From Aquificota bacterium (lineage in GTDB: Bacteria > Aquificota > Aquificia > Aquificales > Hydrogenothermaceae), in contig JAADDZ010000024.1 of the NCBI GenBank assembly GCA_013153635.1, positions 24,428 through 88,427 of the forward strand: DNA of 64,000 bases, read 5' to 3'. The notes under the pieces were generated by a model. That model was not told where the DNA came from, ran no database searches, and saw only the letters and a list, made by a program, of their open reading frames with translations. This document shows, piece after piece, positions 1 to 64,000 of the stretch; position 1 is the first letter of the stretch, and every line of letters begins with the position of its first letter. Position numbers and translations under genes: made by a program.

Positions 1-412
1 TTTTGGGTCTTCCTATTCCTATCTTCAATCTAGGGAAATTTTCAGTTTTTAGATTTTCTATTATGGATTTTATTCCTCTGTGTCCTCCGCTAGAGCCAGA
101 TTTTCTAAGTCTAATTTTACCAAGGGGTAAATCTAGGTCGTCATATACTACTAATATTTGAGAAGGTTCTAGGTTGTACTCTTCTAACAGATTTTTAACT
201 GCTATTCCGCTATTATTCATGTAAGTTTGGGGTTTTACTATGATTAGGTTTTGGTTTTTACATTCGTATATCTGGGAAAAACAGCATTCCTTTTTGTGTT
301 TTTTACATTTGAGAGCAGATGCTAAAGCATCTGCCACCATAAAACCTATATTGTGACGGGTATCTTCATATGTTTTCCCCGGATTACCAAGACCTATTAC
401 TGCTTTTATCAT
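1..412 (-). CDS. pth: peptidyl-tRNA hydrolase, C-terminus cut by window edge
   Basis: Hydrolyses the ester bond of peptidyl-tRNAs released from stalled ribosomes, recycling tRNA in the cytosol. Translating the minus strand from the ATG at 412 gives a typical Pth start, MIKAVIGLGNPGKTYEDTRH, followed by NIGF with the catalytic His region, then KPQTYMNNSG and YDDLDLPLGKIR, all Pth signatures. About 137 residues are present; family members are near 190, so the missing end lies left of the window. The start overlaps the rplY stop by ATGA, so the two are probably translationally coupled. The rplY-pth pair is a common bacterial gene order. Confidence 0.95.
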   Translation of the reverse strand, partial: MIKAVIGLGNPGKTYEDTRHNIGFMVADALASALKCKKHKKECCFSQIYECKNQNLIIVKPQTYMNNSGIAVKNLLEEYNLEPSQILVVYDDLDLPLGKIRLRKSGSSGGHRGIKSIIENLKTENFPRLKIGIGRPK

Positions 413-1017
413 GTAGAGGTTTCTGTTTCTACCGCTTCTTCAGGGATTTCTTCTTCTATTACTTCTTCTTCAGGTTCAGTCACAACAGCAACAACCTCAT
501 CAGGAGGTGTTATTATTTTTACATCTTCAGGAGGTTTTATGTCTCTAACGTAAAGTACATCTCCAAGTCCTAGCTCTGAAACATCTATTTTGAGTTCTTC
601 TGGTATTTTTCTTGGAACGGTTTTAACTAGTACAGAGTGAAGATGCTGTTCTAGAACTCCTCCTAATTCTACACCTTTAGGTGTTCCTACGAGTTCTATA
701 GGTACTTCTACCTCTAGCTCTACTCCAAAGGTAACCTCGTAAAGGTCTACATGTATAGGTTCATCTCCAAGATAGTTGTACTGAATATCCTTTAATATAC
801 ATATTCTTGGTTCTTCTTCTTTTTGGAGTTTGATATGAATCAAGAAGTTACCGTGTGGTCTAGAAAGTAGGTCTTTTTTTCTTATGTATATATGTGCGTT
901 TGAGTGTCCCTTTCCGTATATTTCTGCAGGAATGTACCCTTGATTCCTTAGTTCTTTAACTTGGCTTTTTTTTCCGGGTATTCTTTCTACTGCTTCCCAT
1001 TCTATTGTTTGTATCAT
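409..1017 (-). CDS. rplY: 50S ribosomal protein L25/TL5 (Ctc family)
   Basis: Binds 5S rRNA in the large ribosomal subunit. At 202 residues it is the long two-domain form (L25 domain about 1-93, TL5-type beta domain about 95-185) rather than the 94-residue E. coli form. The N-terminus carries the family pattern (ERIPGKKSQVKELRNQGYIP, then EIYGKGHSN), and the second domain has VPIELVGTPKGVELGGVLEQ. The last ~25 residues are a very acidic Glu-rich tail, usual in the long form. It sits 18 bases after prs and overlaps pth, forming a prs-rplY-pth unit. Confidence 0.95.
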   Translation of the reverse strand: MIQTIEWEAVERIPGKKSQVKELRNQGYIPAEIYGKGHSNAHIYIRKKDLLSRPHGNFLIHIKLQKEEEPRICILKDIQYNYLGDEPIHVDLYEVTFGVELEVEVPIELVGTPKGVELGGVLEQHLHSVLVKTVPRKIPEELKIDVSELGLGDVLYVRDIKPPEDVKIITPPDEVVAVVTEPEEEVIEEEIPEEAVETETST

Positions 1018-1035
1018 TTTTTTTGTCTACCTCCT

Positions 1036-1974
1036 TTAAACAAATAATGAACTTACAGAGCTTTCTATGTTTATTCTTTTAATTGCTTCTCCTACTAGTT
1101 CTGCCACAGAGAGTACTTTTAATTTTTCAAACTCTTTTCCTCTTACTGGGATAGTATTTGTAACTATTACTTCTTCTATTGGAGAATTCTTTAATCTTTC
1201 TACAGCTGGTCCAGAAAAGACTGGGTGTGTACATGTAGCTATCACTGATTTTGCTCCTTTTTGGAGGAGCATCTGTGATGCTGATACTATTGTGCCAGCT
1301 GTATCTATTATATCGTCTATTATTATCGCATTTTTGCCAGTTACATCACCTATTACGTCAAATGTTTCTACTATATTAGGCGCTGGTCTTCTTTTGTATA
1401 TAATTGCAAGCCCACAGTCTAATCTGTTTGCTAACATTCTTGCTCGTTCTACGCCTCCTGCGTCAGGGGATACTACTATAGGATTTTGTATATTTTTTGA
1501 TTTTAGGTAATCTAATATTACAGGTAACGCATATAGGTTATCAACTGGGCAGTCAAAGAATCCTTGTATCTGGGCTGAATGTAAATCTACTGTTAGTACT
1601 CTATCTGCTCCTGCTTTTTGTATGATGTCAGCAAGTAATTTTGCACTTATAGGGACTCTAGGTTTGTCTTTTCTATCTTGTCTTGCGTATGCGAAGTACG
1701 GTATTACAGCTGTTATTCTATGAGTGGAAGACCTTTTTAGAGCGTCTAAGATTAAAAGAAGTTCCATGATGTTATCGTTTGCTGGGTAAGAGAGGGTTTG
1801 TATCACAAAAACGTCTGCTCCACGGACATTTTCTTTTATTTGGACTCTAACTTCCCCGTCACTAAATCTTGTAATTAAAGTATCGCATAGTGGTACATGG
1901 AGATAATCAGCTATCTTATAAGCAAACTCTGGGTTTGCTGTACCGCTAATTATTTTTAAATGTTTTCCTGCCAA
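1036..1974 (-). CDS. prs: ribose-phosphate pyrophosphokinase
   Basis: Makes PRPP from ribose 5-phosphate and ATP for purine, pyrimidine, His, Trp and NAD synthesis. The 312-residue length is standard for class I enzymes. Visible motifs are the flexible-loop ARQDRK segment (about residue 97), the metal-binding VDLHSAQIQGFF, the VVSPDAGGVERAR segment, and the PRPP-binding IIDDIIDTAGT. A GAGG-type ribosome site precedes the ATG. It is followed 18 bases later by rplY and preceded by a tRNA-Gln gene on the same strand. Confidence 0.97.
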   Translation of the reverse strand: MAGKHLKIISGTANPEFAYKIADYLHVPLCDTLITRFSDGEVRVQIKENVRGADVFVIQTLSYPANDNIMELLLILDALKRSSTHRITAVIPYFAYARQDRKDKPRVPISAKLLADIIQKAGADRVLTVDLHSAQIQGFFDCPVDNLYALPVILDYLKSKNIQNPIVVSPDAGGVERARMLANRLDCGLAIIYKRRPAPNIVETFDVIGDVTGKNAIIIDDIIDTAGTIVSASQMLLQKGAKSVIATCTHPVFSGPAVERLKNSPIEEVIVTNTIPVRGKEFEKLKVLSVAELVGEAIKRINIESSVSSLFV

Positions 1975-2006
1975 GAGTTACCTCCAGATTTTAAAGAAAG
2001 TTTAAG

Positions 2007-2079
2007 CTGGGGAGGCAGGATTCGAACCTGCGACACCCGGATCCAAAATCCGGTGTTCTGCCAGCTGAACTACTCCCCA
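2007..2079 (-). tRNA. tRNA-Gln (anticodon TTG)
   Basis: A full 73-base cloverleaf reads on the minus strand: acceptor arms TGGGGAG/CTCCCCA, D stem GTTC/GAAC, anticodon stem CCGGA/TCCGG around the loop TTTTGGA, a 5-base variable loop and T arm GCAGG-TTCGAAT-CCTGC. Loop positions 34-36 are TTG, decoding CAA (Gln). The weak U1-A72 pair and discriminator G73 match glutamine tRNA identity elements. The 3' CCA is not encoded; the next genomic bases are CTT. The gene lies between ispE and prs on the same strand and may be co-transcribed. Confidence 0.96.
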
Positions 2080-2087
2080 GCAGTTTA

Positions 2088-2912
2088 TTAGATTAAATTT
2101 GCTTCATATAGTTTCCAGTCTCTAAGTTTACAAATATCTTTTAATCTTTGGTTTGGTTTTCCAAAAACAAAAACAGCACTTCCGCTACCTGTAATGTAAC
2201 CCTTGTATCCTAAGAATTCAAGGGTGTTTAATACTTCATTTATCACAGGAAAGTTTTCTTTAGAAATGTTTCCTAAACTGTTTTCTATACTTGCTAGAAA
2301 TTCATCTAACCTATTCTCTTTTAACAGAGTATCTATTATATTTATCTGTTCTTGGGTTGTCAATATATCAGATGTAACTTTGCTGTATACTTCTTTGGTT
2401 TTTACTTCTATGTTTGGATAAATGATAAAGATTTCTTTTTCTAGTTTTGTTTTTAGGTAGGTGATTTTATCTCCTATTCCTTGGGCTACTGCCATACCTC
2501 CTTCTAAGAAGAAGGGAACGTCTGCTCCTATGTATACTGCGAGTTTGTGTAGTTCTTCTTGTGTTAATGGAGAGCCAGAGAGTTCGTTTAATTTTTTTAG
2601 TATAACAGCCGCGTTAGAGCTACCACCTCCTAGTCCACTTCCAATGGGGATATTTTTTTGGATAAATATTTTGTAATTCTGTTGTATTCCTGTAGTTTCT
2701 TCAAAGATTCTAACCGCTTTTGTTACAGTGTTTTCTTCTGGTATGTTTGGGTTTGAGAAGGTTATTTCTAGTTTAGGTGCAGGTTTGATAGTTATTATGT
2801 CGTGTAAATCGATGGTATGGATAACTGTGTAAATATCGTGGTATTCATCTGTTCTTTTTCTTAAAATCCATAGTCCAAGGTTTATTTTTGCAGGAGATTT
2901 TATTGTTTCCAT
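2088..2912 (-). CDS. ispE: 4-diphosphocytidyl-2-C-methyl-D-erythritol kinase
   Basis: GHMP-family kinase of the MEP isoprenoid pathway that phosphorylates CDP-methylerythritol at the 2-hydroxyl. The N-terminal KSPAKINLGLWILRKRTDEYH is the substrate-binding signature, and the ATP-binding GHMP motif PIGSGLGGGSSNAAV lies near residue 90. The C-terminal YITGSGSAVFVF is the third GHMP motif. Length 274 is normal. It ends 8 bases upstream of the tRNA-Gln, and the ispE-tRNA-Gln-prs order is widespread in bacteria, which supports all three calls. Confidence 0.96.
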   Translation of the reverse strand: METIKSPAKINLGLWILRKRTDEYHDIYTVIHTIDLHDIITIKPAPKLEITFSNPNIPEENTVTKAVRIFEETTGIQQNYKIFIQKNIPIGSGLGGGSSNAAVILKKLNELSGSPLTQEELHKLAVYIGADVPFFLEGGMAVAQGIGDKITYLKTKLEKEIFIIYPNIEVKTKEVYSKVTSDILTTQEQINIIDTLLKENRLDEFLASIENSLGNISKENFPVINEVLNTLEFLGYKGYITGSGSAVFVFGKPNQRLKDICKLRDWKLYEANLI

Positions 2913-2986
2913 TTCTATTTTCCTTTTTGTTTTATAGATTTCAATCTAAAATAATAGTCTGGTAATTTCTAAACTTCAAGGAGATT

Positions 2987-3829
2987 ATGATGATAGGTGT
3001 TATAGGTGGAAGTGGTTTGTATGAAATTGATGATATTAAGGTTGTAGACACAGTCGAGTTGTCTACTCCTTTTGGTAACCCTAGTGACAAGTATGTTATA
3101 GCTGATGTTAAGGGTAGTAAGGCTGTTTTTCTTCCAAGGCATGGAAAAGGTCATAAGTATCCTCCTCACTTGATAAATTATAGAGCTAACATTTGGGGAT
3201 TTAGGAAGCTAGGTGTAAATAAAATTTTGTCTATAAGTGCCGTTGGAGGTATAAATCCTGTCTTAAAGCCCGGTGATTTTGTTATCGTTGAGCAGTTTTT
3301 GGATTTTACTAAATCTAGACCTGTCTCTTTTTATGAAGGGATATTTTCAAAAGATGATGATACTGATTATGACGATTTGGTGAAGGAATATATGAACACT
3401 AAAAGGGTAGTTCATATCGATGTAACTTCTCCTTTTTGTTCTTTTATGAAAAAAAAGCTAGATACAGTTTTAAAGGATAAAGGTTTTTCTTATGTAAAGA
3501 ATGCTACTTATGTTACTACGGAAGGTCCTAGGTTAGAAACAGCCGCAGAGATAAAAGCTTTTTCTTTACTTGGTTCTGATATTGTGGGAATGACCTTAGT
3601 CCCTGAAGTTGTACTTGCACGGGAGCTTAATATTCATTTTGTTGCCTTGAGCGTGGTAACGAATCCTGCCGCTGGTATTGTTGGAGAGAGGTTGACCTCT
3701 AAGGAGGTTGTGGAGATGATGCATCGAAAAAATCAAGAGATTAAGCAGGTCTTATTAGATTTTATTCCAAATGTTACAGATAATTTCGATTGTAGTTGTG
3801 AGGAAGTTCTTTTAGATGCGGCTATCTGA
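2987..3829 (+). CDS. mtnP: S-methyl-5'-thioadenosine phosphorylase
   Basis: Phosphorolysis of 5'-methylthioadenosine to adenine and methylthioribose 1-phosphate, the entry to methionine salvage. Motifs of the PNP/MTAP family are clear: GVIGGSGLY at the start, LPRHGKGHKYPPHLINYRAN, SAVGGINP, and TEGPRLETAAEIKAF. Length 280 is typical. Two ATG codons are adjacent (2987 and 2990), both 7-10 bases after AAGGAG. A second salvage gene, mtnC, lies far away at 55.1 kb. Related nucleoside phosphorylases share the fold, so substrate choice is by family resemblance. Confidence 0.92.
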   Translation: MMIGVIGGSGLYEIDDIKVVDTVELSTPFGNPSDKYVIADVKGSKAVFLPRHGKGHKYPPHLINYRANIWGFRKLGVNKILSISAVGGINPVLKPGDFVIVEQFLDFTKSRPVSFYEGIFSKDDDTDYDDLVKEYMNTKRVVHIDVTSPFCSFMKKKLDTVLKDKGFSYVKNATYVTTEGPRLETAAEIKAFSLLGSDIVGMTLVPEVVLARELNIHFVALSVVTNPAAGIVGERLTSKEVVEMMHRKNQEIKQVLLDFIPNVTDNFDCSCEEVLLDAAI

Positions 3830-3904
3830 AAAATATCATTGATTATAGTAAAATGTAGGTCTATTATTCTGTATTGTTTGTTAATAAGTTTTTAGGAGAG
3901 GGTA

Positions 3905-4297
3905 ATGAGGAGATTTATATATACTTTTTTTTCTACTTTTATCTTTTTTTCTGTTGTTCATGCAGATGTACAAAATCTAGACCCTAAAACCTTTTTTGAA
4001 AAGCTCACTAAAACAAAAACCGCTATCTTACTAGATGTTAGAACTCCTTATGAGTACGAAAGAGATGGTCATATTCCTAATTCTAATCTTTTGCCTATAC
4101 AGGTTTTACCGAATTATGCGGATAGGCTTTTAAAATATAAGGAATACACTGTTTTTGTTTATTGTAGAAGTGGTAATAGAAGCTTGGTTGCGGCTAAATA
4201 TCTGGAAAAACTTGGATTTAAAAGGATTTTTAATCTAAAAGGTGGAATAATCGAATGGAAAAAGTACGGTTTACCTATTAAATATGGAAGAAACTAA
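3905..4297 (+). CDS. exported single-domain rhodanese
   Basis: A 130-residue protein with an N-terminal signal peptide (hydrophobic stretch about 4-19, likely cleavage after VHA) followed by one rhodanese domain. The family motifs LLDVRTPYEYERDGHIPNS and the active-site loop CRSGNRS are intact, so it can probably carry a persulfide on the catalytic Cys. Periplasmic rhodaneses are common in sulfur-oxidising bacteria, where they handle sulfane sulfur; that role here is inference. The 3' end overlaps the convergent minus gene by 27 bases. Ribosome site TAGGAGAG lies just before the ATG. Confidence 0.9.
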   Translation: MRRFIYTFFSTFIFFSVVHADVQNLDPKTFFEKLTKTKTAILLDVRTPYEYERDGHIPNSNLLPIQVLPNYADRLLKYKEYTVFVYCRSGNRSLVAAKYLEKLGFKRIFNLKGGIIEWKKYGLPIKYGRN

Positions 4298-4675
4298 CCT
4301 GTAGATATTGTCTTGAGTGACAAAAACTTTTGTGTTTTTGTATGTAAAAGCTATCTTTAACTCATATCTATTTAGTATGTGGGTCTCTTGAGTGTTGTTT
4401 CTTAGTTCTTCTAGATAGTTTTCAAGTAAATATCTGTCTGCTAATTTGAAGGAAACTAAGGTAGATAGAAGTAGAGCATCTTTTGTATCTGATAACTGAA
4501 GGTTTTTAAGTGCTTCTGTGTAGTGCTTTTCTGTTATATGTTTACAACCTCTGAAGAACCATGTTTCTTTTTTGGTCTTAGTTGTTTTTATAAACTGCTC
4601 AAAATCGATATTTTTCAGCTGTTTATCATCTCTTATAAAGATGATATGACTTTTTCTTAAGTCTTTGTATTTCAT
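4271..4675 (-). CDS. conserved hypothetical, TPR-like helices
   Basis: Not recognised. The 134-residue product has no signal peptide or membrane segment. The middle (about 40-90) is helical and resembles one or two degenerate TPR-type hairpins, with a central YTEALKNLQLSDTKDALLL. Its ATG overlaps the stop of the upstream phosphatase gene (ATGA), so the two are almost certainly translated together and may be functionally linked. The 3' end overlaps the convergent rhodanese gene by 27 bases. No catalytic motif is visible. Confidence 0.6.
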   Translation of the reverse strand: MKYKDLRKSHIIFIRDDKQLKNIDFEQFIKTTKTKKETWFFRGCKHITEKHYTEALKNLQLSDTKDALLLSTLVSFKLADRYLLENYLEELRNNTQETHILNRYELKIAFTYKNTKVFVTQDNIYRLVSSIFNR

Positions 4676-5418
4676 GGGATTGTATTTAGGGTATAGTATA
4701 TTTTTTTGGCTTTTACAAATTCAAAGGTTTCTAAATCAGGAAGATAAGCTGTTAGTTTATTCCCAAAAACGCACCCTGTATCTATTCCGTAACATTTATT
4801 GTTTATATAGGGTTCTTCAAAAACTACATGTCCGTATACGATTTTTGGGGAATCTGGGGTTACTTTTCTTTTTTTTGTCCAGTCTAATCTCTCTGGTAGA
4901 CCGGTAGGTGTGAATTTTCCTGTTGTTTCTCCATATAAGACGAAACTTTTGACTTTTTTACCTGTTTTACCTATCATTTCGTCTTTTATTCCTGCGTGGG
5001 CTACTACTGTATCTTTGTTTATTATTAGATACAAGGGAACTTTTTGGTAGTAGTCTATTATTTTTTTTCTGTATCGCTCTTGAGTATTTTTTGATAATGT
5101 TAAGAATTCATTTACCGTTTTTTGCATACCGTAGCTTATTTTTACTTTGTTTCCTTTTAACCATCTTACAAATTTATCCATATGGTTGCTCTGGACTTCT
5201 ATAAATTTTCCTTTTTCATATAAATCAATACATAAATCAAGTGTTTTTAGGTTGTAATCTCCTCTATCTATGTTATCTCCAACTGAAATAATCAAAGTGT
5301 CTTTACCGTATTTGTCCCATACATTAGATAACATCTGCTTAAATTCATAATAACAGCCGTGGACATCGCCAATTACAGCATATAACTTTTGGGTATCTAT
5401 TTTAAGAAAGTTATCCAT
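4672..5418 (-). CDS. PPP-family metallophosphatase (ApaH/PrpA-like)
   Basis: Two-metal phosphoesterase. The motifs occur in order: GDVHG (residues 17-21), GDNIDRG (47-53), then SNHM where most relatives have GNHE, AHAG about residue 148, and YGHV about 188. The glycine and glutamate changes around the catalytic His are unusual but keep Asn and His. The substrate could be phosphoprotein or dinucleoside polyphosphate; sequence alone does not decide. An upstream TTG at 5439 would add seven residues; I chose the ATG at 5418 because the fold starts immediately after and an AGGA lies upstream. Coupled by ATGA to the next gene. Confidence 0.82.
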   Translation of the reverse strand: MDNFLKIDTQKLYAVIGDVHGCYYEFKQMLSNVWDKYGKDTLIISVGDNIDRGDYNLKTLDLCIDLYEKGKFIEVQSNHMDKFVRWLKGNKVKISYGMQKTVNEFLTLSKNTQERYRKKIIDYYQKVPLYLIINKDTVVAHAGIKDEMIGKTGKKVKSFVLYGETTGKFTPTGLPERLDWTKKRKVTPDSPKIVYGHVVFEEPYINNKCYGIDTGCVFGNKLTAYLPDLETFEFVKAKKIYYTLNTIP

Positions 5419-5422
5419 CTGT

Positions 5423-6184
5423 TTATTTGTTCCTGGCAAAAATTAAATATCCTGTGTGGGCTACCATTCTATCTTCTGGGCGTAATCTCTCTGCAATAGG
5501 TTTGTATTCTCTTAATAATATCTCTTTTACTTCTATTTTCAAAAAGGAATGTCTCTCTAGTTCTTGAAGGAGATTTATTATCTGATTTGCTGTTGGGACT
5601 AGAAATCCTATGATTGCTCCTTTTTTTAGAGCAGGTTTTATATGCTTTATATGAGTCCAAGGTTCTTTAACATCGATAAAAGCCGCATCGAAATCTTTTT
5701 CTTCTATGCCTAGAGATATATCTTTATTGTGGAAGTGGACATACTTATCCATCTGTGCAAGTTTTAGGTTTTCTTTTGCTGTTTGTAGATGTTTGATTTC
5801 TTTTTCATATGCATGAATAATTCCACTAGGTTTGACAGCATTTGCCATTACTATTGTTAATGCTCCACTTCCTATTCCAGTTTCAAATACTTTCATGTCT
5901 GAAGTAAGTCCCAGTTTTAAGGTTATATATGCTGAATCTTTTGGGTATATAATTTGGGTTTTTCTTTTTATTCCATACATTATTATGTCGTAAAGCGTTG
6001 GTTTTAGTATTAGAAATTCTTTTCCTTTATGTGTTTTTACTGTATCCCCGTACTCTTTTCCTATGATGTCGTTATGATAGATATTTCCTTTATGTGTACT
6101 AAATACTTCATTTGATTTTAAGTTTAGAAAAAATACATTTTTGTTGTCTGTTAGTTCTACTAGTTCACCCTCTTTTATAGACAT
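5423..6184 (-). CDS. trmI: tRNA (adenine-N1)-methyltransferase, TrmI family
   Basis: SAM-dependent methylase that forms m1A at position 58 of the tRNA T loop, a modification important for tRNA stability in thermophiles. The 253-residue protein has the small N-terminal beta domain (about 1-70) and a Rossmann methyltransferase domain with motif I VFETGIGSGALTIVMA, FDAAFIDVKEPW (motif IV) and the late RPEDRMVAHTGYL signature of TrmI proteins. Followed five bases later by the phosphatase gene at its ATG. Confidence 0.92.
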   Translation of the reverse strand: MSIKEGELVELTDNKNVFFLNLKSNEVFSTHKGNIYHNDIIGKEYGDTVKTHKGKEFLILKPTLYDIIMYGIKRKTQIIYPKDSAYITLKLGLTSDMKVFETGIGSGALTIVMANAVKPSGIIHAYEKEIKHLQTAKENLKLAQMDKYVHFHNKDISLGIEEKDFDAAFIDVKEPWTHIKHIKPALKKGAIIGFLVPTANQIINLLQELERHSFLKIEVKEILLREYKPIAERLRPEDRMVAHTGYLIFARNK

Positions 6185-6212
6185 AATAGATTAAACCTTA
6201 AATTAATGATTT

Positions 6213-6860
6213 TTATCTTGCTAACAGGTCTAAAGCAAATTCTTTGTTATTATACAGGTCTATAGAGTAGTTATCCCAAAACACACATGTACCTCCTGCG
6301 ATAAGCGCACCACCAGAACCTAAATCTCTATATTCTGCAAATAATACCTTTTCTTTACCTAATCTAGATATAGCTGTATCTTCTGCATAAACTATAGGTT
6401 CTACAAGGTCGTTAGTAATAGTTATTGAATCTGTACAAGCTAGCATGATTTTGTTTACATTGTCTTTGAAATGTTTTATTTTCGTTGTTGTCAAAAGAAG
6501 GTCGTCTTTTTCATAATTATTTTCTGCATCTGCTACAATATCTCCATTGAAAATGATACCAAACTCCTCTGTAAGAGAGTTACAGGTGTCAGCTATTTTG
6601 TCTTCATTTTTGTAATAACCAAGTATAAGTATTTTTTTACCTTTTCTTATAAGCTCTGATAAAAAATGGACTTCCTCTTTTTTAAAAGGTATTTCTGGAT
6701 AATTAAATACTACAGTGTCATACTGGGCAAATCTATCTATATCATCTATCTCGTCTACTATTATGTTATTTTCTCTTGTATATCTTTGTAATTTAGAAAA
6801 GTAGTAGTGGTCTGAAATGATAAATTCTTGGTGAGCTGTACTCCATGCAACTTTTATCAT
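6213..6860 (-). CDS. conserved hypothetical, GATase-like/DUF4350-like fold
   Basis: Function unknown. The 215-residue soluble protein starts MIKVAWSTAHQEF, contains YDTVVFNYPEIPFKKEEV and then RKGKKILILGYY, a layout resembling the flavodoxin-like or glutaminase-like domains of DUF4350 and related proteins that lack catalytic residues. The final third has LGSGGALIAGGTCVFWDN. No signal peptide or membrane segment. The assignment to a GATase-like fold is tentative. It lies 28 bases upstream of trmI on the same strand and diverges from the polysaccharide export operon. Confidence 0.55.
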   Translation of the reverse strand: MIKVAWSTAHQEFIISDHYYFSKLQRYTRENNIIVDEIDDIDRFAQYDTVVFNYPEIPFKKEEVHFLSELIRKGKKILILGYYKNEDKIADTCNSLTEEFGIIFNGDIVADAENNYEKDDLLLTTTKIKHFKDNVNKIMLACTDSITITNDLVEPIVYAEDTAISRLGKEKVLFAEYRDLGSGGALIAGGTCVFWDNYSIDLYNNKEFALDLLAR

Positions 6861-6931
6861 AGGTATTTTCTCCTTTTAAATTTAGTTCAAGTATAATATT
6901 CTAAATCAATTTTAAGGTAAGAGGTAAATGT

Positions 6932-9823
6932 ATGTTTAGGGTTTTTTCTTTGTTCCTGTTGCTTGTTGTAACATTTTCCCACTCTCAAGAAAAGGTTGAA
7001 TATTCTAATCAAGATTATTTAAATATGATAAAAGAAAAGGCAGATTCTCAAAATCTGGTAGAGGATTTCCAATTCCAAAACAATCAAAAAGAAAAATTAG
7101 AAGATATGTATAAAGAATCTCAAGAAAAAGAACTTCCTACTTATAGTGATGAGGAAGAAGCTCTACAGGAAGAAGAAGAGGGTTTTTCATTAATAGAACA
7201 GATGTATCATGAAATCGGGGGTAAAAGGTTTGAGCTGAAGCAGTTTGGGTATGATTTCTTTTCTAAAAGGGAAGATTTAGAAAATTTTTTACCTGTTGGA
7301 GATGATTACGTTTTAGGTCCTGGAGATGTTCTTTTTCTATATCTATGGGGAGACCCAATAGACATTTTAAATATGGAAAGTTTCTATGCAGTGGAAGTAG
7401 ATAGAGAGGGAAAGATATTTGTGCCACACGTTGGTATTTTTTATGTTTGGGGACTTTCTGTAAAAAGTGTAAAAAAACTTTTGTCAAAAGCCTTGTCTAA
7501 AAAAATAAAAAACTTTGAGTTAGAACTGTCAGTAGGAAAGCTAAGGAAGTTCCCTATATATGTTGCCGGGTTTGTTAAAAAACCGGGAATTGTTATGGTT
7601 ACAGGGGTAAATACAGTTTTAGATGCTATCTCATATGCAGGAGGAGTTGATAAAAGTGGTTCTCTTAGAAATATAGTTCTAGTGAGGAAAAAAGGAGATA
7701 AAAAAGAAAAAATACAGATAGACCTATACAGGTTATTTGTGTATGGAGAACCTGTAGATTTTAGGATAAAAGAAGGAGACACGATTTATGTATCTCCTAT
7801 AGGAAAGACAGCCGCTATTGCAGGAATGGTTAAGAGACCAGCTATCTATGAGATTCTTTCAGAGAGTTCTCTTAGAGAGCTTTCGATACTGGCAGGTGGT
7901 TTTTTACCGTCAGTTTATAAGTATGGGATAAAGGTTTATAGAGTTGTTCAAGAGCAAAGGCATATAAAAGAGTTAACGTATACAGACTATTCCTTGCAAA
8001 GTTTTCAGATTTTAGATGGAGATTTAGTTGTAGTAAATAAAATCTCTGATTTTATTGATAATAAGGTTGTTGTAGAAGGTTACGTTCAATATGAAGGGTT
8101 ATATGATGTGTCAAAATATCCTAACATGAGAAGCTTATTAAAAGCGGTAGGTTTGTATCCTGACACTAATTTGTTTTATGGAGAGATAGAGAGGGTAAAA
8201 GAAGACGGCTCTTTTGAATATGTAACGTTTAAACCTTTGGATATTTTAAATGGAAGTTCTGATATAAGCTTAAAATCAAACGATACTGTAAGGTTCTACA
8301 AATTTGGTGATTTAAAGTCTATTGATTTTAACAAATTTAAAGATGTGGTTATAATCTCTGGTAATGTGAAATACTCTGGAGCTTATGCATTTAAACAAGG
8401 TTTAAAACTTTCACAGATTTTAACCTATAACCAGTTGTTAATAGATACAGACCTAAAGTATGGGGAGATTCTTAGAAAAAGCTATCCTGATTTAGAATAT
8501 CAGATAATAACATTTGTTCCAGAAGAGATTTTAAAAGGGATAAAAGATATAAACTTACAAGCTATGGACGAGGTAAGACTGTTCCCAAAATGGGTTTACA
8601 AACCTATAGAGGTTAGTGGAGAAGTCTATGAAACGAAGTTAATACCGTTTTATGAAGGTATTACTCTTATAGAAGTTTTAAGAGATATAAAGTTTAAAGA
8701 TAAAATAAGAAATCTAAAGGCAGTTATTTTTGAAGAAAAAATTCAAGAAGAACAAAAAGAAACAATCTCTATGTTAGAAACTGACAATGATGATGAACAA
8801 ATATTACAGCAAGAAAAAGAAGAAAATCTTCCTACAGAAAATTCTCAAGAAGGAGAAGATATATCTGTAGCCGAAATTCAAGAAAAGTACAGAGAAGTAA
8901 AACAGATAGTATACCTGTATGACCTTCTTATAAAGGGATATAAAGAGGCTAATATAGAGCTAAAACCCGGATATAAAATTGTTATAAAAAAGACAGAAGA
9001 TACAGAAAAAGATAAAGTTGTTCAAGTTTTAGGTGAAGTTAAAAAACCGGGGATATATAAATACCAATCTGGTATGAGACTTTATGATTTGCTTGTTTTA
9101 GCAGGAGGTTATACTGAAGATGCATATCCACAAGCCCTTATCTTTATAAGAGAAAGTGCAAAAAGATTGCAACAGGAACAGCTAGAAGCATCACTCCTTG
9201 CAATGGAGGAATCTATAACCCAAAATGAAGAAGGTTTAGCGGCGGCAGGAGCTACTCCAGAAGAACAGCAACTTGTAAAACTTACCTTAGAAAAACAAAA
9301 AAAACTGTTTGACATTCTAAAGAGAAAGGCACAGATAGGCTTAGGGAGGATAGCTCTTGAGATTCCAAGTAGTTTAGATAAACTGAAAAAATCCGAAGAT
9401 AACATTATTCTGCAAGATGGAGATTTTATATATATACCATCTAAACCTAGTTATGTTTTGGTTTTAGGAGGAGTGTACAATCAGATTTCTCTGCCGTATA
9501 AGAAGGACTGGAAAGTTATCGATTACCTTCAAGAGGTAGGAGGATTAAAAGAAAATGCAAAAGAGTCTGATTTATTTATTATAAAGGCAAATGGAAGGGT
9601 TATATCTCGTAGGTCTATGAGTAATTCTTTTACTTTTGTAAGATGGAAGAAAGACAAATTGATTTTTGGTGGAGATTTTTACAGTTTAACTTTGGAACAA
9701 GGAGATACTATTGTAGTTCCTACAAAAATAAAGGTACCGATTTTGTGGAGACCTCTTCTTAGAGATATAACCCAGATAATATTCCAAGCTCTATCAACCG
9801 CTGTATTAGCACAAAGATTATAG
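6932..9823 (+). CDS. large Wza-type polysaccharide export protein with many SLBB domains
   Basis: Outer-membrane/periplasmic channel component for capsule or exopolysaccharide export. A signal peptide (about 1-18, ending FSHS) is followed by an acidic linker, then the Poly_export domain (YVLGPGDVLFLYLWGD, about residue 125) and a series of SLBB domains recognisable by recurrent KxPG turns (FVKKPGIVMV, MVKRPAIYEI, EVKKPGIYKY) and AGG motifs (DAISYAGG, LSILAGG, LVLAGGY). At 963 residues it is well over twice E. coli Wza (~380). A Glu/Gln-rich insert sits around 605-650. First gene of a plus-strand run with Wzi and Wzz. Confidence 0.9.
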   Translation: MFRVFSLFLLLVVTFSHSQEKVEYSNQDYLNMIKEKADSQNLVEDFQFQNNQKEKLEDMYKESQEKELPTYSDEEEALQEEEEGFSLIEQMYHEIGGKRFELKQFGYDFFSKREDLENFLPVGDDYVLGPGDVLFLYLWGDPIDILNMESFYAVEVDREGKIFVPHVGIFYVWGLSVKSVKKLLSKALSKKIKNFELELSVGKLRKFPIYVAGFVKKPGIVMVTGVNTVLDAISYAGGVDKSGSLRNIVLVRKKGDKKEKIQIDLYRLFVYGEPVDFRIKEGDTIYVSPIGKTAAIAGMVKRPAIYEILSESSLRELSILAGGFLPSVYKYGIKVYRVVQEQRHIKELTYTDYSLQSFQILDGDLVVVNKISDFIDNKVVVEGYVQYEGLYDVSKYPNMRSLLKAVGLYPDTNLFYGEIERVKEDGSFEYVTFKPLDILNGSSDISLKSNDTVRFYKFGDLKSIDFNKFKDVVIISGNVKYSGAYAFKQGLKLSQILTYNQLLIDTDLKYGEILRKSYPDLEYQIITFVPEEILKGIKDINLQAMDEVRLFPKWVYKPIEVSGEVYETKLIPFYEGITLIEVLRDIKFKDKIRNLKAVIFEEKIQEEQKETISMLETDNDDEQILQQEKEENLPTENSQEGEDISVAEIQEKYREVKQIVYLYDLLIKGYKEANIELKPGYKIVIKKTEDTEKDKVVQVLGEVKKPGIYKYQSGMRLYDLLVLAGGYTEDAYPQALIFIRESAKRLQQEQLEASLLAMEESITQNEEGLAAAGATPEEQQLVKLTLEKQKKLFDILKRKAQIGLGRIALEIPSSLDKLKKSEDNIILQDGDFIYIPSKPSYVLVLGGVYNQISLPYKKDWKVIDYLQEVGGLKENAKESDLFIIKANGRVISRRSMSNSFTFVRWKKDKLIFGGDFYSLTLEQGDTIVVPTKIKVPILWRPLLRDITQIIFQALSTAVLAQRL

Positions 9824-9837
9824 GATACGAGGAAAAA

Positions 9838-11307
9838 ATGAAATTTAGGTATATATACTTATACATATTACTGGTAGTTACCTTTGGATATTCAAATCCT
9901 TTGATAAACCTAAATACAGAAGAAACAGAAGTTTACGATAATGCTGTCTCTTCTATTTCTTCTCAAAGATATACAGTAACAATAAAACCTTTTAGTGGGT
10001 ATAAAACAATTATGTTACTCGGAGAAAATGTAGATAGGGTAAAACCTTATCTAAATACTTTTGAGTATCCTTTTAGATATATAAAACCCCTAAATAGTTT
10101 TACAACGAAGCTATACATCACAAATGAAGAGTATTCTTTTATAGAAGGTCAGGCAGGTTTAAAGCTAAGAAAAGGTGTTAACCTTTTTCTCATAGAAGAT
10201 GGGCTTTTGTCTATAGGAGAAAACTTTGCCGTTTACTACCAGTTTAGACAAAATTGGAACAAAAAGTATGCTAAATTTGAGTTTCTAAGATGGTATCTTA
10301 AGTTTAAATTTTGGAAGCTTTCAGTAGAATTAGGTAGAGATAACGTTAATCTCGGTCCTGGTGAGTATGGAATGCTACTATCAAATAACGCGTATCCTTT
10401 TCCTATGGTGAAGATTCAAACTGAAGAATCCTTAAATTTTTTAGGAAAATGGGATTTTGTATTTTTGAGAGGTTGGCTTGTAGAAGACAGAAAAGATGTA
10501 GATAACCCAAACATATTAGCTCTAAGAATTACATGGAAGCCGAAAGATTGGCTAGAGATAGGAGGGACAAAAACAACCCTTTATGGAGGTGACGGTAGAC
10601 CAGGATATAGCCTTTTAGAGTACTGGGATTTAATAACTTCTTCAAAAGATAACGTCTCTTATAGTAAGTTTGATAACGATAGCCTAGCTCAATGGGATAT
10701 ATCTTTATATCTTCCATTGAAAAAATGGTTCAAAAATGTAAAGATAGCGAAGTTCTATTGGTTAGAAGGAGGTTCTGATGTTACAGCTTTTTGGCAAGAG
10801 GAAGAAAATGGAGAATTTAGACTTCCATTTGGGTTTCAGTTCCATTACTGGTGCTATCAGGTAGGATTTTTGCTGTCAACTCAAAAATCTATATTTAGAT
10901 TAGAATATGCAAGTACAGATGATAGAGTTTTTATTCACCACATTTATAACTATGAAGGTTATACATATAAAGGAGTTTCTCTTGGCTATCCATACGGTAG
11001 GAATATACAGAGTTTATTTTTTAAACATAGATACTACTTTGATAACACTCTATCTGTAGAGTACAAATTAGGGGCATTTAAACAGCCCGGAAGAGATAGA
11101 GTTGCTGTAAAATTTCCTATTAAGATGACAAGGTATTATGCTCAATTTCTTGTAAACAAGAAAATAGGTAATTTTATTTTAGAAGGTTTCTTTAGATTGG
11201 ATAAAACAGATAACTATGATAAAAATCCTCTTCCTACTCAATTTGATATGGTTGAAGAGGATAAAACTTTCTATATATTAGGATTTTCTTTTAGTTACAG
11301 AATTTAG
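9838..11307 (+). CDS. Wzi-family capsule assembly outer-membrane protein
   Basis: Predicted outer-membrane beta barrel that attaches or organises capsule at the cell surface. The 489-residue product has a signal peptide (about 1-18) and alternating amphipathic strands rich in Tyr/Trp, ending in a C-terminal aromatic-basic strand (YILGFSFSYRI). The segment SVELGRDNVNLGPGEYGMLL matches the Wzi pattern in which a strand is followed by an R-x5-GPG turn. Position directly between wza-like and wzz-like genes (14-base gaps) supports the call. Confidence 0.82.
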   Translation: MKFRYIYLYILLVVTFGYSNPLINLNTEETEVYDNAVSSISSQRYTVTIKPFSGYKTIMLLGENVDRVKPYLNTFEYPFRYIKPLNSFTTKLYITNEEYSFIEGQAGLKLRKGVNLFLIEDGLLSIGENFAVYYQFRQNWNKKYAKFEFLRWYLKFKFWKLSVELGRDNVNLGPGEYGMLLSNNAYPFPMVKIQTEESLNFLGKWDFVFLRGWLVEDRKDVDNPNILALRITWKPKDWLEIGGTKTTLYGGDGRPGYSLLEYWDLITSSKDNVSYSKFDNDSLAQWDISLYLPLKKWFKNVKIAKFYWLEGGSDVTAFWQEEENGEFRLPFGFQFHYWCYQVGFLLSTQKSIFRLEYASTDDRVFIHHIYNYEGYTYKGVSLGYPYGRNIQSLFFKHRYYFDNTLSVEYKLGAFKQPGRDRVAVKFPIKMTRYYAQFLVNKKIGNFILEGFFRLDKTDNYDKNPLPTQFDMVEEDKTFYILGFSFSYRI

Positions 11308-11321
11308 GAGGAAACTATATA

Positions 11322-12506
11322 GTGAACCAAGAAGAATCAAAAACCAAGCAAGTATGTGAACCTTACTATGAAGATGATGAGATTGATTTATACGAACTTT
11401 GGCTTGTTATAAAAAAAAGAAAAAAGTTAATTTTAGGTTTGTTTTTTTCAGTGGTTGTTTTAACTGTGGTAGTGAGCTTTATCATGACCCCTATATACAG
11501 GTCAACCGCAACGGTTATTCCTATATCTGACAGTAAATCATCTCTTGGGAGTCTTGGAAGTCTTGCGGCAGTAGCAGGTTTAGCTGGTATCTCTTTAGGA
11601 GAAAGTGATGAATCTCAAAAGGTTCTGGCTGTTTTAAACAGCAGAACGATAAAAGAAAATGTTATTAAAAGATTAGACCTTATAGCTATATTAGCTAAAG
11701 ATGTGTCTGAAGATAGGAGACCTCTAAATGTAGCTATAGAAGAATTTGAAAAAATACTTTCTATAACCCAAGATAAAAAAACGGGAGTTATCTCTATATC
11801 TGTAGATTTTAAAGACCCTAAGATAGCAACTCAAATAGTAAATGCATACATTCAAGAATTACAAAAAATCTTAAATGAGAAAGCCCTAACAGTTGCAAAA
11901 ATGAACAGAATCTTTCTGGAAAAACAGTTAAAAGAAGAAGAAGAAAGATTGAAAAAGTATCAGTATGAACTTGCCCAATTTCAGCGAAAAACAAAGTTGA
12001 TAGAACCTAAAGAACAGTTAAAAGGAACGATGGAACTCTATGCTGGTCTCATTGCCCAAAAGATAAGTCTCCAAGTACAGTTAAGACAGTTAGAATCAGC
12101 TCTTTCAGATAATAACCCTAAGATTCAGATGATAAGAGAGCAGTTAAAAGCTATAGATTCCCAGATAAAAAAATTAGAAGAAAAAAGTAAAGGAGCTTTT
12201 CCTTCTATAGCAGATGTTCCAGAAAAAATGACCCAGTATTTAGACCTTCTTAGAAAATTGAAAACTTCTGAAGCTATCTATGAGACCTTACTAAAAGCTT
12301 ATGAACAGGCAAAATTCGAAGAAGCCAAAAAAAGCCTCTATGTACAGATTATAGATGAACCTTTTATTCCTGACAAACCGATAAAGCCGAAGAAAGCATT
12401 AATGGTAGCGGTAGCAGGTGTAGGTTCTCTATTTATTGGAATATTTTTAGCATTTTTCTTAGAATGGATTGAAAATATAAAAAGAAGACATCAATCGATT
12501 GAATAA
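11322..12506 (+). CDS. Wzz/GumC-type chain-length determinant
   Basis: Polysaccharide co-polymerase of the inner membrane. Two transmembrane segments (about residues 35-54 and 360-382) flank a periplasmic domain with a long coiled coil (about 195-290, ELAQFQRK to KKLEEKSKG). The C-terminal PDKPIKPKKALMVAVAGVGS is the proline-rich signature just before TM2. No tyrosine-kinase domain is attached. The start is GTG at 11322, 4 bases after an AGGAGGAAAC ribosome site region. Completes the Wza-Wzi-Wzz trio; no glycosyltransferases are adjacent. Confidence 0.9.
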   Translation: MNQEESKTKQVCEPYYEDDEIDLYELWLVIKKRKKLILGLFFSVVVLTVVVSFIMTPIYRSTATVIPISDSKSSLGSLGSLAAVAGLAGISLGESDESQKVLAVLNSRTIKENVIKRLDLIAILAKDVSEDRRPLNVAIEEFEKILSITQDKKTGVISISVDFKDPKIATQIVNAYIQELQKILNEKALTVAKMNRIFLEKQLKEEEERLKKYQYELAQFQRKTKLIEPKEQLKGTMELYAGLIAQKISLQVQLRQLESALSDNNPKIQMIREQLKAIDSQIKKLEEKSKGAFPSIADVPEKMTQYLDLLRKLKTSEAIYETLLKAYEQAKFEEAKKSLYVQIIDEPFIPDKPIKPKKALMVAVAGVGSLFIGIFLAFFLEWIENIKRRHQSIE

Positions 12507-12553
12507 AGAGAACAAAATGATATATAATCCATGCTTAAGATTAGGGGGATATT

Positions 12554-13588
12554 TTGGTATATAAAGATTTTTTACAGATGAGTTTTTCCGAAATAGGAAT
12601 AGGTACTTATCTAGGAACTCCTGACGAATATACAGACAATTTATACTATAAAACGATAAAAACAGGGATAAACCTTGGTATAAATGTTGTAGATACCGCT
12701 ATTAATTACCGTAATATGAGAAGTGAACGAGTTATAGGAAAGGTTCTAGATGAGATTGACAGAGACAGAGTTATCCTATCTACAAAAGGAGGATATATAC
12801 CTGTAGACTCTAATTTTGGGGATAATCCTAAACAATGGTTCAAAAGTCAGTTACTTGACACTGGGATAATATCAAAAGAAGATATAACCCCCTTTGGAAA
12901 TGTACTTACTCCAAAGTATATAGAATGGTCTTTTAATAAAAGTCTAGAAAATTTAAATACTTCTTATGTAGACATCTATTTTATCCATAATCCAGAAGAC
13001 CAACTTCAGACATATTCAGTAAAAGAATTTTATGAAAAACTAGAGGCAATTTTTTCTATTTTAGAAAGAAAAATACAAAAAGGAGAGTTAAGGTTCTATG
13101 GGTTTGCTACGTGGAATGGTTTTAGAGTACCTGAAAATCATGTTCAGTTCTTAGATTTGGTAGAGATTTTAGAAATAGCTAAAAAAGTAGGTGGAGAAAA
13201 CCATCATTTTAGATTTATCCAGCTCCCTTATAACTTAGCAATGCCTGAAGCCTTCCTTTTCAAGAATCAAACGATAAAAGGAAAAAAGTATTCAGTATTA
13301 GAGACTGCTAAATTATTAGGTATATACACATATACCAGTGCACCTTTACTCCAAGGAAGATTACTAAATAACATAAATTCTAAGCTAAAACAGGTTCTAA
13401 AAGTACCAAAAGAAAATTTGGTACCTTTACAGTTTGTAAGAAGTACCTTAGATATGGGTACAATGCTTGTAGGTATGAGTAAAGAGGAACATTTAAAGGA
13501 TAACATAGAGATATACGAATATGAAGAAGTAGATAAGGAAGTTATACAATCTTTGCTAGAGAGTATGCAGATAGGTCGAAGCTTGTAA
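12554..13588 (+). CDS. aldo/keto reductase
   Basis: NADPH-dependent oxidoreductase of the AKR superfamily, 344 residues. The catalytic tetrad is visible: Asp and Tyr in DTAINYRNMRSERVIGKVL, Lys in ILSTKGGY and His in VDIYFIHNPEDQ. The C-terminal FVRSTLDMGTMLVGMSKEEH is the cofactor-binding end. Translation probably starts at TTG 12554, five bases after TAGGGGGA. Substrate cannot be told. It follows the export genes by 48 bases and may be in the same transcript, but an active role in polysaccharide metabolism is only a guess. Confidence 0.88.
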   Translation: MVYKDFLQMSFSEIGIGTYLGTPDEYTDNLYYKTIKTGINLGINVVDTAINYRNMRSERVIGKVLDEIDRDRVILSTKGGYIPVDSNFGDNPKQWFKSQLLDTGIISKEDITPFGNVLTPKYIEWSFNKSLENLNTSYVDIYFIHNPEDQLQTYSVKEFYEKLEAIFSILERKIQKGELRFYGFATWNGFRVPENHVQFLDLVEILEIAKKVGGENHHFRFIQLPYNLAMPEAFLFKNQTIKGKKYSVLETAKLLGIYTYTSAPLLQGRLLNNINSKLKQVLKVPKENLVPLQFVRSTLDMGTMLVGMSKEEHLKDNIEIYEYEEVDKEVIQSLLESMQIGRSL

Positions 13589-13641
13589 AATTTAGTTTTG
13601 ATACTATTTTAATAACTCAATTAGTTTTAGGGAGGAGTGCC

Positions 13642-14067
13642 ATGGATTTAGAGAAGATAAGAAAGGAACTTTTGGAAAAGAGGGCTCTTATCATAGAGCA
13701 TCTAAACAATACTTCCGCAGAAGAACTAAATAATAAAGATGGTGTTGAAGATGCGGCTGATGTGGTTACTTCAGAACTCAATAGAGAAACTTTCTACAAA
13801 CTAACTCATGCAGAGAGAGAGACTCTTTTTCTTATAGATTTAGCTTTAAAGAAGATAGAAAGTGGTACTTATGGAATATGTGAAGAATGTGGAGCTGATA
13901 TAGGAGATAAAAGATTAGATGCTATACCTTGGGTTAGACTATGTATAGACTGTAGTCAAAATGAGGAAACTATGAAGATGTTTTCTTCGAACGATGATTT
14001 GAGTTATTATAATATCATTCCAAATACTACTTTTGATAATGATGAGGATAGGAATATTATAGAGTGA
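13642..14067 (+). CDS. DksA/TraR-family zinc-finger regulator
   Basis: Likely secondary-channel RNA polymerase regulator. The 141-residue protein has an N-terminal helical hairpin (about 1-85, with a coiled-coil region) and a C4 zinc finger (CEECG then CIDC, about residues 85-112) of DksA type. Strong GGAGGAG site before the ATG. The stop overlaps the GTG start of lspA (GTGA), and this dksA-like/lspA pairing is common in many bacteria. The classical DxxDxA tip motif of DksA is not clear here, so it may be a DksA-like paralogue rather than DksA itself. Confidence 0.85.
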   Translation: MDLEKIRKELLEKRALIIEHLNNTSAEELNNKDGVEDAADVVTSELNRETFYKLTHAERETLFLIDLALKKIESGTYGICEECGADIGDKRLDAIPWVRLCIDCSQNEETMKMFSSNDDLSYYNIIPNTTFDNDEDRNIIE

Positions 14068-14543
14068 CAGCTTTTCATAAATTTATAACTTTAGTTGTTT
14101 TTATAGTCTTACTAGACCAGATTACAAAATGGATAGCTGTTAAGTTTATCGGGGTAGGGAATATCACTATAATACCTAATATCCTTGACCTTACAATTGT
14201 GTGGAATAAGGGAGCGGCTTTTGGAGTTTTAGCACAAGCTCCAGAATACATTAGAAAGCTCATTCTTATTGGTGCATCTTCTATAGCCGCAGTTGCTACT
14301 ATATTTTATGCTTATAAAAAAGCAAGTCAGCTTTCTAAGTTGGAGCTTTATTCTCTTGCTCTTATCGCTGGAGGTGCTATTGGGAATCTGTATGATAGGA
14401 TAATTCTTGGTTCTGTTAGAGATTTTATTGATTTCCACATTGGGAAATATCATTGGCCAGCTTTTAATATAGCTGATGCGGCTATTACGATAGGTATAAT
14501 AGGTTTTGTTGTGAGTGAACTGTTTCTAAAAAAGAAGAGATAG
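14064..14543 (+). CDS. lspA: lipoprotein signal peptidase II
   Basis: Inner-membrane aspartyl protease that removes lipoprotein signal peptides. Four transmembrane segments in 159 residues. Conserved blocks are LLDQITKW near the N-terminus, WNKGAAFG, GGAIGNLYDRI (first catalytic Asp) and VRDFIDFH with FNIADAAI (second catalytic Asp). The start is GTG at 14064, overlapping the preceding stop. Several lipoproteins with good lipoboxes in this window are its presumed substrates. Its end is three bases from the convergent mutS2 stop, leaving no space for a terminator. Confidence 0.95.
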   Translation: MTAFHKFITLVVFIVLLDQITKWIAVKFIGVGNITIIPNILDLTIVWNKGAAFGVLAQAPEYIRKLILIGASSIAAVATIFYAYKKASQLSKLELYSLALIAGGAIGNLYDRIILGSVRDFIDFHIGKYHWPAFNIADAAITIGIIGFVVSELFLKKKR

Positions 14544-14546
14544 ATT

Positions 14547-16862
14547 CTATCTTAAATGAGCTATGGTTACTCCCATTCCCCCTTCGTGATATGGGGCGTC
14601 TTCGTAACTTATGTTATAAGGTGTTCTATCTAGGTACTCTCTTATAGCTTTTCTAAGAATACCAGAACCGTATCCATGTATTATCCTTACTGTAGGTATT
14701 CCCTCTGTAACGGCTTTGTCTAGATATTTTGCAAGCTCTCTTATCGCTTCTTCTTTTGTTTTTCCTATCAGTTTTATCTCTGGTTTTACGTAATTTCTTT
14801 TTTTGCTTATAACGAATTTTGTTTTTTTCTTAGTAGAGGGAGGATTTACTTTTGTTAAATCAGATAGTTTTGCCCATAATTTTATACCGTTAAATTCTAT
14901 GTAAGCTTTGTTGTCCTTTATCAAAAGGATTTCTCCAGTACTACCTTTTCCTTTTAGTTTTACCAAATCTCCTACTGTGAGGAGAGGCTCTTTTATATGT
15001 GTATCTTCTGGAGGTAGAAGTTCTTTTATCTCTCCTTTTTTTTCTTTTAGGAATTTTTCTAAATCTTTTCCTGAAGCGGTTGTTTTTATTTTTTCTATAA
15101 TAGATTGTCCTTCTTTTTGGAGTTGTTTTAAAAATTCTTCTGCTTTTTGCAACTCGGTTTTCCATTTTTCTTTTTTCTTTTGTTGGAGTTCTTTTGTGAG
15201 ATTTTCATATCTTGCTATCTCTTTTTGTAGTTGTTCTGTGAGTTTTTTTAGTTTAACCTGTTCTTGCTGGTACTCTTTTTGGTATGTCTCTAATATTTTT
15301 ACCGCTTTATCTAGTTTGATTGAATCTTTATCTAGATATTTTTGTGCGATATCGAGAACTTTTTGTTCTATACCTAAATTTTTGGCTATATAAAAAGCCA
15401 TGCTTTCTCCAATGGATTTGTAATGTATTTTATAAGTGGGAGATAAGTTTTTTTTATCAAATCCTACTGAAGCTATCTCAAAGTATTCTTGTGAAAGTGC
15501 ATATATCTTTATCTGTTTAAAATGGCTTGTTGCTAATATGTATGCTTTTTTTTCTTTTAGGTTCTCTAGTATTCCTATCCCGATTGCTGAACCTTCATCT
15601 GGGTCTGTTCCGGGAATAAGCTCGTCTAATAAGACTAGGCTTTTGTCATCTGTATGGTTTAGTATATCTTTAATATTTTTTATATGTGCTGAATATGTAG
15701 ATAGGTTCTGTTCTATACTTTGCATGTCTCCGATGTCTGCATAGATTCCTGTAAATATTGGAAGTTTACTGTTTTCTTCTACAGGTATAGGGATACCTGT
15801 TTGATTTAGTAGAGATAGAAGACCTAAAGTTTTCAGAGCTACTGTTTTTCCTCCTGTATTTGGTCCTGTTATTACTAGACCTTTTCTTTTGTGAGGTATT
15901 TTTATGTCAATAGGTATAAAGTTTCTGTTATCTAATAAAAACAACGGGTGTTTTGCTTCTTTTAGGGAGATTTCCTCACTGATTTGAGGAAAGATAGCTC
16001 TGTATTTTTTGGCAAATTTTGCTTTTGTGTATAGTAGGTCAAAATCTACGATAGCATGATAAGTTTTTGATATTTGAGGGTATCTGCCTCTAAATAAGTT
16101 TGTTAAAAATTTAAGAATCTTTTTTATTTCTAAGTGTTCTTTTAGTTTTAGGTCTGTTAGTTTATTGTTTAGGTTTATGATGTTTTCTGGTTCTACAAAG
16201 AGTGTTTGACCTGATGAAGACCTGTCGTGAATAATTCCTTTTAGCTTAGAAGAGAAGGTCTGTTTTACAGGGATAACGAATCTTTCTTTTCTTTGGGTTA
16301 TGATTTTATCTTGGATAATATCTGTGTATCTTGAGCTGGTTAGTATATCTTCTAAGATTAGAGTAATTCTGTTTTCTAATTTTTTAATATTGTTTCTTAT
16401 TGTTGATAGGTCTTTACTTGCGCTGTCTTTTATCATACCAAATTTGTCGATACTGTCATCTATTATTTTTTCCAATTCTCTAGATGAAAAAAGGTTTTTG
16501 TATAGGGGATATATATATGTGGTGTGTTTTATATAAGGACTTAAAAATTTTTTTATCTGTCTTGAGATAGATAGTAGATTTTTTATCTCTAGTATCTCTT
16601 TAGCTGATAAGATGCTCTCTTCTATATATAAGAGTTTAAGAGTGTTTTCTAGATTTGGGTATTCAGAAAGAGGGAAGAAACCTTCTTTGTTAAAGATTTC
16701 CAAAAATTCTTGGGTTTGTTGTTGAATTTTTCTTATCTGCTCATAGTTTGATGTAGGTTTTAGGTTGTGGATATATTCTTTTGTCTTTTCGTTCAGAGAA
16801 AAGTCAGCTAATTTTTCTAAAAATTTACTGTATTCTAATAGCTCTAAATCTTTTGTCCTCAT
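14547..16862 (-). CDS. mutS2: endonuclease MutS2
   Basis: MutS-family ATPase with nuclease domain; acts on branched recombination intermediates and, in some bacteria, rescues collided ribosomes. The 771-residue protein has the clamp/lever helices, Walker A GPNTGGKTVALKT (about residue 330), the LLDELIPGTDPDEG Walker B region, a long coiled coil (about 510-600) and a C-terminal SMR domain (VRIIHGYGSGILRKAI). The mismatch-recognition domain of MutS1 is absent, as expected. Last gene of the long minus-strand run. Weak ribosome site. Confidence 0.95.
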   Translation of the reverse strand: MRTKDLELLEYSKFLEKLADFSLNEKTKEYIHNLKPTSNYEQIRKIQQQTQEFLEIFNKEGFFPLSEYPNLENTLKLLYIEESILSAKEILEIKNLLSISRQIKKFLSPYIKHTTYIYPLYKNLFSSRELEKIIDDSIDKFGMIKDSASKDLSTIRNNIKKLENRITLILEDILTSSRYTDIIQDKIITQRKERFVIPVKQTFSSKLKGIIHDRSSSGQTLFVEPENIINLNNKLTDLKLKEHLEIKKILKFLTNLFRGRYPQISKTYHAIVDFDLLYTKAKFAKKYRAIFPQISEEISLKEAKHPLFLLDNRNFIPIDIKIPHKRKGLVITGPNTGGKTVALKTLGLLSLLNQTGIPIPVEENSKLPIFTGIYADIGDMQSIEQNLSTYSAHIKNIKDILNHTDDKSLVLLDELIPGTDPDEGSAIGIGILENLKEKKAYILATSHFKQIKIYALSQEYFEIASVGFDKKNLSPTYKIHYKSIGESMAFYIAKNLGIEQKVLDIAQKYLDKDSIKLDKAVKILETYQKEYQQEQVKLKKLTEQLQKEIARYENLTKELQQKKKEKWKTELQKAEEFLKQLQKEGQSIIEKIKTTASGKDLEKFLKEKKGEIKELLPPEDTHIKEPLLTVGDLVKLKGKGSTGEILLIKDNKAYIEFNGIKLWAKLSDLTKVNPPSTKKKTKFVISKKRNYVKPEIKLIGKTKEEAIRELAKYLDKAVTEGIPTVRIIHGYGSGILRKAIREYLDRTPYNISYEDAPYHEGGMGVTIAHLR

Positions 16863-16907
16863 GTTTTCGTTTTGTTATTTTAAATTTTTGCTAAATATAT
16901 TCATCGA

Positions 16908-18254
16908 TTACTGAATTTCAAGTTTATATTTCTCTTTGTATAACTCTTTGAATTCTTCTAGTTTTTGTTGGAAACCTTCTCTCCCCATGAGAGCATATGT
17001 AAAGTTTTTCCCTTCCTCTACTGCTGGTTGGTCAAATGGGTCTATCTTATATAAATATCCAGAAAATCCGGTAGCTAATTCGTACATATATATGAGCATA
17101 CCTATATTGTAAGGGTTTATCTCATCTAAAGTGATTGTTAGGTTTGGTATTTTACTTTTTATTAATGCGGCTTTTGTACCGAGAAGTTCTTTGTTTAAGA
17201 TTTCACTTAAAGTGTGTCCCTTTAGATAGGATATTTCTTCAGGGATATTTTCTGGAATTTTTAGGTCTCTTTCAAAATTTTCTACTTGAATGAAAGTTAT
17301 TATTTTATCTCTTGGTCCATCTCTGTATAGCTGGATTTGTGAGTGCTGGTCTACAGTTCCTAGAGCTTTTACTGGAGTCTGCCCTAAGCCGTCTTTTCCT
17401 AAACTTTCTGCCCACAACTGTCTCCACCAATCAACAAAAGCGGTAAGTCTTTGTGCGTACGGCATCATAACAGCTATATTTTTTCCTCTTCTCATATTGG
17501 CTAGATAGTGTAGTACAGCAATGAGATATGCAGGGTTATGCTCTACATGTTCTTCTATAGAGCATATCAAATCCATCTTTTTAGCACCTTTTAACAGTTG
17601 GTCTATCTTTATACCAACTACTGCTGCAGGTAGCAGACCTACTGCCGAAAGAACAGAGAACCTACCTCCTACTTTTGGAGGTATATCAAACATTTTTATT
17701 CCATGTTCGTTTCCAAATGCTCTTAAAAATCCTTTTTCTGGGTCTGTTGTAAAAACGAGATGTTTTTTGTAGTCTTTGCCGATGGTTTGTTTTAGTATGT
17801 CAAGCACTATTGCAAAATTTGCTATCGTTTCTACTGTAGAACCTGATTTTGTAACTACATTAAAGCAGGTTTTTTCTATCTCTATTCTTTCCATTACAGC
17901 TTCAAATTTTTCTGGGTCTACATTGTCTAATACGTAAAATTTTGGGAAATCAAAATGGTTGTGGTTTAACCATGTCAAACTCTCAAAGAGCATTTGCGCC
18001 CCTAGTGATGAACCTCCAATTCCTATAAGAACAAAGTAATCAAACTCTTTTCTTATGTATGAGGCATATTCCTCAATTTCGTAAGTGTCTTGATATGGAA
18101 GTTTTGTAAAGAAGAATTTTTTTTCTTTCTCTTTTTGGATTTTTGAATGAATATCTACTATAAAGTGCCTAAAAGATAGTAATTCTTCCCTTAAGATACC
18201 GTCTCTTTCTCCAATAGTTTCTGCCATCACATTTGTGTAATCTATTTTTATCAA
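16908..18254 (-). CDS. pgi: glucose-6-phosphate isomerase
   Basis: Interconverts glucose 6-phosphate and fructose 6-phosphate. The 448-residue length is that of the shorter bacterial form. Signatures are IGIGGSSLGAQML, NVVTKSGSTVETIANFA, PPKVGGRFSVLSAVGLLP and VDWWRQLWAESLGKDG. The start ATG is only two bases after the stop of the upstream DNA glycosylase gene, consistent with an operon. In a presumed autotroph it would serve gluconeogenesis and sugar-nucleotide supply. Confidence 0.96.
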   Translation of the reverse strand: MIKIDYTNVMAETIGERDGILREELLSFRHFIVDIHSKIQKEKEKKFFFTKLPYQDTYEIEEYASYIRKEFDYFVLIGIGGSSLGAQMLFESLTWLNHNHFDFPKFYVLDNVDPEKFEAVMERIEIEKTCFNVVTKSGSTVETIANFAIVLDILKQTIGKDYKKHLVFTTDPEKGFLRAFGNEHGIKMFDIPPKVGGRFSVLSAVGLLPAAVVGIKIDQLLKGAKKMDLICSIEEHVEHNPAYLIAVLHYLANMRRGKNIAVMMPYAQRLTAFVDWWRQLWAESLGKDGLGQTPVKALGTVDQHSQIQLYRDGPRDKIITFIQVENFERDLKIPENIPEEISYLKGHTLSEILNKELLGTKAALIKSKIPNLTITLDEINPYNIGMLIYMYELATGFSGYLYKIDPFDQPAVEEGKNFTYALMGREGFQQKLEEFKELYKEKYKLEIQ

Positions 18255-18255
18255 T

Positions 18256-18915
18256 TTAAACCTCCTCCTGTGAATAGGCGAGTTCTATAGCTCTTTTAAT
18301 GTCTTGTAGTAAGATAGGTTCAGCTTGTAGATTCCTAAGTATATATGCTGGGTGATAAGTAAGATATAAAATCCTACCATTCCATTTTATTATCTGTCCT
18401 CTTTCTTTTGTTATTTTTACAGGTCTTTTTAAAAAAGCGTAACCAGCCGCCGCCCCTAAAAGACATATAACTTTTGGGTCTACTATCTCTATCTGTTTCT
18501 CTAGATATTCCCAGCAAGCTTCCTGCTCCCAAGGGGTGGGTGTTCTATTTTTTGGAGGTCTACACTTTACAGTATTGGTTATAAAAAATTCTTCTCTCTT
18601 ATGTCCAGTTGCTTCTATCATTTTGGTCAATAATTTTCCAGCTCTTCCTACAAAGGGTCTTCCTTGTTTATCTTCATCTCCGCCGGGTGCTTCTCCTACA
18701 AACATAAGTTTTGCATCTGGATTTCCTTCTCCGGGTACTGGGTTTGTTCTACTTTTGTGAAGGTCACATTTGGTACAGTTTTTAATTTGCTGTGCTATCT
18801 GTTCTAACAGTTTTACTTTTTCTTGAATTTCCACGCTTTTTTCCTCTTTGTCTATAAAGATTTCGTTAAAACCAAGACTTTTTAAAATGTTTAAATAATC
18901 TCTTAATTCGTCCAT
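18256..18915 (-). CDS. uracil-DNA glycosylase, family 4
   Basis: Thermophile-type iron-sulfur UDG that removes uracil from DNA. Motif A GEAPGGDEDKQGRPFVGRAG (about residues 74-93) and motif B HPAYILRN are present. Four cysteines match the [4Fe-4S] ligands: CTKC near the N-terminus, VKCRPPKNR and QEACWEYL. The N-terminal ~45 residues are a short helical leader. It lies 12 bases after pgsA. Common in hyperthermophiles, in keeping with rapid cytosine deamination at high temperature. Confidence 0.93.
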   Translation of the reverse strand: MDELRDYLNILKSLGFNEIFIDKEEKSVEIQEKVKLLEQIAQQIKNCTKCDLHKSRTNPVPGEGNPDAKLMFVGEAPGGDEDKQGRPFVGRAGKLLTKMIEATGHKREEFFITNTVKCRPPKNRTPTPWEQEACWEYLEKQIEIVDPKVICLLGAAAGYAFLKRPVKITKERGQIIKWNGRILYLTYHPAYILRNLQAEPILLQDIKRAIELAYSQEEV

Positions 18916-18927
18916 CTTATTATAAAC

Positions 18928-19473
18928 TTATGTTTCATTATTTGTTAGCTGTCTTATCCCTTCATAAGTGTACCCAATAGCAGAGGCAAATGTAAATATC
19001 GTTGCTATATAAATAACACCATAAATAGCTTCAAAGGGTACAAAGGTTATATTTGCTATAAGTACAGTGATAACAGATAGTATCTGGAAGAATGTAGTAG
19101 CTTTCCCTAGTATAGACGGTTTTATATCTATATGCCCTTTTAATAGATAAATTATAAGGCTTCCAACCAAAATGTATAAATCTCTACTTATTACAATAAC
19201 AATGTACCAGAAAGGGAATTTTACATCTAAGTTTGAGTTGTATATAAAAATAAAAGCAGACAGTAAAAGAGCTTTATCTGCTATAGGGTCAAGGATTTTG
19301 CCTATAGTAGTTACTTGGTTTAACTTTCTAGCTAAAAACCCATCTAGAGCATCTGTTATACCAGCTATAAGAAAAACTATCAACGCATACAGAGGTTGAT
19401 TGTATCCTAGAAATATTATAAATATAGGTATCATAAATATACGAAGGATTGTAATCTGGTTAGCAATTTCCAC
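18928..19473 (-). CDS. pgsA: CDP-alcohol phosphatidyltransferase (PgsA-type)
   Basis: Probably makes phosphatidylglycerophosphate from CDP-diacylglycerol and glycerol 3-phosphate. The 181-residue membrane protein carries the complete CDP-alcohol transferase motif, DG-x2-AR-x8-G-x3-D-x3-D (DGFLARKLNQVTTIGKILD). The start appears to be GTG 19473, inside the last 14 bases of the upstream gene, with no separate ribosome site, suggesting translational coupling. Related enzymes for other alcohols share the motif, so the head-group is inferred from size and the N-terminal ANQITILRI pattern. Confidence 0.9.
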   Translation of the reverse strand: MEIANQITILRIFMIPIFIIFLGYNQPLYALIVFLIAGITDALDGFLARKLNQVTTIGKILDPIADKALLLSAFIFIYNSNLDVKFPFWYIVIVISRDLYILVGSLIIYLLKGHIDIKPSILGKATTFFQILSVITVLIANITFVPFEAIYGVIYIATIFTFASAIGYTYEGIRQLTNNET

Positions 19474-19915
19474 TTTTTATTTTCTCTATGATTTTTGTTG
19501 TAGATATGTCGTAGATAAAATCTATAGTTTTAACTGTACCTCCATAAGAGGTTACATAGTCAGCTCCGACAATGTTTTCTACTTTCCAATCTCCACCTTT
19601 AACCAGTACATCAGGTTTTATCTCTTCTATTAATCTTTTTGGGGTATCTTCGTCAAAAATTACTACCAAATCTACAGGTTTTAGAGCTTCTAAAACTTTT
19701 TTTCTAAAGTTTTGAGGATTTATCGGTCTACATTTTCCCTTTATTCTAGATATAGATTTATCGCTATTTAGACCAACTACAAGAAAATCTCCAAGAGCTT
19801 TTGCTTTCTCTAGATAATCCACATGTCCAGCATGCAAAATATCAAAACACCCATTAGTAAAAACGATTTTTTTCCCTTCTTTTTTGGCAGATTTGATGAT
19901 TTCTTGATAGTCCAT
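19460..19915 (-). CDS. D-glycero-beta-D-manno-heptose 1-phosphate adenylyltransferase (RfaE2-type)
   Basis: Nucleotidyltransferase that adenylylates heptose 1-phosphate for LPS inner core. The 151-residue protein corresponds to the C-terminal domain of HldE alone: FTNGCFDILHAGHVDYLEKA with the HxGH motif, LNSDKSISRIKG and VKGGDWKVENIVGADYV. A TTG four codons upstream is possible, but the ATG at 19915 has GAGGA five bases ahead, inside the end of the preceding gene. The kinase half is not in this window. Gives evidence for a heptose-containing LPS. Confidence 0.9.
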   Translation of the reverse strand: MDYQEIIKSAKKEGKKIVFTNGCFDILHAGHVDYLEKAKALGDFLVVGLNSDKSISRIKGKCRPINPQNFRKKVLEALKPVDLVVIFDEDTPKRLIEEIKPDVLVKGGDWKVENIVGADYVTSYGGTVKTIDFIYDISTTKIIEKIKSGNC

Positions 19916-19916
19916 T

Positions 19917-20285
19917 TTAGTCCTCAATAAAATTTTGTGTAGGTACTATTACTAAATATGATAAAAAGAAAATAGGAAACAGTAAAACAAAATAAAGGTA
20001 ATTTTTATAAAAAATAGAAAAAAAAGTGCCTACTGCTATAGGTATGTACCCAATAATACATAATTTTAAAAAAGTTTTTTTATCCACCTTTCTTTTTTTC
20101 CACCTATACAAAAACAGACCTGTAGGAATAAAAGCTAAAAGTACAGACACTATCTTAAAAGTGCCTGTAATGTTTAATGGACTTGTGTTTTTGCCGATTA
20201 TCAAAATAAGCATAGAAAAAAATATAAAAGAAGAAAACAAAAAGCTAAAATATGTTTTCCTTACATAGATTAGATTTGGGTTCAT
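19917..20285 (-). CDS. small integral membrane protein, unknown
   Basis: Not recognised. The 122-residue product has four predicted transmembrane segments (about 14-30, 42-60, 72-90 and 95-113) separated by a Lys/Arg-rich loop (RWKKRKVDKK). It overlaps the preceding ModE-like gene by four bases and abuts the rfaE2-type gene, so it is embedded in the operon. The positive-inside pattern suggests both ends are cytoplasmic. No family assigned. Confidence 0.6.
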   Translation of the reverse strand: MNPNLIYVRKTYFSFLFSSFIFFSMLILIIGKNTSPLNITGTFKIVSVLLAFIPTGLFLYRWKKRKVDKKTFLKLCIIGYIPIAVGTFFSIFYKNYLYFVLLFPIFFLSYLVIVPTQNFIED

Positions 20286-20620
20286 TTTTTCTTTCTTCTT
20301 TTGTTTGTCTCATTTACAGCTTTTTCTATCTTGTCTAGTATCTTGTCAAACTCCTTGATGAGTTTTTCTGCCTCTTTCGTCAATCTAGAACCACCACCGC
20401 CAGCTCCTCCTATTTTGGTTTCTACTAATTTCTTCCCAAGTCTTTTCTCCATAGCTTTAATATAGCTCCAAGCTTTTTTGTAAGAGATACCTACTTCTTT
20501 TGCCGCTTTTGATATAGAGCCGTGTTTTTTTACAGCTTTGAGTAATTTTTCTCTGCCAAGACCCATTATAATTTCACCATCTTTCTCGAGCCAAACCTTG
20601 AACTTTACTTTGTACTTCAT
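20282..20620 (-). CDS. stand-alone ModE-type winged-helix DNA-binding protein
   Basis: A 112-residue regulator consisting of only the N-terminal winged-helix domain of the ModE family: LLKAVKKHGSISKAAKEVG then YKKAWSYIKAMEKRLGKKLV and GGAGGGGSRLT are the family pattern. The C-terminal molybdate-binding domains of full-length ModE are absent, so it cannot sense molybdate that way. The C-terminus is a basic helix (KRRKKK). No molybdate transport genes are nearby; it lies in one transcript with a prepilin peptidase. Target unknown. Confidence 0.85.
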   Translation of the reverse strand: MKYKVKFKVWLEKDGEIIMGLGREKLLKAVKKHGSISKAAKEVGISYKKAWSYIKAMEKRLGKKLVETKIGGAGGGGSRLTKEAEKLIKEFDKILDKIEKAVNETNKRRKKK

Positions 20621-21399
20621 TACATCATGCCTCCAAAGTAAAAATCTTTTATTTTTTCTCCAAAAAACAGGTACACTACCGAAGCTACACCAAGAAAGGG
20701 ACCAAAAGGTATCTCTAACTGACCTTCGTATTTTTTCTTTTTAAGAAGAGAAATCCCTACCCCAAGGAGAACACCTAATACAGAACCAAAAAATATAGTA
20801 AACAGAGAACCAAACCAACCAAGATAAGTTCCTACAAATGCTAGCATCTTAACATCTCCTAACCCAAGACCTTCTATACCTCTAAGTTTGAGATACAGGT
20901 AAGCAACTACATACAAAAAACCAGCTCCAACGACAGAGCCAATAACCGCATCTAAAATAGAAAAATCTTCTCTAAATAAAGAAAAGGTCAGACCTGTTAA
21001 AAACCCTATAAGGTTTAATTCGTCAGGAATGATTCTAAAATCAATATCTATAAAGATGATAGATATTATTAAACATAAAAATATGAAATAAAAGACAGAC
21101 TCTATAGAAAAACCTGACTTTAGATATACAGCAACAGCAGAAAAACCTGTTAACACTTCTATAAGTGGATAACGCATAGATATAGGTGTTTTACAGTTTT
21201 TACATCTTCCTTTCAAAAAGATGTACGAAAATACTGGTATGTTCTCATACCATTTTATTTTGTAACCACAAGATGTACAGTGAGAAGAAGGGAAAACTAC
21301 AGACTTTCCTCTAGGAAGTCTATAGATAACCACATTTAAAAAGCTCCCTATCATAGTTCCAAAAACAAAGATAACAATTAATAAAAAAGTTTCATTCAT
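20620..21399 (-). CDS. pilD: prepilin peptidase/N-methyltransferase (type IV leader peptidase)
   Basis: Inner-membrane aspartyl protease that cleaves and N-methylates type IV prepilins and type II pseudopilins. The 259-residue protein has the N-terminal methyltransferase domain with two zinc-binding CxxC pairs (CTSCGYK and CKNCKTP) and the A24 peptidase domain with the two catalytic aspartates (FIDIDFRIIPDELN and GLGLGDVKML). Seven to eight transmembrane segments. Start overlaps the PsiE stop (ATGA) and its stop abuts the ModE-like gene. Confidence 0.95.
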   Translation of the reverse strand: MNETFLLIVIFVFGTMIGSFLNVVIYRLPRGKSVVFPSSHCTSCGYKIKWYENIPVFSYIFLKGRCKNCKTPISMRYPLIEVLTGFSAVAVYLKSGFSIESVFYFIFLCLIISIIFIDIDFRIIPDELNLIGFLTGLTFSLFREDFSILDAVIGSVVGAGFLYVVAYLYLKLRGIEGLGLGDVKMLAFVGTYLGWFGSLFTIFFGSVLGVLLGVGISLLKKKKYEGQLEIPFGPFLGVASVVYLFFGEKIKDFYFGGMM

Positions 21400-21917
21400 T
21401 TTTGAATAATCCTGTTTTCTGCATAACTAACCATAAATCTAATCACTGCAAGGATAAAAAGGGTAATCACATAAAAGTAGCTGTACTCTAAAGGACCATG
21501 CTCCGAAAGATTTATAAGTATAGCTCTTATATCACTAGCAATAGCAATATCTACAAAGAGATTTATACTAATCGTTTGTCCTCTTAGAAGCTGTATCTCT
21601 GCCTTTAAAAGCTCTGATAAAGGCCAAAGTATGAGGGCTGTCCCAAGAAGCCTCAAAGCCCCACTTGCTATATCACCAGTAGTTAATTTGTAAATATCAT
21701 GAAAAAACCACACACCTATAGCAAAAGAGATGATAATAAGTACAATAGCTAAAAATACATGAACAGCTTTATAAAACTGTTCAAAAAAGAGTACAAGGTC
21801 ATTATTTAAAATCTGGAAAAAATTTATAAAACCATTTTTTATTTTAGATATAGGAGAAAATTTTTCCTTATCTGATGTTCTATTTTGCTGAATTTTCTCT
21901 AAGGTTTCCTTCTTCAT
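21396..21917 (-). CDS. PsiE-family membrane protein
   Basis: A 173-residue protein with four transmembrane segments resembling the phosphate-starvation-inducible PsiE family; the block LFVDIAIASDIRAILIN and the spacing of the helices support this. Function of the family is not established. There is a 40-residue hydrophilic N-terminus. The first ATG overlaps the upstream gene by 38 bases and has no obvious ribosome site, so the true start may be later. Part of the secG-pilD transcript. Confidence 0.7.
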   Translation of the reverse strand: MKKETLEKIQQNRTSDKEKFSPISKIKNGFINFFQILNNDLVLFFEQFYKAVHVFLAIVLIIISFAIGVWFFHDIYKLTTGDIASGALRLLGTALILWPLSELLKAEIQLLRGQTISINLFVDIAIASDIRAILINLSEHGPLEYSYFYVITLFILAVIRFMVSYAENRIIQK

Positions 21918-22221
21918 TTTGGTGGTATTGTTTAGCCTCCTCTTCTACTTCTTTTTTTAGCTTTGTACCTCTTTTGATAAGAAAAATCGTCTGAAATGTA
22001 GTGAATCCAAGTAAAACAGCTATGATTCCACCTATACCAGCCAAACTTCCTAATAGAACCGCTACTATAGGAAAGGGGAGTCTAAAAAACATACTAAACA
22101 TAAGTCTTTTTTTGTTTGCCCCGTACTCTACAAGGCTTTTCCACATGTGGTAAAAATAGAAAAAACCAGCTACCAAACCAAGAAAATATAGAGGAATGTA
22201 TATAACTAACTTTTCGGGCAT
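21880..22221 (-). CDS. small membrane protein, AtpR-like
   Basis: A 113-residue protein with three hydrophobic segments (about 6-24, 43-60 and 62-83) and a charged C-terminal tail. The glycine-rich layout, the arginine before the second helix (FRLPFPIVAVLLG) and TFQTIFLIKRG recall the AtpR subunit of N-type ATPases. No other ATPase gene is near, so the family call is weak. Followed by an overlap with the PsiE-like gene; preceded by secG with a three-base gap. Confidence 0.5.
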   Translation of the reverse strand: MPEKLVIYIPLYFLGLVAGFFYFYHMWKSLVEYGANKKRLMFSMFFRLPFPIVAVLLGSLAGIGGIIAVLLGFTTFQTIFLIKRGTKLKKEVEEEAKQYHQNEEGNLRENSAK

Positions 22222-22224
22222 TAC

Positions 22225-22605
22225 TTATTCCCCTTTTGAGTTAGATTCTTGATTAGCAGGGGGAGGAGGTGATGTATCTTGTTTTTTAGGCTCTAAATCT
22301 ATTTTAGTTTCTATAGGGATTGATTCAATAACTGTTTGAGACTTGACCAATTTATGGTGTATCAAAGTTAAACTAAAGACAAGAGCCAAAAATATTCCAC
22401 CTAACCAGTAGGTTATCTTAGTTATTATGTTAGCCGCTCCTGCTCCAAGGACTGCCGCCGCCGCCCCAGAACCAAAAACAGCACCGATTTCTGCTCCTTT
22501 TGTTTTTTGCATAAGAATGATAATTATCAAAAGGATACTGTCTACAACAAGGGCTATAGATAGAAGTATATACAGTAGCTCCAAAGCTAACCTCCAAAAT
22601 TTCAT
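22225..22605 (-). CDS. secG: preprotein translocase subunit SecG
   Basis: Small subunit of the SecYEG channel that stimulates SecA-driven export. Two transmembrane segments flank the typical cytosolic loop: LLIIIILMQKTKGAEIGAVF then a Gly/Ala-rich stretch and WLGGIFLALVFSLTLI. The C-terminus is extended and hydrophilic (about 85-126), with a run of prolines. Length 126 is in the family range. Located between a lipoprotein gene and the AtpR-like gene. Confidence 0.92.
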   Translation of the reverse strand: MKFWRLALELLYILLSIALVVDSILLIIIILMQKTKGAEIGAVFGSGAAAAVLGAGAANIITKITYWLGGIFLALVFSLTLIHHKLVKSQTVIESIPIETKIDLEPKKQDTSPPPPANQESNSKGE

Positions 22606-22629
22606 GGATTTTATAAACTTATAACTATA

Positions 22630-23919
22630 TTATAACTCTTTAATGCTAAAAGTGCCTCTTTTATCAAATATTTGGATAGACATATACCGTTTTTCTAGGT
22701 AAAGAGTGTCTATTTTGATTTTAGGCGGATAATAGATACCTTTTATATTAACATAAGCTTCATCTATCGGATAATAATCTGTATCAAAAGGTAAAGGGAT
22801 AAGAATCTCTTTTATTCCCTCTCTAGCATAGAATAAGCGGTGTTTTTCCTTAAAAAAGATTTTCTCTGGAATCTTTTGAACCAAAACAGAGCCTCTTTTA
22901 GACAAGAAAAATCTAAACTTGAAATTATCATAATCTATAAACCTAAAACTTTTTACAAAATCTTTATCTTTAAATAGTACAACTTTATAATCTAGATTAT
23001 AATCACTGTAAACAGGAAAAGCCAAAGCTTCAAAACCTTCAGCACAAGACACATGATAAAAACTCGGATACTTATATGTAGGAGTCATAAGCTTATCATT
23101 TTTATCAGCATACTGATATAGAGAAATCTCTTTTTGGGAAAAAGAGCCGTTGTTATCCAGTCTATAAAGTAAAACAGTTTCATCTTTTAACACCCGAAAT
23201 AAAAAGCTATCTCCACAAGAGGATACAGCTCCCTCACCTGCATAGAAGAAAAGCTCTTGATTGTCTTTGTACAGAGGAGGAAGGATAAATTCGTTATCTA
23301 ACTCTTTCTCATCTATGCTAGGCTTATAACTTACAAAACTAAAGTGAAAAAAAGATTTGTAGCTATAAATCTTTTTCCAGATAAGAAGAGCCTTTTCTCT
23401 ATTCAAAACTATCTGAACTAGCCTAAATCCATCATTCCTTATGAATCTTTCTTTATCAGACCATTTGAAATGTTTTAATATCAGTGAGCGGATATTATTC
23501 TCTATTTGAAGAAAATCTTTTTTCTCCCTTTCAAACTTTATTTTTGGAGGTTTCACTACTACAGAAATAGTTTTGTCTAAATTTTGTGCTTTGAAAGTTA
23601 TAGAATGTTCTCCATTGTTAGAAGACAGTTTAACAAAATGATGTTTTGCTTCTTTGGTATTTACTATAAGTTTTTTGTCTAGATACAGACTGCCCTTTAG
23701 TCCTTTTGGTTTGATAGTTTTAACTTGTCCAAACAGCAAAGGATTAAATACAAAAGTATCTTCCCAGCTAATAGAAACAGCTAAAACATAGAAATTATAA
23801 GGAACTTCCATCTTGTCAGAAGGATAGACAATATCTACTACTTTTCCAGATTCTACCCTTTCTCCACAGGAATAAAACAGCAATATAAAAAAGAAAAAAA
23901 ACAGGATTGGTCTATTCAT
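22630..23919 (-). CDS. hypothetical lipoprotein, 429 residues
   Basis: Not recognised. A very hydrophobic N-terminus with a run of Phe leads to a Cys at residue 18 (LLFYSC), a slightly atypical lipobox. The remainder is soluble and beta-rich with no repeats or metal motifs visible; a segment near 90-120 (NGEHSITFKAQNLDKTISVVV) looks like an immunoglobulin-type strand pattern. ATGA overlap with the pyrK stop implies co-translation. Location is probably periplasmic or outer membrane. Confidence 0.7.
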   Translation of the reverse strand: MNRPILFFFFFILLFYSCGERVESGKVVDIVYPSDKMEVPYNFYVLAVSISWEDTFVFNPLLFGQVKTIKPKGLKGSLYLDKKLIVNTKEAKHHFVKLSSNNGEHSITFKAQNLDKTISVVVKPPKIKFEREKKDFLQIENNIRSLILKHFKWSDKERFIRNDGFRLVQIVLNREKALLIWKKIYSYKSFFHFSFVSYKPSIDEKELDNEFILPPLYKDNQELFFYAGEGAVSSCGDSFLFRVLKDETVLLYRLDNNGSFSQKEISLYQYADKNDKLMTPTYKYPSFYHVSCAEGFEALAFPVYSDYNLDYKVVLFKDKDFVKSFRFIDYDNFKFRFFLSKRGSVLVQKIPEKIFFKEKHRLFYAREGIKEILIPLPFDTDYYPIDEAYVNIKGIYYPPKIKIDTLYLEKRYMSIQIFDKRGTFSIKEL

Positions 23920-24695
23920 AACTCTATCCTAAAACCATCAAATACAGGTCCTTCATAACAGACCCTAACATATGTATTCTTTTCGGTATCTTTTACAACA
24001 CACCCTATACAGATACCAAAACCACATGCCATCTTGCTTTCAAGAGAAACAAAACAGGGAACATCTATCTTCTTTGCCAGCTTAACAACAGCTTTCATCA
24101 TTCCATAGGGACCACAGACCGCAAGAGCGGTGTTTGGTTTTTCCTTTGCAAACTTTTCTAAATCTTGAGTTATCAGTCCCTTTTTCCCGAAACTACCATC
24201 TTCAGTATATATAATCACATCAAAATTGTTCTCCTCTATCCACTCTAACATAGACAGTTGTTCTTTTCTTCGTACACCGTATAGAGCCTTGAAAGATTTC
24301 CCCTTTTCTCTCAAATATTTCATAAATAATGATAATCCTGCAAATCCAATACCTCCACCTACAAGGATATAATGGTCATAATCTTCAGGGAAAAAATTAT
24401 TTCCTAGAGGAGCAAGGACTTGTATGTAGTCTCCAGATTTTTTCTGTGTAAGGAGTTTTGTTCCTTTTCCATACACATCGTAATAAAACCACAACTCATC
24501 ATCTACAACATCTGCGATAGCAAAAGCTCTTCTTAAAAGAGGGTCATACTGGTAATCCAAAGATGCTCTAAGCATAGCAAAAGAGGCAGGTTTTATGTGA
24601 GGTACTAGATTTGGGGCTTGTACTTTCATAACCCAAGTTCTACCAGAGATAAATCTATTTTCTGTAATTTTGTAAACTCCATCTGTTATCTCCAT
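23916..24695 (-). CDS. pyrK: dihydroorotate dehydrogenase electron-transfer subunit (PyrK-type)
   Basis: FAD/[2Fe-2S] reductase subunit that links dihydroorotate dehydrogenase B to NAD. It has the FAD-binding region (PLLRRAFAIAD), a Rossmann NAD motif (YILVGGGIGFAGLSLFMKYL), the VCGPYGMM segment and a C-terminal cysteine cluster (ACGFGICIGC with a later Cys in VRVCYEGP) for the [2Fe-2S] centre. Length 259 is normal. The partner pyrD is not in the window. Related ferredoxin reductase subunits share this layout, so the pyrimidine role is by closest resemblance. Preceded by AAGGAG. Confidence 0.87.
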   Translation of the reverse strand: MEITDGVYKITENRFISGRTWVMKVQAPNLVPHIKPASFAMLRASLDYQYDPLLRRAFAIADVVDDELWFYYDVYGKGTKLLTQKKSGDYIQVLAPLGNNFFPEDYDHYILVGGGIGFAGLSLFMKYLREKGKSFKALYGVRRKEQLSMLEWIEENNFDVIIYTEDGSFGKKGLITQDLEKFAKEKPNTALAVCGPYGMMKAVVKLAKKIDVPCFVSLESKMACGFGICIGCVVKDTEKNTYVRVCYEGPVFDGFRIEL

Positions 24696-24791
24696 AAAAA
24701 CTCCTTATCACTAAACTAAAAAGTTTATGTTTTCTGATATAATTTTAAATTATTTCATACTAAGTTTTAATAGCTTTTTAGGAGGCTAAAC

Positions 24792-26504
24792 ATGCTCAAA
24801 TATGATGTACTTATAGTTGGTGCTGGTGGTGGAGGATTAATGGCCGCTTTAGAGGCGAGCAAAGCAAAAGATGTTAAAGTAGGAGTTATAACAAAAGTAT
24901 ACCCTACAAGGTCTCATACCGGAGCCGCTCAAGGTGGAATAAATGCGGCTTTAGCAAATGTAGACCCTTCAGATAGTCCAGAAGTACATGCCTTTGATAC
25001 AGTAAAGGGTAGTGATTACTTAGGAGACCAAGATGCTATAGAGTTCATGTGTTATGAAGCTCCAAAAAGAATCTATGAATTAGAACATCTAGGTGTTCCT
25101 TTTTCACGTCTTCCTGATGGAAGAATAGCCCAAAGACCTTTTGGTGGGGCTGGTTTTCCTAGAACTTGTTATGCGGCAGACAAGACAGGACACGTTATGT
25201 TACATACCTTGTATGAACAGTGTCTAAAAAATGACGTTGAATTTCTAAACGAATGGTATGTTCATGAGCTTATCGTTGATAACAATGAACTAAAAGGTGT
25301 AATAGCCATAGATATTAGGAATGGTGAAATACATGCTATCCAAACAAAAGCTGTTATCTTTGCTACAGGAGGATACGCTAGAGTCTACTGGGTAAGGAAC
25401 TCTAATGCGATAGGTTCTACTGGAGATGGGATAGCATTGAGCTATAGAGCTGGAATACCTCTAAAAGATATGGAATTTATGCAGTTTCACCCTACAGGTT
25501 TAAGGTCTACAGGTATATTAGTTACTGAAGGTGCTAGAGGAGAAGGAGGATACCTTATAAATAATCAAGGTGAAAGATTTATGGAAAGGTATGCTCCAGA
25601 GAAAATGGAGCTAGCTCCTAGGGACTTAGTAGCAAGAGCTATAGAGACGGAAATTTTAGAAGGTAGAGGTTGGGGTGAAGGTATGTATGCTTATGTTCAT
25701 CTTGATTTAAGACACCTTGGAGCAGAAAAAATTAAACAAAGGTTACCACAGATAAGAATGCTTGCTATAGATTTTGAAGGGGTAGACCCTATTGAAGAGC
25801 CTATACCAGTACGACCTACAGCACATTACTCTATGGGAGGAATCCATGTAACAGACTACAAAACTAGTTTATCCACTGTTGATGGTGTTTATGCGATAGG
25901 GGAGTGTGCATGTGTGTCTGTCCATGGAGCAAATAGATTAGGAGGAAACTCTCTTTTAGATATAGTTGTATTTGGAAAACCTGCAGGAGCGGCGGCAGTA
26001 GAGTATGCAAAAAATAAACCTGAAGATAAAACATTTAATCTAAAAGCTGAAGAAGAAAGGGCAAAAAAAGAGATAGAAGCTCTACTAAAAAAAGAAAGTA
26101 AAGAAACGATAGGTTCTATTAGGACACAGATGGCACAAACGATGTGGGATAAGGTAGGTATCTTTAGAGAAGAAAAACCTATGCAGGAAGCTTTAGAAAA
26201 AATCAAAGAATTAAAAGAGCGATACAACAATAATCTTGCTCCAGGAGATAGTGGAAAGTTATTTAACACTGCTTTGATAAACTATCTAGAGTTAGGTAAT
26301 CTACTAGATATTGCTGAAGTTATAGCGACAACAGCCATTCTTAGAAAAGAAAGTAGAGGAGCCCATGCAAGAAGAGATTATCCAAAAAGAGATGATGAGA
26401 ACTTTTTAAAACATAGCCTAACTTATTACACACCAGAAGGTCCAAAAGTAGAATATATAGATGTAAGAATTACCAAATGGCAACCTCAAGAAAGGAAATA
26501 CTAA
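24792..26504 (+). CDS. sdhA: succinate dehydrogenase/fumarate reductase flavoprotein subunit
   Basis: Catalytic FAD subunit, interconverting succinate and fumarate. Motifs are the FAD-binding VGAGGGGLMAALEAS, the covalent-FAD region TRSHTGAAQGGINAAL with its His, LKDMEFMQFHPTG, and VHGANRLGGNSLLDIVVFG. At 570 residues it is standard. It stands alone with its own promoter region, a strong ribosome site (AGGAGG) and a terminator; sdhB is 14.7 kb downstream and no membrane anchor gene is present. In an autotroph it may serve the reductive TCA cycle as fumarate reductase. Confidence 0.95.
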   Translation: MLKYDVLIVGAGGGGLMAALEASKAKDVKVGVITKVYPTRSHTGAAQGGINAALANVDPSDSPEVHAFDTVKGSDYLGDQDAIEFMCYEAPKRIYELEHLGVPFSRLPDGRIAQRPFGGAGFPRTCYAADKTGHVMLHTLYEQCLKNDVEFLNEWYVHELIVDNNELKGVIAIDIRNGEIHAIQTKAVIFATGGYARVYWVRNSNAIGSTGDGIALSYRAGIPLKDMEFMQFHPTGLRSTGILVTEGARGEGGYLINNQGERFMERYAPEKMELAPRDLVARAIETEILEGRGWGEGMYAYVHLDLRHLGAEKIKQRLPQIRMLAIDFEGVDPIEEPIPVRPTAHYSMGGIHVTDYKTSLSTVDGVYAIGECACVSVHGANRLGGNSLLDIVVFGKPAGAAAVEYAKNKPEDKTFNLKAEEERAKKEIEALLKKESKETIGSIRTQMAQTMWDKVGIFREEKPMQEALEKIKELKERYNNNLAPGDSGKLFNTALINYLELGNLLDIAEVIATTAILRKESRGAHARRDYPKRDDENFLKHSLTYYTPEGPKVEYIDVRITKWQPQERKY

Positions 26505-26510
26505 ACATTT

Positions 26511-26540
26511 GGGAGCTAAAAGCTCCCTTTTATATTTTTT
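26511..26540 (+). terminator. rho-independent terminator of sdhA
   Basis: Seven-base-pair hairpin GGGAGCT-AAA-AGCTCCC followed by TTTTATATTTTTTTT, starting six bases after the sdhA stop. The T-rich tail runs into the end of the convergent small gene. Confidence 0.88.
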
Positions 26541-26841
26541 TTACTTGATATTTATCTTCTTTACCTTCGTAAAAGAGTACTATGTCAAACTCTTTTATCT
26601 CATTTAAAAGAGACAGCATCTTATCATCACAGACCTTGATATGTTTTCTGTTTTTAGAAAGGTTCACAATACAGTCACAGAGAGTATCAACACTAAAAAC
26701 ATTATCATTAGTCTTCCATACTCTCTCGATTTGACCCATAGTTGGGTGTTCTTGGAGTTCTATAGGAAACATAGATATAAGTTGGTTAGGTGTAATGGTG
26801 ATTTCTATGTAGGCAGGAACTTCTCTAATGAGTTTAAACAT
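26530..26841 (-). CDS. hypothetical protein, 103 residues
   Basis: Not recognised. A small soluble protein with mixed alpha/beta character, N-terminal LIREVPAYIEITITPNQLI and a Cys-containing middle (VDTLCDCIVNL, KVCDDKML). No signal peptide or membrane segment. A GGGAAAG site precedes the ATG at a reasonable distance. It lies alone between the sdhA terminator and the ahpC terminator, so it is likely transcribed from its own weak promoter. Real gene by coding character, function unknown. Confidence 0.5.
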   Translation of the reverse strand: MFKLIREVPAYIEITITPNQLISMFPIELQEHPTMGQIERVWKTNDNVFSVDTLCDCIVNLSKNRKHIKVCDDKMLSLLNEIKEFDIVLFYEGKEDKYQVKKI

Positions 26842-26887
26842 TACTTTCCCAAATGATTTTAGTTTTATTATGGAATTCTACATCAAA

Positions 26888-26921
26888 ACCAAAAAAAAGA
26901 AAAGGGTGGCTTTAAGCCACC
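26888..26921 (-). terminator. rho-independent terminator of ahpC
   Basis: On the minus strand the hairpin GGTGGCTT-t-AAGCCACC (26905-26921) lies eight bases after the ahpC stop and is followed by CTTTTCTTTTTTTT. Strong stem and T-tract. Confidence 0.9.
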
Positions 26922-26929
26922 TTGCTGTA

Positions 26930-27529
26930 TTATTCCAGAGCTTCAGCAACTCTTCCAACTAACTCTTCTGAAGGAGTGAGGGTTTTCTTTCCCGGTTCCC
27001 ATTTGGCTGGGCATGCTTCTTCTGGGTGAGACATAAGATATACATTTGCTTCCATCTTTCTTAGAAGTTCATCAGCATTTCTACCTACATTGTAGAAGTT
27101 TACTTCAGAACCTACCAGTTTTCCTTCTGGGTTTATGATAAAGGTACCTCTAAGAGCTAAACCTGTCTCTGCATCATACACCCCAAACATTCTAGATATT
27201 TTTCCTGTAGGGTCTGCTCCCATTGGATACTTTACATCTTCAAGGAGTTTTTCATCTCTGTGCCATGCTAGGTGGACAAATTTTGTGTCTGTAGATACAG
27301 ATACAACTTCACAGCCTAGCTCTTTTAGTTTTGGGTACACTTGGGCTAGGTCAGCTAACTCTGTAGGGCATACAAAAGTAAAGTCTGCTGGATAGAAGAA
27401 AAGAATCGTCCATCTATTTTCCTTTTTTGCGTCGGCAAGAGAAAATTTACCAAACTTCCCTGTTTCTGGGTCATATGTTTCCATCTCGAAATCAGGGACT
27501 TCCATACCTACTGTACATACTTCTGACAT
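26930..27529 (-). CDS. ahpC: typical 2-Cys peroxiredoxin (AhpC)
   Basis: Thiol peroxidase that reduces hydrogen and organic peroxides. The peroxidatic Cys is C54 in PADFTFVCPTELAD, and the resolving Cys is C173 in EEACPAKWEPG, the AhpC/Prx1 pattern with TGLALRGTFIINPEGK between. An extra Cys (C5) lies near the N-terminus. No AhpF gene is nearby, so the electron donor is unknown. It is monocistronic with a strong terminator, and a conspicuous 21-base palindrome about 30 bases upstream suggests control by a Fur/PerR-type regulator. Confidence 0.95.
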   Translation of the reverse strand: MSEVCTVGMEVPDFEMETYDPETGKFGKFSLADAKKENRWTILFFYPADFTFVCPTELADLAQVYPKLKELGCEVVSVSTDTKFVHLAWHRDEKLLEDVKYPMGADPTGKISRMFGVYDAETGLALRGTFIINPEGKLVGSEVNFYNVGRNADELLRKMEANVYLMSHPEEACPAKWEPGKKTLTPSEELVGRVAEALE

Positions 27530-27560
27530 GATTACCTACCTCCATTTTAATTTTTGATAT

Positions 27561-27581
27561 AAATGATAACCGTTATCATTT
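27561..27581. promoter_or_regulatory. palindromic operator upstream of ahpC (Fur/PerR-like)
   Basis: A perfect inverted repeat with arms AAATGATAAC and GTTATCATTT around a single central base, 32 bases before the ahpC start. The repeated GATAA/TTATC units resemble Fur-box architecture, and Fur/PerR-family control of ahpC is well known. A second partial element (AAATGATTTTCATCAT) follows at 27590-27605. The regulator itself is not in the window. Confidence 0.72.
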
Positions 27582-27620
27582 AGACCTTTAAATGATTTTC
27601 ATCATATAACAGAAAATATA

Positions 27621-29321
27621 CTAACTATAAATAATTATATCATCTATAATAAAGTCTATACCAGTAGTATTATTCCAGTTGTTTATACGAGGGGTATAGA
27701 CAATATCTACTTGTGTACCTACTGATAGGTTCTTGATATATTTAGACGCACCCCACCAAAGCCCCGGAAAAGCATTAGAATCTTCTTTAAACCAAAATTT
27801 TATATGTTGCTGATTATTGCCAATAAGCATAAAATCTTCTATCCTTACATTTTTTGCAAGAAACCTTGGGAAAGGGTTTTTCTCTCCAAAAGGCTCCAAA
27901 ATCTTCAAGCTTTCGATATGCTCTATATTCCAGTAGCTAAATGGTACGGACATGTCATATTCTTTTATCATCACAGGTTTTCCACCTGTGTGTTCGTATA
28001 TTTTAGATTGAAAAGCTTCTTTAAACTTAGACAGGTTATCAGTATAGAGACTAAGTCCAGCGGCGGCAGAGTGTCCTCCAAATTTTGTTAACATATTGGA
28101 AAAATCTTTTATACTCTCATAGATATTTATTCCAGAAATACTTCTAGCTGAACCGATAGCTTTTCCATTTTTTATAGAGAGTACTATAGAAGGTACTCTA
28201 TACCTTTCTGCTAGCTTTCCTGCTACGATTCCTACTACACCTTCATGCCAGTTTTCTGACCAAACTACAATGGCAGAGTTCTTGTCTTCTTCTGTTATCA
28301 TCTCTTGGGCTTCTTTGAAGACAACTTCTGTAAGTTTTTGTCTTTTTTTATTTAAAAAATCTAGCTCTTGAGACAGAGCATTTGCCTTTTTTAAGTCCCT
28401 TGTTATTAGCAGTTTTACTGCTTTGTTAGCATCATCTATTCTACCAGAGGCGTTTAGTCTTGGGGCAAGTATAAACCCTATATCAATCGATGAAATATCT
28501 CTATCTAAAGAGGCACTCTCTAAAAGAGCTTTGATTCCTACTCTCTTTTTTTTGTTTATCTCTTCTAAGCCTTTCTTTACAAGGATACGGTTGATAAGAG
28601 ATAGAGGAACTACATCTGCTATTGTTCCAATAGATACTATATCCAAGTAAGGTTTTAATCTAATGTCTAAATTTAGCAAAGACCGAAGTGCTATCATAAG
28701 ATAGAAACTAAGACCTACAGATGCTAGATGTTTAAATACTGGATTTAAGTCATCGTGGAGTTTTGGATTTAGTATAAACACATCTTCTTGTTTCCATGTT
28801 TTATCTTTAGGTTCATGGTGGTCTAAGATGTACACTTTTAATCCTAAAGATTTTGCGTATAGTAGCTCTTCATAAGAACTTGTACCGCTATCCACTACAA
28901 TCATCACATCAGCTACTTTAGATATTTTTTTTATAGCTTTTTTATTTAAGCCGTACCCTTCAGAGAATCTATTAGGTATGTAATAACTTACCTTTACACC
29001 TATATCTGTAAAAAAATTAGCTAATAGAGCAGTGCTGGTTATCCCATCTGCATCGTAGTCTCCATATATAGCTATTTTTTTGCCTTTTTTTAAATCCTCT
29101 GCAAGAGAATAGGCTACTAATTCTATATCTTTAAACAAAGAAGGATGAAGTAGATTCTTTAAATCTGGAGTAATTTTGTCTTTTTCCAACTCTTCAAAGA
29201 GAGATTTCCTATTGTACAAGAGCTGACCTAAAACCTTCCCAAATCTCTGTAAGATATGAGGGGGTGGCGTGTTGTTTTCCGATAGGTCAATCCAGTCATA
29301 ACCAGATAACGATATTTTCAT
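27621..29321 (-). CDS. recJ: single-stranded-DNA-specific exonuclease RecJ
   Basis: 5'-3' ssDNA exonuclease of the DHH phosphoesterase family used in repair and recombination. Motif I YGDYDADGITSTALL, VVDSGTSS, the DHH motif in YILDHHEPKD, LNASGRIDDANKA and the DHHA1 segment KFGGHSAAAGLSL are present, followed by an OB-type C-terminal domain. I chose the ATG at 29321 (566 residues), which has AAAGGA six bases ahead and begins MKISLSGYDWIDL; a longer frame from 29405 adds 28 residues without a ribosome site. Confidence 0.93.
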   Translation of the reverse strand: MKISLSGYDWIDLSENNTPPPHILQRFGKVLGQLLYNRKSLFEELEKDKITPDLKNLLHPSLFKDIELVAYSLAEDLKKGKKIAIYGDYDADGITSTALLANFFTDIGVKVSYYIPNRFSEGYGLNKKAIKKISKVADVMIVVDSGTSSYEELLYAKSLGLKVYILDHHEPKDKTWKQEDVFILNPKLHDDLNPVFKHLASVGLSFYLMIALRSLLNLDIRLKPYLDIVSIGTIADVVPLSLINRILVKKGLEEINKKKRVGIKALLESASLDRDISSIDIGFILAPRLNASGRIDDANKAVKLLITRDLKKANALSQELDFLNKKRQKLTEVVFKEAQEMITEEDKNSAIVVWSENWHEGVVGIVAGKLAERYRVPSIVLSIKNGKAIGSARSISGINIYESIKDFSNMLTKFGGHSAAAGLSLYTDNLSKFKEAFQSKIYEHTGGKPVMIKEYDMSVPFSYWNIEHIESLKILEPFGEKNPFPRFLAKNVRIEDFMLIGNNQQHIKFWFKEDSNAFPGLWWGASKYIKNLSVGTQVDIVYTPRINNWNNTTGIDFIIDDIIIYS

Positions 29322-29419
29322 AATATTCCTTTTTTCGTAAAATTTGTTAGAAATTTCAGGAAACTTCATTATATCATATTTAAGTAATTCTAATAAGTAA
29401 GTCAACTACGAGGTTAATA

Positions 29420-29851
29420 ATGGGAAAAATTATAAAATTTTCAAACGCAGATGATAATGAAGACAGACAACCTAAAACAGATAAAAAAGACAATACAGTT
29501 ATTAAAACATTTAATAATCAAAAAGAGGAATTTAATCTACAATTAGAAATCAAGAAAGCTATAGAATCATACCTTTTAGAGAATTTTGCGGTGAAAAATG
29601 TGTTAGGTATAGACATAGTCTATAAGACAAATAAAGCAGGTGAGTTTGGGACTATAGGGATAGTGTTGTATGAGCATAAGAGAAAAAGTGGTACTTTCCA
29701 AGCAGATTTTATAGCAAAAGGTATATGGGATAAAAATAAGAATAAGGTATACGTCACAGAACTAGCTTTTTCTGCAGGAGAACCAGAGCTTTATAAGACG
29801 ATATTCAACTTCCTCAAGGCTAAGCATATACTACCTACTGTTACAGGTTGA
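29420..29851 (+). CDS. conserved hypothetical, 143 residues
   Basis: Not recognised. The first ~35 residues are polar and probably disordered (ADDNEDRQPKTDKKDNTV), followed by a compact alpha/beta domain with YLLENFAVKNVLGIDIVYKT and EFGTIGIVLYEHKRKSGTF. Soluble, no signal peptide. It diverges from recJ with 98 bases between the two starts and precedes the nitronate monooxygenase-like gene by 85 bases. No catalytic motif is evident. Confidence 0.6.
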   Translation: MGKIIKFSNADDNEDRQPKTDKKDNTVIKTFNNQKEEFNLQLEIKKAIESYLLENFAVKNVLGIDIVYKTNKAGEFGTIGIVLYEHKRKSGTFQADFIAKGIWDKNKNKVYVTELAFSAGEPELYKTIFNFLKAKHILPTVTG

Positions 29852-29936
29852 TTAATCCTATAAAAGCACTATAATTGATTAAATTGAGTATTTTACGAAT
29901 ACTATACTATACAAATAATAATCAGGAGAGAAGGTT

Positions 29937-31091
29937 ATGGCACTTCCAGCATTGAGAATTGGTAAACATGAAGTTCAGTATCCTATAATTCAAGGTGGTA
30001 TGGGAGTTGGTATATCTTGGGAAAATCTTGCAGGTAACTGTGCAAGAAATGGTATCGTTGGTGTAATCTCTGCTGTTGGTACAGGAGCAAGACACCCCCA
30101 GTTAGTAAGACTAAAAAATGGATACCCTATAGGTTCTAAAAATTCTCACAGTAGAGAAGCACTACATCAGATATTAAAAGATGCTAAAGACATAGCTGGA
30201 AAAGGAAGCGTGATAGGTGTAAATATTCTATGTGCTATCACTGACTATGGAAGAGTTGCGAGAGATGCAATAGAAGGAGGGGCAGACCTAATTATTTCTG
30301 GAGCTGGTCTTCCTTTGAGACTTCCAGAATACGCAGAAGGTTATCCTGATGTAGCTCTTGTACCTATAGTTTCTTCTGCAAGAGCATTAAGAGTAATCTG
30401 TAAACATTGGAAAAGAAAATACAATAGACTACCAGATGCAGTAGTATTAGAAGGACCGAAGTCTGGAGGTCATCAAGGTATTCCATATGAAGATTGTTTT
30501 AAACCAGAATATCAGTTAGAAAATCTTCTTCCTGAAGTTCTACAAGAGAGAGACAAATGGGGAGACTTTCCTGTTATTGTAGCCGGAGGCGTATGGGACA
30601 AAGATGATATTGAATACTATATCTCTCAAGGAGCGGCAGGAGTCCAGATGGGTACCAGATTTGTAGGGACTTATGAATGTGATGCCTCTAACACTTTTAA
30701 GAAAGTTCTGTTAAATGCAGATAAAGAAGATATAAAACTTCTAAAGTCTCCTGTTGGTTATCCAGCAAGAGGGATAGTAACAAAACTGATAAAAGATATA
30801 CAAAATGGAACAGCACCAAAGGTAAGCTGTATATCAAACTGTATAGTTCCTTGTAACCATGGAGAAGAGGCTAAAAAAGTCGGTTACTGTATAGCTGAAA
30901 GGCTCACAGATGCATATAGAGGAAAATACGACACAGGTCTGTTTTTTAGTGGTTCTAACGGGTATAGAGTAAAGAGATTAGTACATGTTAAAGACCTGAT
31001 AGACGAGCTAACCCATGGTATACCATCTGGTCAAGACATACCTATTTTAGAACAAGAAAAACAGTCAAGTCCCACATTCATAAACATATGA
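29937..31091 (+). CDS. nitronate monooxygenase-like FMN protein (NPD family)
   Basis: TIM-barrel flavoprotein of the 2-nitropropane dioxygenase/nitronate monooxygenase superfamily, which also holds enoyl reductases and IMPDH-like proteins. Recognisable blocks are YPIIQGGMGVGISWENLAG, LEGPKSGGHQG, IVAGGVWDKDDIEYYISQGA and VQMGTRFVGTYEC. The C-terminal region contains four spaced Cys (C-x3-C-x3-C-x11-C, about residue 298 on, in SCISNCIVPC and GYC), which suggests a bound iron-sulfur cluster or zinc. Good AGGAGAG site. It precedes the sulfur-relay genes by 67 bases. Physiological substrate unknown. Confidence 0.85.
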   Translation: MALPALRIGKHEVQYPIIQGGMGVGISWENLAGNCARNGIVGVISAVGTGARHPQLVRLKNGYPIGSKNSHSREALHQILKDAKDIAGKGSVIGVNILCAITDYGRVARDAIEGGADLIISGAGLPLRLPEYAEGYPDVALVPIVSSARALRVICKHWKRKYNRLPDAVVLEGPKSGGHQGIPYEDCFKPEYQLENLLPEVLQERDKWGDFPVIVAGGVWDKDDIEYYISQGAAGVQMGTRFVGTYECDASNTFKKVLLNADKEDIKLLKSPVGYPARGIVTKLIKDIQNGTAPKVSCISNCIVPCNHGEEAKKVGYCIAERLTDAYRGKYDTGLFFSGSNGYRVKRLVHVKDLIDELTHGIPSGQDIPILEQEKQSSPTFINI

Positions 31092-31158
31092 AATTGATAT
31101 GCTTCCTAAAAATCTATATATTATTATTTATTTTTTATAACATCTTTGAGGTGGAAAG

Positions 31159-31977
31159 ATGTCTTTTCAGTTTACAGAAGAGCAGATTAAAAGATACAGT
31201 AGACATATAATACTGCCAGAAGTAGGTGGTAAGGGACAAAAAAAGTTATTAGACTCTAAGGTTCTTGTTATAGGAGCAGGAGGTTTAGGCTCTCCCTCCT
31301 TGTATTATCTTGCCGCCGCTGGAGTAGGGACTTTAGGTATAGTAGACTTTGATGTTGTTGATTTTTCTAATTTACAACGTCAGATACTACACTCTACAGA
31401 TAGAGTAGGAATGCCAAAGGTTGAATCTGCAAAGAAAACTATCCAAGCTTTAAATCCAGATGTTAATGTTATAGCTCATAACGAAAAGATACATAAGAAT
31501 AATGTGATGGACATAATAAAAGATTATGACATAGTGTTAGATGGGTCTGATAACTTCCCTACTAGATTCTTGATAAATGATGCATGTTTCTTTTTAGGTA
31601 AGCCTCTTGTTTCTGCGGCTATACTAAGATTTGAAGGACAGCTAACTACTTTTGATTACAGGGATAAAAATAATTCTCCTTGCTATAGATGTCTGTTTCC
31701 AGAGCCTCCACCTCCGGGGCTAGTACCTAGTTGTCAAGAGGCAGGTCTATTAGGAGTTGTAGGTGGTATAATGGGAACTCTACAGGCGAATGAAGCTCTA
31801 AAACTGATTTTGGATATAGGTGAGCCTCTTGTTGGTAAACTTTTGGTATTTGATGCTCTTCATACAGAATTTAATGTTGTTAAACTAAGGAAAGATAAGG
31901 GCTGCCCTTTATGTAGCGAAAATCCTAAAATCAAAGAGTTGGTAGAGTACGAGCAAGCTTGTGATGTTAGATTTTAA
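31159..31977 (+). CDS. ThiF/MoeB/HesA-type E1 adenylyltransferase
   Basis: Activates the C-terminal glycine of a ubiquitin-like sulfur carrier (ThiS/MoaD type) by adenylation. Rossmann motif GAGGLGSPSLYYLAAAGVG, the arginine-finger region DFSNLQRQILH, DGSDNFPTRFLIND, and two zinc-binding pairs, CYRC and CPLC, are intact. Length 272 matches MoeB/ThiF. No rhodanese domain is fused. Situated just ahead of tusA and the DsrEFH genes, so it may link carrier activation to that sulfur-transfer chain. The cognate carrier is not in the window. Confidence 0.9.
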   Translation: MSFQFTEEQIKRYSRHIILPEVGGKGQKKLLDSKVLVIGAGGLGSPSLYYLAAAGVGTLGIVDFDVVDFSNLQRQILHSTDRVGMPKVESAKKTIQALNPDVNVIAHNEKIHKNNVMDIIKDYDIVLDGSDNFPTRFLINDACFFLGKPLVSAAILRFEGQLTTFDYRDKNNSPCYRCLFPEPPPPGLVPSCQEAGLLGVVGGIMGTLQANEALKLILDIGEPLVGKLLVFDALHTEFNVVKLRKDKGCPLCSENPKIKELVEYEQACDVRF

Positions 31978-31992
31978 ATAGAGGTGGTGTAT

Positions 31993-32235
31993 ATGGAAAA
32001 CATACAGATAGATAAAGAATTAGACTTAAAAGGTGAGGTTTGTCCATTTACTTTTGTGAAAAGTAAACTGATTTTAGAGCAGATGAATCCCGGAGAGATA
32101 TTGAGAGTTATACTTGATTATGAGCCTTCAGTAGAGAATGTGCCTAAAAGTATGAAAGAAGAAGGTCAAGACATCTTGGAAGTAAAACAGATAGATAAAG
32201 GACTGTGGGAAGTTATAGTAAGGAAGGTTAGATGA
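31993..32235 (+). CDS. tusA: TusA-family sulfur carrier
   Basis: Small persulfide carrier. The family motif with its active Cys is present (LDLKGEVCPFTFVKSKLILE, Cys about residue 14), followed by MNPGEILRVILDYEP. I place the start at ATG 31993, which has GAGGTG seven bases ahead; an in-frame GTG at 31984 sits inside that ribosome site. 80 residues. Its stop overlaps the ATG of the DsrE-like gene. Together with the following three genes it forms a tusA-dsrEFH-like sulfur relay. Confidence 0.93.
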   Translation: MENIQIDKELDLKGEVCPFTFVKSKLILEQMNPGEILRVILDYEPSVENVPKSMKEEGQDILEVKQIDKGLWEVIVRKVR

Positions 32236-32534
32236 AACTTTTGATAGTTCTTGCAAGTAATCCATATTCTCACGATTTTAATACAGCTGTAAAACTTGCA
32301 AATGCAGGTATAGAGAGAAATCATACTGTTTTTCTCTTTTTTATGGCAAATGGTGTGTATTCTCTAGTTAGAGAGGAAATAAAAAATCTTGCAAAGTTAG
32401 GAGCAAAAATCTATTATTGTGCGCATAACGCTAATCAGAGAAAAATAAAACCAGAAGATTGGGCTGAAAGCAGTAGTATGTACGGTTTATCCAAGCTAAT
32501 GAGTGAAGCAGACAAAGTTATTATGTTGGATTGA
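32232..32534 (+). CDS. DsrE-like sulfur-transfer subunit
   Basis: DsrE/TusD superfamily, 100 residues. The fold pattern begins KLLIVLASNPYSHDFNTAV, with FMANGVYSLV in the middle and a Cys near residue 64 (IYYCAHNANQR) at the place where the DsrE catalytic Cys is found. In the DsrEFH hetero-hexamer this Cys takes a persulfide and exchanges it with TusA or DsrC. ATGA overlap with tusA before and a close junction with the next gene after. Confidence 0.85.
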   Translation: MKLLIVLASNPYSHDFNTAVKLANAGIERNHTVFLFFMANGVYSLVREEIKNLAKLGAKIYYCAHNANQRKIKPEDWAESSSMYGLSKLMSEADKVIMLD

Positions 32535-32539
32535 GGAAA

Positions 32540-32893
32540 ATGGCAAAGAAAAAAAATATAGTGTTTATACTTAAATCAAATCCTTTTAGCTGGAAAGCTT
32601 TTGAGGCATTGAGGCAGGCTGTAGGAGCTTCTATAGAACATCGTATCACCTTTATCTTCTTAAAAGATGGAGTTTACACTCTTACTGACTGGAAGCCTCA
32701 ACTAATAGGTATAGAGCCGATAGATAAATCGATAGAGTCTTTAGGAATGATGAATGCTGAAATAGTTGCAGAAAAAGAGGCGGTAAGAGAAAGAGGGATT
32801 TTATTTAAAGATTGGGGAGTTGAAATTCATATAAAAGATAAAGATGAGATTTGCGATTTAGTCAAAGATGCAGAGGTTGTAATAACATGGTAA
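32540..32893 (+). CDS. DsrF-like sulfur-transfer subunit
   Basis: DsrF/TusC superfamily, 117 residues. N-terminal KKNIVFILKSNPFSWKAFEA and FLKDGVYTLT show the same fold as the preceding protein. The only Cys (KDEICDLV) is near the C-terminus and not in the catalytic place, as expected since DsrF is usually the non-catalytic partner. An in-frame TTG at 32531 would overlap the previous stop; the ATG at 32540 gives the conserved start MAKKKNIVFI. Overlaps the DsrH-like gene by seven bases. Confidence 0.83.
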   Translation: MAKKKNIVFILKSNPFSWKAFEALRQAVGASIEHRITFIFLKDGVYTLTDWKPQLIGIEPIDKSIESLGMMNAEIVAEKEAVRERGILFKDWGVEIHIKDKDEICDLVKDAEVVITW

Positions 32894-33129
32894 ACACTGT
32901 TTGGATTATAAAAAGAATGGCAGATTTTCCAGAGCTAGAACTCCTTGATGAAGAAGACCTTATAATACTCGTACAAGATGCTGTTTTAAGAACACCTTCT
33001 CTCGATAATTGGTATGCTTGTGAAGAAGATACCATAGCAAGAGGAGTAAAAATATCACAGGACAAGTTAGTATCTTATACAGATATAATAGATATTATAG
33101 AAAAAGCGAACAAAGTTGTTGTATGGTGA
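32887..33129 (+). CDS. DsrH/TusB-like sulfur-transfer subunit
   Basis: 80 residues; ATG 32887 lies inside the end of the dsrF-like gene. Family marks are [19 protein letters not shown], and [13 protein letters not shown], which matches the conserved yaleeDv-aRG block of DsrH, with a Cys in that block. The C-terminus ends in VVVW, as DsrH proteins usually do. Third member of a DsrEFH-like trimer. It lets the whole cluster be read as TusA plus DsrE, F and H; sulfite reductase DsrAB is not here, so the role is sulfur trafficking rather than proven dissimilatory oxidation. Confidence 0.88.
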
Positions 33130-33130
33130 T

Positions 33131-34105
33131 TTGATAAAAATAGGAATTACCTTAGGAGACCCTTGTGGAATCTCTCCAGAAATTCTTTTAAAATCTCTTA
33201 AATATCTACCCAAAGCTACCTATGTGATATATGGTTCTAAATCTATTTTAGATAAACTTTCAAAACAGTTAGATATACCTTTTGAACCTCTTTTGATAAA
33301 AACACCCTTAGAAATAAAAAAAGAGGGAATCTATCTTATCAATATTTATGACCGAGATTTTGAGGTAGGGAAACCTTCTGTAGAATCAGGAAAAGCATCG
33401 ATTCTCTTTTTGGAAAGGGCTACTAAGGATATTTTAAACAAAAACCTTGATGCTTTGGTTACCCTTCCAATATCAAAAGAATATACGATGAAGGCAGGAT
33501 TCAAATATGCTGGTCATACAGATTTTTTGGTAGAAAGTTCCAAAGCTAAAGAATACTCAATGGTTCTAGCTTGTAACCAATTAAAAGTAGCGTTAATTAC
33601 TACCCATATTCCTCTAAAAGAAGTTCCAAAATATATAACAAAACAAAGAATCATATCCAAAATCGAGCTGATAAATAAAGAATTAACCACAAAATTTGAG
33701 ATAAAATCTCCTAAAATCGCTGTCTTAGGACTGAATCCTCATGCTGGAGATGGCGGTAATATTGGAAAAGAGGAGATTGAAATAATTCAACCTGCATGTG
33801 AAGTTTTAAGAGAAAGAGGTATATATGTGACCAATCCCCTATCTGCTGATACCGCTTTTTGCAGGCGCAAAGAGTTTGACATATTTGTCGCTATGTACCA
33901 TGACCAAGGGCTTATACCTTTAAAAGTTCTATGTTTTAGAAAAGCTGTGAATATAACCTTTGGTTTACCTTTCATTAGAACTTCTCCAGACCACGGAACA
34001 GCTTTTGATATTGCAGGGAAAGGTCTAGCAGACCCTTCCTCTTTTATTGAATCTGTGAAATTAGCTCATAGTTTAATACTTAAGGCAAAAAACACAAGCT
34101 TTTGA
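33131..34105 (+). CDS. pdxA: 4-hydroxythreonine-4-phosphate dehydrogenase
   Basis: NAD-dependent dehydrogenase of the DXP-dependent vitamin B6 pathway. Motifs are [18 protein letters not shown] at the N-terminus, [36 protein letters not shown] and [11 protein letters not shown], which hold the metal-binding His residues. I prefer TTG 33131, giving the normal family start MIKIGIT and 324 residues; TTG 33116 would overlap dsrH more and adds five residues. No clear ribosome site, so it is probably coupled to dsrH. The end overlaps a convergent lipoprotein gene by 33 bases. Confidence 0.92.
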
Positions 34106-34558
34106 TAATTTAAAATCATAGAAAAATTCAGAAGGAAGAGATTTTTCTCTTGTTATACTTAGAGTTGGAACTATGAGTCCCCCTTGGGATACTTTTATAA
34201 ATACTTCTTTTTCTTTATTTATCCTAAAGATTTTTATGTCACTGTAACTTGCTCCATGAGTAGGTACATTTATACCACAGTAGATAAGGTGAGCGCCCGG
34301 TTGAGCAGGGACAATTAAAAATGTTTCATCGTTTAAAACGCCGATAAAGTTCTCATCTAAAAAACAGTTAACAGGTTTTGAGACTCCTCTTATCCCATCA
34401 TCTCTATACACATACACTAATGTTTTGACCTTCTTTTTTATAGAGTTTACCAAATAGTATGTTCTTTTTTCATCGTAAGTTGACACTTTTTGGCTACAGG
34501 ACGTTAGTATTGAGGCTGTTAGTATTGCAATTGAAAAAATTGCGGCTTTTTTTATCAT
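34073..34558 (-). CDS. small lipoprotein, DUF2846-like
   Basis: A 161-residue protein with a classic lipobox, LTSC, at residues 18-21. The soluble part has [20 protein letters not shown], then [15 protein letters not shown], a pattern resembling DUF2846 and related periplasmic domains in which a short beta domain presents a PGxH turn. Function unknown. Three other Cys occur after the lipid anchor, two in the C-terminal CVFC. The 3' end overlaps pdxA. Probably a single-gene unit with its own promoter. Confidence 0.75.
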
Positions 34559-34622
34559 GGATAGTTCCCCACTTTTTCTTTTTTAGCCATTATAAACAAC
34601 TATTTTTTTAGTTTCAATTTGT

Positions 34623-34895
34623 TTAACCGCTGTTGGTTTTTGTTAATCTTTCGATAATCTCTTTATTCTTTTCTTCTATATGTAGCTGTTTTTTATAAAC
34701 ATATATAAGAGTGAGTATATATCCAATGAAACAAAAAAGGTGAAAAACAAGCTGACCCGGAGCTAAAAGGTTCTCTCCTAGCAAGAAACTAAGCATCTCT
34801 GAAGTTATCTCTGCAAAGAATATAAATAAAAAAGTAATCCCAAAGAATAACGTTACCCTTCTATTTAAAAGATATTCTTTATCTGTATTTTCCAA
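34623..34895 (-). CDS. small two-helix membrane protein translated from TTG
   Basis: Not recognised; 90 residues with two transmembrane segments (about 13-33 and 46-64) and a charged C-terminal helix (EEKNKEIIERL). The longest open frame would start at 34946 inside corA, but a TTG at 34895 has a perfect AGGAGT six bases ahead that overlaps the corA stop codon, so I take this as the real start (MENTDKEY). This implies translational coupling with corA. A role linked to CorA is possible but not shown. Confidence 0.65.
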   Translation of the reverse strand: MENTDKEYLLNRRVTLFFGITFLFIFFAEITSEMLSFLLGENLLAPGQLVFHLFCFIGYILTLIYVYKKQLHIEEKNKEIIERLTKTNSG

Positions 34896-34905
34896 GTTTG
34901 TACTC

Positions 34906-35883
34906 CTAAAGCCACCCTTTTTTCTTAAATATAAGGAGAGGAACAACCGCAGACAATATCATCATAAAAATAGCAAAAGGGTAGCCATACTTCCATGATA
35001 ATTCTGGCATGTTTTGAAAGTTCATTCCATATATGCTTGCAATTAGAGTAGGAGGCAGAAATATAACTGACATAACTGTGAATATTTTTATAACTTTATT
35101 TTGTTCTATGTTTAGTAAGCCTAAGAAGGTATTTTGTAGATAATCTAATCTTTCAAAATTAAAGGTGGTATAGTCTATGAGAGAATTTACATCTTTTATC
35201 ATTATTCTAAAATCTTCTCTAAGATTTTTGGGAACTTTGTAGCTTCTAAGTAGAGAAGATAGAATTCTTTGTTTATCTATGAGATTTTCTCTTATTGTCA
35301 TATTTAAATCTTCATATGCCGATATAGATTCGATGATATGCTCTGTTATATCTATACCTGTAAAAACCAATCTACTTAACTTAGTAAGTTCTTTGGCAAG
35401 ATACTCTAAGGTGTCTGCATCTGAATCTATCCTTATCTCAAATATACCAGCTAGTATGTACAAACCATCTTCATACTGTTTTGGGTTTGTTTTCAATTTT
35501 TTTATAAATTCATTAAAAGTTCTTAGTTCTTTATATCTTGTGGTGATTAAAAGGTGTCTTTTTACTATAAAGGTAACTGTTTCATTGTAAGCTGTATCTT
35601 TTTCTTTTATAAGGAAATAGGTGTTTATCGTGATGCTCTCTTCATCTTCCCAATATCTTGAACTTATTTCTATTTCTTTAGTTTTTTGTCGAGTAGGAAA
35701 CTCAACATCAAAATTTTTGGATACCCAGCTTATCTCTTCTGGAGAAGGATATAAAAGGTCTATCCATAGAATATTACTGTAATCTAAATTTTGCTGATTT
35801 AGGTAGGTGTCTATATTTTTCGACAGGTCTGTGATTTGAACTGACCTTATTTCTGAATCTAGTTTAACAAACATTCTAATCAT
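34906..35883 (-). CDS. corA: CorA-family Mg2+/Co2+ transporter
   Basis: Pentameric inner-membrane divalent cation channel. The large N-terminal cytoplasmic domain (about 1-255) is followed by two transmembrane helices, and the signature YGMNF occurs at the end of the first (ASIYGMNFQNMPEL). The FTVMSVIFLPPTLIAS block preceding it is also typical. The C-terminus is the usual short basic tail (FKKKGWL). Length 325 is standard. Diverges from the lipoprotein/barrel gene pair. Confidence 0.95.
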   Translation of the reverse strand: MIRMFVKLDSEIRSVQITDLSKNIDTYLNQQNLDYSNILWIDLLYPSPEEISWVSKNFDVEFPTRQKTKEIEISSRYWEDEESITINTYFLIKEKDTAYNETVTFIVKRHLLITTRYKELRTFNEFIKKLKTNPKQYEDGLYILAGIFEIRIDSDADTLEYLAKELTKLSRLVFTGIDITEHIIESISAYEDLNMTIRENLIDKQRILSSLLRSYKVPKNLREDFRIMIKDVNSLIDYTTFNFERLDYLQNTFLGLLNIEQNKVIKIFTVMSVIFLPPTLIASIYGMNFQNMPELSWKYGYPFAIFMMILSAVVPLLIFKKKGWL

Positions 35884-35967
35884 AACAGGATAAATTATAA
35901 ATTATTTTTATAAATTATTAAAAAGTTCTATATATCTTATCGTAAAAAGATAATTCTTATGATATTC

Positions 35968-35997
35968 TTGCCGATACAAAAAAGGAGTATATATAAT
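35968..35997 (+). promoter_or_regulatory. candidate sigma-70 promoter for the lipoprotein/barrel pair
   Basis: TTGCCG (35968-35973) and a perfect TATAAT (35992-35997) separated by 18 bases, in the divergent gap between corA and the 36.1 kb lipoprotein. Start of transcription would be near 36004, leaving a leader of about 100 bases. A second TATAAT lies at 36062-36067 without a good -35. Confidence 0.45.
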
Positions 35998-36104
35998 TAA
36001 AAAGGGGGGTGAGTTTGAACCTAATAGATAGAGTTTTGGTCTTTGAGGTGTTACAAAGGTATATAATAAAGAATAATATGTCTATTGAAGGAAAGGTTAC
36101 TTTT

Positions 36105-37298
36105 ATGAAAACTGTAAAAATATTTTTAATCTTTATACTTTTTGTAGTTTTTGGCTGTAGTTCAGACAACTCTCAAGAAGACGAATGTAAAATAGAACTA
36201 ATATCAGCTATAGAAAATGAAGACTTTCAGTTAGCACTCTCTATATTAGAAAATGAAAGCTGTAACTTTACACAAGAAGAAAAAATCATAAATAAAGCTC
36301 TCATATATAACATTCAAGGAAATGTAGACTTTTTAGAGATTTCTGCATATTTAGCTGAATTAATATCCGAAGATGAAAAATATAGAAAAATATCCCTATA
36401 CCTATCTACAGATGCTTCATCTCAAAATCTGCAAAATATAGAAGAAGCTTTGCAGGTTTATTCTCAAATAAATAGTGATGATGATTTAGTAACCTACTGC
36501 TATACGTACAGAGAAGACCTAACTAGAAAAGAACAAGACATATGTTATTTTGCTGGATTATCGTTTCTTACAAAGTCAGTTCATACCCTTTTTATAGGGT
36601 TAGCAAATGAAGGAGGAAGTACTGCAAAACAGGTAGCAAATAAATTTTTACTGCAGGCTAAAAGGTACACCTTTTGTACAGAAGATAGAAATCAAAACAA
36701 TATAATAGATGAGGTTGATGCCCTTTTATGTGCTGTAAAATACTCACAGGGGGATAACTGTGATATTGATAATTTACTTTTAACTACAAAAGATATAACA
36801 ATCGATGTTCAAGGTAATGTATACAACTATTCTCTTTTAAAGATAAAAATAAAAAGTGACGAAGACCAATGCTCTATATATGAAGATGTGATACTGTACA
36901 AACTCTACAGTAAAGATACAAATAAAATAATACTCACAGAAAATTACTGTGACCAAAATTATAGTCCTTGTGATACTCCAGATGAAAATAGCTGTTTTCC
37001 CTGTCCTGTATTTATAAATGGACAGATGATTCCTATAATAGACACAGTTACATACTCGTTAAACGCTTCATACAAAACTATATGGAGTTCTTTTGATGCT
37101 CCTGAAGATACAAACATGGCAAAAGTCTCTAGAGACTTCTTAAAAGAGATATGTTTACCAAAACCTGAAGACTGTATATGTGGACGGACTGACCCATGTA
37201 CAGAAGAAGATTTAGATTACTATATAGTTCCCCTTACAATAACAGAGGAAGCTTTGATAAATTACCTTCAAACCCACTACCAAGAGGAAGAGGATTAA
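36105..37298 (+). CDS. Cys-rich lipoprotein with EF-hand-like loop
   Basis: Not assigned to a family. Start chosen at ATG 36105, which puts the lipoprotein signal at the N-terminus (lipobox VFGC, Cys18) and has GAAAGG upstream; an open frame from GTG 36009 adds 32 residues that do not look like a signal. The 397-residue protein has a helical, TPR-like N-terminal half (about 25-150), an acidic loop DRNQNNIIDEVD that fits an EF-hand/dockerin-type calcium site, and paired Cys in the second half (DQNYSPCD, CFPC, CICGRTDPC). One base separates its stop from the start of the next gene. Confidence 0.75.
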   Translation: MKTVKIFLIFILFVVFGCSSDNSQEDECKIELISAIENEDFQLALSILENESCNFTQEEKIINKALIYNIQGNVDFLEISAYLAELISEDEKYRKISLYLSTDASSQNLQNIEEALQVYSQINSDDDLVTYCYTYREDLTRKEQDICYFAGLSFLTKSVHTLFIGLANEGGSTAKQVANKFLLQAKRYTFCTEDRNQNNIIDEVDALLCAVKYSQGDNCDIDNLLLTTKDITIDVQGNVYNYSLLKIKIKSDEDQCSIYEDVILYKLYSKDTNKIILTENYCDQNYSPCDTPDENSCFPCPVFINGQMIPIIDTVTYSLNASYKTIWSSFDAPEDTNMAKVSRDFLKEICLPKPEDCICGRTDPCTEEDLDYYIVPLTITEEALINYLQTHYQEEED

Positions 37299-38456
37299 AT
37301 GAGAAAAATAAATTATATTTTTTTACTGCTTTTCATAGTATTACTAAAAATATCAAACGCCCAGATATATGAATACCCAGTTATTTACAAAGACCCAAGG
37401 ATTATGGGAAGGGGAGGGGTGAATATAGCTTTAGGAGGCTATAGTACATCTGTACTATACAATCCAGCCTCTATTTCTTTGAATAAGAAGAACAAATATT
37501 TAGTAGATATGCTTAGGATTAATCTAAGTTATGATGAAAACGGGATACCTTTCTTTAATGACATACAAGATGCGGTATCAACTGGAGATAGAAATCAGAA
37601 CGGTTATGTAGAAGATGATAGATTGAAAGAAGTTTTAAATGTTTTAAACAGCTACAGCGGTCAAACCGCACATGCAGGGTGGGATACTGTTGTTGCTATC
37701 TCTAGAACAGGGAGCGATATAGCTTATTCTTTTGGTCTTTTAATATCTACACGGTACACCGCAAAGATATACAAATACTCTCATACAGAAGGCGTGATAA
37801 ACGTATACTTTGATAACTACATAGTACCTTTTGCTGGAGTTTCTTTTAACTTCTTTCAAAAGAAACTTTCCTTAGCTCTATTGTGGAAATATATATTTAG
37901 AAGGTCTACATATGACAATGTATCAGCGAGAGAGATAGCATATAAAGGATACGAAATAGACAGCTATATTATAGACGACTTAGGAGATGAAGGAAAATCA
38001 AACGCTTTTGATATAGGAGCTGTGTATAGAATTCCTCTCTTACCTATCCTGAAACCAACCTTAGGAATATCTATTCAAAACATTGGAAATCCTGATTTAG
38101 GTGAATTAGGAGAATTTCCGCAAACGATAAATGTAGGATTTGGTATGAATCCTATTATCAAAGGATATAGAGGCATAAAATTAGGAATAGATTACATAGA
38201 TATAACAAAAAACATAGATACAGACAAGGACACCAAAAAAAGACTTAGATATGGAATGGAGATAAAAGTAATAGATAATCCTATATTAAACTTTACAGTA
38301 AGAACAGGTATCTACCAAGGGTATCTTACCGCAGGGATAGAAGCTAGATTAACAGTCGTTAGTTTTATATTTACAACCTACGCAGAAGAGTTAGGTATAG
38401 AATCTGGACAAGACAAAAACAGAAGGTATATATTATCAGCTGGATTGTCATGGTGA
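37299..38456 (+). CDS. outer-membrane beta-barrel protein, TraF/PorV-like
   Basis: 385 residues with a signal peptide (about 1-21, cleavage after SNA). The mature start, DPRIMGRGGVNIALG then SVLYNPASIS, is the FadL-superfamily/TraF_2 signature (xxMGxGGxxxA...NPAxL). The rest alternates amphipathic strands, ending YILSAGLSW with a C-terminal aromatic as barrels require. Residues 97-108 hold DRNQNGYVEDDR, an EF-hand-like loop that echoes the loop in the preceding lipoprotein. The start directly follows the lipoprotein stop, so the two form a unit. Ligand unknown. Confidence 0.75.
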   Translation: MRKINYIFLLLFIVLLKISNAQIYEYPVIYKDPRIMGRGGVNIALGGYSTSVLYNPASISLNKKNKYLVDMLRINLSYDENGIPFFNDIQDAVSTGDRNQNGYVEDDRLKEVLNVLNSYSGQTAHAGWDTVVAISRTGSDIAYSFGLLISTRYTAKIYKYSHTEGVINVYFDNYIVPFAGVSFNFFQKKLSLALLWKYIFRRSTYDNVSAREIAYKGYEIDSYIIDDLGDEGKSNAFDIGAVYRIPLLPILKPTLGISIQNIGNPDLGELGEFPQTINVGFGMNPIIKGYRGIKLGIDYIDITKNIDTDKDTKKRLRYGMEIKVIDNPILNFTVRTGIYQGYLTAGIEARLTVVSFIFTTYAEELGIESGQDKNRRYILSAGLSW

Positions 38457-38523
38457 TTTGAAAATAAAGCCTGTCTATTATATACTATAAACTTGTCTGA
38501 TTTTAATACTGGAGGAAAGATTT

Positions 38524-38943
38524 ATGAACGCTTTAATTCAAGAAGTAGAAGAAAAGTATATACCAAAGAAAGAATATGATTTTAGACCTGGAGATACAGT
38601 AAAGGTACATGTAAAGGTAAAAGAGAGGAATAAAGAAAGAATCCAGATATTTGAAGGAGTAGTAATAAGAATCAAAGGAGCAGGGGCAGGTAAAACTTTT
38701 ACCGTTAGGAAAGTTTCCTATGGAGTAGGGATAGAAAGGATATTCCCATTTGCATGTCCATCTGTTCAAAATATAGAAGTAGTTAAAAGAGGAAAAGTAA
38801 GAAGAGCTAAACTCTACTATCTTAGAGAGAGAAAAGGAAAAGCCGCCAAGGTAAAAGAAATAAAAGAATGGGAAATTATGAAAAGAAGGAAAGAATCCCA
38901 AGCCGCGAAAAAATCGAAACAAGAAAACTCCCAAAACCAGTAA
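38524..38943 (+). CDS. rplS: 50S ribosomal protein L19
   Basis: Large-subunit protein at the 30S-50S interface. The 139-residue product has the L19 core ([71 protein letters not shown]) and a basic C-terminal tail of about 25 residues beyond the usual end. GGAGGAAAG precedes the ATG. Followed three bases later by rnhB, a common pairing. Confidence 0.97.
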
Positions 38944-38946
38944 TCA

Positions 38947-39525
38947 ATGTTAGAAATAGAAAAAGACCTAACATTGAAAGGGTTCAGATACATAGCTGGA
39001 GTTGATGAAGCAGGAAGAGGACCCCTTGCAGGTCCTGTTGTATCTGCATCAGTGATATTCCCAAGTAATATAAAACCTTTTGTACCAGCAGATTCTAAAA
39101 AACTTTCGAAAAGAGAGAGAGAAGAGTTGTATTACCAGATAAAAGAATCTGCCTTATCTGTAGGAATAGGGGTAGTAGATAACACGGTAATAGATAAGAT
39201 AAACATATTAAACGCAACCAAACTAGCCATGAAAAGAGCAGTTAGAGATTTAAAAATGAAAATAGAGGTTTTAATCTCTGACTATGTAAACTTGGAAGAA
39301 TACTATTGTTTTGCTTTGAAAAAGGCAGATGAAATAAGTCATACAGTTGCCGCATCAAGTATTGTAGCAAAAGTGTACAGAGACAAAATAATGGAAGAGT
39401 TTGCAAAGATATATCCTCATTCCTTTGATAAACATAAAGGTTATCCAACAAAACAACATATAGAAGAACTAAAAAAATATGGGGTTTCACCTATACACAG
39501 AAAATCCTTTAGATTAAGCTTTTGA
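38947..39525 (+). CDS. rnhB: ribonuclease HII
   Basis: Cleaves RNA of RNA-DNA hybrids and single ribonucleotides in DNA. The catalytic DEAGRG motif lies in IAGVDEAGRGPLAGPVVSA, with further carboxylates in the EVLISDYVNLEEYY and HTVAASSIVAKVYRDKIM regions. The C-terminal YPHSFDKHKGYPTKQH is also typical. Length 192 is normal. The start is three bases after the rplS stop; the ribosome site would be inside the end of rplS and is weak. Confidence 0.96.
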   Translation: MLEIEKDLTLKGFRYIAGVDEAGRGPLAGPVVSASVIFPSNIKPFVPADSKKLSKREREELYYQIKESALSVGIGVVDNTVIDKINILNATKLAMKRAVRDLKMKIEVLISDYVNLEEYYCFALKKADEISHTVAASSIVAKVYRDKIMEEFAKIYPHSFDKHKGYPTKQHIEELKKYGVSPIHRKSFRLSF

Positions 39526-39573
39526 TATTAAACTCCGAAAAAAATTATCAACCTTCATAAAAATAAAAAAAAA

Positions 39574-40644
39574 ATGGAAAACAAAATAATAGATTGTCAG
39601 TTATATAAAAAACTTTTAAATAACGAAAAGTTATCCACAGAAGATATTAAAACACTTATGAACATAGTCAGGAAGGAGATAAATTTCCTTATTCGTAATA
39701 ATATTATTCTATCTCCAATGAACTACGAAAGATGGTTTAGGATATTTTGTTATCTACATGAAAAAGGAAAAGAACTTACAGATTTAGAGATACTAGGCTT
39801 ATACAAAGACCTCTTTTTTAAAGATAGCTCTACAATTAGCTACCTCCCAATAGAAGAAAGACCTATCGGATTTGTAGAAAAGCTGAAAAAAGTAGCAGAC
39901 ACGATAGATGAAAAATTAAAAGAGATAATAGAATCAATAAACAACCATCAAAAAGAGATAGACCAACACTCTAGCGTTATAGAAGAAAACAAAGAAAAAA
40001 TAAAAGAAAACGAAGAAATTACAAAAGCACTTAACCAAATATTAAAAGAGTTAGAAGAATTAAAACAGCAAAATAAAACCCTCAAAGAAGAATTACACAG
40101 ATACCATCAAGATATAGAAAAACTCAAAGAAGAACTAAATCAAGCAAAAACAGAGGCAAATATAGACTTTCTTACAACCTTATACAACCGAAGAAGATTT
40201 GAAAGAGCGCTTTTAGATATGCTAAAAGACTACAAAGAGAGAAAATATCCATTTTCTATCATTTTGTTAGACATAGATGACTTTAAAACGATAAATGACA
40301 AATATGGACACCCGGTAGGAGACTTAGTTTTAAAAGAAGTAGCAAACATACTAAAAAATTACCTTAGAGCTAACTCTGTATCTGCAAGAATAGGAGGTGA
40401 AGAATTTGGGATATTACTTCCGGGAGTGGAGATTAAAGATGCAGTTAAAATAGCAGAAAGGTTAAAACATATCATAGAAAATAGACATATAAAAACTGAT
40501 GGAACTTTTATAAAATTTACCGCAAGTTTTGGTATTACTCAAGCCAAAGAGGGAGATACACTAAACTCTATCATAGAAAGGGCTGACAAAGCTCTATACA
40601 AGTCAAAACAGACAGGGAAAAATAGAATATCTGTGGAGCTTTGA
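39574..40644 (+). CDS. GGDEF diguanylate cyclase with coiled-coil sensor arm
   Basis: Predicted to make cyclic di-GMP. Residues about 1-95 form a helical domain of unknown type; about 105-190 is a long coiled coil rich in Lys/Glu; the GGDEF domain runs from about 196 to the end, with the active site GGEEF at residues 275-279. The RxxD inhibition site that usually precedes it is RANS here, so product feedback is probably lost. Cytosolic, no membrane helix. No ribosome site can be seen before the ATG, which follows an A-run. Convergent with the thioredoxin-like gene with no gap. Confidence 0.9.
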   Translation: MENKIIDCQLYKKLLNNEKLSTEDIKTLMNIVRKEINFLIRNNIILSPMNYERWFRIFCYLHEKGKELTDLEILGLYKDLFFKDSSTISYLPIEERPIGFVEKLKKVADTIDEKLKEIIESINNHQKEIDQHSSVIEENKEKIKENEEITKALNQILKELEELKQQNKTLKEELHRYHQDIEKLKEELNQAKTEANIDFLTTLYNRRRFERALLDMLKDYKERKYPFSIILLDIDDFKTINDKYGHPVGDLVLKEVANILKNYLRANSVSARIGGEEFGILLPGVEIKDAVKIAERLKHIIENRHIKTDGTFIKFTASFGITQAKEGDTLNSIIERADKALYKSKQTGKNRISVEL

Positions 40645-41124
40645 CTATTTTAAAAACCGCTTAATCCATTCTTCTAGAACTTTGTAGCTATGTCTTCCAA
40701 GAAAAATCCTTCTGATAGAGAGGTCTTTATCTAAAAGATACGTGGTAGGACTTCCAAGTATCCTGTACTTCCTAAGAATATCTTCATTTGCAAAAATACA
40801 AGGAATCTCCTCTATTCCTAACTCTCTTTTCATCTTCTTTACCTTTTGAGGACTTACAGTATCCATAACCATAATTAAAGTTTTAAAACCTTTATCTTTA
40901 TACTTCTTGTACACATACAAAACATCGTAAGGAATGTACTTTTTACATACTTTACAAGTGGTTTTACAAAAAACTATCAAACTAACGTAACCTTTCAAAT
41001 CAGAGAGCTTTACAATATTCCCATTTTCATCTTTTAACTCAAAATAAGGAGCTTTTAGCCCTTTACCATATGTGTAAGTTAATGTTATTAATAATAGTAC
41101 AACAATAAAACCTTTTATTTTCAT
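40645..41124 (-). CDS. exported thioredoxin-like (TlpA/AhpC-TSA) protein
   Basis: Start taken at ATG 41124 (159 residues), giving a signal peptide MKIKGFIVVLLLITLTYTYG; an open frame from 41304 adds 60 residues of low-complexity Tyr/Phe sequence from the intergenic region. The mature protein has KAPYFELKDENGNIVKLSDL, the redox motif CKVC in VFCKTTCKVCKK (a further Cys precedes it), and GSPTTYLLDKD with the cis-Pro segment. Likely a periplasmic disulfide reductase, for cytochrome c maturation or similar. Divergent from sdhB. Confidence 0.82.
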   Translation of the reverse strand: MKIKGFIVVLLLITLTYTYGKGLKAPYFELKDENGNIVKLSDLKGYVSLIVFCKTTCKVCKKYIPYDVLYVYKKYKDKGFKTLIMVMDTVSPQKVKKMKRELGIEEIPCIFANEDILRKYRILGSPTTYLLDKDLSIRRIFLGRHSYKVLEEWIKRFLK

Positions 41125-41187
41125 AAGAATAAAATATAGGCTATATTGAAGATATTGTAAATATATAAAATATAAAAAGGTGAAAAG

Positions 41188-41919
41188 ATGGAAAAAGTAA
41201 AGATAAAGATAAAAAGGTTCGATGGGAAAGTAGAAAAAATAGAAACATATGAAATACCATATGACGAAAGAACTACCATAATAGAGGCTCTCATGTACAT
41301 ACAATCAGAGATAGACCCTACCATAGGGTTTAGAGTTCAGTGTAGAGCCGCAATCTGTGGAACTTGTGGTTTGCTAGTAAACCAAGAGTATAAACTAGGC
41401 TGTAGAACAAAAATAGTAGATATTGTAAAAGATAAAGAGATATTTTTAGAGCCAATGAAAAATCTAAAAGTTATAAAGGACTTAGTAGTTGACCATTCTG
41501 AATTCTTGCAAAAATTAAAGAATGTAAAGGCATGGTTTGTACCAAAAGAGCCTTTTGAAAAAGTCTTTCCAGAAGACCTGAAAAAATTTGAAAAAGAGAC
41601 AGACTGTATCCTATGTGGACTTTGTTATAGTATATGTCCTGTTTTTGAAACAGACGAACCTTTTGGAGGACCTATAAACTATGTAAAAACATATAGATTT
41701 TGGAAAGATAAGAACGATGCCCTTGGAGATGAAAGGATAGTTCTTGCAAGAGAAAACCATATAACGAGCTGTGTACACTGTAAGTACTGTAGTATGACTT
41801 GTCCAAAAGAAATTCCAGTAGAGCAAGATATATTCCAGATAGAATTCTATGGAAAACAAAAAGGAATTATAGAAAAAGAAGAAAATCAGTTTGATTTTGG
41901 AGATTTTGGAAGCTTTTAA
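41188..41919 (+). CDS. sdhB: succinate dehydrogenase/fumarate reductase iron-sulfur subunit, extra-Cys type
   Basis: Electron-transfer subunit. N-terminal [2Fe-2S] ligands C52, C57, C60 and C72 (QCRAAICGTCGLLVN, LGC) and two ferredoxin-like Cys motifs: C140-x2-C143-x2-C146-x3-C150P and C195-x2-C198-x2-C201-x3-C205P. In the classical protein the second motif is C-x5-C-x3-CP, giving a [3Fe-4S] centre; the additional C198 here is the residue known to allow a [4Fe-4S] instead, the arrangement of type-E succinate:quinone reductases. 243 residues. No anchor subunit is nearby and sdhA is 14.7 kb away. The stop overlaps the convergent AI-2E gene. Confidence 0.93.
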   Translation: MEKVKIKIKRFDGKVEKIETYEIPYDERTTIIEALMYIQSEIDPTIGFRVQCRAAICGTCGLLVNQEYKLGCRTKIVDIVKDKEIFLEPMKNLKVIKDLVVDHSEFLQKLKNVKAWFVPKEPFEKVFPEDLKKFEKETDCILCGLCYSICPVFETDEPFGGPINYVKTYRFWKDKNDALGDERIVLARENHITSCVHCKYCSMTCPKEIPVEQDIFQIEFYGKQKGIIEKEENQFDFGDFGSF

Positions 41920-42974
41920 GATATATATTTCGTTTTAAACATATTTAGCATGTTATCAATAAGAACAAGGATAATAGGAGCTAAAAAAAGTCCAAGGAAT
42001 CCAAATAGATTCAGTCCCCCTAATATTGCAAAAGCTAAAACCAATGGGTGGATATTAGTTCTATCTCCTATAACTATAGGTTTGATTATGTTATCTATCG
42101 TACTAACTAAAAAAGTTCCCCATAAGGTTAGAAAAATCCCCCACCCTATACCTTTCACAAAGAAAACATATATAGCTATAGGTATCCAAACAAGAGCGGC
42201 TCCACCAACAGGCAAAAATGCAAAAAGAAATGTTAAAAAAGCCCAGAAGATAGACATCTGAACCCCAGCTATAGAATAGCCTATAAAAGCTATAATACCT
42301 TGAGCTATAGCTGTGAAAACCATTCCTAGAACTACTCCTTGAATAGCTCTATAGCTCTTGGCAAACAGAAAATTTTTCTCTGAATCTCTCAACGGTATAA
42401 GGGCATATACCTTTTTGTATAAGGCAGTTCCATCTTTAAATAAGAAAAACAATGTTAGAACCATAAACAAAATACCAATGATAAGCAAAGTAAAATTTAT
42501 AAAAAAGGTCTTACCCTTTTCAATGAAAAAATTCAGCACAAACATAGATACAGCCTTTAGTGTTTGAGCTATATCTATCTCTATTCCATAACTTTCTATC
42601 GTCTGTTTTATTTTCTGGTAAGCGGTATCTATTATAGGTATGTTTTTTATACTCTCGTCTAAATGCTCTAATTTAGAGACAGCATCAATAACAGAAGGAT
42701 ATATGTCTATAAGTTTTTGAGTGAAAAACACAATCATAAAAATACTTGGAAAGATAACAAAAAACATCACAATGAATGTAGAAATGAAAGAGGCGATTAT
42801 AGGTCTTTTGATTTTTCTTAAAAAGAAACTATGAACAGGGAAAAAGACAACTGCTAGAATTATCGAAGCTATAATAACCTTTAAAAAAGGCTCAAACAGT
42901 AAATATCCTAAAAAAAGAGAGAAGGAAAGGAGGAGAAAAAAAAATATATTTTCTACAACTTCACTTTTAGACAA
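41916..42974 (-). CDS. AI-2E family transporter (UPF0118/PerM-like)
   Basis: Inner-membrane permease of 352 residues with about eight transmembrane segments. Family features are FFPVHSFFLRKIKRP, a cytoplasmic loop about 100-150, FKDGTALYKKVYALIPL and the C-terminal PIVIGDRTNIHPLVLAFAIL followed by GLFLAPIILVLI. Members have been linked to AI-2 export, sodium/proton exchange and other roles, so substrate is open. The frame opens with TTG at 42974, only 15 bases after the preceding 32-residue gene, suggesting coupling. Confidence 0.88.
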   Translation of the reverse strand: MSKSEVVENIFFFLLLSFSLFLGYLLFEPFLKVIIASIILAVVFFPVHSFFLRKIKRPIIASFISTFIVMFFVIFPSIFMIVFFTQKLIDIYPSVIDAVSKLEHLDESIKNIPIIDTAYQKIKQTIESYGIEIDIAQTLKAVSMFVLNFFIEKGKTFFINFTLLIIGILFMVLTLFFLFKDGTALYKKVYALIPLRDSEKNFLFAKSYRAIQGVVLGMVFTAIAQGIIAFIGYSIAGVQMSIFWAFLTFLFAFLPVGGAALVWIPIAIYVFFVKGIGWGIFLTLWGTFLVSTIDNIIKPIVIGDRTNIHPLVLAFAILGGLNLFGFLGLFLAPIILVLIDNMLNMFKTKYIS

Positions 42975-42989
42975 CGTAGATGCCCAAGA

Positions 42990-43088
42990 TTAATCTTCTC
43001 CTCTTTTTAATGCCCCTCCTAAAAAAGCTACAATTCCTGTTACTACAGCAAAAATCACCATAACAATAAACGCTGTCCATGCTTCCAT
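42990..43088 (-). CDS. 32-residue single-helix membrane protein
   Basis: Short frame with a strong AAGGAGGG site ahead of its ATG: starts MEAWTAF, has one hydrophobic helix (about 6-25, with IVMVIFAVVTG) ending LGGALKRGED. The length and charge distribution suggest a one-span inner-membrane peptide, N-terminus out. It lies between the UDP-sugar decarboxylase and the AI-2E permease, 15 bases from the latter, probably in one transcript. Not recognised; could be a small subunit of a membrane complex. Confidence 0.62.
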   Translation of the reverse strand: MEAWTAFIVMVIFAVVTGIVAFLGGALKRGED

Positions 43089-43093
43089 CTTAT

Positions 43094-44041
43094 TTAAACC
43101 CTCCTTTTTAATTTTCTTTTGAAATACTCTATCGTAAGTTCTAATCCTTCGTCAAGAGATATTTTAGGTTTCCAGTCTAACATATTTTTGGCTTTTGTTA
43201 TGTCTGGACATCTTCTTTTCGGGTCATCTTCAGGTAGAGATAAAAACTCAATGGTTGATTGAGAATCTGTCAGTTTTATTATTTTTCGTGCCAACTCGAT
43301 AATAGAAAACTCTTCAGGATTTCCTAAATTAAAAACTTCGCCCTCTATACCTTCTTTGATAGATGCAGTAAAAATCCCTTCTACAAGGTCGTCTATATAG
43401 CAGAAACTTCGTGTTTGAGAGCCATCTCCGTATACAGTGATATTTTCATGCCTTAAAGCCTGACCGATAAAATTAGGTATAACCCTACCATCGTTTAGCC
43501 TCATTCGAGGACCATAAGTGTTAAATATTCTCAAAATCCTTACATCTATATCATGTTCCCGATGATAAGCCATACAGGTAGCTTCAGAAAACCTTTTTGC
43601 CTCATCGTATACAGACCTTTTACCTATGGGGTTTACATATCCCCAGTATTCTTCTGATTGAGGGTGTACCTGTGGGTCTCCATATATTTCTGAAGTAGAA
43701 GCAAATATATATCTTGCCTTTTTTGTTTTTGCTAAACCTAGAGTATGAAAAGTCCCTAAAGAATCTACCTTTAATGTTTGAATAGGGAAATTTATATAAT
43801 CTACTGGACTTGCAGGGCAGGCAAAATGGAGGACAATATCTATATCCTCGGGTATATGTATATAATTTGTTATGTTGTACTTTATAAATCTAAAATTATC
43901 GTTGCCTATGAGGTGTGATATATTTTCTGGGTTACCAGTTAAGAAGTTATCTATTCCAATTACATAGAAACCTTCTTTTACAAATTTATCACATAGATGA
44001 CTCCCTATGAAACCAGCCGCTCCTGTTATTACTACTTTCAA
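43094..44041 (-). CDS. UDP-glucuronate decarboxylase (UDP-xylose synthase type) SDR
   Basis: Extended short-chain dehydrogenase, 315 residues. NAD-binding ITGAAGFIGSHLCDKF, the catalytic YxxxK in VYDEAKRFSEATC, and the UXS-specific blocks ACPASPVDY and FNTYGPRMRLNDGRVIPNF are present, so UDP-glucuronate to UDP-xylose is the best call. It would feed surface polysaccharide or LPS synthesis, perhaps the products exported by the Wza/Wzi/Wzz genes at 7-12.5 kb. Divergent from norC. Confidence 0.87.
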   Translation of the reverse strand: MKVVITGAAGFIGSHLCDKFVKEGFYVIGIDNFLTGNPENISHLIGNDNFRFIKYNITNYIHIPEDIDIVLHFACPASPVDYINFPIQTLKVDSLGTFHTLGLAKTKKARYIFASTSEIYGDPQVHPQSEEYWGYVNPIGKRSVYDEAKRFSEATCMAYHREHDIDVRILRIFNTYGPRMRLNDGRVIPNFIGQALRHENITVYGDGSQTRSFCYIDDLVEGIFTASIKEGIEGEVFNLGNPEEFSIIELARKIIKLTDSQSTIEFLSLPEDDPKRRCPDITKAKNMLDWKPKISLDEGLELTIEYFKRKLKRRV

Positions 44042-44094
44042 TACTCTATTCCTTAGAATTTAGATTTTTGTATATAAATATTATATATATTTTC

Positions 44095-44116
44095 GAATTT
44101 TAATATATTAAAATTC
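44095..44116. repeat. 22-base perfect palindrome between uxs-type gene and norC
   Basis: GAATTTTAATA followed by its exact reverse complement with no spacer, 54 bases from the decarboxylase start and 134 from norC, in a very AT-rich divergent gap (44042-44249). It could be an operator for either gene. AT-rich sequence makes chance palindromes more likely than usual, but 11 paired bases without mismatch is long. Confidence 0.5.
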
Positions 44117-44221
44117 TCACATTTTATAAAATTCTGTATTAACTAGATTTCTTTTCCATCAAATTTGTACATCTTGTTGATTTTTAAGGTGTGTGCAATT
44201 AGTTTAAGTTTTAGACTAATA

Positions 44222-44233
44222 TGATTTATATCA
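44222..44233. promoter_or_regulatory. weak FNR/DNR-like site before norC
   Basis: TGAT-TTAT-ATCA matches the inner half-sites of the FNR/CRP-family box (TTGAT-N4-ATCAA), a family that often controls nor genes. It lies only 17 bases from the norC ATG, downstream of where an activator site should be, so it may be chance or a repressing site. Confidence 0.25.
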
Positions 44234-44249
44234 CAAATGGAGGGTGGCT

Positions 44250-44918
44250 ATGAAGATAGGTTGGTTAGAAGTCACTGTGGCTTCGATTTTTATCGTCATT
44301 TTTCTTACTTTAATATTTTCTAGGGGTTCTAATTGGCTGGAACCAAAGTTTTGGAGAAATGCGGCTATTTTCTCTGGGGTTATAATGACTATATTCCTTA
44401 TATTCCTTACTTTTGATACTCACCGCTATATAAATATGGGTGGCATAAATGTACCGGAGCCTGATGTTATAAATAACAAAATATTGTACGTCTATGACGA
44501 TGCAAAAGGTTATTATGTTCCCAAAATTGAGGGACAGGAAGGTTTCTTTGGGAAGATTTGGTCAAAGGAAGAAGCAAGCGCTCTTATAGACAAAGGAAAA
44601 AAGACGATTCAAAGTAGAAACTGTATGGACTGTCATACATTACTTGGAAACGGAGCTTATTATGCACCAGATTTGACTAAAGCATGGTTAGACCCTAAAT
44701 GGGAACAGTTGATAATGCCTGTTGTTGGAAAGTCTATGAAAGAAGAAGCTATGGCTACATGGCTTCAAAATCCTGATAAATATCCCACTTGGACTAGAAA
44801 GATGCCTAATTTGAGATTGACACCAGAGGAAGCAAAGGCGGTGGTTGCTTATCTAAAATATATGTCTGCAATATATACAAATGGTTTCCCAGACCATTTT
44901 GGCGTAGCAGCAAAATAA
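44250..44918 (+). CDS. norC: nitric oxide reductase cytochrome c subunit, two-helix form
   Basis: Passes electrons to NorB for reduction of NO to N2O. One heme c motif (CMDCH, residues 125-129, in SRNCMDCHTLLGNGAYYAPDL) and a likely axial Met in RKMPNLRLTPEEAK. At 222 residues it is longer than the ~150-residue proteobacterial NorC because it has two N-terminal membrane helices (about 7-25 and 38-55). Start chosen at ATG 44250, 5 bases after GGAGGG; a GTG two codons earlier lies inside that site. First gene of the nor operon. Confidence 0.93.
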   Translation: MKIGWLEVTVASIFIVIFLTLIFSRGSNWLEPKFWRNAAIFSGVIMTIFLIFLTFDTHRYINMGGINVPEPDVINNKILYVYDDAKGYYVPKIEGQEGFFGKIWSKEEASALIDKGKKTIQSRNCMDCHTLLGNGAYYAPDLTKAWLDPKWEQLIMPVVGKSMKEEAMATWLQNPDKYPTWTRKMPNLRLTPEEAKAVVAYLKYMSAIYTNGFPDHFGVAAK

Positions 44919-44933
44919 TAAGGAGGGTTTGCA

Positions 44934-46385
44934 ATGGATAAGCTTTATGAATCACAAAAGCTGGCTATATGGTATTTTGCAGTAGCTATAGTCCTTTTCG
45001 GTGCGCAACTTTTGTTTGGTCTGGTAGGAGCTATACAGTTTGTAAATCCTGATTTCTTGTTTGGGGTTCTCGATTTTTCTATAGGTAGAATGCTCCATAT
45101 TAATGCTCTTGTTGTTTGGCTTTTACTTGGTTTTATTGGAGCTATTTATTGGTTTTTACCTAAGGAGTTTGGTAGAGAGGTCGTTGGTATAAAGCTTGGT
45201 AAGTTGGCATTTTTTATCTTGGTAGCGGCTGTTACCGTTGTTGTTTTGGTTTACATATTTATCCAAATAGGTCCCGGGGACTGGAAGACTCTATGGTTTA
45301 TTACTGAAGGAAGAGAGTACATAGAAGCTCCAAGATGGGCAGATATAGGTATTGTTGCTGTTGCTTTGGTAGTCTTTTATAATGTCGTTGCTACTGCTTT
45401 AGCCGCCAAAAAAATCACTGGTATTACAGGAGTTCTCATTGTAGACTTGGGAGCTTTGTTTGGTCTTTATCTAGCTGGAATGTTCTATACTCCTAATATT
45501 TCTGTTGACCAGTTCTACTGGTGGTGGGTTGTTCATCTGTGGGTTGAGGCAACTTGGGAAGTTCTCATTGGGGTGTTAATGGCATGGTCTTTAATGTATC
45601 TACTAGGTTCTTCTAGAAAACTGGTGGAAACTTGGCTTTATGTGGAGGTTTTCCTTGTTTTTGGAACAGGTATTCTAGGTCTAGGTCATCATTATTTCTG
45701 GATTGGAACTCCTGAATATTGGCTAGGTATTGGTGGATTTTTCTCTGCTTTAGAGCCAATTCCTTTGGTTGCTATGATTATTCACGCTATTTATGATGCA
45801 GGTATGCATAAGTTGAGAACTGCTAATAGACCAGCTCTATTTTGGGTATTTGCTCAAGCTTTTGGTAATTTTTTAGGTGCTGGTGTTTGGGGATTTATGC
45901 AAACCCTTCCACAGATAAACCTCTATTCTCATGGTACACAGATGGCCGCTTCTCACGGACATTTGGCGTTTTTTGGTGCTTATGTTGCGGCGAATTTGGC
46001 TGTTTTATACATCATTGTTGGAGAGCTTAGAATGAAGGGCATAACACCTCAAAAGGGTGTAAAGTATGTACTTGATAGTAAGGCTTGGAGGTATGCTTAT
46101 GTTGGTATGATAATAAGTATCATAGGTATGACTGCGGCTCTTTTAGTGGCTGGATTTGAACAAACTCTCCAAGAGAGGGCTATTGGTGGAAGTACTTGGC
46201 AGGCTTATATAGATGCTCAAGAACACCCTTGGTTTAAAGAGGCTATGCTGTGGAGACTTGGATTTGGTGTTCTGTTTTTTGTGTCATATATTATTTTGAT
46301 ATATGATTTATTAACTATAAAGCCTAAGCCTGTTAAAGAAGAAGAGATAGAGACAGAGCTAGGTGCTGTTCCGGAGAAAGCATAA
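44934..46385 (+). CDS. norB: nitric oxide reductase large subunit
   Basis: Heme-copper oxidase family member with a non-heme iron at the active site. About 12 transmembrane segments in 483 residues. Ligands visible: LHINALVVWLL (low-spin heme His), VVHLWVEATWEVLIG (iron-binding His and the Glu typical of cNOR), GLGHHYFWIGTP (two His), and SHGHLAFFGAYV (heme b His pair). Glu in the position four after the first iron His separates it from proton-pumping oxidases. Lies 15 bases after norC. Lacks the N-terminal fusion of quinol-type qNOR. Confidence 0.95.
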   Translation: MDKLYESQKLAIWYFAVAIVLFGAQLLFGLVGAIQFVNPDFLFGVLDFSIGRMLHINALVVWLLLGFIGAIYWFLPKEFGREVVGIKLGKLAFFILVAAVTVVVLVYIFIQIGPGDWKTLWFITEGREYIEAPRWADIGIVAVALVVFYNVVATALAAKKITGITGVLIVDLGALFGLYLAGMFYTPNISVDQFYWWWVVHLWVEATWEVLIGVLMAWSLMYLLGSSRKLVETWLYVEVFLVFGTGILGLGHHYFWIGTPEYWLGIGGFFSALEPIPLVAMIIHAIYDAGMHKLRTANRPALFWVFAQAFGNFLGAGVWGFMQTLPQINLYSHGTQMAASHGHLAFFGAYVAANLAVLYIIVGELRMKGITPQKGVKYVLDSKAWRYAYVGMIISIIGMTAALLVAGFEQTLQERAIGGSTWQAYIDAQEHPWFKEAMLWRLGFGVLFFVSYIILIYDLLTIKPKPVKEEEIETELGAVPEKA

Positions 46386-46675
46386 TGGCAGAAGTTTTAG
46401 GTGAGTTGATTATATATGGTTTTATTCTTGTTTTTGCGGCAGGGTTTTATACCCTGCTTTATGGAGTAGGAAAAGTCTTTAATAAGAAGTATCTGGTTAA
46501 TATTTCTTATATCTTTGCTGGTGCTCAATTTATGAGTGGAATTGCGATGATTATTCCAGACTTTTTTACTATCTTTTGGAAAGTGACTATTTTAATCTGT
46601 ATTGTTGCCTATCTTTTTGTACCTCAAGCTATGTGGTACATTGTAACTAAAATTCATAATTATCATGAAGATTAA
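46385..46675 (+). CDS. small three-helix membrane protein of the nor operon
   Basis: 96 residues with three hydrophobic segments (about 8-27, 38-57 and 62-84). Its ATG shares one base with the norB stop (TAATG) and its end overlaps the next gene by 11 bases, so it is strictly part of the operon. No known family is recognised; Thermus nor operons carry a small membrane protein NorH in the same place, and this may be an analogue, but I see no proof of homology. It could assist assembly or activity of NorBC. Confidence 0.7.
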   Translation: MAEVLGELIIYGFILVFAAGFYTLLYGVGKVFNKKYLVNISYIFAGAQFMSGIAMIIPDFFTIFWKVTILICIVAYLFVPQAMWYIVTKIHNYHED

Positions 46676-46967
46676 GTTTTTATCTTTGATAGGATTTTTT
46701 TATATGTTTGGTTTTCTTTTTGCTTGTGAATCTTTTGAAGAAGAGAGCGGTAGTATTGAATACTGTGAAACTAACAAGGAGTGTAAAGAAGGTTTCTTTT
46801 GTAAGAAAGAGATAGGGGATTGTGAAGGAATTGGTACATGTGAAAAGATGCCTATGTACTGTTTGGATTATTACAAGCCTGTTTGTGGTTGTGATGGTGG
46901 GATTTATTCCAATGAGTGTTACGCTTATAGAGTAGGTGTAAACGTTAAAGATACTAATTGTGAGTAA
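46665..46967 (+). CDS. lipoprotein with Kazal-type protease inhibitor domain
   Basis: 100 residues. A signal sequence ends in lipobox LFAC (Cys21). The mature part is Cys-rich: a first module (CETNKECKEGFFC, then CEGIGTC) and a Kazal module, YKPVCGCDGGIYSNECYAY, which fits C-x-C-DG-x-Y-x-N-x-C. Such pairs are known in bacterial Kazal proteins. Acting as a protease inhibitor at the cell surface is the family prediction only. The ATG is inside the last 11 bases of the preceding nor operon gene. Abuts hyuB, convergent, with no gap. Confidence 0.82.
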   Translation: MKIKFLSLIGFFYMFGFLFACESFEEESGSIEYCETNKECKEGFFCKKEIGDCEGIGTCEKMPMYCLDYYKPVCGCDGGIYSNECYAYRVGVNVKDTNCE

Positions 46968-48539
46968 TTACTGTGTAGGTTTTCCATAACCTCCTCCTCC
47001 GGGAGTTTCTATTCTTATTTTTTCTCCTTTTTTCAAGGTTAGATGGATTTTTGATGGTAAGGTTTTTTTTCTGTTGTTTTTGAATATTTTGTAATTTCTT
47101 CCTACTTTGGCAGGTTCTCCTCCTGCTAATCCATAGGGAGCTATTCTTCTTCTCTCTGATAGTATTGTTACTTCTACGTCTGTGAGGAATTGTATCTCTT
47201 TTATTATTCCATCTCCTCCTTTATGTAGTCCATTGCCTCCAGAGTTTTTTCTTATGGAATACTGGGTTATTAGAAATGGATATTCAAACTCTACCGCTTC
47301 TATTGGTGTATTTAAGGTGTTTGTCATGTGAGATTGGATAGCTGATTCTCCATCTCCTTTTAATGATGCTCCTAATCCTCCTCCTATTGTTTCATAATAG
47401 CTAAAGGGTTGGTTGTTTTCTGGATTTATTCCACCAATCGATAAGTTGTTCATCGTACCTTGACTTGCGGCTGGTATATGCTCTGGTATGGCTTTGAATA
47501 AAGCTCCTAATACTACATCTACTATTCTTTGGGAGGTTTCTACATTGCCTCCTGCTACAGCGGAGGGAAATTGGGCATCGGTGATTGTGTTTTTTTTGGT
47601 GATTACTTTTATCGGTCTAAAACAGCCGTCATTTGTTGGTATATCCTTTTGTGCTAAAGCTCTAAATACATAGATAACTGATGAAAGAGTTATTGAGTGT
47701 ACCGCATTTATACTTCCTTTTACTTGGGGGCTGGATTTTGAAAAGTCTAATATGGCTTGGGATTCTTCTATCTTTAAACTTAAAGATATTTTTATGTTTT
47801 CGGATAGGTGTCCGTCGTCTTCCATATAGTCTTCAAAGTGGTAAGTACCATTTGGAATTTTTTTTATTATAGATTCTATTATGGTTTGGGTATATTTTAT
47901 GAGGGCGTTTTGGTATGTTTTAGATGTTTTTAAGTCATACTCTTTTATTAGTTCTTTTACCCTTTCTATTCCTATATTGTTAGAGGCTATTTGGGCTTTG
48001 AAATCTCCTTCTCTTTCGTATGGTGTTCTGGTATTGTTTAGTAGTAGCTTAAATATGGTGTTGTTTAGTTTGCCTTTTTCTACTAGTTTTACTGGGGGAA
48101 TTATTATGCCTTCTTGGAATATGGAAGTTGATATAGGCATTGAACCTGCGGTTATTCCTCCTATGTCTGAATGGTGGGCTCTGTTTGCTACAAAGTATTC
48201 TAAAGAGTTTTTTATAAAAACTGGTGATATTAAGGTAATATCTGGAAGGTGTGTTCCTCCTTTGTAGGGGTCGTTTAGTATGACGATGTCTCCTTCTTCA
48301 AATTTTATCTCTTTTATGGCTTTTTGTACTGACATTGGCATTGAGCCAAGGTGTACTGGTATGTGTTCTGCTTGTGCTATTAGTCTTCCTTTTTTATCAA
48401 ATATTCCACAGGAGAAATCTTTTCTCTCTTTTATATTTACAGAGTAAGAGCTTTTTTGGAGTATTATGCCCATCTCTTCGGCTATTGAGGAAAAACGGTT
48501 TTTAAAAATTTCTAATAAGATGGGACTTATTTTTTTCAT
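46968..48539 (-). CDS. hydantoinase B/oxoprolinase-type subunit
   Basis: 523 residues of the HyuB family (ATP-dependent N-methylhydantoinase, acetone/acetophenone carboxylase and 5-oxoprolinase small subunits). Blocks include LQKSSYSVNIKERKDFSCGI, DPYKGGTHLPDITLISPVF, NRAHHSDIGG and a GGGGYGKPT C-terminus. The usual HyuA partner gene is not next to it, which is odd; the large subunit must be elsewhere if the complex is formed. Substrate cannot be told. Overlaps the DUF3108 gene upstream by ATGA. Confidence 0.9.
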   Translation of the reverse strand: MKKISPILLEIFKNRFSSIAEEMGIILQKSSYSVNIKERKDFSCGIFDKKGRLIAQAEHIPVHLGSMPMSVQKAIKEIKFEEGDIVILNDPYKGGTHLPDITLISPVFIKNSLEYFVANRAHHSDIGGITAGSMPISTSIFQEGIIIPPVKLVEKGKLNNTIFKLLLNNTRTPYEREGDFKAQIASNNIGIERVKELIKEYDLKTSKTYQNALIKYTQTIIESIIKKIPNGTYHFEDYMEDDGHLSENIKISLSLKIEESQAILDFSKSSPQVKGSINAVHSITLSSVIYVFRALAQKDIPTNDGCFRPIKVITKKNTITDAQFPSAVAGGNVETSQRIVDVVLGALFKAIPEHIPAASQGTMNNLSIGGINPENNQPFSYYETIGGGLGASLKGDGESAIQSHMTNTLNTPIEAVEFEYPFLITQYSIRKNSGGNGLHKGGDGIIKEIQFLTDVEVTILSERRRIAPYGLAGGEPAKVGRNYKIFKNNRKKTLPSKIHLTLKKGEKIRIETPGGGGYGKPTQ

Positions 48540-49081
48540 TTCTTTTGAAGAATGATTTCTTTTTTTCCTATTATTTCTATTTTGTATGGATAAACGCTGT
48601 CTTTTTTGACATAGAAGGCTACTTTTTTTGTTTTACTGTTTTGAGGTTTAAATACGAATATGTCTTCGTTTCTTGTTTCTATAATGTATATTTTGATTAG
48701 TTTCTCTCCTATTTTGACTGTTTTTCCGTTTAGTTTTTTGAAATACTCTTTGTCTTCTTTAAAAAAGGATACTATTAGTGGAAGCCATGGCTTTTTTTTG
48801 TTTATTTTTTCTCCTTCGTATACTTTCTTTTTTTTGCCTTCTTTTTCTATTAGTTTCATTTTTCCATGGTCGTATAGGAAGTAAAATTCGTATTTGTAGA
48901 ATATATTTATCAACCCTTTTGTTTTTCCTTTTACTTCTATTTTGTTGTTATTAATGATGACTACTGTTTTTCCAGCAGGGATACCGTGAATGTATGCTGT
49001 ATATTCTATTTTGGTTGGTTTTTTTGCATATGAAAGGTTTATCAATAGTAGAATAATAAAAAGTGTTATTTGCTTATACAA
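48536..49081 (-). CDS. exported DUF3108-like protein
   Basis: 181 residues with a signal peptide (about 1-19, cleavage after SYA). The mature protein is beta-rich and lysine-rich, starting KIEYTAYIHGIPAGKTVV, with VKGKTKGLINIFYKYEF, which follows the DUF3108 pattern of a periplasmic lipid-binding-like beta fold. Function of that family is not known. Its stop overlaps the hyuB start by ATGA, so they are co-translated; there is no evident functional connection. Confidence 0.65.
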   Translation of the reverse strand: MYKQITLFIILLLINLSYAKKPTKIEYTAYIHGIPAGKTVVIINNNKIEVKGKTKGLINIFYKYEFYFLYDHGKMKLIEKEGKKKKVYEGEKINKKKPWLPLIVSFFKEDKEYFKKLNGKTVKIGEKLIKIYIIETRNEDIFVFKPQNSKTKKVAFYVKKDSVYPYKIEIIGKKEIILQKK

Positions 49082-49096
49082 ATATTTCCCCCATTG

Positions 49097-49516
49097 TTAT
49101 ACTTTTTTTATGTTTTTTCCTAATTCGGATATATGTTTTCTTCCTGCAAATCCTTCGTGTATTCCATGCCAATATTCTATTTTTTCTTCACCTTCTTTCC
49201 AGCATAGATATATTGGCATTCCGTTGTGTTCTGCTGGAAAGTCTATAAGGAATGGGTCTATACCTTTTACTGTTGCTCCAAAGCTTTCTATTATCTCTAT
49301 AAGTTCGTTTATATCTTCGTTTAAGGTTTTGATTTCTGTTTTTAGTAACATTATTTCTAGTTTGTCCTTGTCATTTTGTTCATCTACCATCTCTACATAT
49401 GTTTCGTATTTGTCTATAATTTCGTATAGTTTTTCTCTTTTTTCTTTTATTTCGTCCACTAGGAGTTTTATTTGAGGCAAAATGTTGTTTGCTTCATATA
49501 TGGTGAAGTATTTCAC
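49097..49516 (-). CDS. DUF2203 family protein
   Basis: 139 residues. Conserved elements of DUF2203 are clear: FTIYEANNILPQIK at the N-terminus, a helical coil (about 20-85), and the C-terminal GIDPFLIDFPAEHNGMPIYL with CWKEGE, IEYWHGIHEGFAGRK. The role of the family is unknown. It lies between the DUF3108 gene (15-base gap) and gyrB (77-base gap), all on the minus strand. Confidence 0.88.
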   Translation of the reverse strand: MKYFTIYEANNILPQIKLLVDEIKEKREKLYEIIDKYETYVEMVDEQNDKDKLEIMLLKTEIKTLNEDINELIEIIESFGATVKGIDPFLIDFPAEHNGMPIYLCWKEGEEKIEYWHGIHEGFAGRKHISELGKNIKKV

Positions 49517-49593
49517 TGTTTTCCTCCTATCACTTCTTAGGATACATTATAAAACAATAATAATTTTTATCAATCTATCAATATTCTTATAAT

Positions 49594-52053
<2,460 letters not shown>

Positions 52054-52072
52054 TCACAATTAATATATCCTT

Positions 52073-53167
52073 TTAGTCTTTTACTTCCATAGGCATGATA
52101 ATTGCTATGTATTTTTCATTTTCTTCTGGGACTATCATTGTTTGGGCGTTTGGGTTTGTAAATTTTATGATTATATTTTCTTCGTCTATTACTTCTACTG
52201 CATCTATTAAGTATCTTGCGTTGAACCCTATGGCAAATTCTTCTCCTTCATATTCTATTTCAAGTTCGTCTATAGCTTCTCCAAATTCTGGAGAAAATGC
52301 ACGGAGTATAAGTTTTTTGGGTTCTAACCTTAGTTTTACTGGTTTTAGGTCTCCTTCAACTACTGCCGAAACTCTTTTAACAGCTTCTAGGAATTCTTTT
52401 TTATTGATTTTGATTTCTATACTAAATTCTGTGGGAATTACTTCTAGGTAGTTGGGGAAGATACCTTCTAGGAGTCTTGACATCAGTAACCATTCTTTTG
52501 TTCTAAAGAATATGTACTGTTGTGTAGAAGCTATTTCTATATCTTCTAGTCCTGTTAGTAGTTTTTTTAGTTCGTTTAGGGCTTTTGGTGGTATTATTGC
52601 GTCTAGTTCTGCGTTTCCTTTTTTTTCTAATTTGTACAGGGCTAATCTGTGTCCATCTGTGGCTACAGAGTCTATATTGGTTTTTATGGATTTATACTTT
52701 ACTCCTTGTAATGCATAGGTGCTTTCTTCTTTAGAAGTTGCATATAGGGTTTTTTGTATAGAGTTCAGTAATTCTTCTCCAGATACCACAAATGCATTTT
52801 CTTCTGGAAACGGATATAGACCGGGGAAATCTTCTGGAGGTACTGTAGGAAGGGAGTATTTTGTTTTCCCTGATTTTATTTTTAATGTGTTGTTTTCTAA
52901 TTTTATATAGACTTCGCTTTCTGGGAGTAGTCTTGATATTTCTGTGAGACGTTTGGCGTTAACACAAGCTTTTCCTTCTTCTTTTATGTTTGCTGGAACA
53001 GAAACAGCTACATGTACTTCTAAGTCTGTTGCTTGAACGGTGAGTTTTTCATCGTTTGCTTCTAAGAGGAAGTTTGATAGTATAGGGAGAGCTGATTTTT
53101 TTTCTGTGGCGGCTATAGCTTTTTTTAGAACATTTTGGAAATCTTTTTTATCTATGGTAAGTTCCAA
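52073..53167 (-). CDS. dnaN: DNA polymerase III beta sliding clamp
   Basis: Ring-shaped processivity clamp. Three repeated clamp domains in 364 residues: about 1-120 (ALPILSNFLLEANDEKLTVQ), 121-240 (VATDGHRLALYKLEKK) and 241-364, with the C-terminal ending EKYIAIIMPM typical for the partner-binding pocket. The ATG is followed by ELTIDKKDFQ. dnaN and gyrB are adjacent, a remnant of the dnaA-dnaN-recF-gyrB order; dnaA is not in the window. Confidence 0.96.
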   Translation of the reverse strand: MELTIDKKDFQNVLKKAIAATEKKSALPILSNFLLEANDEKLTVQATDLEVHVAVSVPANIKEEGKACVNAKRLTEISRLLPESEVYIKLENNTLKIKSGKTKYSLPTVPPEDFPGLYPFPEENAFVVSGEELLNSIQKTLYATSKEESTYALQGVKYKSIKTNIDSVATDGHRLALYKLEKKGNAELDAIIPPKALNELKKLLTGLEDIEIASTQQYIFFRTKEWLLMSRLLEGIFPNYLEVIPTEFSIEIKINKKEFLEAVKRVSAVVEGDLKPVKLRLEPKKLILRAFSPEFGEAIDELEIEYEGEEFAIGFNARYLIDAVEVIDEENIIIKFTNPNAQTMIVPEENEKYIAIIMPMEVKD

Positions 53168-53208
53168 GTTTAATATCCTCCAGATTTTAGCAAAATCTTA
53201 TCTAAATA

Positions 53209-53916
53209 TTATATCGTATTTATTTTGGTAGCTTTTATGAATAAAACTTCAAAGTTTAAGATTGGTTTTTGTTTTGAGTGGATAAGTTTTTTGTAATTTT
53301 GGATTTTTTTACCTAATGTTTTTCCATTGGTAGTGGTGGTAGTGCCTGTATTTTTGAGATGTTTTAACAGCTCTATATGATTTTTGAATTTTATTTGGTA
53401 GTTTTTTAAGAACAGTTTTTCTATATGAAAATAATAGGCTGTTATGTTTTTTATTTTTTCTTTTTCGTAAAAGGGAAATATTTCTTGTCCTAGGGATTGT
53501 TTTATTATCTGTAGACTGTTTTTTGTGGGGATACTGAATATGAATGTTCCTTTTGGCTTAAGTATCCTATACACTTCAGGAATAGATTTTTTTAGGGTTG
53601 TCCAGTGTAAACTGAAGTTTGATACAGCAAAATCAAAACTTTCGTTTTTAAAGGGTATGTTTTCTATGTCTGCTACTATTCCGATGTTATTCTTTTGGAC
53701 GAATCTTTCTATCATATCTGGGGATATATCTATTCCTATTAGTTTTTTTTCGGTTATTTGATTTATAATGCCTGTTCCACAGCCAAGGTCTATACCTAGA
53801 CCATTTATATCTTTTATTAACTTTTTTATCTCTTGTGCTGATTCCTGTTGGACTATTATCTCTTTTTCGTATTTTTCTACAGCTCTTGAAAATTGTAAAC
53901 TTATTATTTTTTTCAT
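53209..53916 (-). CDS. bioC: malonyl-ACP O-methyltransferase, BioC-type
   Basis: SAM-dependent methylase that disguises malonyl-ACP for the biotin precursor pathway. The N-terminal FSRAVEKYEKEIIVQQESAQ is the BioC signature; motif I is LGIDLGCGTGIINQI, followed by SNFSLHWTT and YRILKPKGTFIFSIP. The later HIELLKHLKNTGTT also matches BioC. 235 residues. No other biotin genes are in the window, so the call rests on these motifs; another small-molecule methylase is possible. Confidence 0.78.
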   Translation of the reverse strand: MKKIISLQFSRAVEKYEKEIIVQQESAQEIKKLIKDINGLGIDLGCGTGIINQITEKKLIGIDISPDMIERFVQKNNIGIVADIENIPFKNESFDFAVSNFSLHWTTLKKSIPEVYRILKPKGTFIFSIPTKNSLQIIKQSLGQEIFPFYEKEKIKNITAYYFHIEKLFLKNYQIKFKNHIELLKHLKNTGTTTTTNGKTLGKKIQNYKKLIHSKQKPILNFEVLFIKATKINTI

Positions 53917-54030
53917 GGTTAACGAGTATTATATCAGATTAAAAGACTTTAAAATATACTTGAAATAAAAAATATACAATTTATCCTTATATCGTGCAGA
54001 TAAAAAATTTTTTAAGGAGGGGTTCTAAAG

Positions 54031-55104
54031 ATGGGTAGAATTTATGGAAAAGTGGAAAGCCCAGAGGATATTAAAAGGATTAACTGTATCATTAGAGATG
54101 AGATGCTAGAGGTGGAGACGCAGGAACAGTTAACTGATTTGAAGAAGAGAAGTGATTACCTTTGTACTCTTACTTATAGTCCTTTTTGGAAGAAAAAGTT
54201 TGGGGCTATGGTTGAACAGTTAAGAGAGGTGGCTTGTGAAGAGAACAGGGTTACTGTTCGTTTAGCTAACTATATCGCAAAGTTTAAGGGGTGGGATAAG
54301 TACTATGACCCATGGGGTAAAGAGGATAAAACGATAGAGCAGATGCTTTCTGAAATCCCACAGCAAGTTATGGAAGAGATTACAGAGGCGGTAGTAGATT
54401 TGAAGTTCTCTCCACAGATTTTGGAAGATTTGAGAAAGGCTTTTTGTGATATTAGAAAGGCTATGGTTTTGGCTGAAGATTTAGAGACTTTACAAAAGTT
54501 AAAAAGGAGAAGTGATTTTCTCGTTGCTCTATTGATGTTACCTGATTTTAGAGAGAGGTTTGGAGATATTATAGATGAGATTGAAGAGATAGTTAAAAAA
54601 GAAGAGCGTAGAACTGTTAAACTTGCGAACATCATTGCTACTGTAAATAACTGGCATGTACTATTTGAGACTTGGTCTGAAGAGGATATAGGAGAAAGCG
54701 AGACTATAGAGCAGTACTTACAGAGATTGGTAGAAGAAGAAGAGAAAGCGGAGAAATATATACCTACAGAAGCGAAGTACAAGGAAGGTAAGGTTCTATG
54801 GCTTGTATATTATCATAAAGACAGAGGGCGTTGGTACGCAAAGCGTATTTATTTCCCGGGAAGTGCAAGGAATATAAGAATAGAAGGTCCTGGAGAGTTT
54901 GTTAATAGATTTGGAAGAAAGGTTTGGGGTGTGAAGATAACTTATGAGGCAAATCTAAAACCTACGGTTATCCGTTTGAGAGGTCGCGTTATTCATTTAC
55001 CTGAAAGATGGGTAGAGAGAACAAAAGTTATAGAGTTACCTAAAGCGGCAGAGCAGATTGAGCTAAAAGAGGAAAGACCAGAATTTGCCTATCCTGTAGC
55101 TTAA
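54031..55104 (+). CDS. unrecognised protein with internal tandem duplication
   Basis: I do not recognise this family. The 357-residue soluble protein has two copies of a ~97-residue helical domain, about 12-106 and 132-230, offset by 120 residues: LKKRSDYLCTL against LKRRSDFLVAL, VTVRLANYIA against RTVKLANIIA, and TIEQML against TIEQYL. A beta-rich C-terminal part (about 250-335, WLVYYHKDRGRWYAKRIYFP then WGVKITYE) follows. No signal peptide, membrane helix or catalytic motif. A strong AAGGAGGGG site, its own terminator and single-gene organisation suggest good expression. Third-codon positions are rich in G and T. Confidence 0.75.
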   Translation: MGRIYGKVESPEDIKRINCIIRDEMLEVETQEQLTDLKKRSDYLCTLTYSPFWKKKFGAMVEQLREVACEENRVTVRLANYIAKFKGWDKYYDPWGKEDKTIEQMLSEIPQQVMEEITEAVVDLKFSPQILEDLRKAFCDIRKAMVLAEDLETLQKLKRRSDFLVALLMLPDFRERFGDIIDEIEEIVKKEERRTVKLANIIATVNNWHVLFETWSEEDIGESETIEQYLQRLVEEEEKAEKYIPTEAKYKEGKVLWLVYYHKDRGRWYAKRIYFPGSARNIRIEGPGEFVNRFGRKVWGVKITYEANLKPTVIRLRGRVIHLPERWVERTKVIELPKAAEQIELKEERPEFAYPVA

Positions 55105-55128
55105 AAGGGGAGAACTCACTCCCCTTTT
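55103..55128. terminator. bidirectional rho-independent terminator
   Basis: Ten-base-pair hairpin AAAAGGGGAG-AACTCA-CTCCCCTTTT between the plus-strand duplicated-domain gene and convergent mtnC. T-rich on both strands, so it can serve both genes. Confidence 0.9.
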
Positions 55129-55132
55129 TGTT

Positions 55133-55822
55133 TTAATAGTTTTGTGGATTTATATGTTTAAAGCTGTTAGTCTGGGGATATGCAAAATCTTCCAACCATG
55201 TTGCGTCATTTTTTCTTACTATTCTTATAGCTTTCATTCCAGCTTTTGCAGAGGCTTCTATCTCTTGGGGGTTGTCTGATAAAAATAGTATTTCTTCAGG
55301 TTTTAATCCTATCTCTTTTGATATTTTTTTGTACGAGTTAGGGTCTTTTTTGTTTCCTATTTTTGTATCAAAGTGTCCATCAAAAAGGGACAGTATATCT
55401 CCATATTCGGTGTGGGAGAAGAAGAGTTTCTGTGCTTTTGTAGAGCCTGAAGAGTATATGTATAGTTTATAGCCTTTTTGTTTCCATTCTTTCATCTTTT
55501 CGTATGCATCTTTGTATATTGGGGCTTTTAGTGTACCTGTTTTAAAACCTTCTTCCCATATGAGTCCTTGGAGTTCTTTTAGAGGGGTTATTTTTTGGTC
55601 TTTATCTATCCAATCTTTTAGAATGTTTACTATTTCTGCAATAGATAAATCTCTACCTATTTCTTCTTTTATACTTTGTATTATGGTTTGGACATGCTTT
55701 TTATCTAGGTTTTCTTTTAGATAGGTTTGTAACTTTTGTTTGGAGTAAGGAAAAAGTACTTCTTTTACAAAGGATATAGGGGAAGTTGTACCTTCTATGT
55801 CTATAAGAATAGCTTTTATCAT
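55133..55822 (-). CDS. mtnC: 2,3-diketo-5-methylthiopentyl-1-phosphate enolase-phosphatase
   Basis: HAD-family enzyme of methionine salvage that both enolises and dephosphorylates its substrate. The first HAD motif is LIDIEGTTSPISFVKEVLFP, diagnostic of MtnC, followed by LYIYSSGSTKAQKLFF (motif II) and FLSDNPQEIEAS (motif IV). Length 229 matches the family. With mtnP at 3 kb it shows that the 5'-methylthioadenosine recycling pathway operates, although the genes are scattered. ATGA overlap with the ABC exporter gene upstream. Confidence 0.94.
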   Translation of the reverse strand: MIKAILIDIEGTTSPISFVKEVLFPYSKQKLQTYLKENLDKKHVQTIIQSIKEEIGRDLSIAEIVNILKDWIDKDQKITPLKELQGLIWEEGFKTGTLKAPIYKDAYEKMKEWKQKGYKLYIYSSGSTKAQKLFFSHTEYGDILSLFDGHFDTKIGNKKDPNSYKKISKEIGLKPEEILFLSDNPQEIEASAKAGMKAIRIVRKNDATWLEDFAYPQTNSFKHINPQNY

Positions 55823-57603
55823 TTCTTTTTTTCCTCTTTTTGTGTCTCTTTTTTCATAAAAGTATAATACAGACCTTGCTGTTTCATAAGTTCTTCATGT
55901 GTTCCTTGCTGTACTATTTTACCTTTATCTAGTACGTAGATGTAGTCTGCTTGTGTTATAGTGCTTAATCTGTGGGCTATTATTATTGTTGTTCTATCCT
56001 TTAGAAATTTTTGTAGTTCTTTAAAAAGTGTAAATTCTGTTTGGGTGTCTAGTGCAGAGGTAGACTCATCGAGTATGACTATCTTTGGATTTTGGAGTAT
56101 CATTCTGGCTATTGCTAGTCTCTGTCGTTGTCCTCCAGAAAGTTTTATACCATTTTTCCCGATAGGTGTGTCTAGTTTTTTTGGTAGCTCTTTGATGAGT
56201 TTGTCCATCTGGGCTATTTTTAGGGCTTCCCAAATCTGAAAGTCAGGAATATTTTTTCCTAATGTGAGGTTGAATCTTACGGTATCATTGAACAGCATTG
56301 GGGTTTGTAGCACTAACGAGACGTTTTCTCTGATTATATCTAGACCTATCTTTTCTACAGGTATGTCATCATAGTAGATTTTTCCTCTGTCTACAGGATA
56401 AAAACCTACGAGAATATGAGCAAGAGTTGTTTTTCCACTCCCACTTGCTCCTACTACAGCTACTTTTTGTCCTCTTTTTATCTCCATATTTATGTTTTGG
56501 AGTACAAGTTTTTCTGAATCATAAGAGAAATACACTTGTTCTAGCTTTATGGAACAGCTTTTCTTGTGTTTGAAGGGGTTTAGTGTGTGAGGATATTTTG
56601 GTTCTTTTTTCATTTTGAAAATATTGTTTATACGGTTAAGTGCGGCGGTGGCTGTATGGAAAGAGTACTGAATGCTAAGAATCTCTTGGATAGGTGTCAT
56701 CATAACCCATAGATAGCTAAATATCGCAAACATGAGTCCAATGGTAAGGTCTGAATAAGCTACCATGAAAAGTCCTGCCGCTCTAAAAATCTCATACCCT
56801 ACCAAAAAAACTGTAAAGGAAATTCTTGTAGCCGCATCACTTTTCCAGTTAAATGCTGTAGAAAAATCTCTTACTTTTTTGGCTTCTTCTACAACATTAT
56901 GTATGAATTGTTTCTCTCTATTGCTAGCCTTTATCTGCCAGAAAAGGTCTAAGGTCTCTGTGAGAGCTTCTTGGAATAGTTCTATAGCTTTGTTTTCTTT
57001 TCTTTTTAGTTTACCTACTTTTCTGCCAAGTACTACTGTAAAGTACACTACTATAGGATTCAACAGTAATATAAAAAGGGCTAGTTTCCAGTGTATCCAT
57101 AGTAGGATTATGGAAACACCTATTATTATGAGTAAAGATACTAACAGTCTACTTATAGAAACTCCCAAGAACTGGTCTATAGTATTTATATCTGTTATAA
57201 ATAAAGAAGTTAGCTTTCCAGTTCCTACAGTTTCATATTCAGCCATTGATACATCTTCTAGATGTAAAAGCATATCTTTCCTTATTTTGTATATGATTTC
57301 TTTTGATATTTTTGTAAAAACTATACCTTGAATTATAGAAAGTAAAAGGAAAGATACTCTTAGAATTATGATAATAAATAAGATTAGTACTATATAGAAC
57401 CATACAGGTTTATTACCAAATAGAGATTCTACTGTTTGGACAAAGATTCCCGGTTGATTTAGTAAAAGTTCATCAATTATAAAAGGGATAAATAAAGGAA
57501 TAGGTACACTGACTATTGCCGCGAGTAGAGCGACTAAATTGCCTATAACTAACTGCTTTTTGTATTTTTTTATCTCATCAAAGATAGTTTTCCAACTGTA
57601 CAT
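55819..57603 (-). CDS. ABC exporter, fused membrane and ATPase domains (MsbA-like)
   Basis: 594 residues: six transmembrane helices (about 1-310) and a nucleotide-binding domain with Walker A VVGASGSGKTTLAHILVG, signature KLSGGQRQRLAIARMIL, Walker B KIVILDESTSALD and the switch His in IIAHRLST. This is a homodimeric half-transporter of the lipid/drug/polysaccharide exporter class; substrate cannot be decided. No peptidase domain. Followed by mtnC (overlap) and preceded by the DUF4010 gene with a 10-base gap. Confidence 0.92.
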   Translation of the reverse strand: MYSWKTIFDEIKKYKKQLVIGNLVALLAAIVSVPIPLFIPFIIDELLLNQPGIFVQTVESLFGNKPVWFYIVLILFIIIILRVSFLLLSIIQGIVFTKISKEIIYKIRKDMLLHLEDVSMAEYETVGTGKLTSLFITDINTIDQFLGVSISRLLVSLLIIIGVSIILLWIHWKLALFILLLNPIVVYFTVVLGRKVGKLKRKENKAIELFQEALTETLDLFWQIKASNREKQFIHNVVEEAKKVRDFSTAFNWKSDAATRISFTVFLVGYEIFRAAGLFMVAYSDLTIGLMFAIFSYLWVMMTPIQEILSIQYSFHTATAALNRINNIFKMKKEPKYPHTLNPFKHKKSCSIKLEQVYFSYDSEKLVLQNINMEIKRGQKVAVVGASGSGKTTLAHILVGFYPVDRGKIYYDDIPVEKIGLDIIRENVSLVLQTPMLFNDTVRFNLTLGKNIPDFQIWEALKIAQMDKLIKELPKKLDTPIGKNGIKLSGGQRQRLAIARMILQNPKIVILDESTSALDTQTEFTLFKELQKFLKDRTTIIIAHRLSTITQADYIYVLDKGKIVQQGTHEELMKQQGLYYTFMKKETQKEEKKK

Positions 57604-57613
57604 AAACTTTCCT

Positions 57614-58882
57614 TTAAATCAAAAGATAGATTCCTGCAATAATTATCATTATAAACAGATATGGGAGCATATTTTTTCGTAAATAATCATTTCCAAATAT
57701 ATACACATAAAAATATTTGAAAATGTCGTTAGAGACAACGGCTATTAGTACCCCTTTAACTGCTATGTCTAAATCTAGACTTCCTTTTTGAGATAAAGAT
57801 GCCAAAGACAAAGTTATAGCATCAACGTCTATAACTCCTGACAAGAAACTAGCTATGTATATGCCTTTGTCTCCAAAATAGAACTGAAGGGCTTTAATAG
57901 AGAAAAGAATGAGTGCATAAATAACTCCAAACTGTAAAGCGTTATAAAGCTCAAAGGGGTTCTTAAAATTTATCTGTTTTTGGGTTTCGCTGGAAAAAGG
58001 GTGTCTTTCTCTTGTGTATTGATAAATAAGTACACCTATATAAAGTATAGATGCTATTGTTAGAGGAAATAGCAGATGTAACATCAGCTCAAAATTTATC
58101 ACCGCTGTGAGTATCAAGACTCGAATGTTCATAATAAGCCATGCAAGAGCAATACCAAAGAGAGCCGATTGGGAGATTTCAGGATATTTTCTTGCTTTTT
58201 TCGAAAGGTCAAAACTGACTGCGGTGCTTGATATAATACCTCCTATGAGACCTGTAATCCATATGGTTTTAGCTCCTTTCCATCTTATAAGTAAGTATCC
58301 TAAAAAGTCTAATGTGGATACGATTACTACTACTTTCCAAATCTCTTTTGGATTAAAAGCATCAAAGGCTCCAAAATGTTTATCAGGTAGTAGAGGGTAT
58401 ATCACTACAGTGATAAGGGCAAATTTTATAATTGCTATTATATCTTCATAGGATATTTTTCTTGCAAATTCTTCAAGGGCAGGTTTCAAAGCTAAAAGTA
58501 AAGTTATAAAAATAGCTAAAAAAGCGGCTACATAGTAATACTGATAATAAACTAAGATGCCTAGTACAAATGCTAAAAAAGTGGCTATTTCTGTAGTTGC
58601 TCCCGGGTCTTTTGGATATTCAAGATAGAAGTTGATAATAGTTAAAACTACCAGACCTCCAAATGATAGAAGTAAAAACCCTTCTATATATGTATCATTT
58701 ATGTATGATGCTAATGTTCCAAAAATAGTGATAAATGGAAAAGTCCTTATTCCTGCAAAAATCTCTTTTCCTTTTGATTTTATTCTGTGTTCCCTTTCGA
58801 GACCTATAATAAGACCTAAAATCCCACTAAACACAATTTGGAATAGTAGCCTATAGGTTTCGTTATCTATTTTAATTTCCAT
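57614..58882 (-). CDS. MgtC/SapB plus DUF4010 membrane protein
   Basis: 422-residue integral membrane protein with about 12 helices. The N-terminal third has the MgtC pattern (GLIIGLEREHRIKSKGKEIF then GIRTFPFITIFGTLASY), and the rest is the DUF4010 domain, including GVIDVDAITLSLASLSQKG. Bacterial members of this family have unclear function. The start ATG lies inside the end of rusA with AAAGGA ahead, so translation is coupled. Confidence 0.85.
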   Translation of the reverse strand: MEIKIDNETYRLLFQIVFSGILGLIIGLEREHRIKSKGKEIFAGIRTFPFITIFGTLASYINDTYIEGFLLLSFGGLVVLTIINFYLEYPKDPGATTEIATFLAFVLGILVYYQYYYVAAFLAIFITLLLALKPALEEFARKISYEDIIAIIKFALITVVIYPLLPDKHFGAFDAFNPKEIWKVVVIVSTLDFLGYLLIRWKGAKTIWITGLIGGIISSTAVSFDLSKKARKYPEISQSALFGIALAWLIMNIRVLILTAVINFELMLHLLFPLTIASILYIGVLIYQYTRERHPFSSETQKQINFKNPFELYNALQFGVIYALILFSIKALQFYFGDKGIYIASFLSGVIDVDAITLSLASLSQKGSLDLDIAVKGVLIAVVSNDIFKYFYVYIFGNDYLRKNMLPYLFIMIIIAGIYLLI

Positions 58883-59315
58883 TTATAGTCCTTTTGTATT
58901 CTTTTAGTAGAGACAAATCAGGCTCTTTTCTTTTTCGTAAGTTTTTTATCTTTATTATCACACCTTCTTCCTTGCTGTGAAACTTTTCTAAGGTCTGTTT
59001 GTATATAAGATTGTCATCTTCTATTATCCCTGCATAAGAGAGACAGTCTCCAAGAGTTTTCATAATATTGTCTAAATCTCTTCTCCTCTTGTTTGGAAGT
59101 AAAAAAGTTATATGTACTTCTACTGGTTTTGAGAAATGGGCTTTTATTTTTTCATTTTGCATCTGTAGTTCCCAGATTGCTTTGTTTATTTTTAAAGAAA
59201 CATCTTTAGGTACAATATATCTTTTTCCAGACTTGGTAAAAGCTCTGATATTTATTTTTACTTTATTAGCTTTGGAAGGGGGAATAAAACTTAAAAAAAA
59301 GTTAACTTCTTTCAT
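58872..59315 (-). CDS. rusA: RusA-family Holliday junction resolvase
   Basis: Small endonuclease that cuts four-way DNA junctions. 147 residues. The catalytic aspartates of RusA appear in RRRDLDNIMKTLGDCL and then AGIIEDDNLI, with the lysine in NIMK. RusA genes are often prophage-borne, but there are no phage genes around and base composition is like the neighbours, so it looks like a resident chromosomal copy. Divergent from nfu. Confidence 0.87.
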   Translation of the reverse strand: MKEVNFFLSFIPPSKANKVKINIRAFTKSGKRYIVPKDVSLKINKAIWELQMQNEKIKAHFSKPVEVHITFLLPNKRRRDLDNIMKTLGDCLSYAGIIEDDNLIYKQTLEKFHSKEEGVIIKIKNLRKRKEPDLSLLKEYKRTINGN

Positions 59316-59408
59316 CTTGAACTCCGCAAATGTATTATGCTTTATATCATACTTAAAATTTCCCTATTTTATATAATTAAGAGATAAAAATTTTGTGGAG
59401 GATTAGTA

Positions 59409-59660
59409 ATGGCTATCGAAAGAGAAAAGGTTGAAGAAGTTTTAGACAAGATAAGACCAGCGTTAAGGTTTGATGGTGGAGATGTAGAATTAGTAGATAT
59501 TGGAGAAGATGGAACTGTTTATGTTAGGTTAATGGGAGCTTGCTCTGGTTGTGCTATGTCTTTAATGACTTTAAAAGGTGGAATAGAGAGAAAATTAAAA
59601 GAAGAGATACCAGAGGTAAAAGAGGTAGTAGCTATAAATTTAGAACAGCCTACTTTTTAG
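59409..59660 (+). CDS. nfu: NifU C-terminal domain (Nfu-type) iron-sulfur carrier
   Basis: 83-residue single-domain Nfu protein. The CSGC motif (in [20 protein letters not shown]) that binds a labile [4Fe-4S] cluster between two subunits is intact, preceded by the family start [20 protein letters not shown]. Delivers clusters to apo-proteins such as the many Fe-S enzymes of this window. Strong GGAGG site and TATAAT in the divergent gap with rusA. Overlaps the convergent DUF3817 gene by 11 bases. Confidence 0.95.
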
Positions 59661-60000
59661 GCTGAAAATTTAGGTTTTGTACTTGGACAAACTCTCTTAT
59701 AAGTTTTTCCATGTATATAAAACCAAATGGTACTACAGATAGTACGATTAGTTTTAGGGATAGGCTGTTATCAAACTGGTTTATGTTCCTGTTTTGATAC
59801 AAGACGTATAAAAATATAAGCCACAAAATTCCGTGTATACTCCCAGCGATTTTTACAGCGATAGGCTCTCCTAGAAAATATTTGATAGGCATTGCCACGA
59901 AAAAAAGTATTATTAGAGAGATACCTTCTAAAACAGATACTCTTATTAGCTTGTGTATGTGATAGTTATATACTATCTCTTTGTTTTCTATCTGTTCCAT
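59650..60000 (-). CDS. DUF3817 family membrane protein
   Basis: 116 residues with three transmembrane segments (about 22-40, 50-68 and 82-97). Matches the DUF3817 pattern: [38 protein letters not shown] and [11 protein letters not shown]. Function unknown; family members occur next to diverse biosynthetic genes. The ATG is four bases after the UbiE-like stop and uses GAGGTGA inside its 3' end. Confidence 0.8.
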
Positions 60001-60003
60001 TTT

Positions 60004-60684
60004 TCACCTCTTCTTGAAGATTACTATAAAAGCTAAACCAAACATAATCTTTCTTTTGTATACAACATCATAACCGTCTTTATCGAAAAGATTTATGATT
60101 TCTTCCATGGTAAAAGATTTGTACAAAGATTCAACAAAATAGTCGTATTCTTCTTTTGAAAAAAAGATATATCCTATCGGTCTAAATATTTTTTCTACTG
60201 TGAATAAAAATCCTTTCCAAAGGGTTTTGTTTTTTAATTTTGCTGTATCAAAAATAGATATGTATCCTTCTTTTTTCAGTATTTGATTTGTCTGTCTTAT
60301 GAGTTTTTTATGTTCTAGATGTCTATAACTAAGAGATAAAAAGATGTTATCAAAGGACTGCTGTTTAAAAGGAGGATTGTATATATCTGCTTTTATAAAA
60401 AATACATCTTTTTCGTCTTTTAGTTTTTCTTTTGCCTTTAAAAGCATCTGAAAAGATAGATCGATTCCTACACAATAGCTGTCTTTTTTTTCTTTTTTTA
60501 TTTTTTTTATAAGTTCTCCAGTACCAGTTCCTATGTCTAGGACTTTGGATATATAAGGGGTTTTTTCTATTAGTTCATACTGCCATTTGTTTATCAGTCC
60601 AAAAGTAAATAAGTTTAGGAACTTATCATATACATTTGATATTTTGTCGAATATAGAAGAGGCTATTTGGGTTTCTGTTTGCAA
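60004..60684 (-). CDS. UbiE/MenG-like quinone methyltransferase
   Basis: SAM-dependent methylase, 226 residues, similar to demethylmenaquinone/ubiquinone methylases. Conserved parts are FDKISNVYDKFLNLFTFGL at the N-terminus, motif I KVLDIGTGTGELIKKI, LSLSYRHLEH and ILKKEGYISIFDTAK. Aquificota use methylated menathioquinone-type quinones, so a role there is plausible inference. The start is TTG 60684 with AGGA seven bases upstream. Divergent members of the UbiE family act on other lipids. Confidence 0.82.
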   Translation of the reverse strand: MQTETQIASSIFDKISNVYDKFLNLFTFGLINKWQYELIEKTPYISKVLDIGTGTGELIKKIKKEKKDSYCVGIDLSFQMLLKAKEKLKDEKDVFFIKADIYNPPFKQQSFDNIFLSLSYRHLEHKKLIRQTNQILKKEGYISIFDTAKLKNKTLWKGFLFTVEKIFRPIGYIFFSKEEYDYFVESLYKSFTMEEIINLFDKDGYDVVYKRKIMFGLAFIVIFKKR

Positions 60685-60725
60685 TTTATATTCCTACTTT
60701 AATCATTTTTATCTATATCTAAATA

Positions 60726-62312
60726 TTAGATTAATTTTTGGTAAAAAGAAAAAATTTCTTTGCTCTCTTTTAGGTTTTCTAAGGTTTTGTAAGCTTTTGG
60801 TATGAATAAAAGTAAATCTGTGGCTTTTAGGCTTTCTTTTCCTACTTCTTCTACTGCAAGGTCTCCTGCTATGCCGTGAAGGGTTACTCCTGTGATTACG
60901 GCATCTTTTGGGTTTAGTCTGCTAACCATTGTTCCGATGATGCCAGCTAAAATGTCTCCTGTGCCAGCTGTAGCCATTCCTTCGTTTCCTGTTATAGAGT
61001 AATAGACCTCTTCGTTTGGTGTAGCTATAACTGTTCTTGCGCTTTTTAGTACTACATATGTTCTGGTTTTGAGTGCGAACTGTTTTGCAACTTCTTCCAT
61101 ATTTTCTAGTATGTATGAGGTTTCGTAGCCGGTAAGCCTTGACATCTCTCCAATGTGAGGAGTTAAGACGGTAGATTCTTTTCTATCTATTAGTAATTTT
61201 TCAAAATTTTCTAGGTTGGCAAGGTTGTTTAACCCATCAGCATCGATAACTACAGGTTTTGATATAGTCAATATCTCTTTTATAAGGTTTTTTGTGTAAG
61301 GGTTTACAGACATTCCCATTCCTACAACTATAGATGTGTACTTGCCTTGTTTTATTATCTGTTTTATCTCTTTGGGGGAGTTTTTGCCAAAGATACCGTT
61401 TTGGTCATCGATAGGTATGGTCATTTCTTCTATTAAGGTTTGTTCACATATAGGATTTAGGGATTTTGGTACAACTGCGGTAACTAAACCGGCTCCTGAT
61501 ACATTCGAGGCTTTTGATGCCATTATTACTGCACCTGTTTTTCCTGTACTTCCTCCGATAACAAGTGTGTGACCGTTAGCGTATTTGTGGCTGTCTTTTT
61601 TTCTTAGGGGAAGTTTTACTTTTGAGGGCTGTATTATGTATCTGTGAATGTTCTTTAGATATTTCTCGTCTATGCTTATGTCAACAATATAAATATCTCC
61701 ACAGTATTGGCTAGCTGGATATAGAATGTGGCATAATTTGGGGAAAGCAAATGTTATCGTTAGGTTAGCTTTTATAAAAGTTGGATATATGGTTCCTGTA
61801 TCAGCAGATAGACCTGATGGAATATCTATAGATATAATAGGTTTTGAGTATTTGTTTATAATTTGGATTGCTTTTTCTCTGTAACCTTTTACTGGGGGTG
61901 TAAATCCTGTACCAAAGATAGCATCTATAACGATTTGGGTTTTTTTGACTGCATTTGTGAGTTTCCTTAGGTTCTGTTTTGTTACAAAACTAACTTTTCC
62001 ATTTATCTTTTGGAATATCTCTAGATTTTTGAGGTTGTCTTTTGATAGCTTTTCTTTTGATTCTGCTAATATAAGTACTTCTACTTTTTTTCCTGCTTTA
62101 TGCAAGTATCTAGCTATAACTAATCCATCTCCTCCGTTATTTCCAGAGCCGGCAACTATGAGGAATTCTTCTTTTTGACTGTATCGATTGATGATTATTT
62201 CAGATGCAGTCCTTCCAGCATTTTCCATAAGTACTAGGGAGTGTATGCCTGTGTTTGTTATTGTTTTTTCATCTGCATAAGCCATCTCTTTTGCTTTTAG
62301 GACTTTTTGCAT
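60726..62312 (-). CDS. nnr: bifunctional NAD(P)H-hydrate epimerase/dehydratase
   Basis: Repairs hydrated NADH and NADPH, which form faster at high temperature. The N-terminal epimerase (about 1-210) has GSGNNGGDGLVIARYL; the C-terminal ADP-dependent dehydratase (about 230-510) has GGSTGKTGAVIMASKA, VIDADGLNNLA, LTPHIGEMSRL and GTGDILAGIIG. Start set at ATG 62312 (528 residues), preceded by AAAGGAGAG; a TTG six codons earlier overlaps that site. Full-length fusion as in E. coli YjeF/Nnr. Confidence 0.95.
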   Translation of the reverse strand: MQKVLKAKEMAYADEKTITNTGIHSLVLMENAGRTASEIIINRYSQKEEFLIVAGSGNNGGDGLVIARYLHKAGKKVEVLILAESKEKLSKDNLKNLEIFQKINGKVSFVTKQNLRKLTNAVKKTQIVIDAIFGTGFTPPVKGYREKAIQIINKYSKPIISIDIPSGLSADTGTIYPTFIKANLTITFAFPKLCHILYPASQYCGDIYIVDISIDEKYLKNIHRYIIQPSKVKLPLRKKDSHKYANGHTLVIGGSTGKTGAVIMASKASNVSGAGLVTAVVPKSLNPICEQTLIEEMTIPIDDQNGIFGKNSPKEIKQIIKQGKYTSIVVGMGMSVNPYTKNLIKEILTISKPVVIDADGLNNLANLENFEKLLIDRKESTVLTPHIGEMSRLTGYETSYILENMEEVAKQFALKTRTYVVLKSARTVIATPNEEVYYSITGNEGMATAGTGDILAGIIGTMVSRLNPKDAVITGVTLHGIAGDLAVEEVGKESLKATDLLLFIPKAYKTLENLKESKEIFSFYQKLI

Positions 62313-62525
62313 TTTTCTCTCCTTTTGCAAATTTACATATTTTTATGGTCTCTTTTTTATCTAATTTTTCAAATACTTATAAAATCTTTTTGCATTTTTG
62401 CAAATTTACCAAATTTTTTGTTGTTTATAATTAGTATGTTTGTTATATCTGATATATAGAATTATAAAGAATTTTTAAAGGGATTATAATAATTTACCGA
62501 AAAAAGATTAAAAGGTATTAAATAA

Positions 62526-62559
62526 TGGCATAATATTTGTTTACTGTTATAGGTAACAG
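62526..62559 (+). promoter_or_regulatory. candidate promoter and inverted repeat before the 23-residue gene
   Basis: TGGCATAATATTTGTT (62526-62541) fits a sigma-54 -24/-12 element except the final C, and also contains a sigma-70-like CATAAT. It is followed at once by CTGTTA-TAGG-TAACAG (62544-62559), a 6-bp inverted repeat just ahead of the ribosome site. Either a promoter with operator or a 5' leader hairpin. The region 62337-62525 otherwise shows only AT-rich sequence with short direct repeats. Confidence 0.4.
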
Positions 62560-62583
62560 CAGAATATAAAGGAGGATAAAGCT

Positions 62584-62655
62584 ATGGAAAAGCTTTTGAT
62601 TTTAGGGGTTGCGTTACTTATAGCTACGATTCCTCTCATATTTTTAGCTAAATAG
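62584..62655 (+). CDS. 23-residue single-helix membrane peptide
   Basis: Very short frame behind a consensus AAAGGAGG site: MEKLLILG then a hydrophobic helix with ALLIATIPLIFLAK. The whole peptide is one transmembrane span with a charge at each end, as in small subunits of respiratory or photosynthetic complexes. It is isolated between two minus-strand genes with its own leader. No family recognised. Support is the ribosome site and the perfect one-helix composition; length alone would not suffice. Confidence 0.55.
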   Translation: MEKLLILGVALLIATIPLIFLAK

Positions 62656-62671
62656 TTTCGTATAAATACAG

Positions 62672-63496
62672 TTAGGGGCAACCCCCCTTCTCTTTTTTTA
62701 ATCTGTTTATCATCAAAGTTCCACAACCTCCTATTTTTCTCGTTCTGTATCTGGTTGAAAGGGTAACCCTTATTCCTTTTTCTTTTAGGAATAAAAACGC
62801 TTTTTCATAATCTTTGTCAGATGTTGTCTGGTAAGGTAAGTCTTCTATTGGATTGTATTTTAGTAGAGATATTGGTATGTTTAGTTTTTTTGCTATGTTT
62901 GCTAGGTTCTCTAGTTCTTCTTGTGAGTCGTTGGTGTTCTTTATCAATAAATATGCTAAGCTGTACAGTTTCTTTTTTCTGTTTGATAGAGGCTTTATGT
63001 GGTTTTCTAAGATTTTAAGTAGGTCTTCTAGGTTTGCTGACTTTGGTATCAGTTTCTTTCTCTTTTCTTCTGTTACTGCATGGATTGAAAGAGTTATCCC
63101 GTTGTGAGGTAAGGCTAGGAGTTCTTCAAAATTTTTCAATGGAAAACCTGTGGTGTAAAAGCTTATTTTTAGATTTTTTTGTTTAAATAGCCAAAATGCT
63201 TTTTTCGTGTTTTCCCAATTTAGTAGAGGTTCTCCTATCCCAGCAAAAGCTATATTTGTTATGCTGTAACCTTTTGAGGTTGCTAGACTGTATTGGTTTA
63301 TTATTTCTTCATAGGATAGGTTTCGTTTTAGACCGTACATTCCTGATGCACAAAAGGTACATCTTACTGGACAGCCTACTTGGGAGGATATACATAGGGT
63401 ATTTCTGTAGTATACTGATTCTACTGTATAGTTGTCAGAAGTTTTTACCTGTATTAGTTTGTTTAGCTCATCGTGGATAACTTTTTCTATTTTCAT
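62672..63496 (-). CDS. short RlmN-like radical SAM methyltransferase
   Basis: Radical SAM enzyme of the RlmN/Cfr family (methylates C2 of A2503 in 23S rRNA and A37 in some tRNAs). CxxxCxxC is in QVGCPVRCTFCASG; the Cys seven residues ahead (TLCISSQVG) and the C-terminal Cys in GGCGTL correspond to the two catalytic cysteines of RlmN. AFAGIGEPLLNWEN matches its GEPLLN block. Only 274 residues: the ~80-100-residue N-terminal RNA-binding domain is missing. The ATG overlaps the DUF445 stop (ATGA), so no upstream domain has been lost to a frameshift here. Confidence 0.85.
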   Translation of the reverse strand: MKIEKVIHDELNKLIQVKTSDNYTVESVYYRNTLCISSQVGCPVRCTFCASGMYGLKRNLSYEEIINQYSLATSKGYSITNIAFAGIGEPLLNWENTKKAFWLFKQKNLKISFYTTGFPLKNFEELLALPHNGITLSIHAVTEEKRKKLIPKSANLEDLLKILENHIKPLSNRKKKLYSLAYLLIKNTNDSQEELENLANIAKKLNIPISLLKYNPIEDLPYQTTSDKDYEKAFLFLKEKGIRVTLSTRYRTRKIGGCGTLMINRLKKEKGGCP

Positions 63497-63954
63497 AGGA
63501 TACCTCTTTCTAAATATATGTATATACTCTCTATAAGACCAATAAGAGCGCCTAGAATAGCTCCTGTATATGTTATATGTTTTAACTGATTTTCTGAAAA
63601 ACCAACTACTATCTTTTCTAGTGTCTCTATGTCTATCTCCATAAAAGTTTCTATTACCATCTGTCTTATGTTAAGCTGGGCTAACATTATTGGTAGTTCT
63701 TCTTCTATGTGTTGTTCTATGATGTTGGTTGCTTTTTCTTTTATTCTTTTTTTTAGTTTTTCTTTTACTTTTTCTATCGCTTTGTCTAGTACTTTGTCTA
63801 CAGCTGTAACGATTATCGTTCCTTTTATAGTGAATCTACCTACAGAGATACCTTCTCTTATGGCTTTTTTTATGTCTTCTATAGTAGTGTCTATCAGTTC
63901 GTCTATCACTAATTCTACTCTTTTGTGGAGTCTTTGTTTGTAATTGCTCTCTTC
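63493..63954 (-). CDS. DUF445 family membrane-associated protein, N-terminus lost at window end
   Basis: The C-terminal part of a DUF445 protein: helical region VDELID-type repeats, KVLDKAIEKVKEKLKK, LPIMLAQLNIRQMVIETF, then the terminal hydrophobic helix ITYTGAILGALIGLIESI. The frame continues upstream of the first GTG (63909) as NYKQRLHKRVELVIDEL, normal DUF445 sequence, but from 63954 outward the DNA is an inverted copy of the gene itself and soon gives a stop. So the real gene is longer and has been cut by a fold-back. Function of the family unknown. Confidence 0.8.
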   Translation of the reverse strand, partial: EESNYKQRLHKRVELVIDELIDTTIEDIKKAIREGISVGRFTIKGTIIVTAVDKVLDKAIEKVKEKLKKRIKEKATNIIEQHIEEELPIMLAQLNIRQMVIETFMEIDIETLEKIVVGFSENQLKHITYTGAILGALIGLIESIYIYLERGIL

Positions 63955-63994
63955 AAAAGAGTAGAATTAGTGATAGACGAACTGATAGACACTA
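63885..63994. repeat. 41-bp perfect inverted repeat at the window end
   Basis: 63885-63925 and 63954-63994 are exact reverse complements around a 28-base spacer (63926-63953). The left arm is coding sequence of the DUF445 gene. The right arm reads as the same sequence turned back, breaks the reading frame and continues to within six bases of the end. Most easily explained as a fold-back/chimeric end of an assembly contig, not biology. Confidence 0.9.
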
Positions 63995-64000
63995 ATTCTA

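Follow-up and report, generated by a model that had tools for sequence, protein, structure and literature searches.

A vent-associated protein family without known relatives, found in Aquificota and other bacterial phyla

The window analysed here, a 64,000-nucleotide stretch of a contig from an Aquificota bacterium, contains at 54031..55104 of the forward strand an open reading frame (ATG start, 357 aa) that raises the question of what kind of protein it encodes, how it reached its host and what it may do there. This reading frame, its product and its relatives are called the focal gene, protein and family below. The strong ribosome site ascribed to the gene in an earlier note is present: it reads TTAAGGAGGGG, with the Shine-Dalgarno sequence AAGGAGGGG (54014..54022, forward strand) and a GGAGG whose last base lies 10 nt ahead of the start codon; a similar core was found in 15 of the 50 long ORFs of the window, and AGGAGG in seven. 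An intrinsic-terminator hairpin (AAAAGGGGAG-AACTCA-CTCCCCTTTT, 55103..55128) lies between the focal gene and the convergent mtnC and is usable from both strands; because it is near-symmetric it can serve mtnC too, and the terminator that had been called private is in fact common to the two convergent genes. In codon usage the focal gene is among the most atypical of the window, and it ranks first of 50 ORFs in GC3; this atypical usage is no less compatible with a foreign origin than with high expression. On the upstream side, a gene at 53209-53916, divergent from the focal gene, encodes a Methyltransf_11 domain protein (E 3e-20) and adjoins dnaN-gyrB.

The focal protein contains an internal duplication. 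When residues 1-118 were compared with residues 119-245, the local BLOSUM62 score was 189, a value reached by none of 2000 shuffles (30.5±5.1), and the half-versus-half scores of six relatives, from 59 in a flavobacterial copy to 210 in the Thermodesulfobacteriota copy, each exceeded those of all 500 shuffles. The repeats are offset by 120 residues, without gaps to about residue 95, and the repeat unit is about 95 residues long. The AlphaFold model is confident (pLDDT 84 and pTM 0.62 for the whole protein; pLDDT 90 for the beta domain alone) and shows four helices that recur about 120 residues apart in the two repeats; the two helical copies proposed earlier are thus borne out by both the shuffling and the model. 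Repeat 1 (residues 11-95; 54061..54315) comprises helices 11-25, 31-47, 51-57 and 60-86 according to the alignment and the model, and repeat 2 (residues 130-215; 54418..54675), a diverged copy, comprises helices 130-146, 151-167, 171-176 and 181-205. They are followed in the model by an acidic connecting helix (residues 226-241; 54706..54753) and by the beta-rich part that had also been predicted, a meander of eight strands at residues 254-346 (54790..55068). This beta domain is basic, with a pI of about 10 for residues 251-357 of the focal protein and of 9.8-10.8 for the domain in all eight members tested. The protein closes with a conserved C-terminal tail (residues 347-357; 55069..55101; consensus ..RPEFAYxIA / ..KPxSAMDIA), which has the same end residue in every complete member of the family. 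All of these segments are encoded on the forward strand.

Values of dN/dS between close relatives (0.02-0.035) point to very strong purifying selection on the family, and the conservation is unevenly spread over the two copies. Mean column conservation is 0.89 for residues 11-57 as against 0.65 for the matching part of repeat 2, and the fifty-odd columns that are invariant in 47 sequences across phyla, many of them polar, are clustered in repeat 1, which has the nearly invariant segment RINC-IIRDE ... LKKRSDYLCTLT-SPFWKKKF. S41/D42 and A79/N80 of repeat 1 are invariant in the 47 relatives, whereas in repeat 2 D162 and A199 are each kept in 81%, N200 in 96% and S161 in only 34%. The suggestion that the R-S-D and L-A-N positions form a conserved surface therefore holds in so far as a conserved face exists, but that face belongs essentially to repeat 1 and not to both copies. 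Repeat 2 keeps R135, C139, R142, K158 and E191 in every row and, in most rows, also D162 and N200. The positions that the two copies share (C19/C139, R22/R142, K38/K158, E71/E191 and, mostly, D42/D162 and N80/N200) look like a shared structural core, and the residues invariant only in copy 1 (N18, D23, E24, K39, R40, S41, Y43, C45, S50-W53 and K56) probably mark a working face.

Sequence searches of Pfam, NCBIfam, PHROGs, PADLOC and the PDB gave no convincing match to the focal protein; all but the NCBIfam search were also run with the 47-member alignment. In Pfam and NCBIfam no whole-protein score exceeded the curated cut-off over the length of a domain, the best match being Rad52_Rad22, which in a single member of the 47 just reached the cut-off, at 20.3 bits, over a partial stretch. 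Weak matches to Rad52/Rad22 (PF04098) were found in 20 of the 47 members (best E 5.5e-4) and trace to a short LAN....GW motif that closes the fourth helix of one repeat or the other; they extend over 30-58 residues, so that no more than some 58 of the 153 positions are covered, and slide between the repeats, lying at 67-99 in one member and at 168-227 in others. The Rad52 core is, moreover, beta-beta-beta-alpha, whereas by DSSP of the model the matched region of the focal protein is made up of helices 60-86 and 181-205 and is free of strands, and membership of Rad52/Rad22 was rejected because only a local motif, moving between repeats of an all-helical region, is held in common. MSL3 chromodomain, PRMT5, diphtheria T domain, eIF2-beta and Polycomb were likewise rejected, their matches being weak, confined to few members and of E at least 0.007.

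Structural comparison gave a similar result. With the whole protein, the best Foldseek E-values were 0.02 against the PDB and 0.07 against viral models, with low TM-scores and none at or below 0.001; with the beta domain alone, the best E-value against the PDB was 0.7 and the best VIA Z-score was 3.1. No structural relative of the modelled beta domain was found in these libraries (PDB and viral models), which does not prove a new fold. The repeats were matched by VIA-align to generic helical bundles (14-3-3, STAT and designed-repeat folds) with Z at most 10.6, a value inside the range given by unrelated helical models, and the Foldseek E-values for such folds were at least 0.02. For the beta domain, seven of the 15 matches listed by VIA were HU/IHF-type DNA-binding proteins, aligned with residues 37-93 of the domain model; both are basic and overlap weakly (Z 2.0-2.2 over 42-46 residues, which is noise level), but the HU-type helical dimer is not seen in the focal model. 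HU/IHF was absent from the best-represented 25 of 31 Pfam families matched at the sequence level (47 members, E 0.1), and no HU/IHF protein was found in the PDB with a beta-domain profile at E up to 10. A literature search found no paper describing the family, and the view that the protein matches no known family has stood up to both the sequence and the structure searches.

A scan of 84,980 species genomes, which reaches close relatives only and leaves distant archaeal copies beyond its reach, yielded 48 loci, 47-83% identical and near-constant in length save for a few copies cut by contig ends. The carriers are found in Aquificota, Campylobacterota, Flavobacteriales (Bacteroidota), Chlorobiota, Thermodesulfobacteriota, a Dictyoglomota-type lineage and a WOR-3 bin; the expectation of hits only in Aquificota thus gave way to a family exchanged across at least five phyla, mostly of vent bacteria. 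The gene is present in 33 of 136 Aquificota genomes (near-universal in Desulfurobacteriaceae, patchy in other Aquificota), 9 of 298 Campylobacterota, 1 of 296 genomes of the order of one flavobacterial carrier, 1 of 355 of the phylum of carrier L021, 2 of 9 of the Dictyoglomota-type phylum and 2 of 198 of the Thermodesulfobacteriota-type phylum. Carriers with a readable source are deep-sea vent bacteria; the sample prefixes 4571-419, 4281-140 and 4561-380 are those of a deep-sea vent-deposit survey (PMC9793634), the prefixes of the L_MetaBat series being untraced. The gene lies on a complete, single-contig chromosome of 1,676,444 bp, which by its size is that of the cultured Nautilia profundicola. 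A chimeric MAG or assembly artefact was rejected, since the gene occurs in complete single-contig genomes and the flanks in the window match the host's own genus at 67-84%. One Aquificota genome (G067:C21:6961-7442) has gene fragments only, one of them with two internal stops, which suggests gene decay, and at G121:C113:5008-5097 only 30 residues were matched.

The host of the window shares a family with Persephonella MAGs. On the tree, the window copy groups with WOR-3 (98/85), a label that stands for one MAG contig in which a binning error is possible, and then with Chlorobiota/Bacteroidota (95/99), beside Desulfurobacteriaceae. A single clade of the window copy and its own family's copies was rejected (lnL -153, AU p 3e-57), two Aquificota copies nest within Nautiliaceae, and the phylum changes eight times on the tree. 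The phylogeny shows that the focal gene has been transferred horizontally between phyla. An empty site was sought in sister species, the contigs of which end or diverge just beyond mtnC, and no precise insertion boundary was seen. The Shine-Dalgarno sequence found in most other Aquificota copies is missing upstream of three Aquificota loci (L022, L023 and L056) and likewise of the Bacteroidota/Chlorobiota copies, a difference that may stem from the translation signals of the hosts or from the donor. That the focal family is new, horizontally spread and vent-associated we hold to be highly probable.

The family has spread mainly among thermophiles of deep-sea vents. All nine carriers in Campylobacterota belong to the 15 of 298 genomes that have reverse gyrase (Fisher p 1e-13, a value that ignores kinship, the nine carriers being related and representing few independent events). 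Among carriers outside Aquificota, reverse gyrase was found over the cut-off in 14 of 25, and those without it are seven Flavobacteriales, two Chlorobiota, WOR-3 and one Nautiliaceae MAG. The IVYWREL growth-temperature proxy is high in most carriers; in Flavobacteriales it is not clearly raised (carriers 0.393 versus relatives 0.380, p 0.13). The cultured Nitratiruptor SB155-2 (by its size, the chromosome of 1,877,931 bp) has reverse gyrase and lacks the focal gene, so that thermophily does not depend on the gene. Nor does the family follow heat strictly.

The focal gene is mostly stand-alone and often divergent from its upstream neighbour, and its neighbours vary between families and are stable within them (Desulfurobacteriaceae, Nautiliaceae and Flavobacteriales). 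No neighbour gene family was found to recur across host families, in agreement with the earlier remark that the gene has no partners. In eight of the nine Desulfurobacteriaceae loci examined (L012-L015, L017-L019 and L053; for example, L017:7972-9915), a DUF505 gene (PF04458) lies immediately upstream on the same strand with a spacing of 49-85 bases, the ninth locus (L011) being cut by a contig end. DUF505 is present in 19 of 298 Campylobacterota, including all nine focal carriers, and because it occurs in 14 of the 15 reverse-gyrase genomes of this phylum it is itself thermophile-associated. In six Nautiliaceae loci (L033, L034, L035, L037, L041 and L049) a conserved hydrophobic gene of about 261 aa follows the focal gene on the opposite strand, often overlapping it by 4 bases, and in several Nautiliaceae loci a small gene of about 160 aa precedes it; these two neighbours had no Pfam match in L035.

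As to function, we tentatively propose, at rather less than an even chance, that the focal protein is a stand-alone, soluble cytosolic vent-adaptation factor that would probably bind nucleic acid or a ribonucleoprotein via its basic beta domain. It would act alone or with a universally conserved partner, since no partner gene is linked to it in the unrelated hosts in which it works. Together the two four-helix units would build a single scaffold: copy 2 would be a degenerate, structural partner and copy 1 the working face (N18, C19, R22, D23, E24, K38-Y43, C45, S50-W53 and K56), the invariant face of repeat 1 serving as a partner-binding or catalytic site, and putative contacts with nucleic acid or ribonucleoprotein would be made by the C-terminal beta domain. 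A faint structural pointer to such contacts is given by the HU/IHF-type matches of the beta domain, which are at noise level and have no counterpart in sequence. The most likely role would be to adapt the hosts to, or protect them from, heat or fluctuating temperatures at vents. A fuller version, namely a two-domain family with a new beta fold that is vent-specific, crosses phyla like reverse gyrase and acts on nucleic acid or on the translation or transcription machinery under heat or changing temperature, is doubtful.

The invariant Cys, Asp, Lys and Arg residues of repeat 1 are no less in keeping with an enzyme, which together with a ribosome or polymerase factor is the main rival of this proposal. 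Its active site would lie in repeat 1 (N18, C19, R22, D23, E24 and K38-K39-R40-S41-D42-Y43-C45), repeat 2 would be a pseudo-site and the beta domain would hold a substrate or cofactor for some vent-specific step, such as the detoxification of a metal, a sulfur species or a damaged metabolite. The clustering of invariant, often polar columns in repeat 1 and the recurrence of the C..R, L..LK and E/N positions in the diverged copy agree with this, but neither sequence nor fold matched any enzyme in the libraries searched, an invariant His and a CxxC pair are absent, and no metabolic genes recur beside the focal gene; an enzyme seems to us unlikely. If the protein were instead a factor docking on a universal machine, the ribosome or RNA polymerase, for example during dormancy or heat stress, the fixed target would account for its conservation, and the dN/dS of 0.02-0.035, the basic tail domain and the retention of the gene without linked genes in different phyla would all be in keeping. 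In the Pfam and NCBIfam searches, however, the protein did not resemble any known hibernation or polymerase-binding factor, and we consider such a factor quite unlikely.

A structural or self-assembling role inside the cell, as a filament, cage or scaffold, is suggested by helical repeats generally arranged like those of designed repeat or filament proteins and by the duplication, which suits assembly; these matches are generic, though, the Z of up to 10.6 falling within the range of unrelated helical bundles, and the conservation sits in one copy rather than along both, so that we judge this very unlikely. The patchy distribution, the phylum-to-phylum transfer and the codon usage atypical in the window would also be expected of a selfish or virus-derived gene (part of a mobile element, or a capsid-like or defence protein). 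Relatives of the focal family were nevertheless absent from 50,697 phage records, 72,556 plasmids and IMG/VR, PADLOC gave six single-member matches (best 0.0011) and those of PHROGs were not convincing, while the neighbours resemble ordinary chromosomal genes with none recurring across host families, synteny is stable within families and purifying selection is very strong. A selfish origin is, in our estimate, highly improbable.

Few genes are markers of a habitat rather than of a lineage, and the textbook habitat gene for heat is reverse gyrase. A single, strongly conserved gene that unrelated deep-sea vent bacteria share, that most sampled Aquificota lack and that falls in no family of the libraries searched would point to a so-far-unnamed selective pressure at vents. 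The novelty claimed here is that of the protein family, the function of which may prove ordinary; if it were only an ordinary enzyme, the family would still be new and its gene a marker for vents. Its presence in a cultured carrier, Nautilia profundicola, makes the family open to testing.

Two known proteins invite comparison with the stand-alone vent-adaptation factor proposed here. DUF505, which is also present in Thermotoga maritima and Methanocaldococcus jannaschii, is a thermophile-associated protein of unknown function that accompanies the focal protein in all nine Campylobacterota carriers, but it has no sequence relation to it, and the two genes are adjacent in one family only. Reverse gyrase (TIGR01054), placed in all hyperthermophiles by PMC6878951, resembles the focal family in its hot habitats, in its horizontal spread and in its presence in Nautiliales and Aquificota, whereas the two are unrelated in sequence and fold. 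Unlike reverse gyrase, the focal family is missing from most of the Aquificota genomes sampled and belongs largely to marine vent bacteria.
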